The notes beneath the pieces are model-generated. The model was not told where the DNA came from. It did no database searches and was given only the letters and a program-made list of their open reading frames with translations. Positions 1 to 64,000 of a stretch of 64,000 nt of DNA are shown here, in pieces. This DNA comes from Mesorhizobium sp. AR10 (GTDB taxonomy: Bacteria; Pseudomonadota; Alphaproteobacteria; Rhizobiales; Rhizobiaceae), in the NCBI RefSeq assembly GCF_024746795.1, contig NZ_CP080524.1, forward strand, positions 3,636,001 through 3,700,000, read 5' to 3'. The position numbers were made by a program, and so were the translations under genes. How positions within the stretch are numbered: position 1 is the first letter of the stretch; each line of letters begins with the position of its first letter.

Positions 1-290
1 GTCATCGGCTGCTCGGACCAGCCTTCGGTGCCTGCAGGCCGGTAAAGTAGGCAGGCATCGATCGTCTCGTGACCGTAGCTGAATATGTCCGCCTCGATCA
101 GGACCGGCTCGCCGGCGACACATTTGGCCGGGAAGCGCCCGCCGTCGATCTCGGGGCTCACGCCCTCGATCGCAATCCGGTTGGCCGCCAGGGCGAACAG
201 CGCATCTATCTCTTGTGGCTGACTGCGCGGCTCGCGTGGCCGAAGATCTGCGGAATGCCGGGAACGACGTGTTGCGGCGCTGGCTTTCAT
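1..290 (-). CDS. glgE: alpha-1,4-glucan:maltose-1-phosphate maltosyltransferase GlgE, N-terminal part
   Basis: Partial gene: only about the first 96 codons are inside the window, and it runs off the left edge. The reverse strand encodes RIAIEGVSPEIDGGRFPAK about 40 residues in, then a stretch rich in hydrophobic and acidic residues ending LLYRPAGTEGWSEQPM. This is the N-terminal (DUF3416) domain of GlgE, which transfers maltosyl units from maltose-1-phosphate onto alpha-1,4-glucan in the cytoplasm. The ATG was chosen because GGACGG lies just upstream and the leader matches the short variable N-terminus of the family. A glycosyltransferase gene is divergently oriented about 420 bp away. The catalytic domain is not visible, so activity cannot be judged. 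Confidence 0.85.
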   Translation of the reverse strand, partial: MKASAATRRSRHSADLRPREPRSQPQEIDALFALAANRIAIEGVSPEIDGGRFPAKCVAGEPVLIEADIFSYGHETIDACLLYRPAGTEGWSEQPM

Positions 291-412
291 TTCACCGTCC
301 AACGCGAAGTGCTTCCCTCCTCGCGTCGGGACTGAGATCGAATGCGTCGGAGTTTTCATCCTCGTCACCTTCCGACTTGTCGCGCTCAGGTGACGTTGAG
401 GCATTGCCTCTC

Positions 413-440
413 TGCGCGGAAGGTAATTTACTGTATCGGC
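413..440. promoter_or_regulatory. GTAA-n-TTAC element, copy a
   Basis: Core GTAATTTAC (423-431) in the context GGAAGGTAATTTACTGTAT. It is 133 bp upstream of the glgE start. It shares an extended block with copies c and e: an ACGTTG segment about 30 bp before the core and ACTGTAT after it. Confidence 0.45.
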
Positions 441-635
441 GAATTCGAAAGTCGGCCCCTCGATGTGATCCTCCTCTTTCGGCAAGCCAAGCAAAAGCTG
501 GACGTCCTTGGAAGTTGCCTATCTCCGTCGAAACCTGTTCTGGCAAGTTCGTCACCCGACCCGGCGCATTTTGGTTCAGCCGGACATGCTCGCGATCGGC
601 GATCTTCGATCCACATAATTGGCTTACCCTGCCGA

Positions 636-653
636 CCACGTAAATTACGTTCC
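636..653. promoter_or_regulatory. GTAA-n-TTAC element, copy b (perfect palindrome)
   Basis: ACGTAAATTACGT is a perfect palindrome around one central base. On the reverse strand it reads GGAACGTAATTTACGTGG, matching copy d at 17 of 18 positions. It lies 64 bp before the glycosyltransferase start and 350 bp before glgE. Confidence 0.5.
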
Positions 654-711
654 CCCCACAGCCCTCCGCGCGGTAGGCTCATGCTCCCGGTCGTCACCGA
701 AAGCCGCAAGA

Positions 712-1842
712 ATGAGAATTGCTCAGGTCGCGCCCCTAGACGAGTCGGTCCCGCCGCGCTTCTACGGGGGGACGGAACGGATCGTGTCGTTCCTGACGGA
801 GGAGCTTGTCAGAAGAGGTCATGAGGTGACCCTCTTCGCTAGCGGGAACTCCGTCACCAATGCGGAACTGGTGCCGCAGGGCGCGACGGGGCTACGCCTC
901 GACCCAATCGAACGACGGTCTTCCATCGCCGCCCATATGGCAATGCTGGATGAAGTTCGCCAGCAGCAGGATCGGTTCGACGTAATTCATTGCCATCTCA
1001 GCCATTTTCAACACTTCCCGCTTTTCGAAACGTTTGCAGGAAAGACAGTAACCACGCCGCACGGAAGGCTCGACTACAGCGACCTTCCCAGGACCTATGC
1101 GAGGTGGCCGTATTTCTCGCTGAGCTCGATCTCGATGCGTCAGCGCCAACCGCTAGCCGAGGCGCAATGGGTGGGCAACGTCTATCACGGTCTGCCTCTG
1201 CATCTTTATCCCGCCACCGACTACGCTCCCCCACAAGACCCCTACCTGGCCTTCCTCGGCCGGATTTATCTCGACAAGCGGCCCGACCGGGCGATCGAGA
1301 TCGCCAGGTTGAGTGGCATGCGGCTCAAGATCGCGGCGAAGATGGATTACAGCAACCGTGCCTACTGCGAAGAGCTGGTCGAGCAGATGAAAAGCCCCCA
1401 TGTAGAGTTCCTGGGGGAAGTCGACGAAGCCGGTAAGACGGCCCTTTTCGCAGGCGCGCACGCGCTGCTTTTTCCGATCGATTGGCCGGAGCCTTTCGGT
1501 CTTGCGATGATCGAGGCCATGGCATTTGGGGTGCCGGTGATCGCTTGGCCGCAAGGTGCGGTGCCCGAGGTCGTGGATGACGGCGTCACCGGCTTCGTGG
1601 TCGACAGCATCGAAAACGCGGTCGCTGCCGTAAAACGGGTCCATTCGCTCGACCGGCGCCAGGTGAGGCGTAGGTTCGAGGAGCGCTTCAGCGCGTCCCG
1701 CATGGTCGATGACTACGAGAAGATCTACGCCTCGGTCGCTGCAGGCATGTACGAACCCAAATCCGTCCCGCGGGTCGTTCCGACCGAGGGACGAGAGCGC
1801 GATCGGAACAGGAAGGGACGGACGCAACTCAGATCAGCTTGA
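712..1842 (+). CDS. GT4-type glycosyltransferase
   Basis: Predicted 376-residue cytosolic retaining glycosyltransferase with the GT-B fold. The N-terminal Rossmann half opens with MRIAQVAPL and has the acceptor-side motif PPRFYGGTERIV (residues 14-25). The C-terminal half carries EPFGLAMIEAMAFG (260-273), the E-x7-E nucleotide-sugar motif of GT4 enzymes, followed by GAVPEVV. An in-frame start 31 codons upstream was rejected because the family begins at the chosen ATG. The donor and acceptor are not determined by sequence. The divergent glgE neighbour suggests a part in alpha-glucan or other carbohydrate metabolism, which is inference. The last 30 residues are charged and look disordered. Confidence 0.85.
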   Translation: MRIAQVAPLDESVPPRFYGGTERIVSFLTEELVRRGHEVTLFASGNSVTNAELVPQGATGLRLDPIERRSSIAAHMAMLDEVRQQQDRFDVIHCHLSHFQHFPLFETFAGKTVTTPHGRLDYSDLPRTYARWPYFSLSSISMRQRQPLAEAQWVGNVYHGLPLHLYPATDYAPPQDPYLAFLGRIYLDKRPDRAIEIARLSGMRLKIAAKMDYSNRAYCEELVEQMKSPHVEFLGEVDEAGKTALFAGAHALLFPIDWPEPFGLAMIEAMAFGVPVIAWPQGAVPEVVDDGVTGFVVDSIENAVAAVKRVHSLDRRQVRRRFEERFSASRMVDDYEKIYASVAAGMYEPKSVPRVVPTEGRERDRNRKGRTQLRSA

Positions 1843-1948
1843 ACTCTCGCCTGAGGCCGCTTTCGCTTTGCGCCCACCTGCCAGAATTTCGCCCAGCTGT
1901 TGGTGGGAAAAAAGCGCTGGCTTGCCGATTAACCCCTGGCAATTGAAG

Positions 1949-2905
1949 CTAGTCATCTGTCAGCTGCCATTTGTCGCCGGGATTGAATTGCCTTATGGCG
2001 CCGGCCACAGCCTCCGTTTTCGGGCCAAGGTCGGCTTGGTAGACGATGCCTTGGTGATTGACCGCAAAGGTGTGAACGCCTGTCTCGGCATATTTCACAG
2101 GCCAGGCCAGAAGCGCGAAACCCGCGATCATGTTGCCGTTGATGACATAGTTGTAGTCGCCTCCAGCTATGTTTTTGCCCTGGCCATTCAGGATGCGGAA
2201 GCGATAACCAAAATAGCCATCGCCTTTCCTGGCCTTGTCGAGAGCTGCCTGGTTGATGAAGTCGCCTGCCGGACTAACGCCATTGGTCTCGTCGGATGGC
2301 CAATATAGTCCGTCGGCCTGGCCCTCGCTGCTGACCAGCTTCTGGGCGTACTCCAGCACGCCATCGCCATCGCGGTCTTCCGCGGCGTACTCACGTTGAG
2401 CGTCGACGTAGGCGCGGACCGTCTCGATTGCCGCGATCTCATTTTCGCCGACGCGCCGGTTGATGATCTCTTCGATGCCAGCATAGGTATCGAAAGCCCA
2501 TTTGCCGTCCTTGCCCTTGGTGATTGGGAATGGCAGCGGCCATAGCTTGTCGCCAATGTCGAGTTGCTTGCGGTCGCCAAGATCACGCACAATCACCGTC
2601 TTGGCAGCACCTTGCTTGATCTGCTCGTAGGTATCCATCACGCCTTCGCTTGTCCGCAGCTTCGCGGCATCCAGCCCAAGCAATACCGCCAGTCCGTCGA
2701 AATCGTCCTTCGCCAGGACCGCTTTGAACGCTTCCACCGCTGCTGAGGGATCATCGAAAAGTAGCGGATCGTTCTTGGCCACGTAGTCCGTGATGCTCTG
2801 CACCTCCTGCGCGCTGGCAAAATTTGCAGAACTCGCGCCAATGCCCAAGATCATTCCGACACCGAGCAGGGAACGTAGAACAAGACTCCGGACGCACGTT
2901 TTCAT
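1949..2905 (-). CDS. DUF2950 exported protein
   Basis: Predicted 318 residues with an N-terminal signal peptide (basic start, hydrophobic core, cleavage near ASAQEVQ). The body matches DUF2950: GLDAAKLR, KLWPLPFPI, YAGIEEIINRRVGENEIAAI and, near the C-terminus, GGDYNYVINGNMIAGFALLAWP. The family is periplasmic or secreted and has no established function. The start used follows AGAGG at good spacing; a start seven codons upstream has none. The gene begins 26 bp after the DUF3300 gene on the same strand. DUF3300 and DUF2950 are commonly adjacent in proteobacteria, so they are probably cotranscribed and act together at the envelope. Confidence 0.85.
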   Translation of the reverse strand: MKTCVRSLVLRSLLGVGMILGIGASSANFASAQEVQSITDYVAKNDPLLFDDPSAAVEAFKAVLAKDDFDGLAVLLGLDAAKLRTSEGVMDTYEQIKQGAAKTVIVRDLGDRKQLDIGDKLWPLPFPITKGKDGKWAFDTYAGIEEIINRRVGENEIAAIETVRAYVDAQREYAAEDRDGDGVLEYAQKLVSSEGQADGLYWPSDETNGVSPAGDFINQAALDKARKGDGYFGYRFRILNGQGKNIAGGDYNYVINGNMIAGFALLAWPVKYAETGVHTFAVNHQGIVYQADLGPKTEAVAGAIRQFNPGDKWQLTDD

Positions 2906-2931
2906 GGTCGGTTTTCCTCTCGCCAAAAGTT

Positions 2932-4299
2932 TTAACGCCTGCGCCCGCCACCGCCCTGCCTGCCACCGCTCGGCCTGATCATCTTGTGGCCGCCTCCGCC
3001 GCCGCCGCTGCGAATTCCGCCTCCCATGCTCTTCGCACCGCGGTTGGAGGCAATCTGCTGGCGTTTTCCGGAGCTGACGTTGCCAAGGCCCGAAGGCTTC
3101 CTCGGCCTGTTGTCCACTCTCATTGCCGGCTTCGGCTTGCCAACCGCACGATTGATTTTCCCCGACGCCTTGGCGGCAGGGCGGTCATTTTTTCGAACCG
3201 AAGCAATTGGCTTGGTGTTGGTTGGCTTTTTGATATCCGGCCTTGACCCCGGAGGCTGGGCTTTCAAACCCTCTCTGATTTGGCGTTGGCGCACGTCCTT
3301 CACCTTGCCGGACTTTCCGGCCAGTGTGCTCGCTCGGTCCCTTTTGAGGTCAGACGCCTTGTTGCGCATGCTGTTGCGATCGTTGGTCTTGACCCGGTCG
3401 CGCATGCTCGTTTTGTCGAAGTTGGCGAACTGGTTCCTGTCGAAGTTCAGTTTCGAACGGTCGACGTTCTTCCAGTCGACGTCGTTGAAATTGATTTTGC
3501 CGTTTATGTTATTGAAGCAATTGTTGCAGTCGATATCGATATCGTTGCCGTCCCAGCGGCCGCCCCACACGCCCCAGTCGTCCCAATCCACTGCCGCGGC
3601 CCAGATTGCGCCAGTGACGACACCCGCAAAATAGGGCGCGTTGGGATAGTAGTAGCTCGGGTAGGGGTCGGGATAATAGGAGATCGGAGCAACCGGATAA
3701 TCGGCAGCATAGAGCATTGCCGGTTCATACTGTGGAACATAGATCGTTTCGGGGCTGGAGGAGCGAATGACGACATTGTCGTTCTCCTCGACCACCTTGA
3801 TCTTGTCGTCGGACTTGATCACGCCTTTGGCTACAGCTGTGTCGCGCAACTGCTGGATGGCGACCAGCACGTCTTTTTGCTGATATGTCAGTGCGTCGCC
3901 AAGCGCCTGGGTCCACTCCAGATCGTCACTCATCATCTTGACGATCTCGGGATAGTTGAGCAACGAGATGACGCTGCCGTCCCAGCTTTCCTTCGGTTTC
4001 AAGCTTGCGTTCTTGGCGACCTGATCCAAGAACCGGCTCGCCTCCACGATCTGCAATGGATAGAGCGACGCTTCGGAAACTACTGCGACGAGCTCGTCGG
4101 GGTAGAGTGCGATACGGGCTACGAGGACTTCGAGTTCATCCTCGTCAAGCGGTTCGGGAGTTGGGGTTGCCGCTGAGCTGTCGGTAGCAGCGGCCTGATC
4201 CTGAGCAATCGCCAAAGAGGGCTGACCCGAGCACATCAAGATCGCGATCACGGCCACGGCGCCGGCATGCCAGCGCGGAAACTTGATCTCCATCGTCAT
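2932..4299 (-). CDS. DUF3300 exported protein
   Basis: Predicted 455 residues. It has a signal peptide, then the DUF3300 domain (about residues 50-270) with LVARIALYPDELVAVVSEASLYPLQIVEA and, further on, PETIYVPQYEP. After that comes an Asp/Asn-rich stretch (DIDIDCNN, NGKINFNDVDW) and a long basic, low-complexity tail ending in Gly/Arg repeats. The tail could bind polyanions such as DNA, LPS or wall polymers; that is inference. Function is not established for the family. It is first gene of the DUF3300-DUF2950 pair. The leader holds regulatory element copy c 107 bp before the start. Confidence 0.85.
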   Translation of the reverse strand: MTMEIKFPRWHAGAVAVIAILMCSGQPSLAIAQDQAAATDSSAATPTPEPLDEDELEVLVARIALYPDELVAVVSEASLYPLQIVEASRFLDQVAKNASLKPKESWDGSVISLLNYPEIVKMMSDDLEWTQALGDALTYQQKDVLVAIQQLRDTAVAKGVIKSDDKIKVVEENDNVVIRSSSPETIYVPQYEPAMLYAADYPVAPISYYPDPYPSYYYPNAPYFAGVVTGAIWAAAVDWDDWGVWGGRWDGNDIDIDCNNCFNNINGKINFNDVDWKNVDRSKLNFDRNQFANFDKTSMRDRVKTNDRNSMRNKASDLKRDRASTLAGKSGKVKDVRQRQIREGLKAQPPGSRPDIKKPTNTKPIASVRKNDRPAAKASGKINRAVGKPKPAMRVDNRPRKPSGLGNVSSGKRQQIASNRGAKSMGGGIRSGGGGGGHKMIRPSGGRQGGGGRRR

Positions 4300-4647
4300 C
4301 CTCCCAGGGGCGCCAACCCGGTTGTCAGCGACGTCGTGTCGCCAAGTCCAGAGCGAATGTTCTTGCCTTGGCGCTACGTTGGCGCATTGCTTGCCGATGC
4401 GGAAGGTAAGTAACTGTATGCTACGTGCAGAACTGGGATACCCGCCAGTAGATCAGTCGACGCCGAGGCCATCTTTCGGATCGAATTCCCTCGTCAAGCA
4501 AAGGTGTTCGAAGGCACCGAGACCTGCTGGATCCGAGCCATGAGATCTCCTTGGGCGTCGAAGGAAGCGGGGGGAATGCCGCCATACCGCTAAGACGAGG
4601 CCAGCATGAAACGGAAAAGACATACGGGCGGTGCTGTTACGAGCCCT
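4300..4647. other. intergenic region upstream of DUF3300
   Basis: About 350 bp between the DUF3300 start and the end of the DUF2955 gene. Only element copy c and no gene-like frame is seen. Since both neighbours are on the reverse strand, any promoter here would serve DUF3300. Confidence 0.5.
4399..4428. promoter_or_regulatory. GTAA-n-T-w-AC element, copy c
   Basis: Core GTAAGTAAC (4406-4414) in GGAAGGTAAGTAACTGTATG. Downstream it continues CTACG exactly as in copy e. The only gene start it can serve is DUF3300. Confidence 0.5.
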
Positions 4648-5682
4648 TCATGACAGCACCCTGTCTTCAGCGCTGCGCCTGGGTCCTGGCCAAAGCAACG
4701 CCGCCATGAAGATCGTATAGGCGATGGCCACCACTATGTAGTTGACCCGCGTGGCAAAAGATTCCGCTGCCGACCCCGGCAACGGCGAGACGCCCGTTCC
4801 GAACAGGATGAGGAAGATTGTAAGCGCGCCCGCGTAGAGCTTGGCAGCGGGATTGCTCAGCGCTGCGCGGCCGCCAAACAGTAGGCCGGCGAGCAGCACC
4901 AGGACAAACAGCCAGGGGATGGTGGGGTGAACCTGCAGCAATCCGAATGCAAAGGATGCGACCACGCCTCCGAGGAGATTGACCACGAAGAGGCCGAAGG
5001 CGGCCCTTGCGCTTGCGCTGACGTCGAGCTGCGACAACAGCGATGCGACGGTGATCGGAATGACGATCGCCGTGGCGAGCCCGTCCCGTGTCAGGCAAGC
5101 CAGCACGGCGATCAGCAGAATGGCGGCATTGGCGGCGGCATAGCGCGCAGCGCGAGGGTTTGCAGCAGGAGCCGCGGCTTGAACATCGGCGCTGCCTCGG
5201 TCGGGTATGACCGCATGGGCAATCCACATCAGGATCGCTCCGCTGACCACGCCCTGTACCAGGATCGACAGGATGGAATCGCCGAGATCGCGGTTGAGCA
5301 CGGTCAGCAGCGGCACCATCACGGCGACCACCAGGACAAGAAAGATCGCCCCACCCCCCTTGCCGTTCGCCTGCAGGTAGAAACAGACGAAATAGACGAG
5401 CCCGAGCAGCAGCAACAGGACCGGTGGCCGATCACCTGTCAGCACCGCGACGGCCTGGAGAAGCGCGCCCGCGACGACAATGAGGATCGCCATTCCCAGG
5501 GCCTGTTTCAGCTGCAGCGGGCGGGAACTGGAGATCAGGAACTGCGCCGCGAACAACGGTCCCAGAAAGGGGATGATTGCCCCCGACATAACCGACCATG
5601 TGAAGCCGACGGCTACGGCGAACGCGATGCGCAGACCCTTGCGCCTGGCATTGGCGTGCGCAAGGTCGCCGTCAGCTGACAT
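4648..5682 (-). CDS. DUF2955 (FUSC-like) inner-membrane protein, efflux partner of HlyD
   Basis: Predicted 344 residues with about ten transmembrane segments in two blocks (roughly residues 17-155 and 185-335) separated by a hydrophilic Ala-rich linker. This is the layout of DUF2955/FUSC-like proteins related to aromatic-acid efflux proteins such as AaeB. The start overlaps the end of the hlyD-type gene by 11 bp, so the pair is translationally coupled and probably forms one pump. The substrate is unknown. No outer-membrane TolC-type gene is adjacent, but one is present at 23462. Confidence 0.8.
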   Translation of the reverse strand: MSADGDLAHANARRKGLRIAFAVAVGFTWSVMSGAIIPFLGPLFAAQFLISSSRPLQLKQALGMAILIVVAGALLQAVAVLTGDRPPVLLLLLGLVYFVCFYLQANGKGGGAIFLVLVVAVMVPLLTVLNRDLGDSILSILVQGVVSGAILMWIAHAVIPDRGSADVQAAAPAANPRAARYAAANAAILLIAVLACLTRDGLATAIVIPITVASLLSQLDVSASARAAFGLFVVNLLGGVVASFAFGLLQVHPTIPWLFVLVLLAGLLFGGRAALSNPAAKLYAGALTIFLILFGTGVSPLPGSAAESFATRVNYIVVAIAYTIFMAALLWPGPRRSAEDRVLS

Positions 5683-6796
5683 AGGTCAGGACCGACAGCA
5701 CACGTATCCAGATGCGGCCGATCGCATTGGTCACCGGATTGTCGCCGGTGTAGATCACCACGTTTGCCTGCGACCCGTAGCGCACGCCCTTGGGCCTGCC
5801 CTCGTCGAGGATCAGGCGGACGGGAAAGCTCTGTGGCGTTCTCACCCATCCGCTTTCGGTGGAGATCTTGGGCAACCCGGTCTTGGGGTCGACACTTCCC
5901 TGGGCGACGCCCATCCCGACGCTCTCGACCGTCGCGCCGAAAACCTGGCCGGGCAAGAGATCGAACAAGACGTCCGCGTGGTTGCCGGCCGCGACGTTCT
6001 CCAGGCTGTTCTCCTTGAACGCCGCGGTGATCCACACCGTGCCGACGTCGATGAATGTCATGGCGCTCTGGCCGGCGCCGACAACGCCTCCGACGGAAAG
6101 CTGCAGGTTGGTGACGACGCCCTCGGCCGGCGCCAGGACCGTGGTGCGCAGGAGGTCAAGCTGCGCGCGTTCAAGCGCGGCCAGCGACTCCTTCAGCTGC
6201 GGATTGTCGGCGCCTGCCGGCCCAAGCTCTTCCTGCGCCTGCTTGAGGTCCGCTTCGGCGGCGACGACCGAGGCATTTGCCTGGTCCACCGCCGCCTTCG
6301 CCTCGTCATACTTCGCCTGGGCATAGACGCCGCGCTTGACCAACTCCATGGCCCGGTTGGCCTGCTCCTGGACGTTGTCGCGGATTGCCCTTGCCTCCAC
6401 GAGGCGTGCCTGGACGGAATCGACGGAGGCTGTCGAAGCGCCGATCGTCTGGCCTACCCGGGCAAGGCGAGCTTCAGCCTCGGCGACGGCCAGTTGGTAT
6501 TGCTGCGGATCGATGCGAAACAGCATCTGGCCAGGCTTCACGCCGCTGTTGTCGGCCACGCCCACCTCGATGACCCGGCCGGTGACCTCCGGCGCGATGC
6601 CGACGACATAGGCGCTGACCGTCGCCTGCGATGAAGAAGGTGTGCGCCTTTCCATGAAGACAGCTATCACGAACAGCAGGCAAGCGAGCAGCAGCACGCC
6701 AAGCGCGACCCGGCGCAGCGGGTTGCCCTTCGTCGCTGGCGTATCCGGCCCTTCAGCGGCATTGTCTTGAGAGGTCCCGGTCGCGTCGGACGCCAT
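5672..6796 (-). CDS. HlyD/EmrA-type membrane fusion protein
   Basis: Predicted 374 residues. A cytoplasmic N-terminus is followed by one transmembrane helix (about 27-46), then a biotinyl-lipoyl half (VIEVGVADNSGVKPGQMLFRID), a long alpha-helical hairpin (about 110-215, heptad-like, Ala/Glu rich), the second lipoyl half (VLAPAEGVVTNLQ) and a beta-barrel domain. It is the periplasmic adaptor that links the overlapping DUF2955 inner-membrane protein to an outer-membrane channel. GGGAGAAG precedes the start. The leader carries a 21-bp tandem duplication that repeats this ribosome-binding region. Confidence 0.88.
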   Translation of the reverse strand: MASDATGTSQDNAAEGPDTPATKGNPLRRVALGVLLLACLLFVIAVFMERRTPSSSQATVSAYVVGIAPEVTGRVIEVGVADNSGVKPGQMLFRIDPQQYQLAVAEAEARLARVGQTIGASTASVDSVQARLVEARAIRDNVQEQANRAMELVKRGVYAQAKYDEAKAAVDQANASVVAAEADLKQAQEELGPAGADNPQLKESLAALERAQLDLLRTTVLAPAEGVVTNLQLSVGGVVGAGQSAMTFIDVGTVWITAAFKENSLENVAAGNHADVLFDLLPGQVFGATVESVGMGVAQGSVDPKTGLPKISTESGWVRTPQSFPVRLILDEGRPKGVRYGSQANVVIYTGDNPVTNAIGRIWIRVLSVLTYVS

Positions 6797-6799
6797 GGC

Positions 6800-6842
6800 A
6801 TCTTCTCCCAGTCAGACTAAAATCTTCTCCCAGTCAGACTAA
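6800..6842. repeat. 21-bp tandem direct repeat in hlyD leader
   Basis: The same 21 bases (ATCTTCTCCCAGTCAGACTAA) occur at 6800-6820 and 6822-6842, separated by one A. On the transcribed strand each copy contains GGGAGAAG, so the Shine-Dalgarno segment is duplicated. Only the proximal copy is correctly spaced from the hlyD start. Confidence 0.9.
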
Positions 6843-6984
6843 TATCGGGCCATGGGCGGTTGCTTGCTTGGCTGTCAGCTTCGGCCCAGACAACCCCGCA
6901 AGGATAAGCTGAGGCGAAGGCACGAGTTAAGCGCCCCTCATCGTGTCCACACTATACGCAGTCTTCAGATGGTTCCAGTCGATC

Positions 6985-7002
6985 GGGGGTAAGTTACATG
7001 TT
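6985..7002. promoter_or_regulatory. GTAA-n-TTAC element, copy f
   Basis: Core GTAAGTTAC (6989-6997) in GGGGGTAAGTTACATG. It lies between divergent genes: 99 bp before the MarC-family start and 193 bp before the hlyD start. Confidence 0.4.
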
Positions 7003-7095
7003 GGAGCTGCCGGATTTTCGGATCTGCTAGACAATCCGTTTTGGATAACCGACAATTCCTCGCTAGCAGTGTTGTCGAGATCGAGGGACCTTCCG

Positions 7096-7743
7096 ATGGA
7101 TTTCGCAGTCATTGATGCCGCTCTCGTGACAAAACTTCTCCTGCTTCTGCTGATTGGCATGGGACCGAAGATCGCGCTGGTTCCATTTCTGGAAAAGACC
7201 CAGAAATTCGACGCCGAAACCAAGGTCAAGATAGGCCGCCAGATGGTTTTGGCGGCTCTTGTCACGGCTCTGATCCTTTTTGCCACCGGCGCTCTGCTGA
7301 TGCGACTGCTGCATATCACTGGCGGTGCGGTTGCGGTCGCTGGCGGCATTATCCTGGCGCTCCTCGCGATCAAGATGGCGTCTGGACCGACCGAAAAGCA
7401 CGGGGAGGATCTGGGCCTGTCCGAGGATCCGGAAAAGATCGCGATTTTTCCCCTTGCCATTCCCTACTTGCTCAACCCCGTCGGCATCACGGTCATTATC
7501 ATTGCCTCCGGCGAAGTCGTCTCGGTAGCAAGTGCAGTGCTCGTTGTGGGTCTCATCCTGCTCGTCGCCGCATTCGACTACCTGGTGTTCACCAATACCG
7601 ACGCGCTGGCGAAGCGAATGAAGCCGGCCAGTCTTGTCGTCTCGGAGGTTGTCTTCGGCATTCTCCTGACCGCGGTTGCCGTCCAACTGGTCGTTAGCGG
7701 ATTGGTCAATCTTGGGATCATCACCGCGAGCGGCGCACACTGA
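7096..7743 (+). CDS. MarC-family integral membrane protein
   Basis: Predicted 215 residues, about six transmembrane helices, typical MarC (UPF0056) length. Family-like features are MGPKIALVPFLEKT near the N-terminus, a central amphipathic loop (TEKHGEDLGLSEDPEKIAIF), then AIPYLLNPVGITVII. The start follows GAGGGA; an in-frame start 51 codons upstream would add a non-family extension and was rejected. The role of MarC proteins is unresolved, and the early link to multiple antibiotic resistance in E. coli did not hold up. Divergent from the efflux pair, and followed after 21 bp by the next plus-strand gene. Confidence 0.8.
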   Translation: MDFAVIDAALVTKLLLLLLIGMGPKIALVPFLEKTQKFDAETKVKIGRQMVLAALVTALILFATGALLMRLLHITGGAVAVAGGIILALLAIKMASGPTEKHGEDLGLSEDPEKIAIFPLAIPYLLNPVGITVIIIASGEVVSVASAVLVVGLILLVAAFDYLVFTNTDALAKRMKPASLVVSEVVFGILLTAVAVQLVVSGLVNLGIITASGAH

Positions 7744-7764
7744 TTTCGTGCGCGCCATCCCACC

Positions 7765-9054
7765 ATGAATGATACCGCCATCACCGTTGCCGACACCCAT
7801 CAGAAGGCGCTGGAGGTCAATCTCGATGCGACGAGTTTCGGCTCGTTCGCCGAGATCGGCGCGGGTCAGGAAGTGGCGCGATGGTTTCTGCGCGTTGGCG
7901 CCGCGTCAGGCACGGTGGCCAAGACCGTCTCAGCCTACGACAAGAAAATCAGTGACGACCTCTACGGCTCCGGGACGCGCTACGTGTCCAGGCCGCGGCT
8001 TGAGACGATGCTCGATCGTGAATGGAAATCCCTCGTGCAACAGGTCGGTGATGCGCGCGGCAAAGACACGCGCTTGTTCGCTTTCGCCGACACCATCGCC
8101 GCCCGCAACTTTGCGGGCACCAACGATTGCCACGGCTGGATCGGGGTTCGCTTTCAGGATCTCCCGCTGGCCGAGGTGAGTGACATTCTGCTGCACGTAA
8201 ACCTTCGCGACAATGCCAACCCGCTTCAGCAAGAGGCGGTGGGCATTCTGGGTGTGAACCTGCTGCATGCACTGCTGAACGAGCGGGTAACCCCCGACGA
8301 TTTGCCGGCGAGAATGTTCGACAACCTTGCAAATGACCGCCTCGAAATTGATCAGATCGTAATGCGAGGCAGCGCGTTCGCGGGTTGCCAGATGGACCAA
8401 CTGCACACGGCCTTGGCACGCGACGGCCGGGCTCAGGCGGTGACGCTGGATCGTGACGGTGAGGCCGTCGCAGCAAACGAATTTCTCTACAAGAAGTCTG
8501 TGGTCATCGTACCGTTGGCGAGAGACCCGCGCGACGACCTTTCGCCGGAAGCGATTGCGGCGTGCCTGGAAACGCTCCGCTGCGAGGTCGCCGGGAATCC
8601 CGAGGTGAGGGACATCATCGATCTTCGCCTGGTGGTCGTCGATTCTGATGCGCCGTTGCCTGCAATGGGCGAGGGCGCGGCAATGGTGATGCGGGATCGC
8701 CTGTTGTATCGCGCCACTGCATTCGTGCGTCGATACACCCAGGCGCCGTTACGTTTCGCGATGCCGCTGCCGGCGCTGATACGGATTTTCGACGATGTGA
8801 GATATCAGCACCTGGAGGGCCGCCTGTTCGAGGGTATCGCGCGGCTTTTCGGCTCCGACGTGCGTGTGCTGGCCTATCCATGCCCTCGCGAGAAATTGCT
8901 TGACCTGCTCAAGACCGATCCGGGACGCGGTTGGGATGTTGACGGTAGTGGGCAATGGACAACTGCCGATCAGTTGCGTCCCGCACCGCCTCTGCGGCAT
9001 CTCTATGAATATCTGCTGGCCAGTGGCTTCCTCGTGGCGATGCCTCGCAACTAG
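7765..9054 (+). CDS. conserved uncharacterised protein (QEVARWF family)
   Basis: Predicted 429 residues, no signal peptide and no membrane helix. I recognise it as a widespread bacterial and cyanobacterial family of unknown function that databases label inconsistently. Signatures: FAEIGAGQEVARWFLRVGAASGT at 28-50, AKTVSAYDKKISDDLYG, the internal HGWIGVRFQ and LQQEAVGILGVNLLHALL, and the C-terminal LRHLYEYLLASGF. I see no P-loop or other catalytic motif I can name. It begins 21 bp after the MarC gene, so the two are probably cotranscribed. Confidence 0.7.
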   Translation: MNDTAITVADTHQKALEVNLDATSFGSFAEIGAGQEVARWFLRVGAASGTVAKTVSAYDKKISDDLYGSGTRYVSRPRLETMLDREWKSLVQQVGDARGKDTRLFAFADTIAARNFAGTNDCHGWIGVRFQDLPLAEVSDILLHVNLRDNANPLQQEAVGILGVNLLHALLNERVTPDDLPARMFDNLANDRLEIDQIVMRGSAFAGCQMDQLHTALARDGRAQAVTLDRDGEAVAANEFLYKKSVVIVPLARDPRDDLSPEAIAACLETLRCEVAGNPEVRDIIDLRLVVVDSDAPLPAMGEGAAMVMRDRLLYRATAFVRRYTQAPLRFAMPLPALIRIFDDVRYQHLEGRLFEGIARLFGSDVRVLAYPCPREKLLDLLKTDPGRGWDVDGSGQWTTADQLRPAPPLRHLYEYLLASGFLVAMPRN

Positions 9055-9177
9055 GCAGCGTCAGAGTGCGCTGCGGACCACTCAGCCGTGACATGCTGGG
9101 CAGCGGCGATGAAGAGGCTGGCGGCAATCCCGAACCATCATCAGCGCCGCCACAACCAAGCGAGGACGCAGAGCGGA

Positions 9178-9501
9178 TCAGGCAGGCTCAACAGATTTGA
9201 CAGCACCGTCCGTATCGACGAGGCAGCTTGTCTTCTTGCCGCCGGCATCGAGCTCGACCTGATAGGTTTTGGAATCGATCTTGCTCGAGGAGACCGGAAG
9301 GATCTTGGCGCTGTCGACGCCGCTCGCCTTGGCGACCGCGTTGGCGCAAAGAAGCTGCAGATCCGCCGGAGCCGTCTCGACCTGGGTCCTCGACATCTGT
9401 TCCGGAGCCGGCGGTGGCGTGCTGACGCAAGCGCTCAACGCCACCAGGGACCCAAGCGCTAGGACCAGGATCGAACTTCTCACTGCACGTTTTGCCGACA
9501 T
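9178..9501 (-). CDS. small putative lipoprotein
   Basis: Predicted 107 residues with a basic N-terminus, hydrophobic core and lipobox-like LSAC placing the acylated Cys at residue 25, followed by a Pro-rich spacer (STPPPAPEQ). Two further Cys residues (in LLCANAV and TSCLVD) could form a disulphide. GGAGGGAC lies before the ATG; a longer frame starting 44 codons upstream would overlap the L,D-transpeptidase gene and lacks a signal peptide. Third gene after the ProX-like and transpeptidase genes, 23 bp behind the latter. Function unknown. Confidence 0.7.
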   Translation of the reverse strand: MSAKRAVRSSILVLALGSLVALSACVSTPPPAPEQMSRTQVETAPADLQLLCANAVAKASGVDSAKILPVSSSKIDSKTYQVELDAGGKKTSCLVDTDGAVKSVEPA

Positions 9502-9524
9502 TGTTTGTCCCTCCGAATGCCGCC

Positions 9525-10238
9525 TCAAACGCCCTTGTAAAGGGCCGCCCCCTGCATGAGAACGATGACCTTGGCCCCGACCTTGACGCGCGAAGCGAAG
9601 TCGGTGATGTCGTCGTTCCTCATCCGGATACACCCAGATGACACGTCGAGCCCGATCGTCCAGGGCTCCGGCGTGCCGTGTATCCGGTAGATCGTGTCCT
9701 GATCGCCCTCGTAGAGATAAAGAGCTCTGGCGCCGAGCGGATTGTCGGGCCCTCCAGGCATGCCTGCCGCATGTTTGGCTGCGTTCGGATCACGAGCGAC
9801 CATTTCGGCCGGGGGCGTCCAGGTCGGCCATTCCGCCATGCGGCCGACGCGCACGATGCCCGCCCATCCAAAGCCTTCCCGACCGACGCCGATGCCGTAG
9901 CGCATGGCCTGCTGGCCTGGCTGCACAAGGTAGAGAAAATGCTTGTTGCCATCGATGATGATCGTGCCGGGCACCTCGGCGGTGCGGAACTTGACCATCT
10001 GCGGCCGGAATGCCTCCGGCACCTCCTTGTGGGCGGCGTAGTATTTTCGCGCTTTCTTCTTGTCGTAGTCGACCCACTTGTGGGTCTGCGGATCGAATAT
10101 TTGCGTCTGAGCGGCATACGCCAATGTCGCGCCGATCGCGGTCATGACAAGCGCTGCGCCAAGAACCAGGCGGCGGCCAGCCATTCTTCGGTCATTGCTT
10201 TTCGGGGTGACGGACCGGTTTGCGAGTGAAGGGGTCAT
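9525..10238 (-). CDS. L,D-transpeptidase (ErfK/YbiS, YkuD domain)
   Basis: Predicted 237 residues with an uncleaved or cleavable N-terminal hydrophobic segment (about 23-43). The YkuD domain (about 85-235) contains the full catalytic signature HGTPEPWTIG...SSGCIR, with His187, Ser201, Gly202, nucleophile Cys203 and Arg205. Such enzymes make 3-3 peptidoglycan cross-links or attach proteins to the wall in the periplasm. ATAGGGACGGGA precedes the start. It lies 13 bp after the ProX-like gene and before a small lipoprotein gene, an envelope-directed trio. Confidence 0.9.
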   Translation of the reverse strand: MTPSLANRSVTPKSNDRRMAGRRLVLGAALVMTAIGATLAYAAQTQIFDPQTHKWVDYDKKKARKYYAAHKEVPEAFRPQMVKFRTAEVPGTIIIDGNKHFLYLVQPGQQAMRYGIGVGREGFGWAGIVRVGRMAEWPTWTPPAEMVARDPNAAKHAAGMPGGPDNPLGARALYLYEGDQDTIYRIHGTPEPWTIGLDVSSGCIRMRNDDITDFASRVKVGAKVIVLMQGAALYKGV

Positions 10239-10251
10239 GTTCGTCCCGTCC

Positions 10252-11220
10252 CTATTTCGACCAGGCGTTCAGCCGGTCTTGATGCTTTGCAACCCAGTCC
10301 TGCGCGTACTTGGCGGGATCCTGCCGGTCGACCTGCAATGCGTAGCTCATCTCGGTGACCTCCTCCGGGGTGAAGTCGATATGGGAGAGGAAGGCCGCCA
10401 CTTTCGGCAGGCGCTTCGCCGTCGAGGATGCAAAGCCGATGTAGAAATGCGATGCGTCCCACGCCACCGACGCCTCCGATTTCGACAGCCAGTCAGGGTC
10501 GTCGCTCGGCATCACGATGTGCCACTTGGCGGGATCGTATTTCGGCTCGGTCAATTCGACGATATCATGGAGCTTGAACATGTGGTGCGGACTGTAGCAG
10601 TAGAATGCCATCGGTTGCCCGGTTGCCGCGGCCGCATCGACTGCAGCCATTGCCATCTCTTCCGGCATTTGAAGGAGCGTCATCGTTTTTTCATAGCCGT
10701 AGCTCTTGGCCCGGATCTTCTCGATGCTCGTCGACGACCAGCCCAGCGCACCAATCCACATTTCGCCCTTGCCGTCGCCGTCGGTATCGAACACGGCCGC
10801 TTTTTTCGGATCGGCCAGATCTGAAATGTCCTTGACGCCATGTTTGTCAGCCGTCTCGCGCGTGACGCAGATGCGCTGCGTGGCCGACACACCCTTGGGG
10901 CTGAGATCCACGGTCTTGCGCCCGTCGACGTATTTCTTGACGAGTGAATCGAGATTGGGAAGCCAGACTTCCGGATAGACGTCGACCTCTCCGGTATCCA
11001 TTCCGGCGAATGCCGTCATGCCGCCCATCTCGCGCACGTCGGCGTCGAGGTCGAGTTTCTGCTTGAGGCCGTATTTGATGATGTTGGCCGCCGCCTGGCC
11101 CGACGGCCAGTTCGGCATTGCGATGAGGAGATCCGCCGCGTGGGACCGGCTATGTACCGCCAGCATCGTCAATGCCGCTAGCGACACTTTCAGCAGATGC
11201 CGCCGAAATCGACTGTCCAT
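10252..11220 (-). CDS. ABC transporter substrate-binding protein, OpuAC/ProX type
   Basis: Predicted 322 residues with a signal peptide ending near SHAAD. The mature part starts LLIAMPNWPSGQAAANIIKYGL and shows the bilobed periplasmic binding-protein pattern of the OpuAC family (glycine betaine, choline or related quaternary amines): EMGGMTAFAGMDTGEVDVYPEVW, GALGWSSTSIEKI, GQPMAFYCYSPHHMF. The ATG follows GGGGGAGAAA; a start 29 codons upstream was rejected. No permease or ATPase gene is adjacent, so it is an orphan receptor or works with a transporter encoded elsewhere. It heads a likely operon with the transpeptidase and lipoprotein genes. Confidence 0.85.
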   Translation of the reverse strand: MDSRFRRHLLKVSLAALTMLAVHSRSHAADLLIAMPNWPSGQAAANIIKYGLKQKLDLDADVREMGGMTAFAGMDTGEVDVYPEVWLPNLDSLVKKYVDGRKTVDLSPKGVSATQRICVTRETADKHGVKDISDLADPKKAAVFDTDGDGKGEMWIGALGWSSTSIEKIRAKSYGYEKTMTLLQMPEEMAMAAVDAAAATGQPMAFYCYSPHHMFKLHDIVELTEPKYDPAKWHIVMPSDDPDWLSKSEASVAWDASHFYIGFASSTAKRLPKVAAFLSHIDFTPEEVTEMSYALQVDRQDPAKYAQDWVAKHQDRLNAWSK

Positions 11221-11596
11221 TTTCTCCCCCCTTGCGTCGGGACTGAAATGAACCGCGGCGGCAACGAGAGGGATCCGCCACGGCAAGCACCAGCCTTGTG
11301 AAACCAACCATCATCATGACGGCAAACTGCGGAACTGGCGTACCGCCGCAGAGACCGCTTTTGTCTGCTAGCAGGCGTTCCGTCCCGTTGATTGGTTCGT
11401 GTTGTCCTCAAGCCTACCGGACCGAGCCGGCAGCGGAACGTAAGTTACGTGGAGGGCAGGGTAATTTTTTGACCGCAAGGCCGTCCGAAGGAAGGTCGAA
11501 TCTTCTCGGCAACAGGGTTAGCCCTGCGGGCTAGGCTCGCATCGGAGTTGTGTCGGCCACTCGGTCCAAGGGGCGCCCAGCGCACGACGACGAACG
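11221..11596. other. intergenic region upstream of proX-like gene
   Basis: About 375 bp. It contains element copy d and, at 11519-11533, a short hairpin (TAGCCC, loop, GGGCTA) just after the Tyr-rich gene. The hairpin has no T-run, so it is only a weak terminator candidate. No coding frame is convincing. Confidence 0.5.
11434..11451. promoter_or_regulatory. GTAA-n-TTAC element, copy d (perfect palindrome)
   Basis: GGAACGTAAGTTACGTGG, containing the perfect 13-bp palindrome ACGTAA-G-TTACGT. It is nearly identical to copy b, and GGCAGGGTAA follows both within a few bases. It is about 220 bp upstream of the proX-like start, the only gene it can serve. Confidence 0.5.
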
Positions 11597-12100
11597 CTAG
11601 TAGCAATTACCGGAATCGGCTTCCCTGGGCGAGCATGGGCGGTAGGACCTGTTTGAGTGGACCCTATTGCCGTAATACCGGTTGCCGTAATACGGGGCGC
11701 GGTAATAAGGGTCGCGGTACGGGGCACGGTAATACGGATCGGCGTAGTACGGGTCGGCGTAATAAGGATCGCCGTAGTAGGGTCCGCCGTAATACGAATT
11801 GCCGTAGAAGCCGCTTCGGTAATACCCGCCATAGTATCCGTTGTTGTTGGCGATCACGCTGCCGAGCAGCGCTCCGGCGACAAATGCGCCGGCGGGGGCC
11901 CAAAAGTCGTTGTGCCGGTGGTATCCACGACGATAGTGGCGGTAGCCGCGGGGACCCCTGTAGCCATCCCGAACCTGGATGACATCGGACTGCGCGCCTT
12001 GTGCCCTTGGCACGAAGATCGGTGCGGCCTCTACTGGAACAGGGCTCGAAAGCGCAAAAGTTGCGACCAGGGCGGTCGCTATGCCTGACTGGAACCTCAT
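11597..12100 (-). CDS. Tyr/Gly-rich exported protein
   Basis: Predicted 167 residues. A signal peptide (cleavage near VEAAPIF) is followed by a basic Arg/Tyr/His region, a short hydrophobic helix (FVAGALLGSVIA, about 73-84) and a repetitive tail of YY-x-D-P and YYGN units ending PREADSGNCY. GAGGACG precedes the start. Proteins of this build are common and poorly characterised in Rhizobiales; they are likely periplasmic or outer-membrane associated. The tandem GTAATACGG-like DNA repeats inside the gene account for the repetitive tail. Confidence 0.7.
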   Translation of the reverse strand: MRFQSGIATALVATFALSSPVPVEAAPIFVPRAQGAQSDVIQVRDGYRGPRGYRHYRRGYHRHNDFWAPAGAFVAGALLGSVIANNNGYYGGYYRSGFYGNSYYGGPYYGDPYYADPYYADPYYRAPYRDPYYRAPYYGNRYYGNRVHSNRSYRPCSPREADSGNCY

Positions 12101-12135
12101 GATCGCGTCCTCGCTGGTGGCTATGTTTACCGTAT

Positions 12136-12172
12136 GCGAAACGTCGTCATTAATTTACGCGAAACGTCGTCG
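12136..12172. repeat. 13-bp direct repeat upstream of the Tyr-rich gene
   Basis: GCGAAACGTCGTC occurs at 12136-12148 and 12160-12172, a 24-bp period, with AT-rich TTAATTTAC between. It lies 36-72 bp before the start codon, the expected place for an operator. TAATTTAC resembles half of the GTAA-n-TTAC element. Confidence 0.6.
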
Positions 12173-12283
12173 TTCCAAAATTGTTCCGGGCACCTGCAAA
12201 TTGTTTCAGGTCGCGCCGTTTGACGGGCAGATAGGCCGCCGTCCATGGGCGTTCTTGCAAAGGACTGAATTGGTCGGCCTGAA

Positions 12284-12760
12284 TTATCTGGCGCGGCTGG
12301 GTGAGGAGGAATGGTCATCTCCTGCCTTGCCCAAACGTTCTATTTCGAGCGAATAGCAAAACAGACTGAACAGAACCAACAGAACTTCCAACAGCTTGAC
12401 TACTCCCTGAATGAATGAAGGGAATTGATCGAGTTCCGGCACGTGGCGGAAAAAGAGGACCGAAAACAAAGCGCCCCCAAAGAAAAAGCTGACCCGGCTG
12501 GCAAACAGGAACAGGTGCCTCACCAAGGCATTGCGGAACGGTGCGGGGACCGCAACCCAGCGAAATCTGACCCAGTAACAGGCCTGCAGAACGAGAGCGC
12601 CACCAGCCACCGCAACCTGCTGATAGGGGCTGATATCCTGTGGTTCTCCCAATTGTGTGATCACTTGCCGGAAGATCGGGAAAATCGTGTAAAACAGGAA
12701 CATAGCGGCAGCCGTCTCAATGACCATCAAGATGACGTAGCGGATGTTGTTGCTGGTCAT
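12284..12760 (-). CDS. hypothetical integral membrane protein
   Basis: Predicted 158 residues with about four transmembrane helices (about 8-30, 47-66, 84-104, 118-140) and a short charged C-terminus (AGDDHSSSPSRAR). AGGAACGG lies before the ATG. I do not recognise a family. It follows the SphA-like gene by 72 bp on the same strand and may be the last gene of that run. Confidence 0.6.
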   Translation of the reverse strand: MTSNNIRYVILMVIETAAAMFLFYTIFPIFRQVITQLGEPQDISPYQQVAVAGGALVLQACYWVRFRWVAVPAPFRNALVRHLFLFASRVSFFFGGALFSVLFFRHVPELDQFPSFIQGVVKLLEVLLVLFSLFCYSLEIERLGKAGDDHSSSPSRAR

Positions 12761-12832
12761 ACTGCACTGCCGTTCCTGGTAGCGGGTTGCCGAGCCCTGT
12801 GCTTGTTCACCTGCTTTTCGTGCGCGCGGCTG

Positions 12833-13804
12833 CTACTCTGTTTTTTTCGGCGCCGTCGGCGAGAGGGCGAACCCGGCCCAAAAGTTCCACCCCTCGGGCC
12901 GGTTTCGGGCCGCGAACTCCCAATAGGCTTTCACGTTGAGCGCGCCCTGCATCTTGTCGCCGACGGGAAACAGATAGCCGACCTGCGGGCCGATGCCGGC
13001 GACGCGCGACTTGAAGTCGCCGAGAATAGCCCCGCTGCCGCTGTCGCCGGTGATCTGCTGGTAGTAGTAGCCGACCGCCCCGACGAAGAACTGTTCGTTG
13101 AGAAACTGCGCGGCGCCCCAGTCGATGTGCATATCGACGCCACTTTGATAGTCGGTGTCGGGGTTCTCGAGATTGTAGGTGAAGCCGAGCACTGCGGAGG
13201 CTTCGCGGCCGGTCGCCGGATTGAAGTAGGTGTAGCCGCCGCCGACATCGATTGCGCTGTGCCCGATCCCGAGATTGGCTAAACGGTCGGGCTCATATGC
13301 GCCTACGGGAATGTCTCCAGTGGCATAGGTCATGTAGTTGTGAACGCCGCTGTTCCACTTCAGTGTCGCGGTCGGATAGAGATCGCCGAAGGCGGTAAGT
13401 GAATCCGTTGCACTGCTCGACAGCGTATTGCCGTTCGGCCCCGTCAGCACCGCATCGATCGTAGCCTCGTTGCGCCCGCCGACCGCCATCATGCTCAGTG
13501 TCAATTGCCCGTCGAGCACGGCGTCTGCAAATGTGTAGGCCGGCCCGAAGAGCACGAGATTAGCGTTGGCATCCAGTCCGGCATTGATCTGACCGCCGCG
13601 CGGGAACTGCTGATCAGCACCGGCGGCAAGTGATGCATGATAGTAGACCGTCGTCCACGCCCAACCCGGCGTTGTCGATGTGGCGGCGAAGCTGCCATAC
13701 TGACCGGGCAGCCAGAAACTGATCCCGCCTTCGTCGGCATAGACGGGACTGACAGCCGTGCCGCTCAACGCCACTGTGGCAATGATGATAAACCGACTGC
13801 GCAT
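12833..13804 (-). CDS. SphA / MetA-pathway-type outer-membrane protein
   Basis: Predicted 323 residues with a signal peptide (cleavage near PVYADEG). The mature sequence has the alternating beta-strand pattern and markers of the SphA/phenol-degradation transporter group: GGISFWLPGQYGSFAA, WTTVYYHASLAAG, an internal GHSAIDVGGGYTYFNP, and GIGPQVGYLFPVGDKMQGALNVKAYWEF near the C-terminus. Such proteins are outer-membrane channels for organic compounds. Of two close ATGs the downstream one is used because GGAGG is eight bases before it and only two before the other. It directly follows the arylsulfatase gene, which suggests that it passes a sulfated or aromatic substrate. Confidence 0.75.
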   Translation of the reverse strand: MRSRFIIIATVALSGTAVSPVYADEGGISFWLPGQYGSFAATSTTPGWAWTTVYYHASLAAGADQQFPRGGQINAGLDANANLVLFGPAYTFADAVLDGQLTLSMMAVGGRNEATIDAVLTGPNGNTLSSSATDSLTAFGDLYPTATLKWNSGVHNYMTYATGDIPVGAYEPDRLANLGIGHSAIDVGGGYTYFNPATGREASAVLGFTYNLENPDTDYQSGVDMHIDWGAAQFLNEQFFVGAVGYYYQQITGDSGSGAILGDFKSRVAGIGPQVGYLFPVGDKMQGALNVKAYWEFAARNRPEGWNFWAGFALSPTAPKKTE

Positions 13805-13859
13805 CGTCATTCCCTCCAACGTTGCCAAGCGGCGAAACAGATACCGCCTGCTTGGCAAA

Positions 13860-15314
13860 TCATCTGCCGAATTCGGTCAGGCTGAAGCCTTTCGGGTTGG
13901 GGTATTGTACCAGCGATTTCTGATAGTCCCCGATTACTCTCAGATATGGCCCGATCACCCAGGCAGCGGTGCCGACGACATTGACCTCCTCGCGGGGATC
14001 AGCCTCGATGTTGTAGATCGCGGGGAAGCCGTTCATCTCCATGCGGTTGCCGGCGAGGCCGGTCATCGACGGGTTACCGCCTGCCATCACGAATTGCTTC
14101 GGGTACAAGCGGTAAGACCGCCAACGAACCCCCGCGATCTCGTCGCCGACGAAAGTGATCAGGCTTTCCCGGTTGGATTTCTCCTGGCTGCCGGTGAAGA
14201 ACGCGCTCTGATCGACGCCGTCGATCGGCCGGTCCGTCGGAAGCTGGGCGCCGATGATGCTCGACAGCGTCGGCATGAAGTCATGCACCGACACCATTTC
14301 GTTGCTGACGCGCGGCGCGATGTGGCCCGGCCATTTGATCATGCCCACGGTGCGGACCGATCCTTCCAGGGCGTCGCCGAGTTCGCCGCGGAAGGGGCCG
14401 TTGAAGCCGTAGCGCGAATCGAACGGGCCGGCTGTCGGGGCCGCCGCGTTGTCGGAGACCCAGATGACGATCGTGTTGTCTTCGATGCCGGCAGCCTTGA
14501 TCGCGTCGAGCACCTGGCCGGTGCGGAAATCAAGTTCCATCACCGCATCGCCATAGGCTCCTATGCGTGACTTTCCCGCGAATTCCTGTGCCGGGAGCGT
14601 GGGATAATGGGTGTGGGTCCACCCCACATAAAGGAAGAATGGCTGCGTCGTCTTGGACGCGCGTTCTATGAATTCCACCGACGCCTCGGCAATGTCGCCT
14701 TCGACCTCGTGGCGGTACTCAGGGGTATAGGGCCGCGCCTTCTTCAGCGTTCCGTCCGCTTCGGATTCCCAGACATAGGGTTCGGTGGCTACTATGATCT
14801 GCTCCGGCATACCAGCACGCTGCATGCTTTCGCGATACAAGGTGCCGTCGCTGCTCTCCATGACGCCGACATGGTATTCGTCGAAGCCCTGGCGTGTGGG
14901 CCAGCTCTGCTCACTCGCGCCGAGATGCCATTTGCCGGCCATGCCGGTGGCGTAACCTTGGCTTTTGAACTGCTCGGCCAGCGTCACCTCGCTCGCCTGC
15001 AAGGTATTGGGCGTGCCGGCAATGATTACGCCGTTGAGGCCCGAGCGGACGGAGTAGCGCCCCGTCATCAGCGCCGCGCGCGAGGGCGTGCAGGCCGGCT
15101 CGACCAGATATTGCGTCAGGCGCAGGCTCTGGCTGGCCAATTCGTCGATGCGAGGGGTCGGCATTCCCCTGATTTCACCGGCGCCGTAGCAGCCGATGTC
15201 GCCGTAGCCGACGTTGTCGCCGAGCATGATGACAACGTTGGGCCTGGACTGTTCCTGAGCCATGGCGCAACTGGCGGCTGTCGTCAGCAGTGCAGCAAGC
15301 ATAATCCGTTTCAT
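13860..15314 (-). CDS. periplasmic arylsulfatase
   Basis: Predicted 484 residues with a signal peptide (cleavage near CAMAQEQ). The sulfatase domain shows the formylglycine precursor CTPSR with Cys75, the N-terminal metal site LGDNVGYGD (the usual second Asp is Asn), GKWHLG, and a later WVSDNAAAP metal motif. It hydrolyses sulfate esters after Cys75 is oxidised to formylglycine. The next upstream gene encodes the matching formylglycine-generating enzyme, so the cassette is self-sufficient for maturation. GGGAGAAG precedes the start; the long upstream extension of the frame was rejected because it is antisense-like and has no signal peptide. Confidence 0.92.
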   Translation of the reverse strand: MKRIMLAALLTTAASCAMAQEQSRPNVVIMLGDNVGYGDIGCYGAGEIRGMPTPRIDELASQSLRLTQYLVEPACTPSRAALMTGRYSVRSGLNGVIIAGTPNTLQASEVTLAEQFKSQGYATGMAGKWHLGASEQSWPTRQGFDEYHVGVMESSDGTLYRESMQRAGMPEQIIVATEPYVWESEADGTLKKARPYTPEYRHEVEGDIAEASVEFIERASKTTQPFFLYVGWTHTHYPTLPAQEFAGKSRIGAYGDAVMELDFRTGQVLDAIKAAGIEDNTIVIWVSDNAAAPTAGPFDSRYGFNGPFRGELGDALEGSVRTVGMIKWPGHIAPRVSNEMVSVHDFMPTLSSIIGAQLPTDRPIDGVDQSAFFTGSQEKSNRESLITFVGDEIAGVRWRSYRLYPKQFVMAGGNPSMTGLAGNRMEMNGFPAIYNIEADPREEVNVVGTAAWVIGPYLRVIGDYQKSLVQYPNPKGFSLTEFGR

Positions 15315-15384
15315 GCAACTTCTCCCTTGATGGCGTGAAACCGGCGCGGTTTGTCTGGCACACGCCGCCGCAGTCATTTCGGTC

Positions 15385-16362
15385 TCAGTTCGTCCTCCCC
15401 TGTCTGACGACGCAGCGGAAGCCGACATGGCTCGTGGATGTGTCGACTGCCTCAGGACGGCGGGCGGCCGGACGATAGCGCTGGCAATAGTTCGGCGCGC
15501 ACAGATGCGAGCCGCCCTTGACCACCTTTCGCGGGATCCTGATATGCGGCAGCGTCGGGTCGTAACTTGCATCCTGGCGACCGCCGCGCGGGTTCTCGGG
15601 GATGCAGCAGGCCTTCGGCGCATCTGGCTCATGCAGCGCCGAGTACCAGTCCTCAGTCCACTCCCAGACATTCCCGATCATATCGTGAAGGCCATAACCG
15701 TTCGGCGGAAAGGCGGTTACCGGCGACGTGCGCGGAAAACCGTCCTCACAAAGGTTCTGGCGCGGGAATTGGCCCTGCCACGTGTTGGCCATGTGCCTGT
15801 CGCCAGGCAGAAACTCCTCGCCCCAGGTGAACTCCGCGCCGTCCAGTCCGCCGCGCGCTGCAAGCTCCCACTCCGCCTCGGTCGGGAGGTCCTTTCCAGC
15901 CCAATCCGCGTAAGCCTTTGCGTCGGCGTAGGAGACGTGCACGACGGGATGATCCTTCAACCCGCCGATGTTGCTGCCGGGACCGTAGGGGTGGCGCCAA
16001 TTCGCACCCCTCTTGAACTGCCACCACTGCGTCCAGTCGGCCAGGTCGACCGCGCGACCGGGTGGGCTGAACACCAATGAGCCAGCGAAAAGCATATGGG
16101 GCAGGGCGCCGGGATAGTCCTTCACGTCGGGGACGATCTCGGCAAATGTGACGTGCCCGGTCGCGCGGACGAAGGCCTTGAACTCAGCATTCGTCACCGG
16201 CGTCCTGTCGATCCAGAACTCACCCACGCTGACGCGGTGGACGGGCGCTTCCTCGGCATAGTGACGATCCGAGCCCATGCGGAAAGTACCGCCCGGGATG
16301 CGGATCATGTCAGCAAAAGGAGCGCCCTTGTCTGCTGCGTCAGGGGCAAGAACTACGAGCAT
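15385..16362 (-). CDS. formylglycine-generating enzyme (SUMF1/FGE family)
   Basis: Predicted 325 residues. The FGE-sulfatase domain begins MIRIPGGTFRMGSD and ends HVGFRC. Both active-site cysteines are present in LCAPNYCQRYRPAARRPE, the C-x4-C copper-binding pair of true aerobic FGEs, together with NVWEWTEDWY. The enzyme converts the sulfatase CTPSR cysteine to formylglycine; its target is almost certainly the neighbouring arylsulfatase. The start with GGAAG at good spacing is used; an ATG six codons earlier is possible. There is no obvious signal peptide, so modification would precede export. Confidence 0.9.
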   Translation of the reverse strand: MLVVLAPDAADKGAPFADMIRIPGGTFRMGSDRHYAEEAPVHRVSVGEFWIDRTPVTNAEFKAFVRATGHVTFAEIVPDVKDYPGALPHMLFAGSLVFSPPGRAVDLADWTQWWQFKRGANWRHPYGPGSNIGGLKDHPVVHVSYADAKAYADWAGKDLPTEAEWELAARGGLDGAEFTWGEEFLPGDRHMANTWQGQFPRQNLCEDGFPRTSPVTAFPPNGYGLHDMIGNVWEWTEDWYSALHEPDAPKACCIPENPRGGRQDASYDPTLPHIRIPRKVVKGGSHLCAPNYCQRYRPAARRPEAVDTSTSHVGFRCVVRQGRTN

Positions 16363-16501
16363 GATGCCGTCTTCCACCATCGAGTTGCGCCGCAGCCTTA
16401 CGAGGCCTTGCCGGCAGACAGCAGTGCATCGAGCCCGGCTGCCCTTGCGCTCACCGGCTCCGTGCCGCTTAGATCGGTCGCGGGCCTCGCGTCTTTTCCC
16501 T

Positions 16502-17512
16502 TCATGCCCAAAAACCGCTGACTCGCTCGACCAACCAGAACGAAGCGACGCCGCCGATGCAGTAGGCTGCGGCAAGCCGAGGCCATGCCGGAGACCAGTC
16601 CGGTCGGACACGAGTAAGCCAGATGCGGCGCAGGATCACGAACAACGCCATGACCACCGCGATGAAGAGGAGTTGCCCGAGTTCGACCCCGAGGTTGAAG
16701 AACAGCAACGCAACCGGAATGGCGTGGCCCGGCAAGCCGACCTCACTCAGCGCGCCGGCAAAGCCGAACCCGTGCAGCAGCCCGAATGCAAACGCAATGA
16801 GCCAGGGAAGCCGTGCGGTGAGGCTTTCCCTGCCGTTCGTCGAATTCACGATCTCCACAGCGACGAGTGCAATGCTGAGCGCAATCGCCGCCTCGACCGG
16901 TGGGCCCGGCACGTGGACGAAGCCGAGCGTCGCTGCCGCAAGCGTGATGCTGTGCGCGAGGGTGAAGGCAGTGACGGTGAGGCCGATCCGCTTCCAGCCC
17001 GGCACCAGGATGAGCAGCGCCAGGACGAAGAGCAGATGGTCGACGCCGCTGAGGATGTGCTCGACGCCCAGCCCGAGATAGGTGACGGCAACCTGCATGA
17101 GCCCGGTCGACGAGGGGACCTCGAACGAGGGGCGGTCCGACGTTAGGCGCGTCGTGCTGGTTTCCCCACTCAGCCTTTCGATCCGCACCAACACATCCGT
17201 CCGGCTCGCAGGAAGGCCGTCGATCGCGATGGTCTGGCCGGCGAAACCGGTGGGGTCGCGCACCGTCCACCGTTCGACATAGGCGTCGTCCAGGAAGACG
17301 CCGTCGCGCGGCGCGGCCTCAACCGCGCTCTGAGGCAGCCTCGGGTAGACGGCAAGCCGGAGCTCGCCCAAGGCCGGCGCCTTCCAGAGGACGGAATAGA
17401 CGCCTGGTGCGCTCTCGGTGATCGCGAGATAGGCGGGCCGCAGGTCATGGGCCTGCGTCTGTCCGGCGGCGAGCGTCAGGAGCAGCCAAACGGCGGCAAG
17501 CAGACGGGTCAC
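16502..17512 (-). CDS. HupE/UreJ-family membrane protein
   Basis: Predicted 336 residues from a GTG that overlaps the stop of the upstream isomerase gene (GTGA). A signal-like helix and a periplasmic beta-rich domain (about 20-150, starting AHDLRPAYLAI) are followed by about six transmembrane helices. The HupE/UreJ_2 core is GVEHILSGVDHLLFVLALLI, FTLAHSITL and FGLLHGFGFAGAL, whose His and Asp residues suggest metal transport or sensing. Members near hydrogenase or urease genes are nickel-related, but none of those genes is here. The trio DUF3604 / PpiC / HupE recurs in bacteria without a defined role. Confidence 0.85.
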   Translation of the reverse strand: MTRLLAAVWLLLTLAAGQTQAHDLRPAYLAITESAPGVYSVLWKAPALGELRLAVYPRLPQSAVEAAPRDGVFLDDAYVERWTVRDPTGFAGQTIAIDGLPASRTDVLVRIERLSGETSTTRLTSDRPSFEVPSSTGLMQVAVTYLGLGVEHILSGVDHLLFVLALLILVPGWKRIGLTVTAFTLAHSITLAAATLGFVHVPGPPVEAAIALSIALVAVEIVNSTNGRESLTARLPWLIAFAFGLLHGFGFAGALSEVGLPGHAIPVALLFFNLGVELGQLLFIAVVMALFVILRRIWLTRVRPDWSPAWPRLAAAYCIGGVASFWLVERVSGFWA

Positions 17513-18378
17513 TGCGCGGCCTCGGCAAGTTTTGCTGCGCCTATTTGCTCCGGTGCGGCCTCGACCTTGATGACGTATCGGGACCGAACCTTCTCGTAGA
17601 ATGCGTCGTTGGCGACGACCTTGCGGGCGTGAAGCCATTCCCGCCGCGCTGCCTCACGGATATCCTCGAACGGAGGGTCGCGCGCCTCGACACGTTCGCC
17701 GACGCGAACGAGATGCACACCGTAGACCGAAGTCACCGGCCCTTCCCAACGGCCGCGGCCCGCGTGGTCGATCCAGCCTGCGAAGCTGTCGCCGAATGTC
17801 TTCGCAACGTCGGACATCGTGGCGTCGCGGAAGTCGAAGCCCGCCATGAACTGATCGCCGACCTGCGATGCGTCTGCCGTCCCGGCATTCAGACCCTGGA
17901 GCAGGGGTTCAAGCTCCGCGGCGCTCGGGCTGCTCTTGGTGCTCGTCTGGAAATAGATGTGGCTGAAGGAGACGTGTGGCTCGGCACGGAACCAGGCTGG
18001 ATGGTCGGCCACGAAGGTCTTCAACTCGGCGTCGGTCGGTTCGGCCTGGGCAGTCAGGTCGGCAACGAATTCCATCTTCTGCCGCATGCGGCGGCGGATG
18101 ATGGCATCGTCGCGGTCGAGGCCCATCGTGATGGCCTCACGGTAGAGGACTTCATCGCGGATGTAGTCCCTGACCAATGCTTCGCGTTCCCCGGCCGTCG
18201 GCGGACGCTGCCAGGTCCGGCTGAAGATCGCCTCCATGCTGGCAATCTGGCCGGCGCTGACGATGATCTCGCCCTGCGCCGGTCCATCATCGGCGGTCAG
18301 TCGGAACACACCGAACAGGACCGCGCCGATGACGAGGAAATGCAGAAGCGGTTCGCGCAGGAGCTTCACTGTGCTCAC
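17509..18378 (-). CDS. peptidyl-prolyl isomerase, PpiC/SurA-like
   Basis: Predicted 289 residues. One N-terminal membrane anchor (about 12-28), a helical SurA_N-like region (about 40-110, LVRDYIRDEVLYREAITMGL) and a C-terminal PPIase_2-like domain (about 120-265). The parvulin site is degenerate compared with strong PpiC enzymes, so it may act mainly as a chaperone. It starts 3 bp after the DUF3604 gene and overlaps the HupE/UreJ start by 4 bp, so the three are translationally coupled. Confidence 0.8.
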   Translation of the reverse strand: MSTVKLLREPLLHFLVIGAVLFGVFRLTADDGPAQGEIIVSAGQIASMEAIFSRTWQRPPTAGEREALVRDYIRDEVLYREAITMGLDRDDAIIRRRMRQKMEFVADLTAQAEPTDAELKTFVADHPAWFRAEPHVSFSHIYFQTSTKSSPSAAELEPLLQGLNAGTADASQVGDQFMAGFDFRDATMSDVAKTFGDSFAGWIDHAGRGRWEGPVTSVYGVHLVRVGERVEARDPPFEDIREAARREWLHARKVVANDAFYEKVRSRYVIKVEAAPEQIGAAKLAEAAQ

Positions 18379-18381
18379 CCA

Positions 18382-20400
18382 TCAGCCCGGCGTGTACCAG
18401 ATAGGCGAGGTGTAGGCGCGTTCCTGACCGAACATCGGCACGCCGTCGGGCATCTTGATCCCAAAGCGCACGGCGTCATAGGCAGTCCACCGCGGCGTCG
18501 GGATCTCGAGCACGCGGGCATAATAGACCGCCCGCAGAGCCGGATCGAAATCCGGGTCCGCCCATGTCTTGATCAGTTCGGAAGCGCCGATCGTATTTGT
18601 CCAGGTGGCGGTCGCCACGTCGACCGTGTTGCCGACCGGCGGCAGCTTGCCATCGGTGCCGGGCACCCGCTTGTCCGACCACACCACGTCGTAGACCTTC
18701 TCCTGGCGAGCGCCAGCCGCGTCGACCCAGCCCTTGACGATCTGGATGCGATCGAGATTGCCGCCAAGGGGATCCTTTAACGCTGCCACCAGGAAGGTCG
18801 GCGATTTCCCCGCAGGCGCGGCACTGAGATCGCCACCCATCGGCACACCCTTGCCGTAGCCTGCGAAAGCCGGACTGCGCGATTGCGCGTCGGCGTCGGT
18901 GAAGTCCCAGCCGCCGAAGAAACGCACCAGCATGCGCGGGCCGGTCGTTCCATAGACCTCCTTGCGGCGCAGGGCGTCCCAGAGCGCCTCGCGCGAGTTG
19001 TCGGTCGCCCATACGCCGGCATAGCCGGAAGCGACCTGTTGCCAGCCCATGAGGAACAAGTCGCCATTGCGCATGAACTCATGGGTCGCACGATGCGGGC
19101 TCGGTTCCGCGCCGCTGTGCTTGCCGAAGAAGTTCTCCTCCTCGACGGCGGTGAGCGAGGTGTGGCTGTCGGTCGAGCCGATCATGCCAAATTTGTACGG
19201 GTTCACCCCGAGTTTCGCCTCAAGCTGGAGGCCGGTTTGCAGCGCCGTGCGGGCATATTCGCTCTGCAGCATCTCGGGCTTCTTCGCCTCGCTGAGGTTG
19301 AGGTTGCCCTTGTCCCACAACTCGTAGCCGGCGAATTCGTCGGTGGGTGAGAGATAGGGATGCGTCTCGCCATCACCTTTGACCTGCGTCACCTCGTAGA
19401 GCGGCTCCCAGCGGGTGCGGGTCTCCGCATACTCCTTGGACAGAGGCTGTCCGGTGGCGGGATTGGTCTCGGTCGGGAACATCCAGCCGTTCGAGAGATT
19501 GCCGTTGTGCGAGATGGCCAGCACCCGCCCGCCGGTCTTGTCCTCGTAGGCCGCGAGATGCTTCCACAGGTCCTCCGGAGTGGTGCTGCCGGCAGGGGGA
19601 TAGGTGGTGAACGGAAGGGTCTGCTTCGCCTGCTCCCCGCCGTCGCGATAGATCACGACACGATGGAGATTGTTGCCGGGCGGCACCTGCGAGGTCCATT
19701 CGTAACCGATGAAGGCGGTGAAATGTCCCGGCTCATTGTATTTTTCCGCCGCGGCAATCATCTGATCCCAGGTCGAGCGATAACCGTCGGATCCCGGCAG
19801 GAACTGCAGCGCCGGGGGAAATGTGCCCCGCGAGAAATTGTCGATGATCTCGAGCGCCGCCTTGACGCCATCTTCGCCGCCTTTTTGCACAAGATCGTAC
19901 CAGCGCCGGCCGGTCGGGTCGGCGAGCATCTCCGGCTTGCCGGCAAAGAGCGCGGGGAAGAAGCCCATATTGTCGGAATGGTCGGTGATGGCGAGAAAAT
20001 CCAACGGCCGCGAGAGCTTCACCCGCTGGCCGCCCGACGCGGTCAGTTCCTCGCCGCGCGCGAAACGATAGGCTTCGTCGAAGCCGAGGCGAGTGCCGAA
20101 GGCGCCGGCATCCATCGATGCGCTGGTGTGAAGATGCGTGTCGCCCCAGAATACGCGGCTCGGGAAGTTGCGCCCCGCATAAGGCGAATAGCCAGGCGGT
20201 TTGCTCGGAAGGACCGTCGCCGCGTCCATGGTACCGATGTCGGTGATCGTCTGGGCGGCTGCCGGTGAGACGGCAAGCGCGGTTGCTATCGCCAAAGCGT
20301 GCCTGAAGCGCGCCTGCGGGCGGTCTTTGCGCTTGTCAACAAGTGCCGAAAAACCTTCGACGCACACGGTTCGAGGAATCAGAGCTGAGGCAAGTTTCAT
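18382..20400 (-). CDS. DUF3604 exported protein, PHP-like fold
   Basis: Predicted 672 residues with a signal peptide (cleavage near AAAQTIT). The DUF3604 domain contains WGDTHLHTSASMDA and DFLAITDHSDNMG, the His/Asp clusters of PHP-type metal-dependent phosphoesterases, and GSTDSHT later. This predicts a periplasmic metal enzyme, though no substrate is established for the family. GGGAGGACATCGCC precedes the start. First gene of a co-directional run that continues through isomerase, HupE, FGE, sulfatase and SphA-like genes with gaps of 3 to about 140 bp. Confidence 0.88.
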   Translation of the reverse strand: MKLASALIPRTVCVEGFSALVDKRKDRPQARFRHALAIATALAVSPAAAQTITDIGTMDAATVLPSKPPGYSPYAGRNFPSRVFWGDTHLHTSASMDAGAFGTRLGFDEAYRFARGEELTASGGQRVKLSRPLDFLAITDHSDNMGFFPALFAGKPEMLADPTGRRWYDLVQKGGEDGVKAALEIIDNFSRGTFPPALQFLPGSDGYRSTWDQMIAAAEKYNEPGHFTAFIGYEWTSQVPPGNNLHRVVIYRDGGEQAKQTLPFTTYPPAGSTTPEDLWKHLAAYEDKTGGRVLAISHNGNLSNGWMFPTETNPATGQPLSKEYAETRTRWEPLYEVTQVKGDGETHPYLSPTDEFAGYELWDKGNLNLSEAKKPEMLQSEYARTALQTGLQLEAKLGVNPYKFGMIGSTDSHTSLTAVEEENFFGKHSGAEPSPHRATHEFMRNGDLFLMGWQQVASGYAGVWATDNSREALWDALRRKEVYGTTGPRMLVRFFGGWDFTDADAQSRSPAFAGYGKGVPMGGDLSAAPAGKSPTFLVAALKDPLGGNLDRIQIVKGWVDAAGARQEKVYDVVWSDKRVPGTDGKLPPVGNTVDVATATWTNTIGASELIKTWADPDFDPALRAVYYARVLEIPTPRWTAYDAVRFGIKMPDGVPMFGQERAYTSPIWYTPG

Positions 20401-20873
20401 GGCGATGTCCTCCCTGGCGATAGTTTCCTTTTAGCTCAGACGTCTTGGCGTTCGTGATGTCATCTGCGGAGCCGGGAATTCGGCTATTCGAGTTCTCCGC
20501 ATATCGTGGTGGGCTATCCAGCCCTGCCGAATGCGCCCCCGACATGTGGGTCGGGACCCGCGTCCCCGGCGACGAAGTGGCCAGGCGTAGCAGATTGCCC
20601 CTCCCCATCCGCAGCCGCATAGGGCGCATGCTCACAGCAGCGGACGTTGGGGAAGCTCGCACACAAACACGCGTGCCGGGACGTAACTAACTGTATGCTA
20701 CGGGATGGGAGCAGCTGACGATCACGAGATCCGGCGAGCAAGGCGACCGTGGCTCGCAAGGTGGATGTCGAACTCCTCGCCCGACCAGGTACAGCGAGAG
20801 GAAAACGAAGATGATGAATTTGGTCTGAGGTAGCCCCGCAATGGTCGCGCCCTGCACGAGGGTGAGGCGAACC
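20401..20873. other. intergenic region upstream of DUF3604
   Basis: About 470 bp bearing element copy e and otherwise no supported feature. Several overlapping open frames exist but none has family-like sequence. Confidence 0.5.
20677..20701. promoter_or_regulatory. GTAA-n-T-w-AC element, copy e
   Basis: Core GTAACTAAC (20683-20691) in GGGACGTAACTAACTGTATG, continuing CTACG as in copy c. It is about 280 bp before DUF3604, the only start it can serve. Confidence 0.45.
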
Positions 20874-21164
20874 TCAAGGGGATCGATTGAAGGTCGGTTC
20901 CTGACAGCGATAGACGCGGCATTGACCGTCGCGTGTCGGGACCGACGCGGCGCTCGGCACGTCCGGCCAGTCGCATTCGTTGCCGAATTGGCGGACGTAT
21001 CGATCGTAGGTGTTGCGGCCAGTGGTCAGAACCGCCGAGCGATGGCTTTTGATCAGGTCCTGCGTCTGTTCGCAGGTCATCGCGCGCGTGTCCGGTCGCG
21101 CATCGGCGACACTCGTGACACAAACTGCCATCCCGGCAAGAAAGGCGATCGACAAATTTTTCAT
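20874..21164 (-). CDS. small exported Cys-containing protein
   Basis: Predicted 96 residues with a signal peptide (cleavage near VADARPD). The mature part has four Cys (TCEQTQDLI, NECDWPD, GQCRVYRCQ) that likely form disulphides. I recognise the CEQ-x-Q ... VLTTGRNTYDRYVR ... VPTRDGQCR pattern as a small conserved family of Rhizobiales without known function. The start was placed at the ATG that opens the signal peptide, 19 codons inside the longest frame. Confidence 0.7.
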   Translation of the reverse strand: MKNLSIAFLAGMAVCVTSVADARPDTRAMTCEQTQDLIKSHRSAVLTTGRNTYDRYVRQFGNECDWPDVPSAASVPTRDGQCRVYRCQEPTFNRSP

Positions 21165-21381
21165 GGCCGACACAACGGAACTCCCGATCGATGAATATGG
21201 ACCGGCCCAAGAAAACGGCAAGATATTTCGGCCGACGAAATCGCGGCACGATGCGAAGCATCAGCCGATGACCGACAAGCCGGCGACCACTTACGTCGTG
21301 AGCGTATTTCGGGATTTGGCGTTCTAGCTGGTAAGAAGAAGCCGCATGCTGGCGCGCAACGCCCTGGCGTGAAAAAGGCGT

Positions 21382-21456
21382 TGGCTCCCCGGGCCGGATT
21401 CGAACCAGCGACCAACCGGTTAACAGCCGGTTGCTCTACCACTGAGCTACCGGGGA
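21382..21456 (-). tRNA. tRNA-Asn (GTT)
   Basis: Complete cloverleaf on the reverse strand: acceptor TCCCCGG pairs with CCGGGGA, D-arm AGCTCAGTGGTAGAGC, anticodon loop CTGTTAA reading GTT, T-arm with GGTTCGAATCC, discriminator G and an encoded CCA. It separates the accessory left part from the core region. Confidence 0.97.
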
Positions 21457-21679
21457 ACAGAGGCTCTCATGTGAGTGGCGCAGCCTATAGCAAACCCGTT
21501 TCGGCTTTGCAAAGAAGCATTTCGCATTTTTTCGGCGCTTTTTCATGCGACGGTTTCTGGCAATCGCCGGCAGACGCCCTCATATGAGCTGTCCCGCCCT
21601 CGTCAGCGGAACCGAAAAGGGCAGTTGCGGCTTTTACCAGCAATGGCTTTACTCCTTGGGAAGCGGATTGACGTTCGAC

Positions 21680-21940
21680 ATGACTGCAGCAGGCGACAAT
21701 CAGGCACCGGCGCGGAAAATCACGGTCTTCGGCCGCGAATTCACCATGCCGCGCTCACGCGGCCTCAGGATTGCGATCGGCGCCGTCCTGGTCTTCTTCG
21801 GCATTCTCGGCTTCCTGCCGATTCTGGGTTTCTGGATGATCCCGCTCGGATTGCTCGTGCTTTCCTACGAGTTCGCTCTGGTGCGCCGCCACCGGCGCCG
21901 GCTCGTCGTGTGGTGGGAGCGGCGGCGGCGGCCGAACTGA
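21680..21940 (+). CDS. small membrane protein, PGPGW-like
   Basis: Predicted 86 residues. A hydrophilic N-terminus (TVFGREFTMPRSRGL) is followed by two closely spaced hydrophobic helices (about 30-50 and 50-68, FFGILGFLPILGFWMIPLGL) and a strongly basic C-terminus with WWERRRRPN. The build resembles the small two-helix PGPGW transmembrane family, though the eponymous motif is replaced by LPILGFW. Membrane topology would put the basic tail in the cytoplasm. Start codon uncertain because no clear ribosome-binding site is seen. Confidence 0.55.
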   Translation: MTAAGDNQAPARKITVFGREFTMPRSRGLRIAIGAVLVFFGILGFLPILGFWMIPLGLLVLSYEFALVRRHRRRLVVWWERRRRPN

Positions 21941-22425
21941 AGTCGGGGCCGACGCTGGACAAATGCCGGCGAGAGGCCCTTCAACCATCGATACCTCGGA
22001 CATAGCGGCCGAAGCGCTTTTCCAGGCCTTCGCAAATCTCCTTGAGAACAGCGGCAGCCGAAGCCAAGTGTGCACGATCGTGCGGTTGGCACCCTCGATG
22101 CTGAGGCGGTCGATGGTGCTGCGCAAGCTCTTCGCATCTCAGCAGCGACAATCCGCGCTAGGCGGTCGTGTCCCGGTCTGGCATTGTCCGGCGCGTTGCG
22201 GCTTCCCTTCAATTGCCCTGCGCAAGCTGCCGGTTTCGAGTTTTCCGCGACTGCACACCACGCTTGGCATGCTTAACGATTGGCCAACATCCGATTGCAT
22301 TGTATGCATCGATGATTCGACACGTGGCACTCTGGCCAGAGGAAACCGCCCGGAATGCACCATGGCCGCTTGACGGCATTTTCGCCGCAACCTATTGGAA
22401 CCGGGTGGAACGCCGGGAGCAACGA
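21941..22425. other. gene-poor segment before tRNA-Cys
   Basis: About 485 bp without a supported gene. The reverse strand shows two short protein-like stretches in different frames (LRSTIDRLSIEGANR and KEICEGLEKRFGRYV), which may be the remains of a decayed gene. Neither has a start codon in a credible context. Confidence 0.4.
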
Positions 22426-22499
22426 GGCCTCGTGGCGGAGTGGTTACGCAGAGGACTGCAAATCCTTGCACCCCGGTTCGATTCCGGGCGAGGCCTCCA
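22426..22499 (+). tRNA. tRNA-Cys (GCA)
   Basis: Complete cloverleaf: acceptor GGCCTCG pairs with CGAGGCC, anticodon loop ACTGCAAAT reading GCA, T-arm GGTTCGATTCC, discriminator T as expected for tRNA-Cys, and encoded CCA. Confidence 0.97.
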
Positions 22500-22604
22500 G
22501 GCGCCCGAGCTCCCGCGCGTCAGCGCCGGAGCTTGAGTTCCGGTCGAAATGAACCGCGGTCTTGCGCGGCAAGCGGATTGGTTTTTGGGCGGATTGGTTG
22601 GGAC

Positions 22605-23279
22605 ATGAGCGCTGATTTCTCCGAACTTCGCGTGAAAATGGTCGACGGTCAGGTCCGTACCACCGACGTGACCAGCGCGCCGCTGCTGGATGCGATGCTC
22701 GTCGTGCCGCGCGAGGCGTTCGTCGGCGCCGGCCAACGCGATCTCGCCTATATCGACGAGGACATCCGCATTTCCAACGGCTTGGACGGTGGTGGCGCGC
22801 GCTATCTCATGGAGGCTTCGCCGCTAGCCAAACTGTTACAGCTGGCCGAGGTCAACGCCAGCGATTGTGCGCTCGATGTCGGCTGCGGCACCGGCTATTC
22901 CACGGCTCTGTTGTCGCGGCTGGCAAGGTCTGTGGTCGCGCTGGAAAGTGATGCGGCGCTGGCCGAAACGGCCAGAGCGACGCTTTCGGGGCTGGGCTGC
23001 GACAACGTAACCGTGGTTACCGGGCCCCTGCCGCAAGGCCATGCCGCCAAGGCGCCTTACGACGTGATCTTCATTGGTGGCAGCGTCGAGGAAGTGCCGG
23101 CGGCGCTGCTCGACCAACTCGCGGAAGGCGGCCGCCTGGTCGCCGTAGAGGGACAGGGCAATTCGGGCGTAGCCCGACTGTTTATCAAGGCGAGGGGGGT
23201 TGTGACCGGAAGACGGGCATTTAATGCGGCAATAAAGCCACTACCCGGCTTTGAACGCATTCACGCGTTCCAATTCTGA
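22605..23279 (+). CDS. PCMT-family methyltransferase-like protein
   Basis: Predicted 224 residues, cytosolic. The PCMT pattern is clear: MVDGQVRTTDVTSAPLLDAM at the N-terminus, SAM-binding motif I ALDVGCGTGYSTALL, motif II-like GPYDVIFIGGSVEEVP region (here APYDVIFIGG) and LAEGGRLVAVEG. In Rhizobiales this paralogue typically sits directly before tolC and may not repair isoaspartate. A second, more canonical pcm is present beside surE. The ATG lies after GGGAC; the longer frame reaches back across tRNA-Cys and was rejected. Confidence 0.82.
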   Translation: MSADFSELRVKMVDGQVRTTDVTSAPLLDAMLVVPREAFVGAGQRDLAYIDEDIRISNGLDGGGARYLMEASPLAKLLQLAEVNASDCALDVGCGTGYSTALLSRLARSVVALESDAALAETARATLSGLGCDNVTVVTGPLPQGHAAKAPYDVIFIGGSVEEVPAALLDQLAEGGRLVAVEGQGNSGVARLFIKARGVVTGRRAFNAAIKPLPGFERIHAFQF

Positions 23280-23392
23280 GTGATTTTGCCTTGCAGCAGA
23301 AGCGTTGTCATGATCGCTTGTGTTTGAACAATTGTTGCTGGTCCGCACAATCGGGGCGCTGTGGGGGCTGACAGCAGGGAACTTCAAAAGCC

Positions 23393-23424
23393 ACGCCGGC
23401 TGCTCAAGGAGGAGAAGCCGGCGT
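23393..23424 (+). promoter_or_regulatory. hairpin in tolC leader with SD-like loop
   Basis: ACGCCGGCT and AGCCGGCGT form a perfect 9-bp stem. The 14-base loop is GCTCAAGGAGGAGA, so an AAGGAGGAG segment is displayed in the loop 37-70 bases before the tolC GTG. The actual ribosome-binding site (GAGGG) lies downstream of it. Confidence 0.5.
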
Positions 23425-23461
23425 TGCGCAGTTCCCACGGAAAACGAATGAGGGATAAAAC

Positions 23462-24838
23462 GTGCCGTCCATACGCAAGAGTCTTTTTGCCGCCGTCCTC
23501 GTTTCCGCGACCGCGCTTTCTCCGATAGTCGCCTCTGCGGAAACCATTTTCGGCGCGCTTTCCAAGGCCTACCAGAACAATTCCTCGCTGAATTCCGCCC
23601 GTGCCGGTGTCCGTGTCACCGACGAGGGCGTGCCCCTCGCCAAGTCCGGCTGGCGCCCGACCATCAATGGACAGGCTGACGTCGACTACCAGAACACGCG
23701 CGTCAGCGGCGCCAGCAACAAACTTTCGAGCGCCAGTGTCGGTATCGTGATCAACCAGAGCCTGTTCGACGGGTTCCAGACCAGGAACAACGTCGCTGCC
23801 GCCGAATCGCGGGTCAGCGCCTCGGTCGAAAGCCTGCGCAACACCGAAGAGAACATTCTGTTTACTGCGGCGCAAGCGTATATGGACGTGATACGCGACC
23901 GGCAGGTGGCGGTGCTGACCGAGCAGAACCTGCAGTTCCTCACCGAGCAAGCGCGCGCGGCACGCTCGCGCTTCGAGGTTGGCGAAGGCACGCGCACCGA
24001 CGTCGCCCAGGCCGACGCCTCGCGTTCGTCCGCCGTGGCGCAGTTGAGTGCCGCGCGTGCGCAGGCACTGGCAAGTGCGGCGTCCTATCATCAGATCGTC
24101 GGCGATGAACCGGGCAAGCTCAAGGGCGCTTCACCGTTGGCGAAGCTTTTGCCATCGAACCTGGGTGCGGCGATCACCATCGCATCCGCCGAGCATCCGG
24201 CCATCCTGGCCACCCAGCATCTGGTCGATGCGGCGGGGTTTTCGGTGAAATCGAACGAAGGCGCCCTGCTGCCGCAGCTTTCCGCTTCGGCCGGTATTTC
24301 CCAGGATTATCTGCACCGTAGTCCGGATATCGGCACCAACGGCGATTCGACCTCGGCCAATATCGGCGCGACGCTGACAATCCCGATCTATTCGGGTGGC
24401 CGTACCTCGGCATTGGTTAGGCAGTCGAAGGAATCGCTCAGCCAGGCCCGGATCGAGGTCGATGTCAGCCGCGACCAGGTGCGCAACGCCGTCACCTCGG
24501 CATGGACGCAATACACCGCCGCGCAACAGGGTGTCGTTGCCAACAGGGAGGTGATCGCCGCCGCGCAATTGGCTTTGAATGGCGTCATCGAAGAGCGCAA
24601 TGTCGGCCAGCGCACCACGCTCGACGTGTTGAACGCCCAGAACGCCGTCATCACTGCGAAGATCGAGCTTGCCAACTCCGAACATGATGTCGTGGTGGCG
24701 AGCTATGCCATCCTTTCGGCGATCGGCCGTCTGTCGGTCGAACGCCTCGCTCTGCAGGTGACGAAATACAGACCTGAAGAGCATTACAACGCGGTCAAGG
24801 ACAAGTGGATCGGCCTGCGCACGCCGGATGGCCGCTGA
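23462..24838 (+). CDS. tolC: TolC-family outer-membrane efflux protein
   Basis: Predicted 458 residues from a GTG preceded by GAGGG. A signal peptide (cleavage near ASAETIFG) is followed by two homologous outer-membrane-efflux halves: ETIFGALSKAYQNNSSLNSAR and QVAVLTEQNLQFLTEQARAARSRFEVGEGTRTDVAQA in the first, LRQ/LVRQSKESLSQARIEVD and EERNVGQRTTLDVLNAQNAV in the second. It forms the trimeric outer-membrane duct for type I secretion and efflux. It follows the PCMT-family gene, an arrangement usual in this order. The HlyD/DUF2955 pair at 5.6 kb could use this duct. Confidence 0.92.
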   Translation: MPSIRKSLFAAVLVSATALSPIVASAETIFGALSKAYQNNSSLNSARAGVRVTDEGVPLAKSGWRPTINGQADVDYQNTRVSGASNKLSSASVGIVINQSLFDGFQTRNNVAAAESRVSASVESLRNTEENILFTAAQAYMDVIRDRQVAVLTEQNLQFLTEQARAARSRFEVGEGTRTDVAQADASRSSAVAQLSAARAQALASAASYHQIVGDEPGKLKGASPLAKLLPSNLGAAITIASAEHPAILATQHLVDAAGFSVKSNEGALLPQLSASAGISQDYLHRSPDIGTNGDSTSANIGATLTIPIYSGGRTSALVRQSKESLSQARIEVDVSRDQVRNAVTSAWTQYTAAQQGVVANREVIAAAQLALNGVIEERNVGQRTTLDVLNAQNAVITAKIELANSEHDVVVASYAILSAIGRLSVERLALQVTKYRPEEHYNAVKDKWIGLRTPDGR

Positions 24839-25050
24839 CCACGTCAGCCAATCCAAATCTGCCGATTCAAAGTGCTGGAGCGCCGCGCGTCATAAAAGGA
24901 TGCGGGCGCTCTAATCTGTTGAAATCCAACATGTCCCCAGATTGGGGATTCTCGGATGACGATCCGTCGGGTACCCTATCGCCATGATTCGAATCCGGCT
25001 TTTGCCGGACAGGAAATCTGCAACGGGTCACAAAGGCGGCGGATGTGACG

Positions 25051-25995
25051 ATGGCGACGGCAAGCAGCGCGCAGCGCGAACCTTCCATGGAAGAAATACT
25101 GGCTTCCATCAGGCGGATCATCGAAGACAGCGACACCGGCCGCAAGCAGCCGGGTGAAGCGGACGAGTTGCGCCAGGATCTCGAGCCGGCTCCGGCGGCC
25201 GAGCCGGCATCGGATGTGGATGCCTTCCGCAGCGAGCTGCATGCCGAAGCCGGCACCAGGAAGCCGATCACGCTGGCAGAAGTACAAGCGCAACTGGCGG
25301 CGACTGAGCCGGTTATCGCGCGCATGGAAACACCGGTACGCTTAGACCCGGCCCCGGTGGAGGCGCCGGCGGCGCGTGCCCCCACTACTTTGGCCCCCAC
25401 TACCTTGGCCGAAGTGAGCGCAAGGATCGCCGCCGAGTCTGCCCCGACAGCAAAAGCAGATGCGCCGGCGACGGCAAGGATTGCGGAAACCAGCGATAGC
25501 ATCGTGACCGATTGGCGGCGCGAGATTGCCGCTGTCGGCGAAGCGACAAAGACCGCTGCTGTGGTCAAGCCGGTCAAGGTCGAGATGCGACGGACGCCGG
25601 AAGCCGAGCCGGAAGCTGCAATTTTCGAGGATGACTTGACGGCCGAGCCGGCTTTCGGGCCGACGCCTTCGCACAGCGAGCCGACGCTTTCGCACAGCGA
25701 GCCGACGCATTCGGGCAGCGAACCGACGCCTTTGCGCAGCGAGTTGGCGCACCAGGCCAGCGGCGATGCCCCGCCGGCCCGCCCGGCGATCCTTTCGGAA
25801 CGCACCGGCCGGCAAGTTGCCGCAGCTTTTGGCGAGCTTTCCGACGCGTTTGCCAGCCGCAGCAAGAAAACCTTCGACGAGATGGCCGAGGAGATGCTGA
25901 GGCCGATGCTGCAGGACTGGCTGGACAACAATCTGCCGACGCTGGTCGAACGGCTGGTGCGCGAGGAAATCGAGCGCGTGGCGCGCGGCGCGTAG
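25051..25995 (+). CDS. popZ: polar organising protein PopZ (DUF2497)
   Basis: Predicted 314 residues. The ends are diagnostic: N-terminal EPSMEEILASIRRIIEDS and C-terminal MLRPMLQDWLDNNLPTLVERLVREEIERVARG, the oligomerisation helix. The middle is a Pro/Ala/Glu-rich disordered spacer with four tandem 7-residue repeats. PopZ condenses at the cell pole and anchors the chromosome-origin/ParB complex; in Rhizobiales it marks the growing pole. A GTG two codons upstream is an alternative start. It precedes valS, from which it is separated by a terminator. Confidence 0.88.
   Translation: MATASSAQREPSMEEILASIRRIIEDSDTGRKQPGEADELRQDLEPAPAAEPASDVDAFRSELHAEAGTRKPITLAEVQAQLAATEPVIARMETPVRLDPAPVEAPAARAPTTLAPTTLAEVSARIAAESAPTAKADAPATARIAETSDSIVTDWRREIAAVGEATKTAAVVKPVKVEMRRTPEAEPEAAIFEDDLTAEPAFGPTPSHSEPTLSHSEPTHSGSEPTPLRSELAHQASGDAPPARPAILSERTGRQVAAAFGELSDAFASRSKKTFDEMAEEMLRPMLQDWLDNNLPTLVERLVREEIERVARGA
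25660..25743 (+). repeat. 21-bp x 4 in-frame tandem repeat in popZ
   Basis: Four contiguous 21-bp units starting CCGACG encode PTPSHSE, PTLSHSE, PTHSGSE and PTPLRSE. Copies 1 and 2 differ by a single base, so expansion appears recent and length polymorphism is likely. Confidence 0.92.
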
Positions 25996-26017
25996 TAACA
26001 ATTCCGACAGACGACAG

Positions 26018-26045
26018 ACGCCGCCGCTTTCGGGCGGCGTTTTCG
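26018..26045 (+). terminator. Rho-independent terminator after popZ
   Basis: Stem ACGCCGCC / GGCGGCGT with loop GCTTTCG, followed by TTTTCG. It begins 23 bp after the popZ stop. Confidence 0.85.
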
Positions 26046-26280
26046 TTGATGCCCTGGTCTCAGCCGCTCTCGGCGGCTATCGCGAAGGCGATCAACTTGC
26101 CGTCGATATCCCATGAAGGTGCGGGCGCGGCTGCGTCGACGATCGTCTCGGTGAGTTGCCTTGATTTGTGCAGTCACTATGTACCAGCATTGCCGTCCGC
26201 CGCGCGCCCGCGGTTGACTTGCCAACAGCCTTCCGATTTACACCGGACCCAACAAATCCCGACAGCCCGGACTGCTTCCC

Positions 26281-29064
26281 ATGCTCGAAAAAACCTACGA
26301 CGCAAAAACCGTCGAGCCCAAGATCGCCAAGATCTGGGAGGATGCCGACGCCTTTCGCGCCGGCGCCGGCGCCGAGGAGGGTGCTGAAGCCTTCACCATC
26401 GTCATTCCGCCGCCGAATGTCACCGGCTCGCTGCATATGGGCCACGCGCTCAACAATACATTGCAGGACATACTGGTGCGCTTCGAGCGCATGCGCGGCA
26501 AGAATGTGCTGTGGCAGCCCGGCATGGACCACGCCGGCATCGCCACGCAGATGGTGGTCGAGCGCCAGCTGATGGAGAAGCAGATCCACCGCCGCGATCT
26601 GACGCGCGAGCAGTTCATCGACAAGGTGTGGGAGTGGAAGGCCGAATCCGGTGGCGCCATCTTCAACCAGCTGAAGCGGCTCGGCGCCTCGGCCGACTGG
26701 AGCCGAGAGCGCTTCACCATGGACGAAGGCCTGTCGAAGGCCGTGCTCGAAGTGTTCGTCACGCTCTACAAGGAAGGGCTGATCTACAAGGACAAGCGGC
26801 TGGTGAACTGGGACCCGAAATTGCTGACGGCGATTTCCGATCTCGAGGTCGAGCAGCAGGAAGTCAACGGCAGTCTCTGGCACTTCCGCTATCCCATAGA
26901 GGGCGAGACATTCGATCCGGAAAACCCCAACACCTTCATCACGGTGGCGACGACGCGCCCGGAGACGATGCTTGGCGATACCGCTGTGGCCGTGCATCCG
27001 AACGACGAGCGATACCGGCATCTGGTCGGGAAAAATGTAGTGTTGCCGATCGTCGGCAGAAAAATCCCGGTGGTGGCGGACGAGTATTCCGATCCGGAAA
27101 AGGGTTCGGGCGCGGTCAAGATTACGCCGGCGCACGACTTCAACGACTTCGAGGTCGGCAGGCGTCACAAGCTGCCAGCGATCAACATCCTTACCACCGA
27201 GGCGGCGGTGACCTTGGGGGATAATGAGGATTTTCTCGCCGGGCTCGAGGTGACGCCGGAGCGCCAGGCCGTCTGGGATGAGCTCGATGGCCTCGATCGT
27301 TTCGTGGCACGCAAGAATGTCGTCGAATTGATGGAAGCCGGCGGGTTCCTCGACAAGGTCGAGCCGCATCGCCACGCCGTGCCGCATGGCGACCGCGGCG
27401 GCGTGCCGATCGAACCGTTCCTCACCGAACAGTGGTATGCGAATGCAGCTGAGTTGGCCAAGCCGGCCATTGCCTCGGTGCGCGAGGGCCGCACCAATTT
27501 CGTGCCGAAGAATTGGGAAAAGACCTATTTCGACTGGATGGAGAACATCCAGCCCTGGTGCATCTCGCGCCAACTCTGGTGGGGCCACCAGATCCCAGCC
27601 TGGTACGGGCCGGACGGGCGCGTCTTCGTCGAAAAAACCGAAGAGGAGGCGCTTGGCGCTGCGGTCGAATACTATCTGGCGCTGGAAGGGCCTTGGAAAG
27701 GCTGGGTCGAGGACAAGCTCGAGAACTTCAAGCCGGGCGAGATCCTGACCCGTGACGAGGATGTGCTCGACACGTGGTTTTCTTCGGCGCTGTGGCCGTT
27801 CTCGACGCTGGGGTGGCCGGACCACACACCGGAGCTGAAGACCTATTACCAGACCGACGTGCTGGTGACCGGCTTCGACATCATTTTCTTCTGGGTCGCC
27901 CGCATGATGATGATGGGGCTGCATTTCATGGACGAGGAGCCGTTCCACACGGTCTATGTCCATGCGCTGGTGCGCGACAAGAACGGGCAGAAGATGTCGA
28001 AGTCGAAAGGCAACGTCATCGATCCGCTCGACCTTATCGACGAATACGGCGCCGATGCGCTGCGCTTCACGCTGACGGTGATGGCGGCGCAAGGGCGCGA
28101 TGTGAAACTCGATCCGGCCCGCATCGCCGGCTATCGCAATTTTGGCACCAAGCTCTGGAACGCCACGCGTTTTGCCGAGATGAACGAAGTCGCGCGAAAC
28201 GACGATTTCTGGCTGAACGACGCCAAGCTGGCGGTCAACCGCTGGATCCTGACCGAACTGACGCGGGCGGCGCGCGAGATTACCGACGGCATCACCTCAT
28301 ACCGCTTCAACGAGGCGGCGGGTGCGGCCTACCGCTTTGTCTGGAACCTGTTCTGCGACTGGTACCTGGAGCTAATGAAGCCGGTGTTCATGGGCACGGA
28401 CGAGGCCGCCAAGGCCGAAAGTCGCGCCTGCGTCGCCTTCGTGCTCGACGAGATCTACAAGCTGTTGCACCCGATGATGCCGTTCATGACCGAGGAATTG
28501 TGGGCGCAGACCGCTGGTGAGGGGAAGGAGCGCTCGTCGTTGCTCTGCCATGCGGCATGGCCGTCGCCGGACTTCGAGGATGCCGAAGCGGCCGCCGACA
28601 TCAACTGGCTGGTCGATCTCGTCTCCGGCATCCGTTCGGTGCGCTCGGAAATGAACGTGCCGCCGGCGGCGATCGCGCCGCTGGTGGTGATCGGTGCCAA
28701 TGCGGCGACACACGAGAGGCTCGAGCGCCAGGCATCGGCGATCAAGCGGCTGGCGCGGATCGGCGACATTTCGCTCGCCGAAGCAACCCCCAAGGGCTCG
28801 GCCCAGATCGTGCTCAACGAGGCGACCATCTGCCTGCCGCTCGGCAATCTGATCGACCTGACCGCCGAGGCGGCGCGGCTACAGAAGGAACTCGCCAAGG
28901 TGACCGAGGAAATCGCGCGTCTGCACAAGAAGCTTTCGAACGACAGATTCGTTGCCAGCGCGCCTGCCGAGATCGTGGAGGCCGAGCGCGAAAAACTCGC
29001 CGAATTTCGCGATGAACAAGAGAAGCTGTCAGTGGCGCTGACTCGGGTGCGCGACGCCGGTTGA
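26281..29064 (+). CDS. valS: valyl-tRNA synthetase
   Basis: Predicted 927 residues, class I aminoacyl-tRNA synthetase that charges tRNA-Val in the cytosol. The signature HIGH variant is HMGH at 52-55 in [14 protein letters not shown], and KMSKS is at 571-575. The editing domain (about 210-330) contains [17 protein letters not shown], and the C-terminus carries the coiled-coil tRNA-binding arm (about 860-925, [20 protein letters not shown]). Length agrees with alphaproteobacterial ValS. Confidence 0.97.
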
Positions 29065-29424
29065 GGGTGGGTTGGATTCGCGAATCCTGGGGCCAACTTC
29101 GGGGCCGTTTCCTTGCCCCAAGAACAGGCATTCCGTTGCGTAAATGTTGACGTAAACGGAAGTTTTTGCCCCATTGTTGCCATAATGTAACAATGGGGCC
29201 GAACACCTGCGAAATGCGCTGTTTCTGAGCCATTTTTGGCTGATTTTTCTGAATTTTTTGCCGTCGTGCATGCAAAAGGCTGTTTTGAGGCCTTGCCGTA
29301 AGGGCCTGCACTTTGGCGAAAATGCGTTCGACGGAGGCGTACATGTACGCGTCATGAATTCGTTGTTGCGCCGTTAACCCGAATTGGTTCTAGCTTGGTG
29401 CACGAAGTATTCGGGAGGACATTC
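29065..29424. other. leader region of the OmpP1-like gene
   Basis: About 360 bp with no gene but rich in symmetry: an 11-bp inverted repeat (29168-29199), AGGCC / GGCCT around 29289-29308, and a 14-bp perfect palindrome GCGTACATGTACGC (29337-29350). These look like operator or mRNA-structure elements of the following porin gene. Confidence 0.5.
29168..29199. promoter_or_regulatory. 11-bp inverted repeat upstream of porin gene
   Basis: GCCCCATTGTT and AACAATGGGGC are exact complements separated by ten bases. No T-run follows on either strand, so an operator or leader structure is more likely than a terminator. Confidence 0.5.
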
Positions 29425-30693
29425 ATGAACAATTTGCGACTGAAAGCGCTGCTGGGGGCGGGGTGCTTTTCGCTGGCTTTATCGGGGGCGGCGATGCACC
29501 CGGCGCATGCGGGCGGCCTGGAACGCGGCGGCTACGACATCGATCTGCTGTTCGATCCGGCACAGGTCACAGGCGAGGTTTCCGGCACGTACGTGATGCC
29601 GCAACGAGACCTCAAGAATGTGGTGGACACGAATCCGGCTGACGGTGACCTCACGCCGCTGGGCGGAGCCCGCGATACTGAAAGCTATTGGGTCCCCAGC
29701 GCCGGCATCAAGATCGGCATGGGGCCCGTCGATTGCCTTGGTGACTATTCGCAGCCGATCGGAGCGTCCAGCAATCCCGGCGTCAATTGGGCCGGCGCGA
29801 ACGGCAATATTGAGACTCAAGTGGAGAGCCACGCCTTTGGCGCCACCTGCTCATACAAGATGGACCTCGGCAAAGGACAGTTTCGTTTCATTGGTGGCGT
29901 ATTTCACGAGGATGTTTCGGGCTTCAAGGAACAGTTGGTAGCTCCCCTTCCTGCGATGTTTGGTACAGGCGTAGGGCGCCTTGATCTCGAGGGGGACGGT
30001 TGGGGATGGCGTACCGGCGTTGCCTATGAGATTCCAGACATCGCTCTGCGCGCCAGCTTGGTCTACAATTCGGCAGTCAAGCTCGACAACCTGGCTGGAA
30101 CGCTTGATCTGACCCAGGTTCCTGGTTTCGTCGTGCCAGGGAACCCGCTTTTGGGTGTAGTAACCGATGTCTATGGTTCTGCGCAGGTTCCTGACTCGCT
30201 GGAACTCAAGCTGCAGTCGGGCATCGCTCCTGGCTGGCTGGCTTTTGGATCCATCAAGTGGGTAAATTGGAGCGAATTGCAAAGCATCCCATTCTGCCCT
30301 ACCGCGACCAAAGGGTTGGTCGCTTGCACCACAACCAGCGCGGTCCGAGCCACCTCGTTGGATCTGCTCTACAGGGACGGCTGGACCGTGTCCGGTGGTA
30401 TCGGCCACAAGTTCAATGATCAATGGAGCGGCGCCGCAGCTCTTACCTGGGATCGCGGCACGACCACCGGCCTCAGCGCTCAGACCGATACTTGGACAGT
30501 GAGCGGAGGGGTATCCTACACGCCGACCCAAAACGTCGAGCTTCGTTTCGGTGGGGCATTGGGCGTACTCACCAGCGGATCGATACATCAGGTCGTGGGC
30601 AGCGATGGCGTTACTTACGGCACCGACTATACCGCCGACTTCGGCAACGATCTTGTTTCGGCCCTATCGGGCTCGGTGAAGGTAAAGTGGTAA
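29425..30693 (+). CDS. OmpP1/FadL-family outer-membrane protein
   Basis: Predicted 422 residues with a signal peptide (cleavage near AHAGGLERGGYDIDLLFD). Repeated amphipathic strands and markers such as GWGWRTGVAYEIPDIALRASLVY, PDSLELKLQSGIAPGWLAFGSIKWVNWS and the terminal SGSVKVKW (C-terminal aromatic of a beta-barrel) fit the OmpP1/FadL/TodX group that passes hydrophobic molecules across the outer membrane. The ATG follows GGGAGGAC. Monocistronic: a long leader before it and a strong terminator after it. Confidence 0.85.
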   Translation: MNNLRLKALLGAGCFSLALSGAAMHPAHAGGLERGGYDIDLLFDPAQVTGEVSGTYVMPQRDLKNVVDTNPADGDLTPLGGARDTESYWVPSAGIKIGMGPVDCLGDYSQPIGASSNPGVNWAGANGNIETQVESHAFGATCSYKMDLGKGQFRFIGGVFHEDVSGFKEQLVAPLPAMFGTGVGRLDLEGDGWGWRTGVAYEIPDIALRASLVYNSAVKLDNLAGTLDLTQVPGFVVPGNPLLGVVTDVYGSAQVPDSLELKLQSGIAPGWLAFGSIKWVNWSELQSIPFCPTATKGLVACTTTSAVRATSLDLLYRDGWTVSGGIGHKFNDQWSGAAALTWDRGTTTGLSAQTDTWTVSGGVSYTPTQNVELRFGGALGVLTSGSIHQVVGSDGVTYGTDYTADFGNDLVSALSGSVKVKW

Positions 30694-30712
30694 GCCTTTC
30701 GAACTGAACAAT

Positions 30713-30742
30713 AAAAGGCCGGGCATCGTCCGGCCTTTTTTG
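30713..30742 (+). terminator. Rho-independent terminator after porin gene
   Basis: Stem AAAAGGCCGG / CCGGCCTTTT with loop GCATCGT, followed by TT. The A/T flanks make it function on both strands in principle. Confidence 0.92.
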
Positions 30743-30841
30743 TTTGAACAGGCATTTGCCTGATGGCGCGCGTCTGCGTTGCAAAAATGCAGCACAACCT
30801 CCGCATAGAGTCCCGATTTGTCGCGGTAGAATCTGGATAAG

Positions 30842-30904
30842 GCTCTATCTCTTTGTTTCGCCACGATCTTTTACGAAATCCGGGTTCCATTTTTTCAGGA
30901 CTGC
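30842..30904. repeat. rhizobial intergenic repeat-like segment
   Basis: The block CTCTATCTCTTTGTTTCG ... GATCTTTTACGAAATCC ... GGTTCCATTTTTTCAGGA has the look of a short degenerate intergenic palindrome common in Rhizobiales (ATCTCTTTGTTT ... ACCGGTTCCACTTTT consensus as I recall it). Only one copy of this type is in the window, so assignment rests on memory of the family. It lies in the 390-bp region before ilvD. Confidence 0.45.
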
Positions 30905-31081
30905 CGGTCCGGCGATTGTGACGTTTTGGCAACAGTTCCTGAGCAACGCCCGCACCGCAAAGTGACTCAGGGGAATTGCCCATTTCCCGCCATAAACCCG
31001 GCGCACCTCAATATGGTCTCGGGACACGCGCCAAAAGGCTCGGCGATGGGACAGGCCGCACCGCCCGCGGCAAGGACGAGT

Positions 31082-32806
31082 ATGGACGCCAGAGTCATCT
31101 CCAAGGCCAAGTTGCCCAGCCGCCATGTGACCGTTGGTCCGGCGCGTGCGCCGCACCGCTCCTATCTCTATGCGATGGGACTGTCGGCGGCTGAGATCGC
31201 GCAGCCGCTGGTCGGCGTTGCCAGTTGCTGGAATGAGGCGGCACCTTGCAACATCTCGCTGATGCGCCAGGCGCAGGTGGTCAAGAAGGGCGTGGCCGCC
31301 GCCAGCGGCACGCCGCGCGAATTCTGCACCATCACCGTTACCGACGGCATCGCCATGGGCCACCAGGGCATGAAGTCGTCACTGGTGTCGCGCGAGGTCA
31401 TCGCCGATTCAGTCGAGCTGACCATGCGCGGCCATTGCTATGACGCGCTGGTCGGACTGGCCGGTTGCGACAAGTCTCTGCCCGGCATGATGATGGCCAT
31501 GGTGCGGCTCAACGTGCCGTCGATCTTCATTTATGGCGGCTCGATCCTGCCCGGCAGCTATCGCGGCCGGCAGATCACCGTGCAGGATGTGTTCGAGGCG
31601 GTCGGCCAGCACTCTGTCGGCGCGGTCAGCGACGCTGAACTGCTCGAAATCGAGCAGGCCGCCTGTCCGTCGGCCGGCTCCTGTGGCGCCCAGTTCACCG
31701 CCAACACCATGGCCACCGTCGCCGAGGCGATCGGGCTGGCGTTGCCCTATTCCTGTGGCGCACCGGCTCCCTACGAGATGCGCGACCGCTTCAATTTCGC
31801 CTCCGGTGAAAAGATCATGGAGCTGATCGCCAAGAACATCCGGCCACGCGACATCGTCACGTTGAAGGCGCTGGAGAACGCGGCGACCGTGGTTTCGGCC
31901 ACTGGCGGCTCGACCAATGCGGCGCTGCATCTGCCGGCCATCGCGCATGAGGCCGGGATAAAATTCGACCTGTTCGACGTGGCGAAGATCTTCGAGAAGA
32001 CGCCTTACATCGCCGACCTGAAGCCAGGCGGCAAATATGTAGCCAAGGACATGTTCGAGGCCGGCGGCATTCCGCTGTTGATGAAGACCTTGCTCGACCA
32101 CGGCTATCTGCATGGCGATTGCCTGACGGTGACTGGCCGCACTTTGGCCGAAAACATGGAACACGTTACCTGGAATGATAGCCAGGATGTGGTCCGTCCC
32201 GCCAACAGACCAATCACCCAAACCGGCGGTGTCGTGGGCTTGAAGGGAAATCTTGCCCCCGAAGGCGCGATCGTGAAGGTCGCGGGCATGTCGGAGCTGA
32301 AATTCTCAGGCCCGGCGCGCTGCTTCGATTCGGAAGAGGAATGTTTTGAGGCGGTTACGCACCGCAACTACAGGGAAGGCGAGGTTCTCGTCATCCGCTA
32401 CGAGGGTCCGCGCGGCGGCCCGGGCATGCGGGAAATGCTGTCGACGACGGCGGCTCTCTACGGCCAGGGCATGGGCGGCAAGGTGGCCCTCATCACCGAC
32501 GGGCGCTTTTCGGGCGCGACGCGCGGTTTCTGCATCGGCCATGTCGGGCCGGAAGCAGCCGTGGGCGGCCCGATCGGGCTGCTGAGGGATGGCGACGTGA
32601 TTTCGATCGATGCGGTGAACGGCACGATCGAGGTGGCGCTGTCCGACACTGAACTGGAGGCGAGGGCAAAGACATGGAAGGCGCGCACGACCGACTATCA
32701 GTCGGGCGCGATCTGGAAATATGCACAGACGGTAGGGCCTGCCCGCGACGGTGCGGTCACCCATCCGGGTGGTGCGAAAGAAACACATTGCTATGCGGAT
32801 ATCTGA
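31082..32806 (+). CDS. ilvD: dihydroxy-acid dehydratase
   Basis: Predicted 574 residues, usual for rhizobial IlvD. It dehydrates dihydroxy-isovalerate and -methylvalerate in branched-chain amino-acid synthesis. The Fe-S cysteines are seen in the N-terminal cluster CWNEAAPC (49/56), GCDKS (129) and [14 protein letters not shown] (201); the C-terminal TDGRFSG-x-TRG motif is also present. The start at [10 protein letters not shown] matches the family; the 52-codon upstream extension runs into the intergenic repeat and was rejected. The stop overlaps the exoR start by 14 bp. Confidence 0.95.
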
Positions 32807-33629
32807 GTTGTTGAGGTCGTCTGTCTTTTCGGCACTGGTCGCGATCGCCACTTTTGGCGCGACCTTGGGCGCCGCGGGCCAGGCCATGGCCTTTGACGAC
32901 AAGGTGTTCGACGACAAGACCGGCGTGAAGCCGCAGTCCAGCCCCTGGGCGGTGTTCCAGTTCGGCTTCTCCGCCTACAAGAGCGGTCACAAGGAACAGG
33001 CGGCCGAGGCTTATAAATACGCCGCCGAGAACGGCCAGATCGGCGCCACCTGGAAGCTCGCGCGCATGTATGCCGAAGGAGACGGCGTGGCGCGCGACGA
33101 CTACGAGGCATTCAAGTTCTTCTCGGAGATCGTCGACCAGGATGTCGAACCCGGCTCGCCGGAGGAAAGCTATGTCTCCGACGCGCTGGTGGCGCTGGGC
33201 GACTATCTCCGCAAAGGCATTCCCGGCAGCCCGGTCACGGAAAACGAGGTGGCGGCCCAGGAATATTACATGCGCGCCGCCGCGAACTACCGCAATCCGA
33301 ATGCCCAGTTCGAAATGGGCCAGATGTTCCTGAAGGGTGAGGGCGGCGTCAAGGCCAGCGTCAAGCAGGCCGGGCGCTGGTTCCAGCTCGCCGCCGAAAA
33401 GGGCCATGCCGGCGCGCAGGCAACGCTCGGCAACCTGCTTTTCCAGAGCGGCAAGATCGTTCGCGGACTGGCGATGATGACCGCTGCACTCGAACGTGCC
33501 TCACCGGCCGACCAGCCGTGGATCCGCGGCATGCAGGAAGAGGCGTTCGCCGCAGCCGGCGAAGCCGACCGCCGCACCGCCATTTCGCTGGCCGCCGACA
33601 TCCTCACCAAGGGCGGCGGCGACCAGTAG
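32793..33629 (+). CDS. exoR: ExoR-type periplasmic Sel1-repeat regulator
   Basis: Predicted 278 residues with a signal peptide ending near QAMAFDD. The mature start [14 protein letters not shown], then Sel1-like repeats ([63 protein letters not shown]) and the C-terminal [11 protein letters not shown] match ExoR of Sinorhizobium and Rhizobium. There ExoR binds ExoS in the periplasm and holds the ExoS/ChvI two-component system off until it is proteolysed, controlling exopolysaccharide, motility and symbiosis. Here it overlaps ilvD, implying cotranscription; exoS/chvI are not in the window. Confidence 0.85.
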
Positions 33630-33673
33630 CCGCATACTCCGAAAATTGCAGAGGTTCAGATGGCCTCGACCGA

Positions 33674-33976
33674 TCAGTTCGCGGTCGGCTCGCTTGGTTC
33701 GGCCAAGGGCAGGGTCGGCGTCGAGATCGGCGTGGTGTGCAGGCGCGGTGCCAGCGTGTTTTCCGGACAATCGTCCCGAACCTTGATCCATGATGTGTTG
33801 TTGAGCACCATGTCGCAGCGGGCGAGGTGGCTCCGGCCGGCAAGTGTCAGGCAGGCGACCTGGCCGATCTGGAATGATTTCCCGTTGGCAAGGCATTCCG
33901 GGGCGGCAAAAGCCGGCGTCGCCACGGCCATCGCAAGCGCCGAGAGGATCGGGCAAAGAGCAGATCGAATAGTCAT
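33674..33976 (-). CDS. small exported protein, rhizobial type
   Basis: Predicted 100 residues with a signal peptide (cleavage near AFAAPEC). The mature part has four Cys, CLANGKSFQIGQVACLTLAG then HLARCDMVLNN and DDCPEN, a pattern I recognise from small uncharacterised Rhizobiales proteins; two disulphides are likely. A Thr/Pro-rich tail follows. The ATG opening the signal peptide is used. It is convergent with exoR, whose stop is 44 bp away. Confidence 0.65.
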   Translation of the reverse strand: MTIRSALCPILSALAMAVATPAFAAPECLANGKSFQIGQVACLTLAGRSHLARCDMVLNNTSWIKVRDDCPENTLAPRLHTTPISTPTLPLAEPSEPTAN

Positions 33977-34059
33977 GGGAACCCCAGCCGCCATGATGGT
34001 GGTCCATCAAGCGCGCGATTTGTGGCGATATCAGGATTTGGAGGCCGGGCTTAGCCCGA

Positions 34060-34854
34060 TCAAGCCGGCTGCAACGCCAGATTTATCACCACAGGCACGT
34101 GGTCGGACGGTTTTTCCCAGGCGCGCACATGCTTTTCGATCGAGGCCGAGGAAAAGCGGTTGGCAGCTTCTGGCGACAAAAGCAGGTGGTCGATGCGGAT
34201 GCCATTGTTCTTCTGCCAGGCGCCGGCCTGATAGTCCCAGAAGGTGTAGACATCGGCCGCGTCGGTGACGGAGCGCACCGCTTCGGTGAAGCCGAGATTC
34301 TTCAGTTGGCGGAACGCCTGCCGCGTCTGAGGCTGGAACAGCGCATCGCCCAGCCAGTTCTCCGGATATTTTGCGTCGATCGGCTCGGGGATGACATTGT
34401 AGTCGCCAGCCAGCACCAGCGCCTCTTCCGACAAAAGCCGCTGCTCGGCCCAGCGTTCGAGCCGTGCCATCCATGACAGCTTGTACGGAAACTTCTTCTC
34501 GTCATCGATCGGGTTGCCGTTCGGCAGATAGAGCGAGGCAACGCGCAAAGCGCCCTTGTCGGTCGAGAACACGCCTTCGATGAAACGCGCCTGTTCGTCG
34601 GCGTCGTCGCCCGGCAGGCCTCTGATAACCTCGTCGAAGCGCAGTTTCGACAGGATGGCGACGCCGTTGAAACCCTTCTGGCCATGGGTTTCGACATTGT
34701 AGCCCAGCGCCTCGATCTCGGCGCGCGGGAATTGCTCGTCGACCGTCTTGATCTCTTGCAGGCAGACGATGTCGGGCTGGCTTTCATTCAGCCAATGCAA
34801 GAGATTGCCGATGCGGGCGCGAACGCCGTTAATGTTCCAGGTGACGATTTTCAT
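34060..34854 (-). CDS. xthA: exodeoxyribonuclease III / AP endonuclease
   Basis: Predicted 264 residues of the Mg-dependent exonuclease-endonuclease-phosphatase fold. Active-site motifs are present: NINGVRAR at the N-terminus, CLQEIKT (metal-binding Glu34), LAGDYNVIP and the C-terminal SDHVPV. It cleaves at abasic sites and removes 3' blocks in base-excision repair. The start MKIVTWN is the family start. It begins 7 bp after the VOC gene, with which it is probably cotranscribed. Confidence 0.95.
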   Translation of the reverse strand: MKIVTWNINGVRARIGNLLHWLNESQPDIVCLQEIKTVDEQFPRAEIEALGYNVETHGQKGFNGVAILSKLRFDEVIRGLPGDDADEQARFIEGVFSTDKGALRVASLYLPNGNPIDDEKKFPYKLSWMARLERWAEQRLLSEEALVLAGDYNVIPEPIDAKYPENWLGDALFQPQTRQAFRQLKNLGFTEAVRSVTDAADVYTFWDYQAGAWQKNNGIRIDHLLLSPEAANRFSSASIEKHVRAWEKPSDHVPVVINLALQPA

Positions 34855-34861
34855 GGCAGCC

Positions 34862-35254
34862 TCAGGGATGTTTCGGCGCAATACGTTCGACGAGGCCGAT
34901 CGTATTGCCTGCCGGGTCCTTTAGAAAGGCCATCCATTCGCTTTCCCCCGCCGGGCCGAAGTGGCCTTCGATGTCGTTGTGGACAAGCGACGGCGGCGCG
35001 GTGAAGGGAATGCCTTCGGCTTTTGCCGAGGCGTGGAAGGCTTCGAGGCCCGCTATGTCGAGATAAACGATCCCCGCCGGCACGCCGTCGGTGAAGAACA
35101 GGCGCACGTCGCCAGCCATGATGAAGGCGATGCCCGGCGGATCGTAGCGTGCATGCACGCTCAAGCCGAGCACGTCGCGCCAAAATGCCAAAGTCGTGTC
35201 GAGGTCGCGCCCGGCCGAGAGCGCGACCTGACGGACCGCGCCGATTGCGGGCAT
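34862..35254 (-). CDS. VOC / glyoxalase-family protein
   Basis: Predicted 130 residues of the beta-alpha-beta-beta-beta VOC fold duplicated once: VRQVALSAGRDLDTTLAFWRDVLGL, DVRLFFTDG, then SLVHNDIEGHFG and AFLKDPAGNTIGLVE. Family members are metal-dependent lyases, dioxygenases or resistance proteins; the substrate cannot be read from sequence. It starts 2 bp after erpA and precedes xthA. Confidence 0.85.
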   Translation of the reverse strand: MPAIGAVRQVALSAGRDLDTTLAFWRDVLGLSVHARYDPPGIAFIMAGDVRLFFTDGVPAGIVYLDIAGLEAFHASAKAEGIPFTAPPSLVHNDIEGHFGPAGESEWMAFLKDPAGNTIGLVERIAPKHP

Positions 35255-35256
35255 GG

Positions 35257-35580
35257 TTATATGCTGAAGCTGGTGCCGCAGCCGCAGGAGGCGACAGCAT
35301 TCGGGTTCCTGATCTGGAACGACTGACCCATCAGGTCGTCGACGAAATCGATCACCGAGCCGCCCATATAGACCAGCGACAGATCGTCGATCAGCACGGT
35401 CGCGCCGTCCTTCTCGATGGCGACGTCGTCGTCGTTGCGCGTTTCGACCAGATCGAACTTGTAGGAAAAGCCCGAACAGCCGCCGCCTTCGACAGAGACG
35501 CGCAGCGCCGTCTTGCCGGCTTGCCCCGAAACGATCTTCGCGATCCGCCTGGCGGCGGCATCGGTCATCTCGACCTTCAT
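35257..35580 (-). CDS. erpA: iron-sulfur cluster insertion protein (ErpA/IscA A-type carrier)
   Basis: Predicted 107 residues. The three cluster-binding cysteines are in place: Cys35 in GGGCSGF and Cys99/Cys101 in SCGCGTSF. It passes Fe-S clusters to apoproteins in the cytosol. The start is uncertain: the ATG used lacks a strong ribosome-binding site, and in-frame GTGs 8 and 11 codons upstream (35604, 35613) would add a short extension. The much longer open frame continuing to 36885 is antisense to dgt and not real. Confidence 0.88.
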   Translation of the reverse strand: MKVEMTDAAARRIAKIVSGQAGKTALRVSVEGGGCSGFSYKFDLVETRNDDDVAIEKDGATVLIDDLSLVYMGGSVIDFVDDLMGQSFQIRNPNAVASCGCGTSFSI

Positions 35581-35673
35581 GGCAGTCTTGGCATCAGCGC
35601 CCACGGGCGTCACCTTGCTTTCGGTTTCATATGATAGGTATGAAGCGTGAGGGGCCAAGTCAACTGGTGGTGC

Positions 35674-36903
35674 ATGGACGAGCGGCAGGGCAAGGATGCT
35701 CTCGGCGATATCGGCTTCGGTTATCGGCCGCGCGCGGCCTATGCCTGTGACCCGGCGCGCTCGCGCGGGCGACTGTTCGACGAGGTGGAAAGCCCGACCC
35801 GCACGCCGTTCCAGCGCGATCGCGACCGCATCATCCATTCGACGGCGTTCCGTAGGCTGAAGCACAAGACGCAAGTGTTCGTCGCGCATGAGGGCGACCA
35901 CTATCGCACCCGCCTGACGCATTCGATCGAGGTGGCGCAGATTGCGCGCGCTTTGGCGCGGGCGCTTTGCGGCGACGAGGATCTGGCCGAGGCAGTGGCC
36001 CTGGTGCACGATTTCGGCCACACGCCCTTCGGCCATACCGGCGAGGATGCTCTGAACGACAAGATGGCCGCCTGGGGCGGCTTCGATCACAATGCGCAGT
36101 CGCTGCGCGTGGTGACGCGACTGGAGCGCCGCTATGCCGAGTTCGACGGCCTCAACCTGACCTGGGAGACGCTGGAAGGGCTGGTCAAGCACAACGGACC
36201 GCTGACGGACGCCAGCGGGAAGGGGCTGAAAGGGCCGGTGCCGCAAGCGATCCGCGACTATTCGGAACTGCACGACCTCGAACTCGACCGCTTCGCCAGC
36301 ATCGAGGCGCAATGCGCGGCGATTGCCGACGACATCGCCTACAATACCCATGACATCGACGATGGCCTGCGATCCGGCTTCCTGACGCTGGACATGCTGG
36401 AAAAGGTTTCGCTGCCAGGATCGATCCTCGAGGGCGTGCGCGCGCGCTATCCGGTGCTCGACGACGTGCGCACCGGCCACGAACTGATGCGGCGGCAGAT
36501 CACCATGATGGTCGAAGACGTTATCGTTTCCACCACCGGCAATCTGGCGCGCATCAAGCCGGAAAATGCCGACGCGGTGCGAGCGGCGGGCGAGACTATG
36601 GTCACCTTTTCCACCGAAATGGCCGCGGGCGAGAAGGAATTGAAGGCCTTTCTCTACAAGCACCTCTACCGGCACAGCGAGGTCATGCGGGTGCGCGCTG
36701 ACGCCGAGCAGATCGTGCGGGACCTGTTCGACGTCTATTTCGCCGATCCGCGCGCCATGCCCGATGGCTGGCGGGAGGGGCTCGACCGGGCCGAAGATCG
36801 CATCAAGGCGCGCAGCGTTGCCGATTTCCTGGCGGGTATGACCGACACCTATGCGCTGAAGGAACACCGGCGCTTGTTTGACCATACGCCTGATTTAAGC
36901 TAG
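35674..36903 (+). CDS. dgt: dGTP triphosphohydrolase-like protein
   Basis: Predicted 409 residues of the type-2 dGTPase-like HD family. The HD metal site is assembled from [24 protein letters not shown] and [17 protein letters not shown]. It hydrolyses dNTPs to nucleosides and triphosphate, controlling pools. The ATG after GGTGG is used; a GTG nine codons upstream is possible. Divergent from erpA with a short shared promoter region, and 62 bp before argS. Confidence 0.9.
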
Positions 36904-36965
36904 GGCGGGCTCGATTTCGCCGGCCAACGAGCCGGATTCCCTGCAAAGCCGCCAGAGCCAGACCA

Positions 36966-38729
36966 ATGAACATCTTCGCCGATTTCAACGCGCGAATCAT
37001 AAAAGCCGTCGAAGCGCTTGATTTGAAAGACAATGATGGCGTTTCGCCCGACCTGTCGCGGATCGCTGTCGAGCCGCCCCGCGACGCCAGCCATGGCGAT
37101 CTGGCGACCAATGCGGCGATGGTGCTTGCCAAGCCGACCGGCCAGAATCCGCGCGCGCTTGCCGAACGGCTGGCAGCGGCGCTGCGCGCCGATCCCGATA
37201 TCGCCGCCACCGATGTGGCTGGCCCGGGCTTCGTCAACCTCAGGCTCAAGGACGGGTTCTGGCAGGCGCATCTGACGGCGCTGCTTGGCGAAGGCCGCAA
37301 TTATGGCCGCTCGAGCGTCGGCGGCGGCAGAAAAACCAATGTCGAATATGTCTCGGCCAACCCGACCGGACCGATGCATGTCGGCCATTGCCGCGGTGCC
37401 GTGGTCGGCGACACCCTCGCCAATTTGATGGCTTTCGCCGGCTACGACGTGACCAAGGAATATGTCATCAACGATGCCGGCTCGCAGATCGATGTGCTCG
37501 GACGGTCGGCCTTCCTGCGCTACCGCGAGGCGCTGGGCGACGACATCGGCGAGATACCGGCCGGGCTTTACCCGGGCGACTATCTGGTCCCGGTCGGCCA
37601 GGCGCTGGTCACGGAATTCGGCCGCTCGCTGCTGCAGATGCCGGACGACGAGGCACTGGCCACAGTCAAGGACCGGACGATCGACGCAATGATGGTGATG
37701 ATCCGCGAGGATCTGGCGCTGCTCAACGTGCATCACGACGTGTTCTTCTCGGAGCGCACGCTGCATGCCGACAATGCCAGGAAGATCCGTTCGGCCATCA
37801 ACGACCTGACGCTGAAGGGCCATATCTACAAGGGCAAGCTGCCGCCGCCCAAGGGCGAGAAGCCGGACGACTGGGAGGATCGCGAGCAGACGCTGTTCCG
37901 CTCGACCGCGGTCGGCGACGACATGGACCGGGCACTGGTCAAGTCCGACGGCACCTTCACCTATTTTGCCGCCGATGTCGCCTATCTCAAGGACAAGGTC
38001 GACCGCGGCTTCGTCGACCTCATTTATGTGCTCGGCGCCGACCATGGCGGCTACGTCAAGCGGCTGGAAGCACTGGCGCGGGCGATTGCCGGTGATGATC
38101 TGAAGCTTCAGCTTACCGTACTGCTTTGCAATCTGGTGAAGCTGTTTCGCGATGGCGAACCGGTTCGGATGTCGAAGCGGTCGGGCGACTTCGTGACGCT
38201 GCGCGAAGTGGTGGAGGAGGTCGGCCGCGATGCGATCCGCTTCATGATGCTCTATCGCAAGAGCGATGCGCCGCTTGATTTCGATTTCGCCAAGGTGACC
38301 GAGCAGTCCAAGGACAATCCGGTGTTTTATGTGCAGTACGCATCGGCGCGCTGCCATTCCGTGTTCCGGCAGGCGAGCGAGCAACTGGGTGAGGCCAATT
38401 TCGACCGCAACAGGCTGGCTGGCGCCGTGGCATTGCTGACCGACGAGGGCGAGCTCGGGCTGATCAGGAAGCTGGCGGAATATCCACGGCTGATAGAATC
38501 CGCGGCCCTTGCGCTGGAGCCGCACAGGCTGGCATTCTACCTCTACGATCTTGCCTCCAGCTTCCACGGACACTGGAACCGGGGTACCGATAATCCCGAC
38601 TTACGTTTTGTTAAGGTTAACGACCGACAATTGACCCATGCCAGACTAGGGCTGGTGCAGGCTGTTTCGGACGTTTTGACGTCCGGCCTGACGCTGATCG
38701 GAGCCGATGCGCCCACCGAAATGCGTTAG
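36966..38729 (+). CDS. argS: arginyl-tRNA synthetase
   Basis: Predicted 587 residues, class I synthetase charging tRNA-Arg. The Arg-specific N-terminal Add-1 domain (about 1-110) is followed by [15 protein letters not shown] with the HIGH-type HVGH (138-141). [11 protein letters not shown] stands for KMSKS, and the DALR anticodon-binding domain closes the protein. Heads the conserved rhizobial series argS - SPOR protein - nagZ - scpAB - tatABC. Confidence 0.97.
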
Positions 38730-38832
38730 GTTTGACTAAATAACCTGTCACCTTTTGCCCACATTGCGCTGGTAAGGGCCAACCCTACGCGACGTCCATG
38801 GCGTCCGAATGAGTGCGAGTTCGGGAACAATA

Positions 38833-41800
38833 ATGGCAGACAGAACCCAGCTGAAAGTAGCCGACCACAACGACATCGCCGCCGATGATCCGTTCGCGGA
38901 ACTGACCAGGATCATGGGGTTCGACCCACGCCAGCCGGTCAAGCCGCAGAAGGCTGCGCCCACCGACGAGTTCGCGGACGAGGGCGATTTCGACATCGAC
39001 CTCGAGAAGGAATTGATGGGCGAATTCGGCACCGGCGACGACGATGTCGATGCCGTTGAGGTTCAAGAGCCTGCTGCCGAGTTTCAAGAGCCGGCTTTCG
39101 AAACGGCTGCCACCGATGCCATGGACGATGCGCTTGCCGCTTCGCTCGAACAGGATTTCCTGCTCGACGACGATACGGCTGAGGCTGCCCATGGTCTCGC
39201 AGCTGCCACTGAGGCTCCGGTGCAGGCTTTTGAAGCCGCTTTCGATGATGATTTCGACAATGCGGTCGCCAGTTCGCTCGAAGACGTGTCGCCGCTCGAA
39301 GACGATTTGCCGATGGACGACAAGCTTGCCGTGTCGCTCGAGCAGGGGTACCTCGATGACGATGCGACGGACGAGGCCGGGTATAGCACTGCCCCCGTCG
39401 CCGAGGCGGCCGCGCCGGTCGTTGAAGCTCAATCCGATGATGATTTCGACAATGCCGTCTCGATATCGCTCGAAGACGAACTGACTCTCGACGGCCATAT
39501 GCATGCGGAAGACCATCATGCCGGTCTCGCTGCCGTCGAAGTCGCCGAATCTGCGGTGGCACCGGTCGAGGCCGTGGCCGATGCGGAAAAAGGAATTGCC
39601 GACGAGGATTTCACCGACCATTTCGACGATGCGATGGCCGATGTCGACATGGATTTCGAGGTCCGCGCCGACCAGCCGGTCGCAGTCGATGAGCCGCTGG
39701 CGGACGACGCATTTGCCGGGGCGGTGGACGCAAGTGACGACGCTTATGACGTCGCTCCGCAAGAAGCATTCGACGATTTCGACCTGACCTTTGACGATGC
39801 GCTTGTCGAAGACATCGAAGAGCCTGTTGCGCAGATCGCTGCCGTTCCGGCCCAGCCGACCGTGGCTCCTGCGGTTACGGTCGAGCCGGCAGCACCAGTC
39901 GCTGCAGCAGACGAACGGACATTGGAAGACGAACTGAACGCGCTGCTCGGCACGATGAAGACGCGGACGTCTCCGGTGGCCGAGGAGCCTGCCATGGTTC
40001 AGCAGCCAGTCGCAGCGGTGGAAAAATCCGCCGCCCAGCCGACAGATCCTGTCGCCGCGCTGGATTGGGATCTTGATGAGCACGAGCCTGTCGAGCTGCC
40101 TCACGCCGAAGTGGTTCAGGCAGCCGATGCCGGTCTCGACAACCTTCTGCTCGACGAGCTCGAGGGCCAGGATGTCGAGGCGCCCGCGGCCGGGGCCGAC
40201 ATCGAATTCGATGACGATGCATTCGATGCGGCTTTCGCCAAGGGTATCGATCTCGGTCACGACACCGGGGCCGGCAAGGTCGCGCACGCCGCTTCCGACG
40301 AAGACACGGGCCACTCGCTGGACTGGATGACGGCGCGCTCGACGCCGCCGGAACCAGCCCGTTCGTGGAGCCGGGTGACGCCGGTCGCCCAGTCGCAGCC
40401 CTCGTTTACCGCCCAGCCGATGGCTTCGCTGCCGCCAGCACCCGCCGCGCCGTCCTACCGGGAGCATCCGGCCGAAAATGTCTCCGCCCATGTGGAACCG
40501 GCGCCCGCGCCGTACGAACAGCCTCAGCGCTACGACGAGATGCCTGATGTCGAGACGGTTGATGTGCCGGAGCGCGTTGTCGCCCTGGCCGACGATCTCG
40601 ATATTCCGGAGCTCAATTTCGACGAAGACGAGCCGGCGGCGCAGGCCTATGACGATCTCGACGCCGAGTTCGCCAGCCTTCTCACCGACATGAACGCGAC
40701 AGAGGTGGCCGCGGCGCCTGTGCGCAGCACTGCCTATGACGACGACTCCTACAGCTCCGGTTTCAAGTCGGGCTATGAGCGCGACCGCAACGATGCCCGT
40801 TCTTATGCGGCGCGGCCGGCCGAAGTGCCTGCCAACGCGGCGGCCGGCGCCTATACCGATGCCGCAAACGGCTTCGATATAGACGACTTGCCCGGCAGCC
40901 AGCCGGTTTCGAAGGCGGACGATTTCACTGTCGACGAACTCGACTACGATCCCGAGCTGGACGACGCCATGTCGGTTCCGGGCCTGGCCGAGCAGGATGC
41001 GGCAAGACAGCCGCGTCGGAGCGGCCTGCTGGTTGCCGCGGTCGTCGGTGCCGTTGCCATTGCCGGTGGCCTTGGCGCCTTTGCCTTGTCCTTTGGCGGC
41101 AAGGGCGGCAGCGATGCGCCGGTGATCGTCAAGGCCGACAACGCGCCGATCAAGGTCAAGCCGGAAAATCCGGGCGGCACCGTGGTGCCGAACCAGGACA
41201 ACAAGGTTTATGACGCGGTGGTCAAGGGCACGAAGCCGGCCGAGCCGGTTCAGGAGAAGCTGGTCACCAACACCGAAGAGCCCGTGGATGTGACCGCCAA
41301 TGAACCGCAGAGCCGTGTCGTCGATCTTTCACCCAACGATCCCGATGCTGCCCAAGCGACCGAAGCTGCCCCAGGCACTGATGCTGCCCAGGGCACCGAT
41401 ACGATTGGCAACGCTGACGCCGCCGTGCCGGCGCCTAAATCCGAGGACCGCATAGCGCAGGCTCTGCAGGAGGCAGACAAATCCGGGAATCCCGATGTCG
41501 TGGCCATTGCGCCGCGCAAGGTGAGAACCATGGTGGTCAAGCCGGATGGTTCGCTGGTTGCGCGTGAGGATCCGACGCCAGCAGGCCCGCAGGTGGCGGC
41601 TACCGAGCCGGTCGATCCGGCGCCGCAGCTTGTGGCTCCGCCGGCCCAGGCTGACGCAGAGCAGACCGGTACCGTGCCGCCCGCGACGGACCAGGCCAGT
41701 GGCCAGGCAGGCGCCGATCAGACCGAAATCGCCAAGCCGGCTGCCGCGCCCAAGGCCGAAGCCCAGTCCGCCAACACGCCGGCGACGGTTCCGCTGGCGC

Positions 41801-42135
41801 CGCAACGCCCGTCCGATCAGCCGGTCGACGTGGTCGGCGAGGTCAAGCCGGACCAAGTTGCCTCCATCCCGACGACAGCTTCGACGGGCGGTGGCTCGTG
41901 GTCGATGCAGATTGCTTCGCAGCCGACGGTCGAGAGCGCCCAGTCCAGCTATGCGGACCTGCAGCGCCGCTACGGCAGCGTGCTTTCCGGCCGCACGGCC
42001 AACATCGTCAAGGCCGAGATCGCCGGCAAGGGGACATTCTATCGCGTCCGCGTTCCGGCGCAGTCGCGCAACGATGCGATCAATCTGTGCACCAGCTACA
42101 AGGCTGCCGGCGGCAACTGCTTCGTGTCGCGGTAG
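38833..42135 (+). CDS. very long SPOR-domain membrane protein
   Basis: Predicted 1100 residues. About 725 N-terminal residues form an acidic low-complexity cytoplasmic region with many repeats of the type FDDDFDNAV-x-SSLED and LDDD. A single transmembrane helix follows (about 730-755, LLVAAVVGAVAIAGGLGAFAL), then a Pro/Ala-rich periplasmic linker, and a C-terminal SPOR domain (about 1018-1100, WSMQIASQPTVESAQSSYADL ... FYRVRVPAQS). SPOR domains bind denuded glycan at the septum, so a division or wall role is likely. CGGGAAC precedes the start. Followed by a strong terminator. Confidence 0.88.
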   Translation: MADRTQLKVADHNDIAADDPFAELTRIMGFDPRQPVKPQKAAPTDEFADEGDFDIDLEKELMGEFGTGDDDVDAVEVQEPAAEFQEPAFETAATDAMDDALAASLEQDFLLDDDTAEAAHGLAAATEAPVQAFEAAFDDDFDNAVASSLEDVSPLEDDLPMDDKLAVSLEQGYLDDDATDEAGYSTAPVAEAAAPVVEAQSDDDFDNAVSISLEDELTLDGHMHAEDHHAGLAAVEVAESAVAPVEAVADAEKGIADEDFTDHFDDAMADVDMDFEVRADQPVAVDEPLADDAFAGAVDASDDAYDVAPQEAFDDFDLTFDDALVEDIEEPVAQIAAVPAQPTVAPAVTVEPAAPVAAADERTLEDELNALLGTMKTRTSPVAEEPAMVQQPVAAVEKSAAQPTDPVAALDWDLDEHEPVELPHAEVVQAADAGLDNLLLDELEGQDVEAPAAGADIEFDDDAFDAAFAKGIDLGHDTGAGKVAHAASDEDTGHSLDWMTARSTPPEPARSWSRVTPVAQSQPSFTAQPMASLPPAPAAPSYREHPAENVSAHVEPAPAPYEQPQRYDEMPDVETVDVPERVVALADDLDIPELNFDEDEPAAQAYDDLDAEFASLLTDMNATEVAAAPVRSTAYDDDSYSSGFKSGYERDRNDARSYAARPAEVPANAAAGAYTDAANGFDIDDLPGSQPVSKADDFTVDELDYDPELDDAMSVPGLAEQDAARQPRRSGLLVAAVVGAVAIAGGLGAFALSFGGKGGSDAPVIVKADNAPIKVKPENPGGTVVPNQDNKVYDAVVKGTKPAEPVQEKLVTNTEEPVDVTANEPQSRVVDLSPNDPDAAQATEAAPGTDAAQGTDTIGNADAAVPAPKSEDRIAQALQEADKSGNPDVVAIAPRKVRTMVVKPDGSLVAREDPTPAGPQVAATEPVDPAPQLVAPPAQADAEQTGTVPPATDQASGQAGADQTEIAKPAAAPKAEAQSANTPATVPLAPQRPSDQPVDVVGEVKPDQVASIPTTASTGGGSWSMQIASQPTVESAQSSYADLQRRYGSVLSGRTANIVKAEIAGKGTFYRVRVPAQSRNDAINLCTSYKAAGGNCFVSR

Positions 42136-42163
42136 GCTTTTCAAATCTCCTGTCTTCGGACGG

Positions 42164-42201
42164 AAAAAACCGGCGCGGTCTCAGACCGCGCCGGTTTTTT
42201 T
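42164..42201 (+). terminator. Rho-independent terminator after SPOR gene
   Basis: Stem AAAAAACCGGCGCGGTC / GACCGCGCCGGTTTTTT around a TCA loop, followed by T. It is symmetrical and could terminate on both strands. Confidence 0.93.
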
Positions 42202-42282
42202 GTGTGGAAGGGCTTTTCGGCATTCAAATGCATGCTTTTGGAGCGATTCCCTTTGTCCGCGTGAAGCTCTAAACTCCAGTGC

Positions 42283-43302
42283 ATGACCGAATCAAAATCC
42301 ATGATCCTCGGCTGCGCCGGGAAATCGCTCACTCGCGAAGAAATCAATTTCTATCGCAATGAATGCCCGTGGGGCTTCATCCTGTTTGCGCGCAACATTG
42401 GCGAGACCGAGCAGATCCGCGATCTGGTCGCTTCGATGCGCGACTGTATCGGGCGCCCGGAGGCACCGGTGTTCATCGACCAGGAAGGTGGCCGTGTGCA
42501 GCGCCTGCGGCCGCCGCTGGCGCCGAACTACCCGGCCGGCGGGGCGCTTGGCGCGCTGTGGCGCGATGACCATGACGCCGGCAACCGTGCCGCCTGGCTG
42601 ATGGCGCGGCTGCATGCCTTCGATCTGCTGCGCTACGGCATATCAGCCGATTGCCTGCCGGTGCTCGACGTGCCGATCGAAGGCGCTAGCGACGTCATCG
42701 GTGCGCGCGCCTACGGCAAGGAACCGCGACCGGTGATCGAACTCGGCCGCGCCGCGGCGGAGGGGCTGATGTCGGGCGGCGTTCTGCCTGTCATGAAGCA
42801 CATTCCCGGACACGGACGGGCCTTTGCCGACACGCATTTCGAGCTGCCGACGGTCGATGCCTCGATGAGCGAGCTGCAGCGGCATGATTTCGCCCCGTTC
42901 AGGGAGCTCAACCACCTGCCGATGGCGATGACGGCGCATGTCGTCTACAGCGCCATCGACCCGAAGAACCCGGCGACCACCTCAGGCAAGGTCATCGACG
43001 AGATCATCCGCGGCGAAATCGGTTTCGATGGGCTGCTGATGAGCGATGACACCTCGATGAAGGCACTTTCTGGGGATTTCCCGACAAAGGCGGCCACCAT
43101 CCTTGCGGCGGGCTGCGATCTGGTCCTTCACTGCAACGGTGTTTTCGAGGAGATGGCTGGCATTGCATCGCGCACGACCGGGCTTGAGGGCAAGCCGCTT
43201 GAGCGCGCAAAGCGGGCGCTGACCTATATAAAGAACCGCGACGCGGCTGAAGAAACCGAGATACGCGCCGAGTTTGCCACCTATTTCGACGCGGTGGCCT
43301 AA
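42283..43302 (+). CDS. nagZ: beta-N-acetylhexosaminidase NagZ (GH3)
   Basis: Predicted 339 residues. The GH3 core shows FIDQEGGRVQRLR and the NagZ-specific loop KHIPGHGRAFADTH (K172-H178 onward), which carries the His/Asp acid-base dyad. It removes GlcNAc from muropeptides during cytosolic peptidoglycan recycling. It precedes scpA by 20 bp, an order usual in alphaproteobacteria, so expression with scpAB is likely. Confidence 0.95.
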   Translation: MTESKSMILGCAGKSLTREEINFYRNECPWGFILFARNIGETEQIRDLVASMRDCIGRPEAPVFIDQEGGRVQRLRPPLAPNYPAGGALGALWRDDHDAGNRAAWLMARLHAFDLLRYGISADCLPVLDVPIEGASDVIGARAYGKEPRPVIELGRAAAEGLMSGGVLPVMKHIPGHGRAFADTHFELPTVDASMSELQRHDFAPFRELNHLPMAMTAHVVYSAIDPKNPATTSGKVIDEIIRGEIGFDGLLMSDDTSMKALSGDFPTKAATILAAGCDLVLHCNGVFEEMAGIASRTTGLEGKPLERAKRALTYIKNRDAAEETEIRAEFATYFDAVA

Positions 43303-43322
43303 CACAAGAAGGAGAAGGGCAA

Positions 43323-44165
43323 GTGGCGGAGACATTGGAAAGCAAGGCCGGGAAGGCCGCACCGATGGACCGTCTGTGGGCCGAGAACGACGATTCACGC
43401 GTCACCGGCGACCCGTCGCTGGTTGTCGACGTGGCCGGCTTCGAAGGCCCGCTCGACCTTCTGCTGCATCTTGCCCGCAACCAGAAGGTCGATCTGTCGC
43501 GTATCTCGATCCTGGCGCTGGTGGAGCAATATCTGACCTTTGTCGAGACGGTGAGGGCGCTGCGGCTCGAGCTTGCCGCCGACTATCTGGTGATGGCGGC
43601 GTGGCTGGCCTTCCTCAAATCGAAGCTTCTGATCCCCAAGCAGCCCGGCGACGACGGCGAGAGCGGCGAGGAACTGGCGGCGGTGCTGCAGTTCCGGCTG
43701 AAGCGGCTGGAAGCCATGCGCGACGCATCGGCACGGTTGGTCAACCGCAACCGGCTCGGCCGCGACGTGTTTGCGCGCGGCATGCCGGAAATGGTCATCG
43801 TCGAGAAGCGCAATGCCTATTCGGCCTCGCTCTACGACCTTTTGACCGCCTATGCCCAGCAGCGCCAGAAGCAGGCGATCACCAATGTGACGATCGCCAG
43901 GCGCGGGGTGTGGTCGCTCAAGGATGCGCGCGATATCCTGATCAGGCTGGTCGGAGCGCTGCGCGACTGGACGGCACTCGACAGTTATCTGATCGAATAT
44001 CTGACCGGCCCGGAAGAGCGGCGCACTGCGATTGCCAGTTCGTTTGCGGCAACGCTGGAACTGGTACGCGAAGGCAAGATCGAGATGCGGCAGGACGAGG
44101 TGTTCGCGCCGCTCTATCTGCGCGGCCGCACGCCGAGCATCAAAGCAGTCGAGGTGGCATCATGA
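43323..44165 (+). CDS. scpA: segregation and condensation protein A
   Basis: Predicted 280 residues from a GTG with AAGGAGAAGGGC upstream. The kleisin N-terminal pattern VAGFEGPLDLLLHLARNQKVDLSRISI is diagnostic, with the winged-helix C-terminus PLYLRGRTPSIKAVEV. It bridges SMC heads with ScpB in chromosome condensation. The stop overlaps the scpB start (ATGA). Confidence 0.95.
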   Translation: MAETLESKAGKAAPMDRLWAENDDSRVTGDPSLVVDVAGFEGPLDLLLHLARNQKVDLSRISILALVEQYLTFVETVRALRLELAADYLVMAAWLAFLKSKLLIPKQPGDDGESGEELAAVLQFRLKRLEAMRDASARLVNRNRLGRDVFARGMPEMVIVEKRNAYSASLYDLLTAYAQQRQKQAITNVTIARRGVWSLKDARDILIRLVGALRDWTALDSYLIEYLTGPEERRTAIASSFAATLELVREGKIEMRQDEVFAPLYLRGRTPSIKAVEVAS

Positions 44166-44941
44166 GCGAACGCGGCAACGCTTCGGTCATTCCGTTCAAG
44201 GTCGACGAAGCGGCCGAAGAGGGCGCCGTTGCGCAGGATTCTGCTGAGAATGAGACCCAGAGTTCGGGCCAGAATCCCGGCGAGCGGCTGCATATGGCGG
44301 AAGCCGTGCGGATGGCCGAGGCGATCGTTTTTGCCAGCGCCGAGCCGGTCAGCGAGAAGCAGCTTGCGGCGCGCTTGCCCGACGGCATCAACATTGCCGC
44401 GGCGATGGCCGACCTGCAGCAGATCTATGCGCGGCGCGGCGTCAATCTGGTGCGCGTCGGCGATGCCTGGGCGTTCCGCACTGCTGGTGACCTCGCTTTC
44501 CTGATGAGCCGCGATACCGTTCAGCAAAGGAAGCTTTCGCGCGCGGCGCTCGAAGTGCTGGCGATCATTGCCTACCACCAGCCGGTTACGCGTGCTGAGA
44601 TCGAGGATATTCGCGGCGTCGAGACCTCGAAGGGAACGCTGGACACGCTGATGGAGACGGAATGGGTGCGGATGCGCGGCCGGCGCCGCACTCCCGGCCG
44701 TCCGGTCACCTACGGCACCACCGACACGTTCCTCGACCATTTTGCGCTGGAGGAGATCCGCGATCTTCCCGGTATGGACGAGTTGAAGGGCGCCGGGCTG
44801 CTTTCCGGCCGCATGCCGTCCAATTTTTCCATTCCGATGCCGCCGTCCGATCCAGATGCGCTGACCGAAGACGAGGATCCGCTGACCGATATCGATCTCG
44901 AGGAACTCGGTCTGTTGACGCCGCGCGTCACGGAAGATTGA
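44162..44941 (+). CDS. scpB: segregation and condensation protein B
   Basis: Predicted 259 residues with two winged-helix domains: AEAIVFASAEPVSEKQLAARLP and LSRAALEVLAIIAYHQPVTRAEIEDIRGV, then GRRRTPGRPVTYGTTDTFLDHF, all typical for ScpB. A 45-residue acidic N-terminal extension and an acidic tail are additions. Coupled to scpA by a 4-bp overlap; part of the SMC-ScpAB condensin. Confidence 0.95.
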   Translation: MSERGNASVIPFKVDEAAEEGAVAQDSAENETQSSGQNPGERLHMAEAVRMAEAIVFASAEPVSEKQLAARLPDGINIAAAMADLQQIYARRGVNLVRVGDAWAFRTAGDLAFLMSRDTVQQRKLSRAALEVLAIIAYHQPVTRAEIEDIRGVETSKGTLDTLMETEWVRMRGRRRTPGRPVTYGTTDTFLDHFALEEIRDLPGMDELKGAGLLSGRMPSNFSIPMPPSDPDALTEDEDPLTDIDLEELGLLTPRVTED

Positions 44942-45108
44942 CCGCGAAACCGCGCCGAAAGCGGGGATGCGCCGATTCGTAGCGGGCCAACGCGCTGAAA
45001 GTGCGTGACATCCGACGGGCTTTTATAAACTTTGTCGCGGTTGTGTTTGAATCCCAACGCGAAAACGCATAGATCATCGCCAGGGAAAACATTCGAGAGA
45101 GATTTGCT

Positions 45109-45330
45109 ATGGGTTCATTTTCGATTTGGCACTGGATGATCGTGCTGGTGATCGTGCTGCTGGTGTTCGGCCGCGGCAAGATTCCAGAGCTGATGGGTGA
45201 CATGGCCAAGGGCATCAAGAGCTTCAAGAAGGGCATGGCCGACGACGAGGTTGCCGAAGACAAGCGCACCGTCGAACACCGTGCCGACGAGACGGTTTCG
45301 GCAGCGAAGGAAAAGGCCAGCAAGAGCTGA
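45109..45330 (+). CDS. tatA: twin-arginine translocase subunit TatA
   Basis: Predicted 73 residues: short transmembrane helix ([20 protein letters not shown], residues 4-23), hinge [23 protein letters not shown] amphipathic helix, charged tail. It polymerises to form the Tat pore for folded proteins. GAGAGAGATT precedes the ATG. First of tatABC, separated from scpB by a 167-bp promoter region. Confidence 0.95.
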
Positions 45331-45359
45331 GCCCAAGGTTCTAGTCGGAACAGATAGCC

Positions 45360-46094
45360 ATGTTTGAAGTCGGCTGGACCGAAATGCTGGTGATCGCGAT
45401 TGTTATGATCGTGGTCGTCGGGCCCAAGGATTTGCCCAATATGCTGCGCACCTTCGGCCGCACGACGGCGAAGCTGCGCGCCATGGCCTCCGACTTTCAG
45501 AAACAGTTCAACGACGCGCTCAAGGAAGCCGAACTCGACGACGTCAAGAAGTCGGTCGATTCGCTGAGAAGCCTCAATCCGGCGGCCGAGATCCGCAAGC
45601 AGCTCAATCCGTTCGAGCAGGCGGCAGCCGATGTTCGTTCCGGGGTCGACGCGGCGATGAAGCCGAAGCCGGCCGACGATCCGGCCACGCCCGCGGCTTC
45701 GACGCCGCAAGTTGCCGAACCGCTGAAGAATGGCGCCACGGTGATGCCGGGCGTCAATGGACCGGAAGCGGCGTCTGCGGCGCCGATCTTTCCGGCGATG
45801 ACCGACAGTTCGGTCGCGGCACCGGCCGCGCCGCAAAAAGCATCGGCAGCTGGGAAAGGCGCTAAGCCTACCGCGTCGAAAGCAAGCAAGGTTGCAGCCC
45901 CGGCTGCCGTGGCCAAACCCGCACCGGCAAAGGCAGCGCCTGCCGTCAAGGCAGCAATCGTGGCAGCGAAGCCTGTGGCGGCAAAGGCGGCAAAGCCCAC
46001 TACCGAGGCGACAACGGCAAAGGCCGCGTCGAAACCAGCAGCGGCCACGCCCAAGGCGCCGGCTGCGGCAACGAAAAAGACGGCGGGCAAGTGA
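45360..46094 (+). CDS. tatB: Tat translocase subunit TatB
   Basis: Predicted 244 residues: N-terminal helix FEVGWTEMLVIAIVMIVVVGPKDLP, amphipathic helix with Glu/Lys, then a long Ala/Pro/Lys-rich tail (about 115-244) that is low complexity and unusually long, typical of Rhizobiales. It recognises signal peptides together with TatC. The stop overlaps the tatC GTG (GTGA). Confidence 0.94.
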   Translation: MFEVGWTEMLVIAIVMIVVVGPKDLPNMLRTFGRTTAKLRAMASDFQKQFNDALKEAELDDVKKSVDSLRSLNPAAEIRKQLNPFEQAAADVRSGVDAAMKPKPADDPATPAASTPQVAEPLKNGATVMPGVNGPEAASAAPIFPAMTDSSVAAPAAPQKASAAGKGAKPTASKASKVAAPAAVAKPAPAKAAPAVKAAIVAAKPVAAKAAKPTTEATTAKAASKPAAATPKAPAAATKKTAGK

Positions 46095-46966
46095 GCGTTT
46101 CGGACACCGAAAAGGACGAGATCGAGAAATCGTCAGCGCCGCTGATGGAGCATCTCATTGAGTTGCGCCGGCGGCTGATCTGGTCGATCGGCGGCTTCTT
46201 CGTCGCCTTCCTCGTCTGCTTCTTCTTCGCCAAGAAGCTGTTCAATCTGCTGGTCATTCCGTTCAAATGGGCGACCCAATGGGCCGGACTCGACCCGCAC
46301 AAGGTCGAGCTGATCTACACGGCGCCGCAGGAATTCTTTTTCACCCAGGTCAAGCTCGCCATGTTCGGCGGCATGGTCATCGCCTTTCCGCTGATCGCCA
46401 CGCAGATCTACAAATTCATCGCGCCCGGCCTCTACAAGAACGAACGCAACGCCTTCCTGCCGTTCCTGATCGCCTCGCCGATCCTGTTCCTGATGGGCGC
46501 GTCGCTGGTATATTTCTTCTTCACGCCGATGGTGATGTGGTTCTTCCTCGCCATGCAGCAGACCGGCACTGACGACCAGGTTCAGATTTCGCTGCTGCCG
46601 AAGGTGTCGGAATATCTCAGCCTGATCATGACGCTGATCTTCTCCTTCGGCCTGGTGTTCCAGCTGCCTGTGGTGACCAGCCTGATGACGCGGGTGGGCA
46701 TGCTGTCGTCGCAGGCGCTGGTCGAAAAGCGCAAATGGGCGATCGTCATCGCGTTCGTCGTGGCGGCGGTGCTGACCCCGCCCGATCCGATGAGCCAGAT
46801 CGGCCTGGCCATTCCCACCATCATTCTCTACGAGGTTTCGATCTGGGCCGCCCGACTGATCGAGCGCGACCAGGACAGGCAGAAGGTGGCGCGCGAGAAG
46901 AAGGAGGCCGCGGAAGAGGTGGCCGAAAAGCCCGCCGACGAGCCTTCGACGCAGGGTCCTGCGTAG
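46091..46966 (+). CDS. tatC: Tat translocase subunit TatC
   Basis: Predicted 291 residues with six transmembrane helices. The receptor motif MEHLIELRRRLIWS is at the N-terminus, and TAPQEFFFTQVKLA and FGLVFQLPV are conserved. A charged cytosolic tail follows. It is the primary receptor for twin-arginine signal peptides. GTG start inside the tatB stop; completes tatABC. Confidence 0.95.
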   Translation: MSVSDTEKDEIEKSSAPLMEHLIELRRRLIWSIGGFFVAFLVCFFFAKKLFNLLVIPFKWATQWAGLDPHKVELIYTAPQEFFFTQVKLAMFGGMVIAFPLIATQIYKFIAPGLYKNERNAFLPFLIASPILFLMGASLVYFFFTPMVMWFFLAMQQTGTDDQVQISLLPKVSEYLSLIMTLIFSFGLVFQLPVVTSLMTRVGMLSSQALVEKRKWAIVIAFVVAAVLTPPDPMSQIGLAIPTIILYEVSIWAARLIERDQDRQKVAREKKEAAEEVAEKPADEPSTQGPA

Positions 46967-47081
46967 GCCCTAGCGTTCCGGCGCCTGCGTCAGCGGAAAA
47001 ACGCGACGGTCCCTGAACCCCGTCTTGCATCGATCAAGGATGCGGTTTACGCCCTCAGGCCTTACCTGAGGACGAACAAAC

Positions 47082-48386
47082 ATGCTTGACATCAAATGGA
47101 TTCGCGACAACCCGAAGGCCCTTGTCGAAGCGCTTGTTAAGCGCTCGTGGTCCGGTGAGGATGCGCAGTCCACGGTCGACCGGCTCATCGCCTCGGATGA
47201 GGCGCGGCGCGAACACGTCACTGAGCTTCAGACAAAGCAGGAGCGCCGCAACGCCGCTTCGAAGGAGATCGGCAACGCCATGCGTTCGGGCGATGCCGCG
47301 CTTGCCGACAAACTGAAAGCCGAGGTCGGCGAGATCAAGACCTTCATCCAGAATGGCGAGGCGCGCGAACGCGAACTCGACAAGGCGCTGAACGATGCAC
47401 TGGCAGTGCTGCCCAATGTGCCGCTCGACGACGTGCCAGTCGGCAAGGACGAGCACGACAATGTCGTCAGGCGCACCGTCGGCAAGGTGCCGACACGCCC
47501 CAATTGGGTGAAGGAGCATTTCGAGATCGGCGAAGCACTCGGCATGATGGATTTCGAGCGCGCCGCGAAATTGTCCGGCTCGCGCTTCACCGTGCTGAAG
47601 AGCGGGCTGGCGCGAATGGAACGCGCGCTCGGCCAGTTCATGCTGGATCTGCACACCACCGAGCACGGCTACGAAGAGATCCAGCCGCCGCTGATGGTGC
47701 GCGACGAGGTCCTTTTCGGCACAAACCAGCTGCCGAAGTTCGAGGAAGACCTTTTCTTCACCCGGCATGGAGACGGCAGGCTGGGCTTGATCCCCACCGC
47801 CGAAGTCCCGCTCACCAATCTCGTGCGCGAGGAGATAACCGCCCATGAAAAGCTGCCGCTGCGCTACACGGCGCTGACGCCGTGCTTCCGTTCGGAAGCA
47901 GGTTCGGCCGGTCGCGATACGCGCGGCATGCTGCGCCAGCACCAGTTCTACAAGGTCGAACTGGTGTCGATCACCGACCAGGAGTCCTCGCTCGCCGAGC
48001 ACGAGCGGATGACCGAGTGCGCCGAGGAAGTGCTGAAGCGGCTCGGCCTGCCGTTCCGCACCATGACGCTGTGCACCGGCGACATGGGCTTTGGCGCGCG
48101 CAAGACCTATGACATCGAGGTCTGGTTGCCGGGCCAGAACGCCTATCGCGAAATCTCGTCCTGTTCGGTGTGCGGTGACTTCCAGGCGCGGCGCATGGAC
48201 GCCCGCTACAAGGACAAGGACGGCAAGGGCAACCGCTTTGTCCATACGCTGAACGGCTCCGGCACCGCCGTCGGCCGCGCGCTTATAGCTGTCATCGAAA
48301 ACTACCAGAATGAGGATGGCAGCGTAACCATTCCTGAAGCGCTGCGGCCTTATATGGGTGGTCTGGCAAAGATCGAATCGAAGTAA
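47082..48386 (+). CDS. serS: seryl-tRNA synthetase
   Basis: Predicted 434 residues, class II synthetase. N-terminal coiled-coil tRNA-binding arm (about 30-105), then class II motif 2 [20 protein letters not shown] and motif 3 [18 protein letters not shown]. It charges tRNA-Ser and tRNA-Sec. Its TAA overlaps the surE ATG by one base. No T-box is visible upstream. Confidence 0.97.
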
Positions 48387-49144
48387 TGCGCATCCTTCTG
48401 ACCAATGATGACGGTATCCATGCCGAGGGCCTGGCGTCGCTCGAACGCATCGCCCGCACGCTGTCGGACGATGTCTGGGTGGTGGCGCCGGAGCAGGACC
48501 AGTCGGGCTATGCACATTCGCTGTCGATCTCCGAGCCGCTGCGCCTGAGGAAAATCGGCGAGAAGCACTATGCGGTGCGCGGCACGCCGACCGACTGCGT
48601 CATCATGGGCGTGAAAAAGATCCTGCCTGGCGCGCCGGACCTGATCCTGTCCGGGGTCAACTCCGGCGCCAACATCGCCGACGACGTCACCTATTCGGGC
48701 ACTGTCGCCGGCGCCATGGAAGGCGCGCTGCTCGGGGTGCGCTCGATCGCGCTCAGCCAGGCCTACAGCTATCTTGGCGAGGATCGCGTCGTTCCCTACG
48801 AGACCACCGAGGCGCTGGCGCCCGCATTGCTGCAGAAGCTTGTCGCCATGCCGCTGCCGGACGGCGTGCTGCTCAACGTCAATTTTCCCAATTGCCTGCC
48901 AGAAGAGGTCGTCGGTACGGTGGTGACCTCGCAAGGCAAGCTGGTCCACAGCCTGTGGGTCGACGAGCGCCGCGATGGACGCGGCTTGCCTTACTACTGG
49001 CTGCGCTTCGGCCGCGAGCCGGTCGAGGGCAAGCAAGGCACCGACCTCTACGCCATGCGCAACAAACTGGTGTCGGTGACGCCGCTGCAGCTCGACCTTA
49101 CCGCCCATGAAATCCGCGACCAACTGACCAAGGCTCTCTCATGA
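48386..49144 (+). CDS. surE: 5'-nucleotidase SurE
   Basis: Predicted 252 residues. The metal-binding N-terminus [10 protein letters not shown] (Asp8, Asp9) and [25 protein letters not shown] are diagnostic. It dephosphorylates nucleoside monophosphates and polyphosphate in stationary-phase survival. The stop overlaps the pcm start (ATGA). Confidence 0.96.
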
Positions 49145-49794
49145 ACATGGCTGTCGATGACCGCGAAGGTTTTGCCGCCTTTCTGCTTCGCTTGCGTGGC
49201 CAGGGCGCGGCTCCGAAGGCGCTGATCGCCGCCTTCGAGGCGACGCCGCGCCGCGGCTTCATCTCCGGACACTTCCACGCCATCGCCTGGTCGGACGGGA
49301 TGCTGCCGATCGAGTGCGGTGAGGCGATCGAGGGTGCTGACCTGCAGGCGGCGGTGATCGCAGCCCTTGCCATCGAACCCGGCAACCGCGTGCTCGAGAT
49401 CGGCACCGGATCGGGCTACACGGCTGCGGTGATGTCGCGGCTCGCCTCGCGGGTCGTTACCATCGACCGCTACAAGACGCTGGCCGAGCAGGCCAAACAG
49501 CGCTTCGAGGCCCTCGCCATTGGCAACGTCATCGTTCGCCAAGCGGACGGTTCCAACGGGCTGGCCAATGAGGGGCCGTTCGACCGTATCGTCGCCTGGG
49601 CGGCCTTCGACAGCCTGCCGCGCTTCCTGCTCGACCAATTGTCGAGCGGCGGAATCGTCATTGCGCCGATCGGGCCGGAAGAGGACGAGCAGGTGCTGGC
49701 CAAGCTGACCAAGGTCGGCAGCCGTTTCGAGCGCGAGGACATAGGCAGCGTTCGCCTGCAGCCGATTGTGCGCAGCGTCGCCGCAGTCATCTAG
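49141..49794 (+). CDS. pcm: protein-L-isoaspartate O-methyltransferase
   Basis: Predicted 217 residues. SAM motif [20 protein letters not shown], the substrate loop [21 protein letters not shown] (variant of the canonical LPIGxGQTIS) and [14 protein letters not shown] match PIMT. It methylates isoaspartyl residues to start repair of aged proteins. Coupled to surE as in the classical surE-pcm-nlpD order. Confidence 0.93.
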
Positions 49795-49933
49795 GGGCAT
49801 TGATATTCAGGTGATGCCGGCCTGCAAATGCTGGCTTCCTGCGCTTCCGGTGCTCACGTACGAAAAGTACGCTCCGCTCCGGTTCTCGGAATCCACCATT
49901 TTTGGCTCGGCCTGAGCTGGATCTGAATGGCCC
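49795..49933. repeat. 139-bp imperfect palindrome, MITE/REP-like
   Basis: The two arms (about 66 bp each) are near reverse complements over their full length. They begin GGGCATTGATATTCAGG and end CTGAATGGCCC, with CCGG...CGTAC at the inner ends around a GAAAA centre. It starts directly after the pcm stop and fills most of the gap before the nlpD-like gene. The size and shape suggest a non-autonomous mobile repeat; I recall similar blocks in Mesorhizobium intergenic DNA, but only one copy lies here. Confidence 0.65.
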
Positions 49934-50054
49934 TTCGGCGCACTCGAAAATATTTTAAGAAAAATTGCGTCTGATTCTAAGGGGTTAACCGACCAGTAAC
50001 ATTAACGCGCTTTAATCATGCCTAGTTTGTACCGGGTATGTGCGGGTTAGTGCG

Positions 50055-51572
50055 ATGCAATTCAGTGTTTTGAAGGCAAACGGGCGTAATCTGGCGCGTG
50101 GCTGCGCTGTCCTGATGGTTGCAGGCGCGGCGGCAGGATGCAGCTCCCAGGTCTCACGGTTCAACGGTGTCGACGACGTCTTCACCTCCTCGACCAACAA
50201 TCAGCGCGCCATCATCGACAAGCAGAACACCGCCCAGCCTTATCCGGGCGATGTCGGCGCCGAGCCGGTCGCAGCTGCGCCGGTCGATGGCAGCCATACC
50301 CAGTCGGTCAGCCGTTCCAGCCTGGAACCGGTTACCGTTCAGCAACTGCCGCCCCCCAGTCAGCCGGCCCCGGCCGCTGCAAATCCGGTGCGCGCTGCCT
50401 CGGCCCCAGTGCTGGCACCTGTCGACAGGACCACGACCGGCACCGTCGATCCGGCCACAAAGCCGTTCAAGGACGCGCAGCCGGATGCGCCGCGCAGCGC
50501 CAGCCCGCATGCGACCGAGATCATCGTCAAGGACGGCGAGACCATTTCCGGCCTGTCGCATCGCTACGGCGTGCCCTCGGACGTCATCATGAAGGTCAAT
50601 GGCCTGAGCGCTACCAAGGGGCTGAAGACCGGCCAGAAGCTGGTTATCCCGGCCTATGCCTATTCGAGCAAGAATTCGGCGTCCGCGCCGAAAATTGCCG
50701 ACGCCAAGCCCTCGAATGGCACCAAGCACGATTTGCCGGTCAGCGCGCCGGACAAGGTGGCCGTGCTGCCGCAGCAGCCGAAACTCAAGGAAGGCAAGTC
50801 TGCCGGCCAGGTGGACGCTTCGGCCGCGGCAAACCAGCCGAAGGATGGCAAGGCAGCACCACAGGTGGCTTCGGCCAAGGCGGCCGCCGGCACCTACACG
50901 GTCCAGCAGGGCGATACGCTCTCGGCCATCGCCAGGAAGACCGGTGTCGGCGTCGTCGCGCTGAAGCAGGCGAACGGCATGCAGGACGGCCTGCTCAAGA
51001 TCGGCCAGACGCTGAAGGTTCCGGCCGGCGGCACCGCGACGCTTGCCGGCGCAAAGCCGGCGAAGGTCGATCCGGTGACGACGGCCACCACCCAGCCGGC
51101 GGCGAAGACCACACCCTCGCAGACGCTAGCCTCCTACACGCCGCCGAAGAAGGACGCCAAGGTCATCCAGCAGGCCGAGGACGACGACGCGGTGGCGCCG
51201 AACGCCACCGGCATCGGCAAGATGCGCTGGCCGGTGCGTGGCCGGGTGATCTCCAATTTCGGCGGCGGCAAGGACGGTGTCGACATCGCCGTGCCGGCGG
51301 GGACGCCGGTCAAGGCAGCCGAGAATGGCGTCGTCATCTATGCCGGCGACGGTCTCAAGGAATTCGGCAACACCGTGCTAGTGCGCCACGAGAACGGACT
51401 GGTCACGGTCTATGGCCATGCCAGTTCGATCGAGGTGCAGCGCGGCCAGAAGGTCAAGCGCGGCCAGGAAATCGCGCTTTCAGGCATGAGCGGCACGACA
51501 GACTCGCCGAAACTGCACTTCGAAGTGCGCAAGAACTCGGCCCCGGTCGATCCCTCGGGCTACCTCGAATAG
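50055..51572 (+). CDS. nlpD: LysM-LytM protein of the NlpD/DipM type
   Basis: Predicted 505 residues. A hydrophobic leader ends with a possible lipobox AAGC (Cys29). Two LysM domains (about 155-200, IVKDGETISGLSHRYGV; about 280-324, YTVQQGDTLSAIARKTGV) are joined by Pro/Ala/Lys-rich linkers. The C-terminal LytM (M23) domain (about 395-505) has KDGVDIAVPAGTPV, where the first zinc-ligand His is Lys, but keeps VYGHAS and LHFEVR. Loss of that His is typical of NlpD/EnvC/DipM activators, which control amidases rather than cut wall themselves. Follows surE-pcm as nlpD does in gammaproteobacteria, without rpoS. Confidence 0.85.
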   Translation: MQFSVLKANGRNLARGCAVLMVAGAAAGCSSQVSRFNGVDDVFTSSTNNQRAIIDKQNTAQPYPGDVGAEPVAAAPVDGSHTQSVSRSSLEPVTVQQLPPPSQPAPAAANPVRAASAPVLAPVDRTTTGTVDPATKPFKDAQPDAPRSASPHATEIIVKDGETISGLSHRYGVPSDVIMKVNGLSATKGLKTGQKLVIPAYAYSSKNSASAPKIADAKPSNGTKHDLPVSAPDKVAVLPQQPKLKEGKSAGQVDASAAANQPKDGKAAPQVASAKAAAGTYTVQQGDTLSAIARKTGVGVVALKQANGMQDGLLKIGQTLKVPAGGTATLAGAKPAKVDPVTTATTQPAAKTTPSQTLASYTPPKKDAKVIQQAEDDDAVAPNATGIGKMRWPVRGRVISNFGGGKDGVDIAVPAGTPVKAAENGVVIYAGDGLKEFGNTVLVRHENGLVTVYGHASSIEVQRGQKVKRGQEIALSGMSGTTDSPKLHFEVRKNSAPVDPSGYLE

Positions 51573-51624
51573 AAGAAAAAAAGCATTTGTGTGCCGCCTG
51601 ACCTCCAGTCCGGCCCGCCGGCTC

Positions 51625-51652
51625 AGCCCGCTCCGCAAGGGGCGGGCTTTTT
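51625..51652 (+). terminator. Rho-independent terminator after nlpD-like gene
   Basis: Stem AGCCCGCTCC / GGGGCGGGCT (one G-T pair) with GCAA tetraloop and TTTTT. It lies between convergent genes. Confidence 0.93.
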
Positions 51653-51658
51653 CAGTTG

Positions 51659-52534
51659 CTAATCCCTAAGCGGCTTGCCGAGCCGGCCCGCCAGATCCTG
51701 GGTGAACTGCCAGGCGACGCGACCGGAACGGCTGCCGCGCGTCGTCGCCCATTCCAGCGCCTCGGCACGCAGCGTCTCGGGGTCGATGGCGAGGTCGTGA
51801 TGGCGGATATAGCCGTCGATCATGTCGAGATACTCGTCCTGCGAACATTTGTGAAAGCCGAGCCACAGGCCGAAACGGTCGGACAGCGAGACTTTCTCTT
51901 CGACCGCCTCCGACGGGTTGATGGCGGTCGAACGCTCATTGTCGATCATGTCGCGCGGCAACAGGTGGCGCCGGTTCGAGGTGGCATAGAAGATCACGTT
52001 GGCTGGGCGGCCCTCGACGCCACCTTCAAGCGCTGCCTTGAGCGATTTGTAGGAGGTGTCGTCATGGTCGAACGACAGGTCGTCGCAAAACAGGATGACG
52101 CGAAAGGGCGCCGTCTTCAGTAGTCCCATCAGCTTCGGCAGCGTGTCGATGTCCTCGCGATGGATCTCGATCAGCTTGAGCGGCAGGTCCAGTTTGGCCG
52201 AGGCGTTGATCGCGGCGTGCACCGCCTTGACCAACGAGGATTTGCCCATGCCACGCGCGCCCCACAACAGCACGTTGTTGGCGGCGTAGCCGGAGGCGAA
52301 GCGCTCGGTGTTGTCGACCAAAATGTCGCGCACGCGGTCGACGCCGCGGATCAGCCCGATGTCAACGCGGTTGACCTTGCGCACCGGCTCGAGATAGCCG
52401 GGATCGGCCTGCCAGACGAAGCAATCTGCCTCGGCAAGGTCGGTTTGCGGCACCGGCGGCGGGGCGAGGCGAGAGACCGCCTCGATCAGGCGGTCGAGCT
52501 TCTTGTTCAAGGCGTCGATGGTGCTGTCGGTCAT
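51659..52534 (-). CDS. DUF815 P-loop ATPase
   Basis: Predicted 291 residues. Walker A GARGMGKSS (92-100), Walker B-like VILFCDDLSF, then DRFGLWLGFHKCSQDEYLDMI and a C-terminal helical lid: the DUF815 AAA-type ATPases. The function is unknown; the family is widespread and cytosolic. An ATG eight codons upstream (52558) is also possible; neither has a strong ribosome-binding site. Convergent with the nlpD-like gene. Confidence 0.88.
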   Translation of the reverse strand: MTDSTIDALNKKLDRLIEAVSRLAPPPVPQTDLAEADCFVWQADPGYLEPVRKVNRVDIGLIRGVDRVRDILVDNTERFASGYAANNVLLWGARGMGKSSLVKAVHAAINASAKLDLPLKLIEIHREDIDTLPKLMGLLKTAPFRVILFCDDLSFDHDDTSYKSLKAALEGGVEGRPANVIFYATSNRRHLLPRDMIDNERSTAINPSEAVEEKVSLSDRFGLWLGFHKCSQDEYLDMIDGYIRHHDLAIDPETLRAEALEWATTRGSRSGRVAWQFTQDLAGRLGKPLRD

Positions 52535-52623
52535 TTTTGTGTCTTTTTGTTTTTGCATTCGGGAGCGTGCGGGCGGAAACCTACTTCATTGCGACGACAT
52601 AAAAACCGCTTCCAACCTTTTGT

Positions 52624-52677
52624 TTGAGCGTGATCTTTTCCGGAAACGGGGCTCCACTTTTCGGCAACATGCTCTAA
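52624..52677. repeat. rhizobial intergenic palindrome
   Basis: TTGAGCGTGATCTTTTCCGG ... CACTTTTCGGCAACATGCTCTAA: outer arms TTGAGC-G-TGATC / AACATGCTCTAA and inner TTTTCCG / CCACTTTTCGG form an imperfect palindrome. This is the GAGCATGAT ... CGAAAA ... ATGCTCTA repeat that is abundant between genes in Mesorhizobium and relatives (from memory). It lies between the divergent DUF815 and yajC genes. Confidence 0.65.
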
Positions 52678-52809
52678 CACGGGTCAACCGGCCGGAAAAG
52701 CAGCTGAAATGCCGGGCGGCGCAGTTGCATTGGCAACTTTACCGACTATATTCCGGCCAAATTTCGCGGGGCCGCCTTGTGGCGGTTTTTCACCATTCAG
52801 GAGATCTTG

Positions 52810-53145
52810 ATGTTCGTCACACCGGCATACGCCCAAGGCGTCGGCACCACGCCCGATATGTTCATCAGCATTTTGCCGTTTGTCCTGATTTTCGTGATCA
52901 TGTATTTTCTGATCATCCGGCCGCAGCGCACGCAGCTGAAGAAGCGCGCCGAGATGCTGGCGGCGGTACGCCGCGGCGACACGGTCGTCACAGGCGGTGG
53001 CTTCGTCGGCAAGGTGACCAAGGTGATCGACGACAATGAGCTCGAGATCGATCTCGGCGGCACCAAGGTAACGGCGCTGCGCTCGACGATCGCCGATGTG
53101 CGGGTCAAGGGCGAGCCTGTGGCGAACCAGAACGCCAAGAAATAA
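52810..53145 (+). CDS. yajC: Sec translocase accessory protein YajC
   Basis: Predicted 111 residues. One transmembrane helix (about 18-36, ISILPFVLIFVIMYFLIIRPQ) with the family signature IIRPQRTQLKKR, then a small beta domain (GDTVVTGGGFVGKV). GGAGATCTTG precedes the ATG. It sits 52 bp before secDF, with which it forms the YajC-SecDF complex. Confidence 0.95.
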   Translation: MFVTPAYAQGVGTTPDMFISILPFVLIFVIMYFLIIRPQRTQLKKRAEMLAAVRRGDTVVTGGGFVGKVTKVIDDNELEIDLGGTKVTALRSTIADVRVKGEPVANQNAKK

Positions 53146-53197
53146 TCGAATTGAAGGCGGAACGCTGCCGCTTGTACGCCTGAACGGACGATAGACA

Positions 53198-55750
53198 ATG
53201 CTATATTTTTCGCGCTTCAAGATGATCCTGATCTGGCTGGCCGTGGCCGCCACCGTGGTCCTCGCTGCGCCCAATCTCTTTCCTGCCAGTACGTTGGCCA
53301 AGCTTCCAAACTGGGTGCCGAAGCGGCAGATGACGCTCGGCCTCGATCTTCAGGGCGGCTCGCACATCCTGCTCAGGATGGATCCAAACGAACTGGTCAA
53401 GGACCGTTTGGAGACGACGCGCGACGAAATCAGGACGCTGCTGCGCGATGCTAAGATCGGCTACACCGGTCTTGGTGGATCGGGCCGGACCGTGCAGGTC
53501 CGCATCACCGATCCTGCCCAGGTCGATGCCGCCAAGAAGGCGCTCAAGACATTGACCGATCCGGTGGCAGCAGGCCTGTTCACCGGTGGCTCCGTCCAGG
53601 AGATGTCGCTGGATGATTCCGAGCCCGGCCTGCTCAAATTCACCGTCACCGACGCCGGCATCAAATACCGCACGTCGACGGCGCTGACGCAGTCGATCGA
53701 GGTCGTCGATCGCCGCGTCAACGAACTGGGCACGACCGAGCCGATCGTGCAGCGGCAAGGTGATGACCGCATTTTGGTCCAGGTGCCGGGTCTGCAGGAT
53801 CCGCAAAGGCTGAAGGAAATTCTTGGCCAGACCGCCAAGCTGACCTTCCAGATGGTCGACCAGTCGATGCCGGTGCAGGATGCGCTCAACGGCCGCCCGC
53901 CCGCGGGGTCTTCGGTGCTGTATTCGCAGGACGATCCGCCGGTTCCGTACCTGATCGAGAACCGCGTCATCGTTTCGGGCGAAAACCTCGCCGATGCGCA
54001 AGCGACGTTCAATTCCCAGACCAACGAGCCGGTGGTTTCGTTCACCTTCGATTCCAAGGGGGCGGCACGCTTCGGCCAGGCGACCTCGCAGAATGTCGGC
54101 AAGCTGTTTGCCATCATCCTCGACAATCAGGTGATTTCGGCGCCGCAGATCCGCGAGCCGATCCTGGGCGGCTCCGGCCAGATTTCCGGCAGTTTCACTG
54201 CCCAGAGCGCCAACGACCTTGCGGTGCTGCTGCGCGCCGGCGCGCTGCCGGCAACGCTGACGGTGATCGAGGAGCGTACGGTGGGTCCGGGTCTCGGCCA
54301 GGATTCCATCCATGCCGGCAAGGTCGCCGGCATCATTGGTTCGATCCTCGTCGTCGTCTTCATGTTCGTCGCCTACGGCTTCCTCGGCTTCCTCGCCAAT
54401 ATCGCGCTGGCGGTGCATGTGGCGATGATCATCGGGCTGTTGTCGCTGCTCGGCGCGACGCTGACCTTGCCAGGCATCGCCGGTATCGTGCTGACCATCG
54501 GCATGGCGGTCGATTCCAACGTTCTCATTTATGAGCGCATTCGTGAGGAGCGACGAAGCGGCCGCTCGGTGATCCAGGCGATCGACACCGGTTTCACCAA
54601 GGCTCTGGCGACCATCGTCGATTCGAACGTCACGGCGCTGATCGCGACGGTGGTGCTGTTCTGGATCGGCACCGGGCCGGTCAAAGGTTTTGCCATCACC
54701 TTCGCCATCGGCATCCTGACCACCGTCTTCACCGCGTTCACCTTCACCCGGCTGCTGGTGTCGATCTGGCTTCGCCGCGCGCGGCCGAAGGAGTTGCCGC
54801 GGGCTCCGGTGACCTTCATTCCGCCCGGTACGAGAATTCCGTTCATGGGCATCCGCCGCTGGACATTCGCGCTGTCCAGCCTGCTTTCGGTCCTGTCGGT
54901 GGTGCTGTTCATGACGATGGACCTCAACTACGGCATCGACTTCAAGGGCGGTTCGCTGATCGAGGTCAAGGCCAAGAATGGCAACGCCGATCTTGGCGAC
55001 ATCCGCGGCAGGCTTTCGGAACTCAACATCGGCGAGGTGCAGGTGCAGCAGTTCGGCGAGCCGACCGATGTGCTGATCCGTGTCGGCACGCAGGACGGCG
55101 GCGAGAATGCCGAGCAGACCGTCATCGACAAGGTGCGCGGCGAACTGCAGGACAACTATGACTTCCGCCGTGTCGAAGTGGTGGGGCCGACGGTTTCCGG
55201 CGAGCTCGCCAAGCAAGGCACGATCGCCATGCTGGTCGCGCTGCTGGGCATCCTGCTCTATGTCTGGTTCCGCTTCGAATGGCAGTTCGCGGTCGGCGCC
55301 ATCATTGCGACCGTCCACGACATCGTCATGACGCTCGGCTTCTTCGTCATCACCGGTCTCGAATTCAACCAGTCGTCGCTGGCGGCGATCCTGACCATCA
55401 TCGGCTATTCGCTGAATGATACGATCGTCGTCTATGACCGCGTTCGCGAGGATCTGCGAAAATACAAGCGAATGCCGCTGCCGCAATTGTTGAACAACGC
55501 CATCAACGAAACGCTGTCGAGAACGACGCTGACCGCGGTGACGACGATTCTGGCGCTGCTGGCGCTGGTGCTGTTCGGCGGCGAGGTGATCCGTTCGTTC
55601 ACGCTGGCGATGCTGTTCGGCGTCGTCTTCGGAACCTATTCGTCGATCTTCATTGCCGCGCCACTGCTCATCCTGTTCAAGCTGCGGGGCGAGAACGCAA
55701 CCTCCGACGAGGAAAAGCCAGTGAGCGGCGGCAAAGCCGTGGCGACCTGA
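53198..55750 (+). CDS. secDF: fused protein-export protein SecD-SecF
   Basis: Predicted 850 residues, twelve transmembrane helices. The SecD half (about 1-515) has MTLGLDLQGGSHILLRMD, a large periplasmic domain and GMAVDSNVLIYERIREE. The SecF half (about 535-850) has LNYGIDFKGGSLIEVK and GYSLNDTIVVYDRVRE. It uses the proton gradient to pull preproteins through SecYEG. Natural SecD-SecF fusions are frequent in Rhizobiales, so this is not a frameshift artefact. Confidence 0.96.
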   Translation: MLYFSRFKMILIWLAVAATVVLAAPNLFPASTLAKLPNWVPKRQMTLGLDLQGGSHILLRMDPNELVKDRLETTRDEIRTLLRDAKIGYTGLGGSGRTVQVRITDPAQVDAAKKALKTLTDPVAAGLFTGGSVQEMSLDDSEPGLLKFTVTDAGIKYRTSTALTQSIEVVDRRVNELGTTEPIVQRQGDDRILVQVPGLQDPQRLKEILGQTAKLTFQMVDQSMPVQDALNGRPPAGSSVLYSQDDPPVPYLIENRVIVSGENLADAQATFNSQTNEPVVSFTFDSKGAARFGQATSQNVGKLFAIILDNQVISAPQIREPILGGSGQISGSFTAQSANDLAVLLRAGALPATLTVIEERTVGPGLGQDSIHAGKVAGIIGSILVVVFMFVAYGFLGFLANIALAVHVAMIIGLLSLLGATLTLPGIAGIVLTIGMAVDSNVLIYERIREERRSGRSVIQAIDTGFTKALATIVDSNVTALIATVVLFWIGTGPVKGFAITFAIGILTTVFTAFTFTRLLVSIWLRRARPKELPRAPVTFIPPGTRIPFMGIRRWTFALSSLLSVLSVVLFMTMDLNYGIDFKGGSLIEVKAKNGNADLGDIRGRLSELNIGEVQVQQFGEPTDVLIRVGTQDGGENAEQTVIDKVRGELQDNYDFRRVEVVGPTVSGELAKQGTIAMLVALLGILLYVWFRFEWQFAVGAIIATVHDIVMTLGFFVITGLEFNQSSLAAILTIIGYSLNDTIVVYDRVREDLRKYKRMPLPQLLNNAINETLSRTTLTAVTTILALLALVLFGGEVIRSFTLAMLFGVVFGTYSSIFIAAPLLILFKLRGENATSDEEKPVSGGKAVAT

Positions 55751-55764
55751 CGGTCGCCGCGGAG

Positions 55765-56154
55765 GTGGCCAAGGGCATCGTCATCCGCGAGGCGCATTTC
55801 CCCGGCCGCGCGCCAATCGAGGCTTACGGCAATGGCGGGTTTCGCTTTGCCGACATGTCGCATCGTGGCTCGCTTTTGTGCCTGCCCTCCGGCATCCATG
55901 GCTGGGAGCCGGCCGATCCCATGGCGCTGTCGGTGGCCGATTTCGACAGGCTGCTAGCCGAGGCAGGGGCGGTCGAGATCCTGCTGGTCGGCACCGGCAA
56001 GGATCTCAGACCCTTGCCGGCTGCACTGCGTGCCGCGTTGAAAGCGGCGGGCATCTCGTCCGATCCGATGTCCACCGGCGCGGCGGTGCGGACCTACAAT
56101 GTCCTCTTGGCGGAAAACCGCGCCGTGGCCGCCGCGCTCATCGCCGTCGACTGA
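55765..56154 (+). CDS. Mth938-like (DUF498) protein
   Basis: Predicted 129 residues of the small Mth938 fold: IVIREAHFPGRAPIEAYGNGGFRFADMSHRGSLLCLPSGIHGW, then EILLVGTGKDLRPLP. Related human protein NDUFAF3 helps assemble respiratory complex I; bacterial members are uncharacterised. The GTG start is uncertain because GGAG abuts it without a spacer. It lies between secDF and the NDUFAF6-like gene, the order usual in alphaproteobacteria. Confidence 0.85.
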   Translation: MAKGIVIREAHFPGRAPIEAYGNGGFRFADMSHRGSLLCLPSGIHGWEPADPMALSVADFDRLLAEAGAVEILLVGTGKDLRPLPAALRAALKAAGISSDPMSTGAAVRTYNVLLAENRAVAAALIAVD

Positions 56155-56155
56155 T

Positions 56156-57001
56156 ATGGCGGACACCATCAAGTTCGTCATGGAAGCGGTGCGCGCCGCC
56201 GACCATGACCGCTATCTCTCAGCACTCTACGCGCCCGCGGACAAGCGCGACGCGCTGTTTTCGCTCTATGCCTTCAATGCCGAGATATCAGGCATTCGCG
56301 ACCGCATCCATGAGGCGCTGCCGGGTGAGGTGCGGCTGCAATGGTGGCGCGATGTCATCGCTGCGGAAGATGGTGGCGTCGGACACCCTGTCGCCGACGC
56401 CTTGAAGGCGACGATCTCCGCCCACCGCCTGCCGAAACCGGCATTCGAGAACATGCTCGAAGCGCGTATCTTCGACCTCTATGACGACCCGATGCCGTCG
56501 CGCACCGATCTGGAAGGCTACTGCGGCGAGACGGCTGCTGCACTCATCCAGCTCGCGGCGATGGTGCTCGATCCGGTCGAAGCGCCGCGCTTTGCCGAAC
56601 TTGCCGGCCGGGCAGGCTGCGCGCAGGCGATGACCGGCCTGCTGCTCCTGCTGCCGCTGCACCGCAAGCGCGGCCAATGCTTCGTGCCCGCCGACATCCT
56701 GGCGGCCGCAGGATCGTCGCCGGAAGAATTCGTCGCTGGCGATGGCGGTCCTGGCGCGGAGCGGGCGGTGACCGCAATGATCGCGCTGGCGCAGGAGCAT
56801 TTTTCAGCCTTTGAGCAAGGGGCACCGGCATTGCCGGTCTCGCTGCGTCCAGCATTCCTGCCGCTGGCGCTGTCGCGCGCCTATCTCGGCAAGATGGAAA
56901 GCGCCCGTCATTCAGTTCTGGGCAACGTGGCGCGGCTCTCGGCTGTGCGCCGGCATTGGCTGCTGTTGCGCCGCGCGACGCAAGGCTGGCCACCTCTTTG
57001 A
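56156..57001 (+). CDS. squalene/phytoene-synthase-fold protein, NDUFAF6-like
   Basis: Predicted 281 residues of the all-alpha SQS/PSY fold. The expected Asp-rich catalytic motifs are absent: the first is replaced by YAFNAEISGIRDRI (39-51), and LQWWRDVI (61-68) follows, both as in mitochondrial NDUFAF6. It is therefore probably not a prenyl synthase but a complex I assembly-type factor. No hpnCDE or carotenoid gene is adjacent; the Mth938/NDUFAF3-like gene ends one base before its start, which fits a shared role. Confidence 0.8.
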   Translation: MADTIKFVMEAVRAADHDRYLSALYAPADKRDALFSLYAFNAEISGIRDRIHEALPGEVRLQWWRDVIAAEDGGVGHPVADALKATISAHRLPKPAFENMLEARIFDLYDDPMPSRTDLEGYCGETAAALIQLAAMVLDPVEAPRFAELAGRAGCAQAMTGLLLLLPLHRKRGQCFVPADILAAAGSSPEEFVAGDGGPGAERAVTAMIALAQEHFSAFEQGAPALPVSLRPAFLPLALSRAYLGKMESARHSVLGNVARLSAVRRHWLLLRRATQGWPPL

Positions 57002-57082
57002 CGTAAACGTCAACCGTGCTAGGACTCCTTCGGGGTCGGAACCGTGTGCAAAACGCGCACCGGCCGGAGGAGATACCCATCC

Positions 57083-57517
57083 ATGAGCCTGCCTGTGTTG
57101 ATCGCAATCGTCGTCTTCGGCATTGCGTTGTCGGTCTTGGCCGTGCACTTCACCGGCGGCAGCAAGACGGCGACGCTCGGCAGCGCGGATCAGGCGTTGA
57201 GCCGTTTTGCAAATGATTTTCCCGATGAATTGGCGACAGCGGTCCGGCTGACGGTGGACAGCAGGACGGCGTTTCTCGACCTTGGGCGAGGGCGCACCGG
57301 GATCGTCCACAGCGTCGGCGACTGTTTTTTGACGCGCATCGTTACGCCTGCCGATGTTGTGGCTTTGAATGTCGATGACGCCGGTACGCTCTCTCTCCGG
57401 TTTGCCGACTTCACCTGGAAGGGCGGGCGATTCACTTTCGCCGATGAGGCGGACGCCGGCTTCGTGACGGCTGCACTGGCACCGGCACAGCCGGACCAGG
57501 CCAAGGAGGCCGCGTGA
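57083..57517 (+). CDS. hypothetical membrane-anchored protein
   Basis: Predicted 144 residues. One N-terminal transmembrane helix (about 2-22, LPVLIAIVVFGIALSVLAVHF) and a small globular domain (SADQALSRFANDFPDE, TAFLDLGRGRTGIVHSVGD, LSLRFADFTWKGGRFTF) that would face the periplasm. GGAGGAG lies upstream. No known family. It overlaps the sterol-desaturase-type gene, so the two are probably coupled. Confidence 0.65.
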   Translation: MSLPVLIAIVVFGIALSVLAVHFTGGSKTATLGSADQALSRFANDFPDELATAVRLTVDSRTAFLDLGRGRTGIVHSVGDCFLTRIVTPADVVALNVDDAGTLSLRFADFTWKGGRFTFADEADAGFVTAALAPAQPDQAKEAA

Positions 57518-58467
57518 TGGACGACTACAATTTCCCGCAAGTCACCCAGCTCGCCATCCCGTTCTTCGTCGCCGCGATCCTGATCGAGCTTTGGCTGGTG
57601 CGCACCGGCCGCGCCAAGGGCTCGTTCGAGACGCGCGACACCTTGACCAGCCTGACGATGGGCACCGGCAATGTCGTTGCCGGGCTGCTGCTCGGCGTCG
57701 TGTCCTACTGGGCGCTGCTTTGGCTCTGGCAGTTCAGGGTTTTCGATCTCGGCCTATCGGTGTGGGTGTTCCTGGCGGCCTTCCTGCTCGATGATCTTCG
57801 CTACTATGTCTATCACCGCATCGCGCACCGCGTGCGCTGGGTGTGGGCCGAGCACGTCAACCACCATTCCAGCCAGCACTACAATCTATCGACAGCGCTC
57901 AGGCAGAGCTGGACCGGCCTGTTCACCTTCATGTTTGTGCTGCAGGCGCCGCTGGTGCTGCTCGGCTTTCATCCGGCCGTCATTGCCTTCACCTTCGGCT
58001 TCAACCTCGTCTGGCAATTCTGGATCCACACCGAGGCCATCGGCAAGATGTGGGGCTGGTTCGAGTTCGTCTTCAACACGCCGTCTCACCACCGCGTCCA
58101 TCACGCCACCAATCCGCGCTATCTCGACGCCAATTATGCCGGCACGCTGATCATCTGGGACCGCATGTTCGGGACTTTCGTCGAGGAATTGGAGGAAGAC
58201 CGGCCGCGCTACGGCATCGTCAAGAATATCGGCACCTTCAATCCGCTGAAAGTCGCCTTCCACGAATGGATCGGCATGTTCGCGGATGCCTTCGCGCCAA
58301 GGCTTACGCTCAGCGACCGCCTGAACTACCTGATCAAGCCGCCTGGCTGGAGCCACGACGGCTCGCGCGAAACCTCGGAAAGCCTGAAGGCGGCCTATGT
58401 CAGGCGAAATCCCGGCGAGGCGGGCAAGCCGGGCCTGCCGCCAGTGACCGCCGAGCCCGCAGAGTAG
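57517..58467 (+). CDS. sterol-desaturase / fatty-acid-hydroxylase family protein
   Basis: Predicted 316 residues with about four to five transmembrane helices. The di-iron histidine motifs are complete: HRIAH (100-104), HVNHH (113-117) and HHRVHH (191-196). Such enzymes hydroxylate or desaturate lipids in the membrane; the substrate is unknown. AAGGAGG lies eight bases before the ATG; a GTG one codon earlier overlaps the previous stop. Confidence 0.9.
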   Translation: MDDYNFPQVTQLAIPFFVAAILIELWLVRTGRAKGSFETRDTLTSLTMGTGNVVAGLLLGVVSYWALLWLWQFRVFDLGLSVWVFLAAFLLDDLRYYVYHRIAHRVRWVWAEHVNHHSSQHYNLSTALRQSWTGLFTFMFVLQAPLVLLGFHPAVIAFTFGFNLVWQFWIHTEAIGKMWGWFEFVFNTPSHHRVHHATNPRYLDANYAGTLIIWDRMFGTFVEELEEDRPRYGIVKNIGTFNPLKVAFHEWIGMFADAFAPRLTLSDRLNYLIKPPGWSHDGSRETSESLKAAYVRRNPGEAGKPGLPPVTAEPAE

Positions 58468-58475
58468 CCAATCTA

Positions 58476-59021
58476 TCACGATCCGCCGGCTGCAGAATCA
58501 CCGCCAATACGTTGGCCCGTCCCGAGGTAACGTCCGGATTCGCCACCCATGGCGTCCCTGAAACTGCCCTCCAACTCGACCATTGCATCGACAACTGCCG
58601 GTGCCTCTGGGGCTGTCTCTCGTGCAAATCGCGCGTTGACATACACGCCGTGAGGATGTGACGGATTGAGGCGGGCTTGGATGGTCCACGACGGCGACAA
58701 CGAATAGAGCGTCTTCATGAAATCAACGAGGAATCGGTCGTTGTACGGGCCCTCAAGGCGCTGCACGGCAACGATCCTTTGCAAGCTTCGATCGCGGTTC
58801 TCGTTGTAGTCTTCGTTTTCAAGCACCCAGCCCTTGCCTCCATGGGGCTGGCCGATCATCGCTTCAAGCGCCGGTATGTGAACCTGGCGCAACTTCCGCC
58901 TGTTGTTGCACCGGATGTAGATGCTCCAGAAGATCTCGTAGTCGCCGGCGAATGGTTCCTCACTCTCCGGCCAGCCCGGTGGCAGAAGCTGAGGGATCGT
59001 GCCGAATTCGGATCCAGGCAC
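58476..59021 (-). CDS. hypothetical protein downstream of trmFO
   Basis: Predicted 181 residues from a GTG with GGAG at seven bases. No signal peptide or membrane helix. Blocks such as PEFAGDYEIFWSIYIRC (here EEPFAGDYEIFWSIYIRC) and LVDFMKTLYSLSPSWTIQARL look like genuine protein but match no family I can name. It starts 4 bp after trmFO, so it is probably cotranscribed. Confidence 0.55.
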   Translation of the reverse strand: MPGSEFGTIPQLLPPGWPESEEPFAGDYEIFWSIYIRCNNRRKLRQVHIPALEAMIGQPHGGKGWVLENEDYNENRDRSLQRIVAVQRLEGPYNDRFLVDFMKTLYSLSPSWTIQARLNPSHPHGVYVNARFARETAPEAPAVVDAMVELEGSFRDAMGGESGRYLGTGQRIGGDSAAGGS

Positions 59022-59025
59022 GCGG

Positions 59026-60456
59026 CTACTCCGCGGCAGCTTGCGCCGTCGGCGCCGGCAAGCCCAGCCATTCGCGGCAGTCCCGCAGTGCCCGCGCTGT
59101 CGTCGCCTTCTTTTTCGCGATCGACTTTTCCTTGCCGCGAAAGCGACCCTCGAGCCCGTCGGGCCGCAGCTTGGTGCCGGGGTCCAGGGGTGGGAACAGG
59201 CCGAAATTGACGTTCATCGGCTGGAACGAACGTTTTCCTGGCTCGTCGTCGGAAACGATGTGGCCGCCGGTGATGTGGTTGAGCAGCGCGCCGAGGGCGG
59301 TGGTCAGCGGCGGCAGCGATGGTGCGTGGCCGAGCCGCTCGGCGGCGGCGAAGCGGCCGGCCAGCAGGCCGATGGCCGCGCTCTCGACATAGCCCTCGCA
59401 GCCGGTGATCTGGCCGGCAAAGCGCAGGCCGGGGCGCGACTTCAGCTGCAGCGAGGAGTCGAGCAAGGTCGGCGAATTGATGTAGGTGTTGCGGTGCAGG
59501 CCGCCGAGGCGGGCGAAGTCGGCATTTTCGAGGCCCGGTATGGTGCGGAACACGCGCACCTGTTCGGCATGCTTCAGCTTGGTCTGGAAGCCCACCATGT
59601 TGTAGAGCGTGCCCAGCGCATTGTCCTGCCGCAGCTGGACGACGGCATAGGCCTTCACCGTCGGATTGTGCTCGTTTGTCAGCCCCATCGGCTTCATCGG
59701 TCCATAGCGCAGCGTCTCGACGCCGCGTTCGGCCATGATCTCGATCGGCAGGCAGCCGTCGAAATAGGGCGTGCCTTCCCATTGTTTGAATTCGGTTTTC
59801 TGGCCGTCGACCAGCGCCTGCACGAAGGCCAGGTACTGCTCCTTGTCCAGGGGACAGTTGATGTAGTCCTTGCCGGTGCCGCCGGGCCCGACCTTGTCGT
59901 AACGCGACTGGAACCAGCAGATGTCCATGTCGATAGAGTCGAAATGGACGATCGGCGCAATGGCGTCGAAGAAGGCGAGCGCGTCGGCGCCGGTCACTTC
60001 CGCGATCGACTGGGCAAGCCCAGGCGCGGTCAGCGGGCCGGTGGCGATGATCGCCTGATCCCAGTCCGTCGGTGGCAGCCCCGGCACTTCCTCGCGCTGG
60101 ATGGTGATGAGTGGATGCGCCTCGAGCCTTTTGGTCACCGCTTGCGAAAACCCGTCGCGGTCGACGGCAAGCGCGCCACCGGCCGGCACCTGGTGCGCGT
60201 CGCCGGCGCTCATGATCAGCGAGCCGGCCAGCCGCATTTCGGCGTGCAACAGGCCGACCGCATTGTTTTCGGCGTCGTCGGAGCGAAAGGAATTCGAACA
60301 GACGAGCTCGGCCAGCCCATCCGTCTTGTGGGCGTCGGTGCCGCGGACGGGACGCATTTCATGCAGCACGACCGGCACGCCGGCTTGCGCTGCTTGCCAT
60401 GCCGCTTCGGAACCGGCGAGGCCGCCGCCGATGATGTGAATGGGATTTTTGCTCAT
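59026..60456 (-). CDS. trmFO: methylenetetrahydrofolate-tRNA-(uracil-5-)-methyltransferase TrmFO
   Basis: Predicted 476 residues. FAD-binding [10 protein letters not shown] (10-19) and the catalytic region [10 protein letters not shown] with Cys53 at the same position as the catalytic Cys of Bacillus TrmFO. It forms ribothymidine 54 in tRNA using methylenetetrahydrofolate as the methyl donor. The ATG before the nucleotide-binding strand is used. Downstream on the strand is a small hypothetical gene. Confidence 0.95.
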
Positions 60457-60520
60457 GAGCGCCGGAATAATCGCTTGCAGCTGCGATTGCAATTGGCGCG
60501 ATGAGGGGGGAAAGCCTGCC

Positions 60521-60645
60521 CCAAAAACAACAACACCCGCCGGGGGAGGAGGTCCGGCGGGTGTCGTTTTGGTGGTCGATCCTCGGGAGGAGGTGAAGAT
60601 CGACCGTATTCGTCATCGCCGGGGAGGAGGTCGGCTTTGACGAAA
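60521..60645 (-). ncRNA. cuckoo/CcsR-type sRNA, copy B
   Basis: Three hairpins, each with the ten-base loop ACCTCCTCCC on the reverse strand. H3 60611-60642 has two internal mismatches. H2 60574-60605 has stem GGTCGATC / GATCGACC. H1 60533-60564 has a perfect 11-bp stem ACACCCGCCGG / CCGGCGGGTGT followed by TTGTTGTTTTT, so it doubles as a terminator. The loop is an anti-Shine-Dalgarno sequence. Exactly 180 bp from copy A, and aligned to it over its whole length. Known alphaproteobacterial relatives (cuckoo RNAs, CcsR of Rhodobacter) sit behind DUF1127 genes, as here. Exact 5' end not determined. Confidence 0.85.
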
Positions 60646-60704
60646 TTCTTTTCGCCTGAAGACGAAATCTCTTTCGCTTCGTGAAAGGGGGCGAAACCCT
60701 TTTC

Positions 60705-60825
60705 GGGAAACAACGCCCGCCGCGGGAGGAGGTGCGGCGGGCGCCGTTTTGGTGGTCAACCCTCGGGAGGAGGTGAAGGCTGACCGTATCCGTCAGGGTC
60801 GGGGAGGAGGTCGACCCTGGCGAAA
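60705..60825 (-). ncRNA. cuckoo/CcsR-type sRNA, copy A
   Basis: Three hairpins with identical ACCTCCTCCC loops on the reverse strand. H6 60791-60822 is an 11-bp stem with one G-T pair. H5 60754-60785 has two mismatches. H4 60714-60743 has a perfect 10-bp stem CGCCCGCCGC / GCGGCGGGCG followed by TTGTTT. It begins about a dozen bases after the stop of the second DUF1127 gene on the same strand, so it is probably cut from or read with that mRNA. Stem sequences differ from copy B while loops are invariant, with compensatory changes that support real RNA structure. Confidence 0.87.
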
Positions 60826-60835
60826 TTCCTTAACT

Positions 60836-60976
60836 TCAGAGCGCCTTGCGGGCGACGTGCTTGATCTCGTCGCGGATGATGCCGAGATCATGGAGCTGGC
60901 GGTTCGAAAGGCGACCCAGCTCGTTAACGGTGTCGCGGTAGACGCGCCAGTTACGATAGTTACGGATCAGGTTCAT
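60836..60976 (-). CDS. DUF1127 small protein, copy 2
   Basis: Predicted 46 residues, MNLIRNYRNWRVYRDTVNEL then GRLSNRQLHDLGIIRDEI, the DUF1127 (YjiS-like) pattern with the conserved L-x-DLG-I core and a basic, Arg-rich start. Such proteins bind RNA and affect RNA turnover; Rhodobacter CcaF1 is a DUF1127 protein encoded with CcsR sRNAs. It directly precedes the sRNA pair. Only about ten residues differ from copy 1, so the two arose by duplication. Confidence 0.88.
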   Translation of the reverse strand: MNLIRNYRNWRVYRDTVNELGRLSNRQLHDLGIIRDEIKHVARKAL

Positions 60977-61025
60977 TGTCGTTCTCTTTTCAAACTGGTT
61001 CGGACCATTTGCGGCCCGAAGAGGA

Positions 61026-61166
61026 TTAGACCGCCTTGCGGGCGACGTAGTGAATGTCGCTGCGGCCGATGCCGAGGTCGTTCAGTTCACGGTTGCTCAG
61101 GCGGCTCAGCTCGGAAACGGTGTTCCGGTAGCGGCGCCAGTTGCGGTAGTTGCGGATCAGGTTCAT
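61026..61166 (-). CDS. DUF1127 small protein, copy 1
   Basis: Predicted 46 residues, MNLIRNYRNWRRYRNTVSEL then SRLSNRELNDLGIGRSDI and a basic tail VARKAV. Same length and architecture as copy 2, 49 bp upstream of it. First gene of the putative DUF1127-DUF1127-sRNA-sRNA transcription unit. The longer frame ending in the same stop starts in the promoter region and was rejected. The upstream DNA holds TTGCAT and TGCTAT at 17-bp spacing, a possible promoter (low certainty). Confidence 0.88.
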   Translation of the reverse strand: MNLIRNYRNWRRYRNTVSELSRLSNRELNDLGIGRSDIHYVARKAV

Positions 61167-61401
61167 GGTATTCTCGTTTCGTCTTTCTTTCGGATCATTC
61201 CGTCTTTCAGTACGCCATGAAGATAGGTGGACCTGTATCGATTTAAAAGCGCTATTGGTGCATAGCAGCAATGCAAATTGTGCAATGCAATATTAACGCG
61301 CGTTCACGTCTTCGACACAAACAAACCCGAATCGGAAAATGCCGTTGCGTCAACGGCTTGCCCGGATCGGCTGAAAAAATGACCAAGCTGGGGAGAAGGG
61401 T

Positions 61402-62520
61402 ATGGCGAGCTATTCGTCACGGGTCAGGGCGGATATAGCACGGTGGCTGAAGACAGGCCTGATCGACACGCCGACGGCCGATGCGCTGGAGCGCGACGTC
61501 GAGGCCAACGAGCGCAAATCGCTGAGCTTCGGCTCGATCCTGGCGATGATGGCGGCGCTGCTGTTTGGGGCGGCAATCCTGATCTTCGTCGCCGCCAACT
61601 GGGAAGCCATCCCGCGGCTGGCCCGGGTCGCGGCACTCTTTGCCATCATCCTCGCCGGCTATGTCGGCGGCGCGGTGCTGAAGACGCGCGACCATGCGGC
61701 GATCGGCGAGGCGCTCTGGATCGTCGCGGCAGCGGCATTCGGCGGCTCGATCGCGCTGATCGGCCAGATGTATCATCTGTCCGGCGACGAGGCGTCGGCC
61801 TTGATCACCTGGGGCGCGGGTACGGCGTTGGCGGCGGTCGCGTTGCGCTCCAATCCCTTGACAGTCGCCGCCGTCGGCATCGCCGATGCCTGGCTGTTCT
61901 TCAAGGGGTTCGATTATTACAACCGCACGGAATTTCCGCATTTCTTCGTCGTCATGGCGCTGGTGCTGTTCGCCATCTCGTTCTGGACCCGCAGCCAGGC
62001 GGCGCGGCACCTGATCATCCTGTCGGTCATCTTCTATCTCGTGCTGTTGGCCATGCACCACGACACGCTGCAGGTCGCTGTCCCGCTGGTTGTCGCGTCG
62101 GCGCTGCTTTTCGCGGCGGCGACCTTCGCTGCCGAACCTGTCGACAGGATCGTACAGCTCGGCGGCCGGCTGCCCTTGCACGCTTTGATCGGCTTTCTCA
62201 CCGGCCTGGCGATGATCCAGTTCGAGCTGGCCGATGAAAGCAACGCCAATGGCGGCTTTGCCATTGCCTCGGCTATCGCGCTCGCCGGCATTGTCGCGGC
62301 GATCATGCTGGGTGGACGCGAGAGCAGGGGATTGCGCTGGGTTGCCTATGCCGGCTTCGCCTTCGAACTTGCGATCATCTATGTGGTGATGTTGCAGTCG
62401 ATGCTTGACACCGCAGGCTTCTTCCTGGCGGCGGCGGTGCTTCTCGGCATCCTTGCTCTTGTCATCATCCGCATCGAGAAGCGGATGAAGGCGCCCAGTA
62501 CAGAAGGAGCGGCGGCATGA
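61402..62520 (+). CDS. DUF2157 membrane protein
   Basis: Predicted 372 residues with about eleven transmembrane helices after a hydrophilic N-terminal segment (RADIARWLKTGLIDTPTAD) typical of DUF2157. Function unknown. The stop overlaps the start of the GDYXXLXY gene by 4 bp; these two families are almost always adjacent, so they likely form one membrane complex. Confidence 0.88.
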   Translation: MASYSSRVRADIARWLKTGLIDTPTADALERDVEANERKSLSFGSILAMMAALLFGAAILIFVAANWEAIPRLARVAALFAIILAGYVGGAVLKTRDHAAIGEALWIVAAAAFGGSIALIGQMYHLSGDEASALITWGAGTALAAVALRSNPLTVAAVGIADAWLFFKGFDYYNRTEFPHFFVVMALVLFAISFWTRSQAARHLIILSVIFYLVLLAMHHDTLQVAVPLVVASALLFAAATFAAEPVDRIVQLGGRLPLHALIGFLTGLAMIQFELADESNANGGFAIASAIALAGIVAAIMLGGRESRGLRWVAYAGFAFELAIIYVVMLQSMLDTAGFFLAAAVLLGILALVIIRIEKRMKAPSTEGAAA

Positions 62521-63098
62521 TGACCGGAAAGAGACTTGTTATCTCGGCGCTGGTGCTGGCGCTCGTCCAGATCGGCTTCCTGAGCTGGATCATCGCCGGC
62601 CGGGCGGCGATCCTGCGCGACGGCAAGGAGGTCCTTCTAAAGGTCGAGCCGATCGATCCGCGCGACCTGTTGCGTGGGGACTACATCATCCTCAGCTACG
62701 ATATTTCGCGGATACCGGTGAAGATGATCGCCAACATTCCGGCCGGCAAGCTTACCAGCGACGACACGCCGATCGTGGTGAGGCTGAAAAAGGGCACTGA
62801 CGGCTATTGGCTGCCGACCACCGCCTGGTTCGGGCAAGCGCCGGCGTCGGCAGCTTCCGACGAAGCCGATATCGTCGGGCACGTGGCCGCGGGCTGGGAT
62901 CTCAACCCGGAGACGACGATCGCTCCGGATTTTGGCATCGAGCGCTTCTATCTGCCGGAAGGCGAGGGGATGGCGATCCAGAACGATATGCGGGTACGTC
63001 CGTTCGGCATCCGGGCCGCGCTCGCCAGCGACGGCACTGCGCAGGTCAAGGCGTTGATGGACGGCGACAAGACGCTGTTCGAGGAACCGGCCTATTAG
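62517..63098 (+). CDS. GDYXXLXY-family protein
   Basis: Predicted 193 residues with one N-terminal transmembrane helix and a periplasmic beta domain. The name-giving motif is GDYIILSY in PRDLLRGDYIILSYDISR. No function is known. Coupled to the DUF2157 gene; the first codons include two consecutive Met (ATG ATG overlap region). Confidence 0.88.
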   Translation: MMTGKRLVISALVLALVQIGFLSWIIAGRAAILRDGKEVLLKVEPIDPRDLLRGDYIILSYDISRIPVKMIANIPAGKLTSDDTPIVVRLKKGTDGYWLPTTAWFGQAPASAASDEADIVGHVAAGWDLNPETTIAPDFGIERFYLPEGEGMAIQNDMRVRPFGIRAALASDGTAQVKALMDGDKTLFEEPAY

Positions 63099-63190
63099 AA
63101 TGCGTGATTAGAAAGCGTGGCCGAGGTGCAGATCTTGGTGGCGGCCACCTTGCGAATTTCGATGACCTTCTGCGTGGAATGGTGTGAAGC

Positions 63191-64000
63191 GTGACAATTA
63201 CCCTGACGACGCGAGAAGACATCAATCTCGACACCGTTTTTCGCGTCGCCTGGAAAAAGGACAGGGTCGAAATCAGCGGCAAGGCCCTGCAACGCATCGC
63301 AGAATGCCGCGCATCGTTCCTGCGACTTATCGAGTCTGATCCTCCCCCGGTCATCTATGGCGTCACCACCGCCATGGGGGAACTGGCGAGCCGGCGGCTC
63401 GAACATGACGAGCGGGACCGCCATGCGCGCATCAAGGCCTTCGCAGCCGCCACCTCGTTTGGCGATCCTCTGCCGGATCGCGTGGTCAGGGCGATCGTGC
63501 TCGCCCGCCTGACCAATTTCCTTGAAGGAAACGCCGCGACCACACCACGCATCGCGCTCGCCGTCGCTGCGATGCTGGCCGGCGGCCCGATGCCGATGGT
63601 GCCATCCACCGGCCAGGGCGGTGCCGGCGAAATACTCGCCCTCTATCCGCTGTTTGCGGAGCTTTCGACGCGCTTCGACCTCGAGGTCAAGGAACGGGGC
63701 TCGCTGATCAACGGGTCGCCCTGCGCTGCAGCCCTTGTGGCCGATGCGGCGCTGGCGGCCCGCCGCCGCGTTCGCCTGGCGCAAAAGGTCTTTGCGCTGT
63801 CGATCGAAGCGTTTCGCGCGCCGCTCGAACACTATGATCCTGCACTCGACGTGCTTTGGGGCGACGAGCACGAAGCAACCGCCCTGCGCGGATTGCGGGA
63901 GTTCCTCGTCGGCGCCGGAGACGGGCGGCGCAATTATCAGGCGCCGGTCAGCTACCGCATCGTACCACGCATACTGGGGCACGCACATCGAGCACTGTCT
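63191..64000 (+). CDS. aromatic amino-acid lyase-family protein, MIO triad missing (truncated by window)
   Basis: Only the first 270 codons are in the window; it runs off the right edge. From the GTG, the sequence has YGVTTAMGEL (catalytic Tyr region), NFLEGNAATTPRIALAVAAML, VPSTGQGGAGEILALYPLF, ERGSLINGSPCAAAL and NYQAPVSYRIVPRILG, aligning along histidine/phenylalanine ammonia-lyases. The Ala-Ser-Gly triad that forms the MIO cofactor is replaced by GGAGE with no Ser, so normal lyase catalysis is not expected. It could be a non-catalytic homologue or use another chemistry. Start rests on GGTG-like sequence only. Confidence 0.75.
   Translation, partial: MTITLTTREDINLDTVFRVAWKKDRVEISGKALQRIAECRASFLRLIESDPPPVIYGVTTAMGELASRRLEHDERDRHARIKAFAAATSFGDPLPDRVVRAIVLARLTNFLEGNAATTPRIALAVAAMLAGGPMPMVPSTGQGGAGEILALYPLFAELSTRFDLEVKERGSLINGSPCAAALVADAALAARRRVRLAQKVFALSIEAFRAPLEHYDPALDVLWGDEHEATALRGLREFLVGAGDGRRNYQAPVSYRIVPRILGHAHRALS

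Follow-up and report, generated by a model that had tools for sequence, protein, structure and literature searches.

The window (the whole 64,000-nt stretch of DNA analyzed) carries on its minus strand two short DUF1127 genes and two small RNA (sRNA) units, preceded by a putative operator and promoter and followed by trmFO. Listed from 5' to 3' on that strand, the features are:

61259..61284, minus strand: putative LsrB/VtlR-type operator, in which TGCACAATTTGCAT (61271-61284) overlaps CATTGCTGCTATGCA (61259-61273)
61220..61248, minus strand: putative sigma-70 core promoter TTTTAA-N17-TATCTT, with a predicted transcription start near 61213
61026..61166, minus strand: DUF1127 gene a, 46 aa (PF06568, E value of 1.5e-16; frame checked)
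60836..60976, minus strand: DUF1127 gene b, 46 aa (PF06568, E value of 4.7e-15, 45 of the 46 residues used; frame checked)
60708..60828, minus strand: αr14 sRNA unit 1, "first" lineage in the unit tree, with three hairpins and aSD loops (RF02344, 94.6 bits; fold z score of -8.1)
60528..60649, minus strand: αr14 sRNA unit 2, "last" lineage in the unit tree, with three hairpins and aSD loops (RF02344, 91.9 bits; fold z score of -8.9)
60523..60566, minus strand: third hairpin of unit 2 with its T-rich tail, the probable terminator of the array as judged from the difference in T runs between last and other units
59026..60456, minus strand: trmFO, the downstream neighbor, outside the unit (NF003739, 680.2 bits, cut-off of 262; putative ATG start at 60456)

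The two RNAs together span positions 60528 to 60828, and the whole operon-like unit spans positions 60523 to 61284. The stop codon of DUF1127 gene b and αr14 unit 1 are on the same strand and only 7 nt apart, and 71 nt separate unit 2 from trmFO. The initial annotation of this region described the RNAs but not their genomic context, i.e., the two DUF1127 genes directly upstream of the array. A short DUF1127 gene directly 5' of an sRNA array on a shared strand is the arrangement of the CIN1 locus of Rhodobacter sphaeroides (see below).

Six exact copies of ACCTCCTCCC were identified on the minus strand (starts at 60544, 60585, 60622, 60724, 60765, and 60802), and the matching loops of units 1 and 2 are spaced by exactly 180 bp. 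With up to one mismatch allowed, the window contains 9 copies, compared to a mean of 3.75 and a maximum of 8 in 100 shuffled sequences. Both units are predicted to fold into three hairpins, each displaying CCUCCUCCC in its loop, at -66.3 kcal/mol (unit 1) and -62.9 kcal/mol (unit 2), and none of 200 shuffled sequences reached this stability for either unit. Pattern search and folding thus confirmed the six identical loops, the 180-bp period, and the three hairpins per unit that had been noted from the sequence. The covariance-model search proposed in the same annotation gave an end-to-end match for both units: the Rfam model RF02344 (ar14) covers them over model positions 1 to 123 on the minus strand (E values of 5e-16 and 1.9e-15), and the scores listed above exceed its curated cut-off of 58.8 bits. 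The reverse-strand tandem of cuckoo-type sRNAs that had been proposed is therefore upheld, and the window RNAs are two full-length members of the already published αr14/NfeR1/cuckoo family. The accompanying label CcsR fits the arrangement, which is related to that of Rhodobacter CcsR, but the direct match is to αr14/NfeR1.

The αr14 RNAs (RF02344, SmelA075-type) are described as being ~123 nt long, with three hairpins, identical CCUCCUCCC anti-Shine-Dalgarno (aSD) loops, and variable stems (PMC10746234, PMC7143759, PMC3927594), and the units found here are alike in these respects. The complementarity of the loops to Shine-Dalgarno sequences, already pointed out for this locus, agrees with the aSD description in PMC3927594 and PMC10746234. 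Since three loops define the family and tandems of two or three units are the rule at this locus, the supposedly "unusually high motif dose" turns out to be ordinary. The RNAs themselves are thus nothing new, and it is their context that is noteworthy. Among the 32 stem pairs compared between units 1 and 2, 23 were identical, five were changed on both sides with pairing kept, two were changed on one side with pairing kept, and two (hairpin 1, positions 5 and 6) were paired in unit 1 and lost in unit 2. The suggestion of compensatory stem changes is accordingly borne out except for these last two pairs.

The founding member of αr14 is NfeR1, and six copies are known in Sinorhizobium meliloti (PMC7143759). 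Six were also identified in the host genome, including the two at this locus. All 146 genomes of the genus contained a match (145 above the cut-off), as did 116 of the 121 sampled genomes of the taxonomic family of the host (108 above the cut-off), and the model had no match in 14 control genomes. One of the other host copies (L006; C1:343654-343772) is located on the other contig (C1), <1 kb from an opposite-strand match to the suhB-family model RF00519 (L315; C1:342778-342849; 46.8 bits), and a lone CCTCCTCC is found ~224 nt upstream of the second loop of this copy.

We compared the region upstream of trmFO, a gene found in 143 of the 146 genus genomes, using 90 loci (the 30 best matches and 60 picked by hand from the matches listed). 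At least one DUF1127 gene precedes the first αr14 unit in all 90. Two such genes were counted by rule in 86 loci and one in four, although the length limit of the rule may have lost some genes in these four. When third loops were allowed to drift, two αr14 units were counted in 53 loci, three in 35, four in one, and a single unit in one (L121), where it was found only by a relaxed rule. The distance from the stop codon of DUF1127 gene b to the first loop is 19 to 25 nt in 85 of 89 loci. At three loci (L068, L091, and L095), the first αr14 loop is located ~4.9 kb before trmFO, indicating that the DUF1127-αr14 unit holds together when the distance to the neighbor changes.

The units of an array differ in their flanking sequences. 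A run of at least four T residues past the third hairpin was present in 67 of 90 last units versus 2 of 126 others, and the mean number of T residues in the 20 nt past this hairpin was 9.49 versus 4.95. A T run confined mostly to last units is what a single transcript of the whole array, terminating at its final hairpin, would be expected to show. The sequence AATTTCG, a possible cleavage site as judged from its position, was located just 5' of 80 of 89 first units, 11 of 37 middle units, and 47 of 89 last units. A generic promoter and terminator scan of the locus gave no minus-strand promoter and no minus-strand terminator, and on the plus strand it gave one promoter-like site and three terminator-like sites; its terminator rule admits only loops of 3 to 8 nt and is therefore blind to ten-base loops. 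Third-codon-position conservation was 0.95 for DUF1127 gene a and 0.92 for gene b (29 loci, including the window), compared to 0.82 for the first 120 codons of trmFO (30 loci); the values over 86 loci, a comparison that lacks the trmFO control, were 0.93 and 0.86, respectively. Such conservation may reflect a constraint acting at the RNA or codon level in the DUF1127 genes.

An alignment across Mesorhizobium, which had also been proposed, was used to compare the stems and loops. In the 216 units of the 90 loci, CCTCCTCCC was exact in 215, 208, and 203 cases (loops 1, 2, and 3, respectively), a conservation that is partly built in for loops 1 and 2, as these were part of the unit search rule (at most one mismatch), whereas loop 3 was placed wherever it fitted best within 16 nt. 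With the leading A included, the ten-base form is less well kept in loop 2 (173 of 216). Among the distinct hairpins (63, 97, and 30 for hairpins 1, 2, and 3), 83.7%, 85.6%, and 85.5% of the cells were paired, versus 70.0%, 75.0%, and 70.8% with shuffled partners, and the observed values exceeded both the maximum of 200 shuffles and the slid versions; as the sequences are related, the covariation is to be read as support and not as a formal test. The pairs that failed frequently were those at positions 5 and 6 of hairpin 1 (28 and 24 of 63) and position 10 of hairpin 2 (37 of 97). Overall, the alignment suggests that the loops stay fixed while the stems covary.

In a tree of 176 distinct units, which is built on few columns and has many open forks and unsettled bootstrap values, first, middle, and last units were almost cleanly apart, with 4 label changes compared to 76.2 in shuffled labelings (0 of 200 as low). 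The exceptions were two middle units placed among the last ones and one first unit placed among the middle ones. The window pair consists of one "first" and one "last" unit, suggesting that the tandem is old. We also considered a recent tandem duplication as the source of the 180-bp period and rejected it, because first and last units are separate lineages in the tree.

Upstream of DUF1127 gene a, TGCACAATTTGCAT matches exactly the TGCA-N6-GCAT form of the LsrB site of nfeR1, which is backed by electrophoretic mobility shift assays and mutants (PMC10746234), and the overlapping CATTGCTGCTATGCA matches the VtlR motif (PMC12595884) with 3 mismatches in 15 positions. Each of the two patterns has five matches in the 64 kb, versus 2.75 and 3.21 expected, so neither is rare alone; the TGCA-N6-GCAT match upstream of DUF1127 gene a is the sole one near the units, and the other four in the window are far away. 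A transcription start near 61213 would put the site at about -71 to -58, and its nfeR1 counterpart is located at -72 to -57 (PMC10746234). TGCA-N6-GCAW was found 5' of DUF1127 gene a in all 86 loci in which both DUF1127 genes were recognized, and it is located 256 to 261 nt before the stop codon of that gene in 85 of 87 matches. The alignment of the 86 loci also showed conservation of CTTTTAAA, TCGATA, and CCTAT with the following T in the core promoter region. An LsrB-site promoter of the NfeR1 type, ~60 to 70 nt before the sRNA start, was not present at the locus. DUF1127 gene b contains no TGCA-N6-GCAT and no evident local patch of third-position conservation, which still leaves room for an internal promoter.

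The host genome also has a candidate regulator. A 298-aa LysR gene is located 77 nt behind trxB and matches PDB entry 9HH1 over its full length (E value of 2e-142). This entry is the LsrB protein of Agrobacterium, and lsrB is in an operon with trxB in Rhizobiales, the only order in which LsrB is said to occur (PMC11975290). A search for lsrB by way of suhB-type matches revealed no LysR gene recognizable by eye among the ORFs beside five such matches. The operator match in the promoter region and the LsrB-like gene beside trxB are both features expected of the LsrB/VtlR regulon, to which the locus may belong. We take the small Agrobacterium gene atu1667 to be a DUF1127 gene. In the VtlR/LsrB regulon of Agrobacterium and Brucella, which includes AbcR sRNAs and small DUF1127 genes, VtlR directly activates atu1667 (PMC7486931), and in Brucella three DUF1127 genes are under its positive control (PMC12595884); the motif is similar to that of the window locus. 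The difference is that these two sources, as far as consulted, do not describe an αr14 array downstream of such a gene. Another kind of control is described for S. meliloti duf1127-1, the leader of which acts by upstream ORF attenuation (PMC12218461).

To see the unit from the side of its promoter, public genomes were scanned with a degenerate 22-nt promoter pattern, TTGCAYTGCACAAWWYGSAWTG, which contains neither DUF1127 nor αr14. It returned 104 stretches, 89 of which had DUF1127 followed by αr14; the remainder comprised four with DUF1127 only (three cut by the stretch end), one with αr14 only, and ten with neither (three cut). Mesorhizobium accounted for 61 of the 80 named records, and since the pattern had been derived from sequences of this genus and its close relatives, the scan shows the coherence of the unit and not its breadth. 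A stricter promoter pattern based on published work on NfeR1, CTTAGAC-N17-CTATAT together with the loop, gave 0 stretches in public genomes, which indicates that the literature consensus is not literal.

We consider it likely that the locus is an LsrB/VtlR-activated DUF1127-DUF1127 operon, the 3' part of which yields anti-SD αr14 sRNAs. This reading draws on the family, structure, covariation, and position of the units, the conservation of the upstream element, the terminator asymmetry, and the LsrB-like gene beside trxB. The transcription, processing, regulator binding, and targets that we infer would be as follows. The LysR-type redox regulator LsrB (VtlR) would bind the TGCA-N6-GCAT element and activate the sigma-70 promoter, and the two DUF1127 frames would share one transcript with the αr14 array, terminating in the last unit at its T-rich hairpin. 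RNase E might then cut near the AU-rich stretch before each unit and free stable three-hairpin RNAs, perhaps assisted by a DUF1127 protein in the way that CcaF1 acts on CcsR in Rhodobacter. The single-stranded CCUCCUCCC loops would pair with the Shine-Dalgarno regions of mRNAs and block their translation. Several observations count against this reading: the generic scan gave signals on the plus strand only, the four other host αr14 copies lack a DUF1127 neighbor, some stem pairs fail frequently, long perfect targets do not stand out, and the element is missing upstream of DUF1127 in some family loci and near αr14 in many loci without DUF1127 (counts given above and below).

The closest precedent for the RNAs, NfeR1, is a 123-nt, Hfq-independent transcript with its own promoter; it is activated by LsrB and uses its aSD loops to silence mRNAs (PMC10746234). 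The window locus shares with αr14/NfeR1 the multicopy nature and TGCA-N6-GCAT in the regulatory region, but here two DUF1127 genes stand between the element and the RNAs. It is unlikely, though the best of the alternatives, that the αr14 units are independent genes with their own promoters, as S. meliloti nfeR1 is, and that the DUF1127 neighbors are incidental. A comparison within the taxonomic family covered 114 further αr14 loci (4 from the host genome, the 30 best places, and 80 picked by hand among the matches listed), 113 of which were readable by the unit rule. The strict element is located 84 to 87 nt before the first loop in 19 of the 113 loci, and 14 of these 19 have no DUF1127 gene in reach, as would be expected of independent genes; likewise, none of the other four αr14 copies of the host genome has a DUF1127 gene within 1.5 kb. 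In the remaining 5 of the 19 loci, a DUF1127 gene is found ~160 to 200 nt upstream of the first loop. Among 44 loci without DUF1127 in reach, the strict element was near αr14 in 16 and absent in 28, many of which had near variants by eye. However, in the 34 of 113 loci where αr14 begins <60 nt behind a DUF1127 stop codon, as it does in the window, the strict element was never within 160 nt of αr14 (0 of 34), and a looser element was located upstream of DUF1127 in 28 of them (6 without), compared to 274 of 1,868 background tiles. The mere 7 nt between DUF1127 gene b and unit 1, and the DUF1127 gene before the array throughout the genus, likewise argue against independent genes. Given this 7-nt gap and the promoter-like element that precedes both DUF1127 genes, the two RNAs are probably not two stand-alone genes. 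An alignment of the window element and the upstream regions of four αr14 loci showed GCA, GCA-N-TGCTGC, and another GCA in all five (one with a one-base gap).

Still less probable is that the array serves mainly as a 3' untranslated stability or termination element of the DUF1127 mRNA and has no role in trans. The T-rich tail typical of last units and the near-constant position behind DUF1127 would suit such an element, but a terminator or stabilizer needs no three identical CCTCCTCCC loops amid diverging stems, αr14 units without DUF1127 exist, and the NfeR1 RNA of S. meliloti is trans-acting (PMC10746234). Repeated loops are known to act as protein sponges elsewhere. That the many identical C-rich loops per transcript here act as such a sponge, binding a protein or the 3' end of 16S rRNA, the latter akin to the titration of the 16S tail put forward in the initial annotation, is very improbable. 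The loop has the anti-SD sense (the aSD motif of the papers), so that it cannot pair with the 16S tail and could only compete with it for mRNA. This sense of the loop relative to the tail follows the wording of the papers, as the 16S 3' tail was not found in the host genome by pattern or by rRNA model.

Targets were sought in the same sense. Upstream of ATG codons in the genome, GGGAGGAGG occurred 3 times versus 2 times for the reversed control, and no long perfect target of this kind near ATG stood out genome-wide; GGGAGGA before ATG occurred 172 times versus 14 times for the control, an excess that ordinary Shine-Dalgarno usage explains too.

For the operon reading, the nearest known arrangement is the R. 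sphaeroides CIN1 locus (ccaF1 and CcsR1 to CcsR4), in which an array of CcsR-type sRNAs lies downstream of a DUF1127 gene and the two are cotranscribed, with RNase E- and DUF1127-dependent processing (PMC10253847, PMC8625941). CIN1 differs in having one DUF1127 protein of 71 aa instead of two of 46 aa; in addition, the units described here match αr14 and the element is of the LsrB type. The likeness drawn here is one of arrangement. For Mesorhizobium and near genera, we propose more broadly, at even odds in our judgment, that LsrB drives a composite operon for DUF1127 proteins and an αr14 array of variable length (from one to four units among the 90 loci), that these units are ancient paralogues tied to their position in the array, with constant loops and lineage-specific stems, and that stand-alone NfeR1-type genes share the operator. 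If so, arginine-rich DUF1127 proteins and aSD RNAs would form one module tying redox state to translation-initiation control. The proposal joins three lines of work, i.e., LsrB and αr14 (NfeR1), VtlR and DUF1127, and the maturation by CcaF1 of sRNAs from its own transcript, and with operator, DUF1127, and αr14 array in one conserved unit, both the processing by DUF1127 of its own αr14 tail and the dose effect of unit number become testable in a tractable symbiont. By term counts among the papers listed, LsrB and DUF1127 were not found together with NfeR1, "cuckoo RNA," or αr14, although the promoter link may be in print, e.g., in the 2015 cuckoo paper.

Some further layouts were observed. In 22 of the 113 loci (L008, L009, L011, L014, L016, L019, L023, L024, L198, and others), one to three αr14 units are located upstream of DUF1127 genes, and in three of these (L023, L024, and L198) a TGCACAAAACGGAATG element was seen by eye further upstream, so that the sRNAs might derive from the 5' leader of a DUF1127 mRNA. 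Another locus (L306) has one DUF1127 gene followed by five αr14-like units by the unit rule, the fourth with odd spacing. Finally, a similar sequence (L352; 83.1% identity over 70% of the query) is present at ~47975 to 48091 of the mobilizable Mesorhizobium terrae plasmid NZ_CP044217.1, where it lies unannotated between transposase and nuclease genes.
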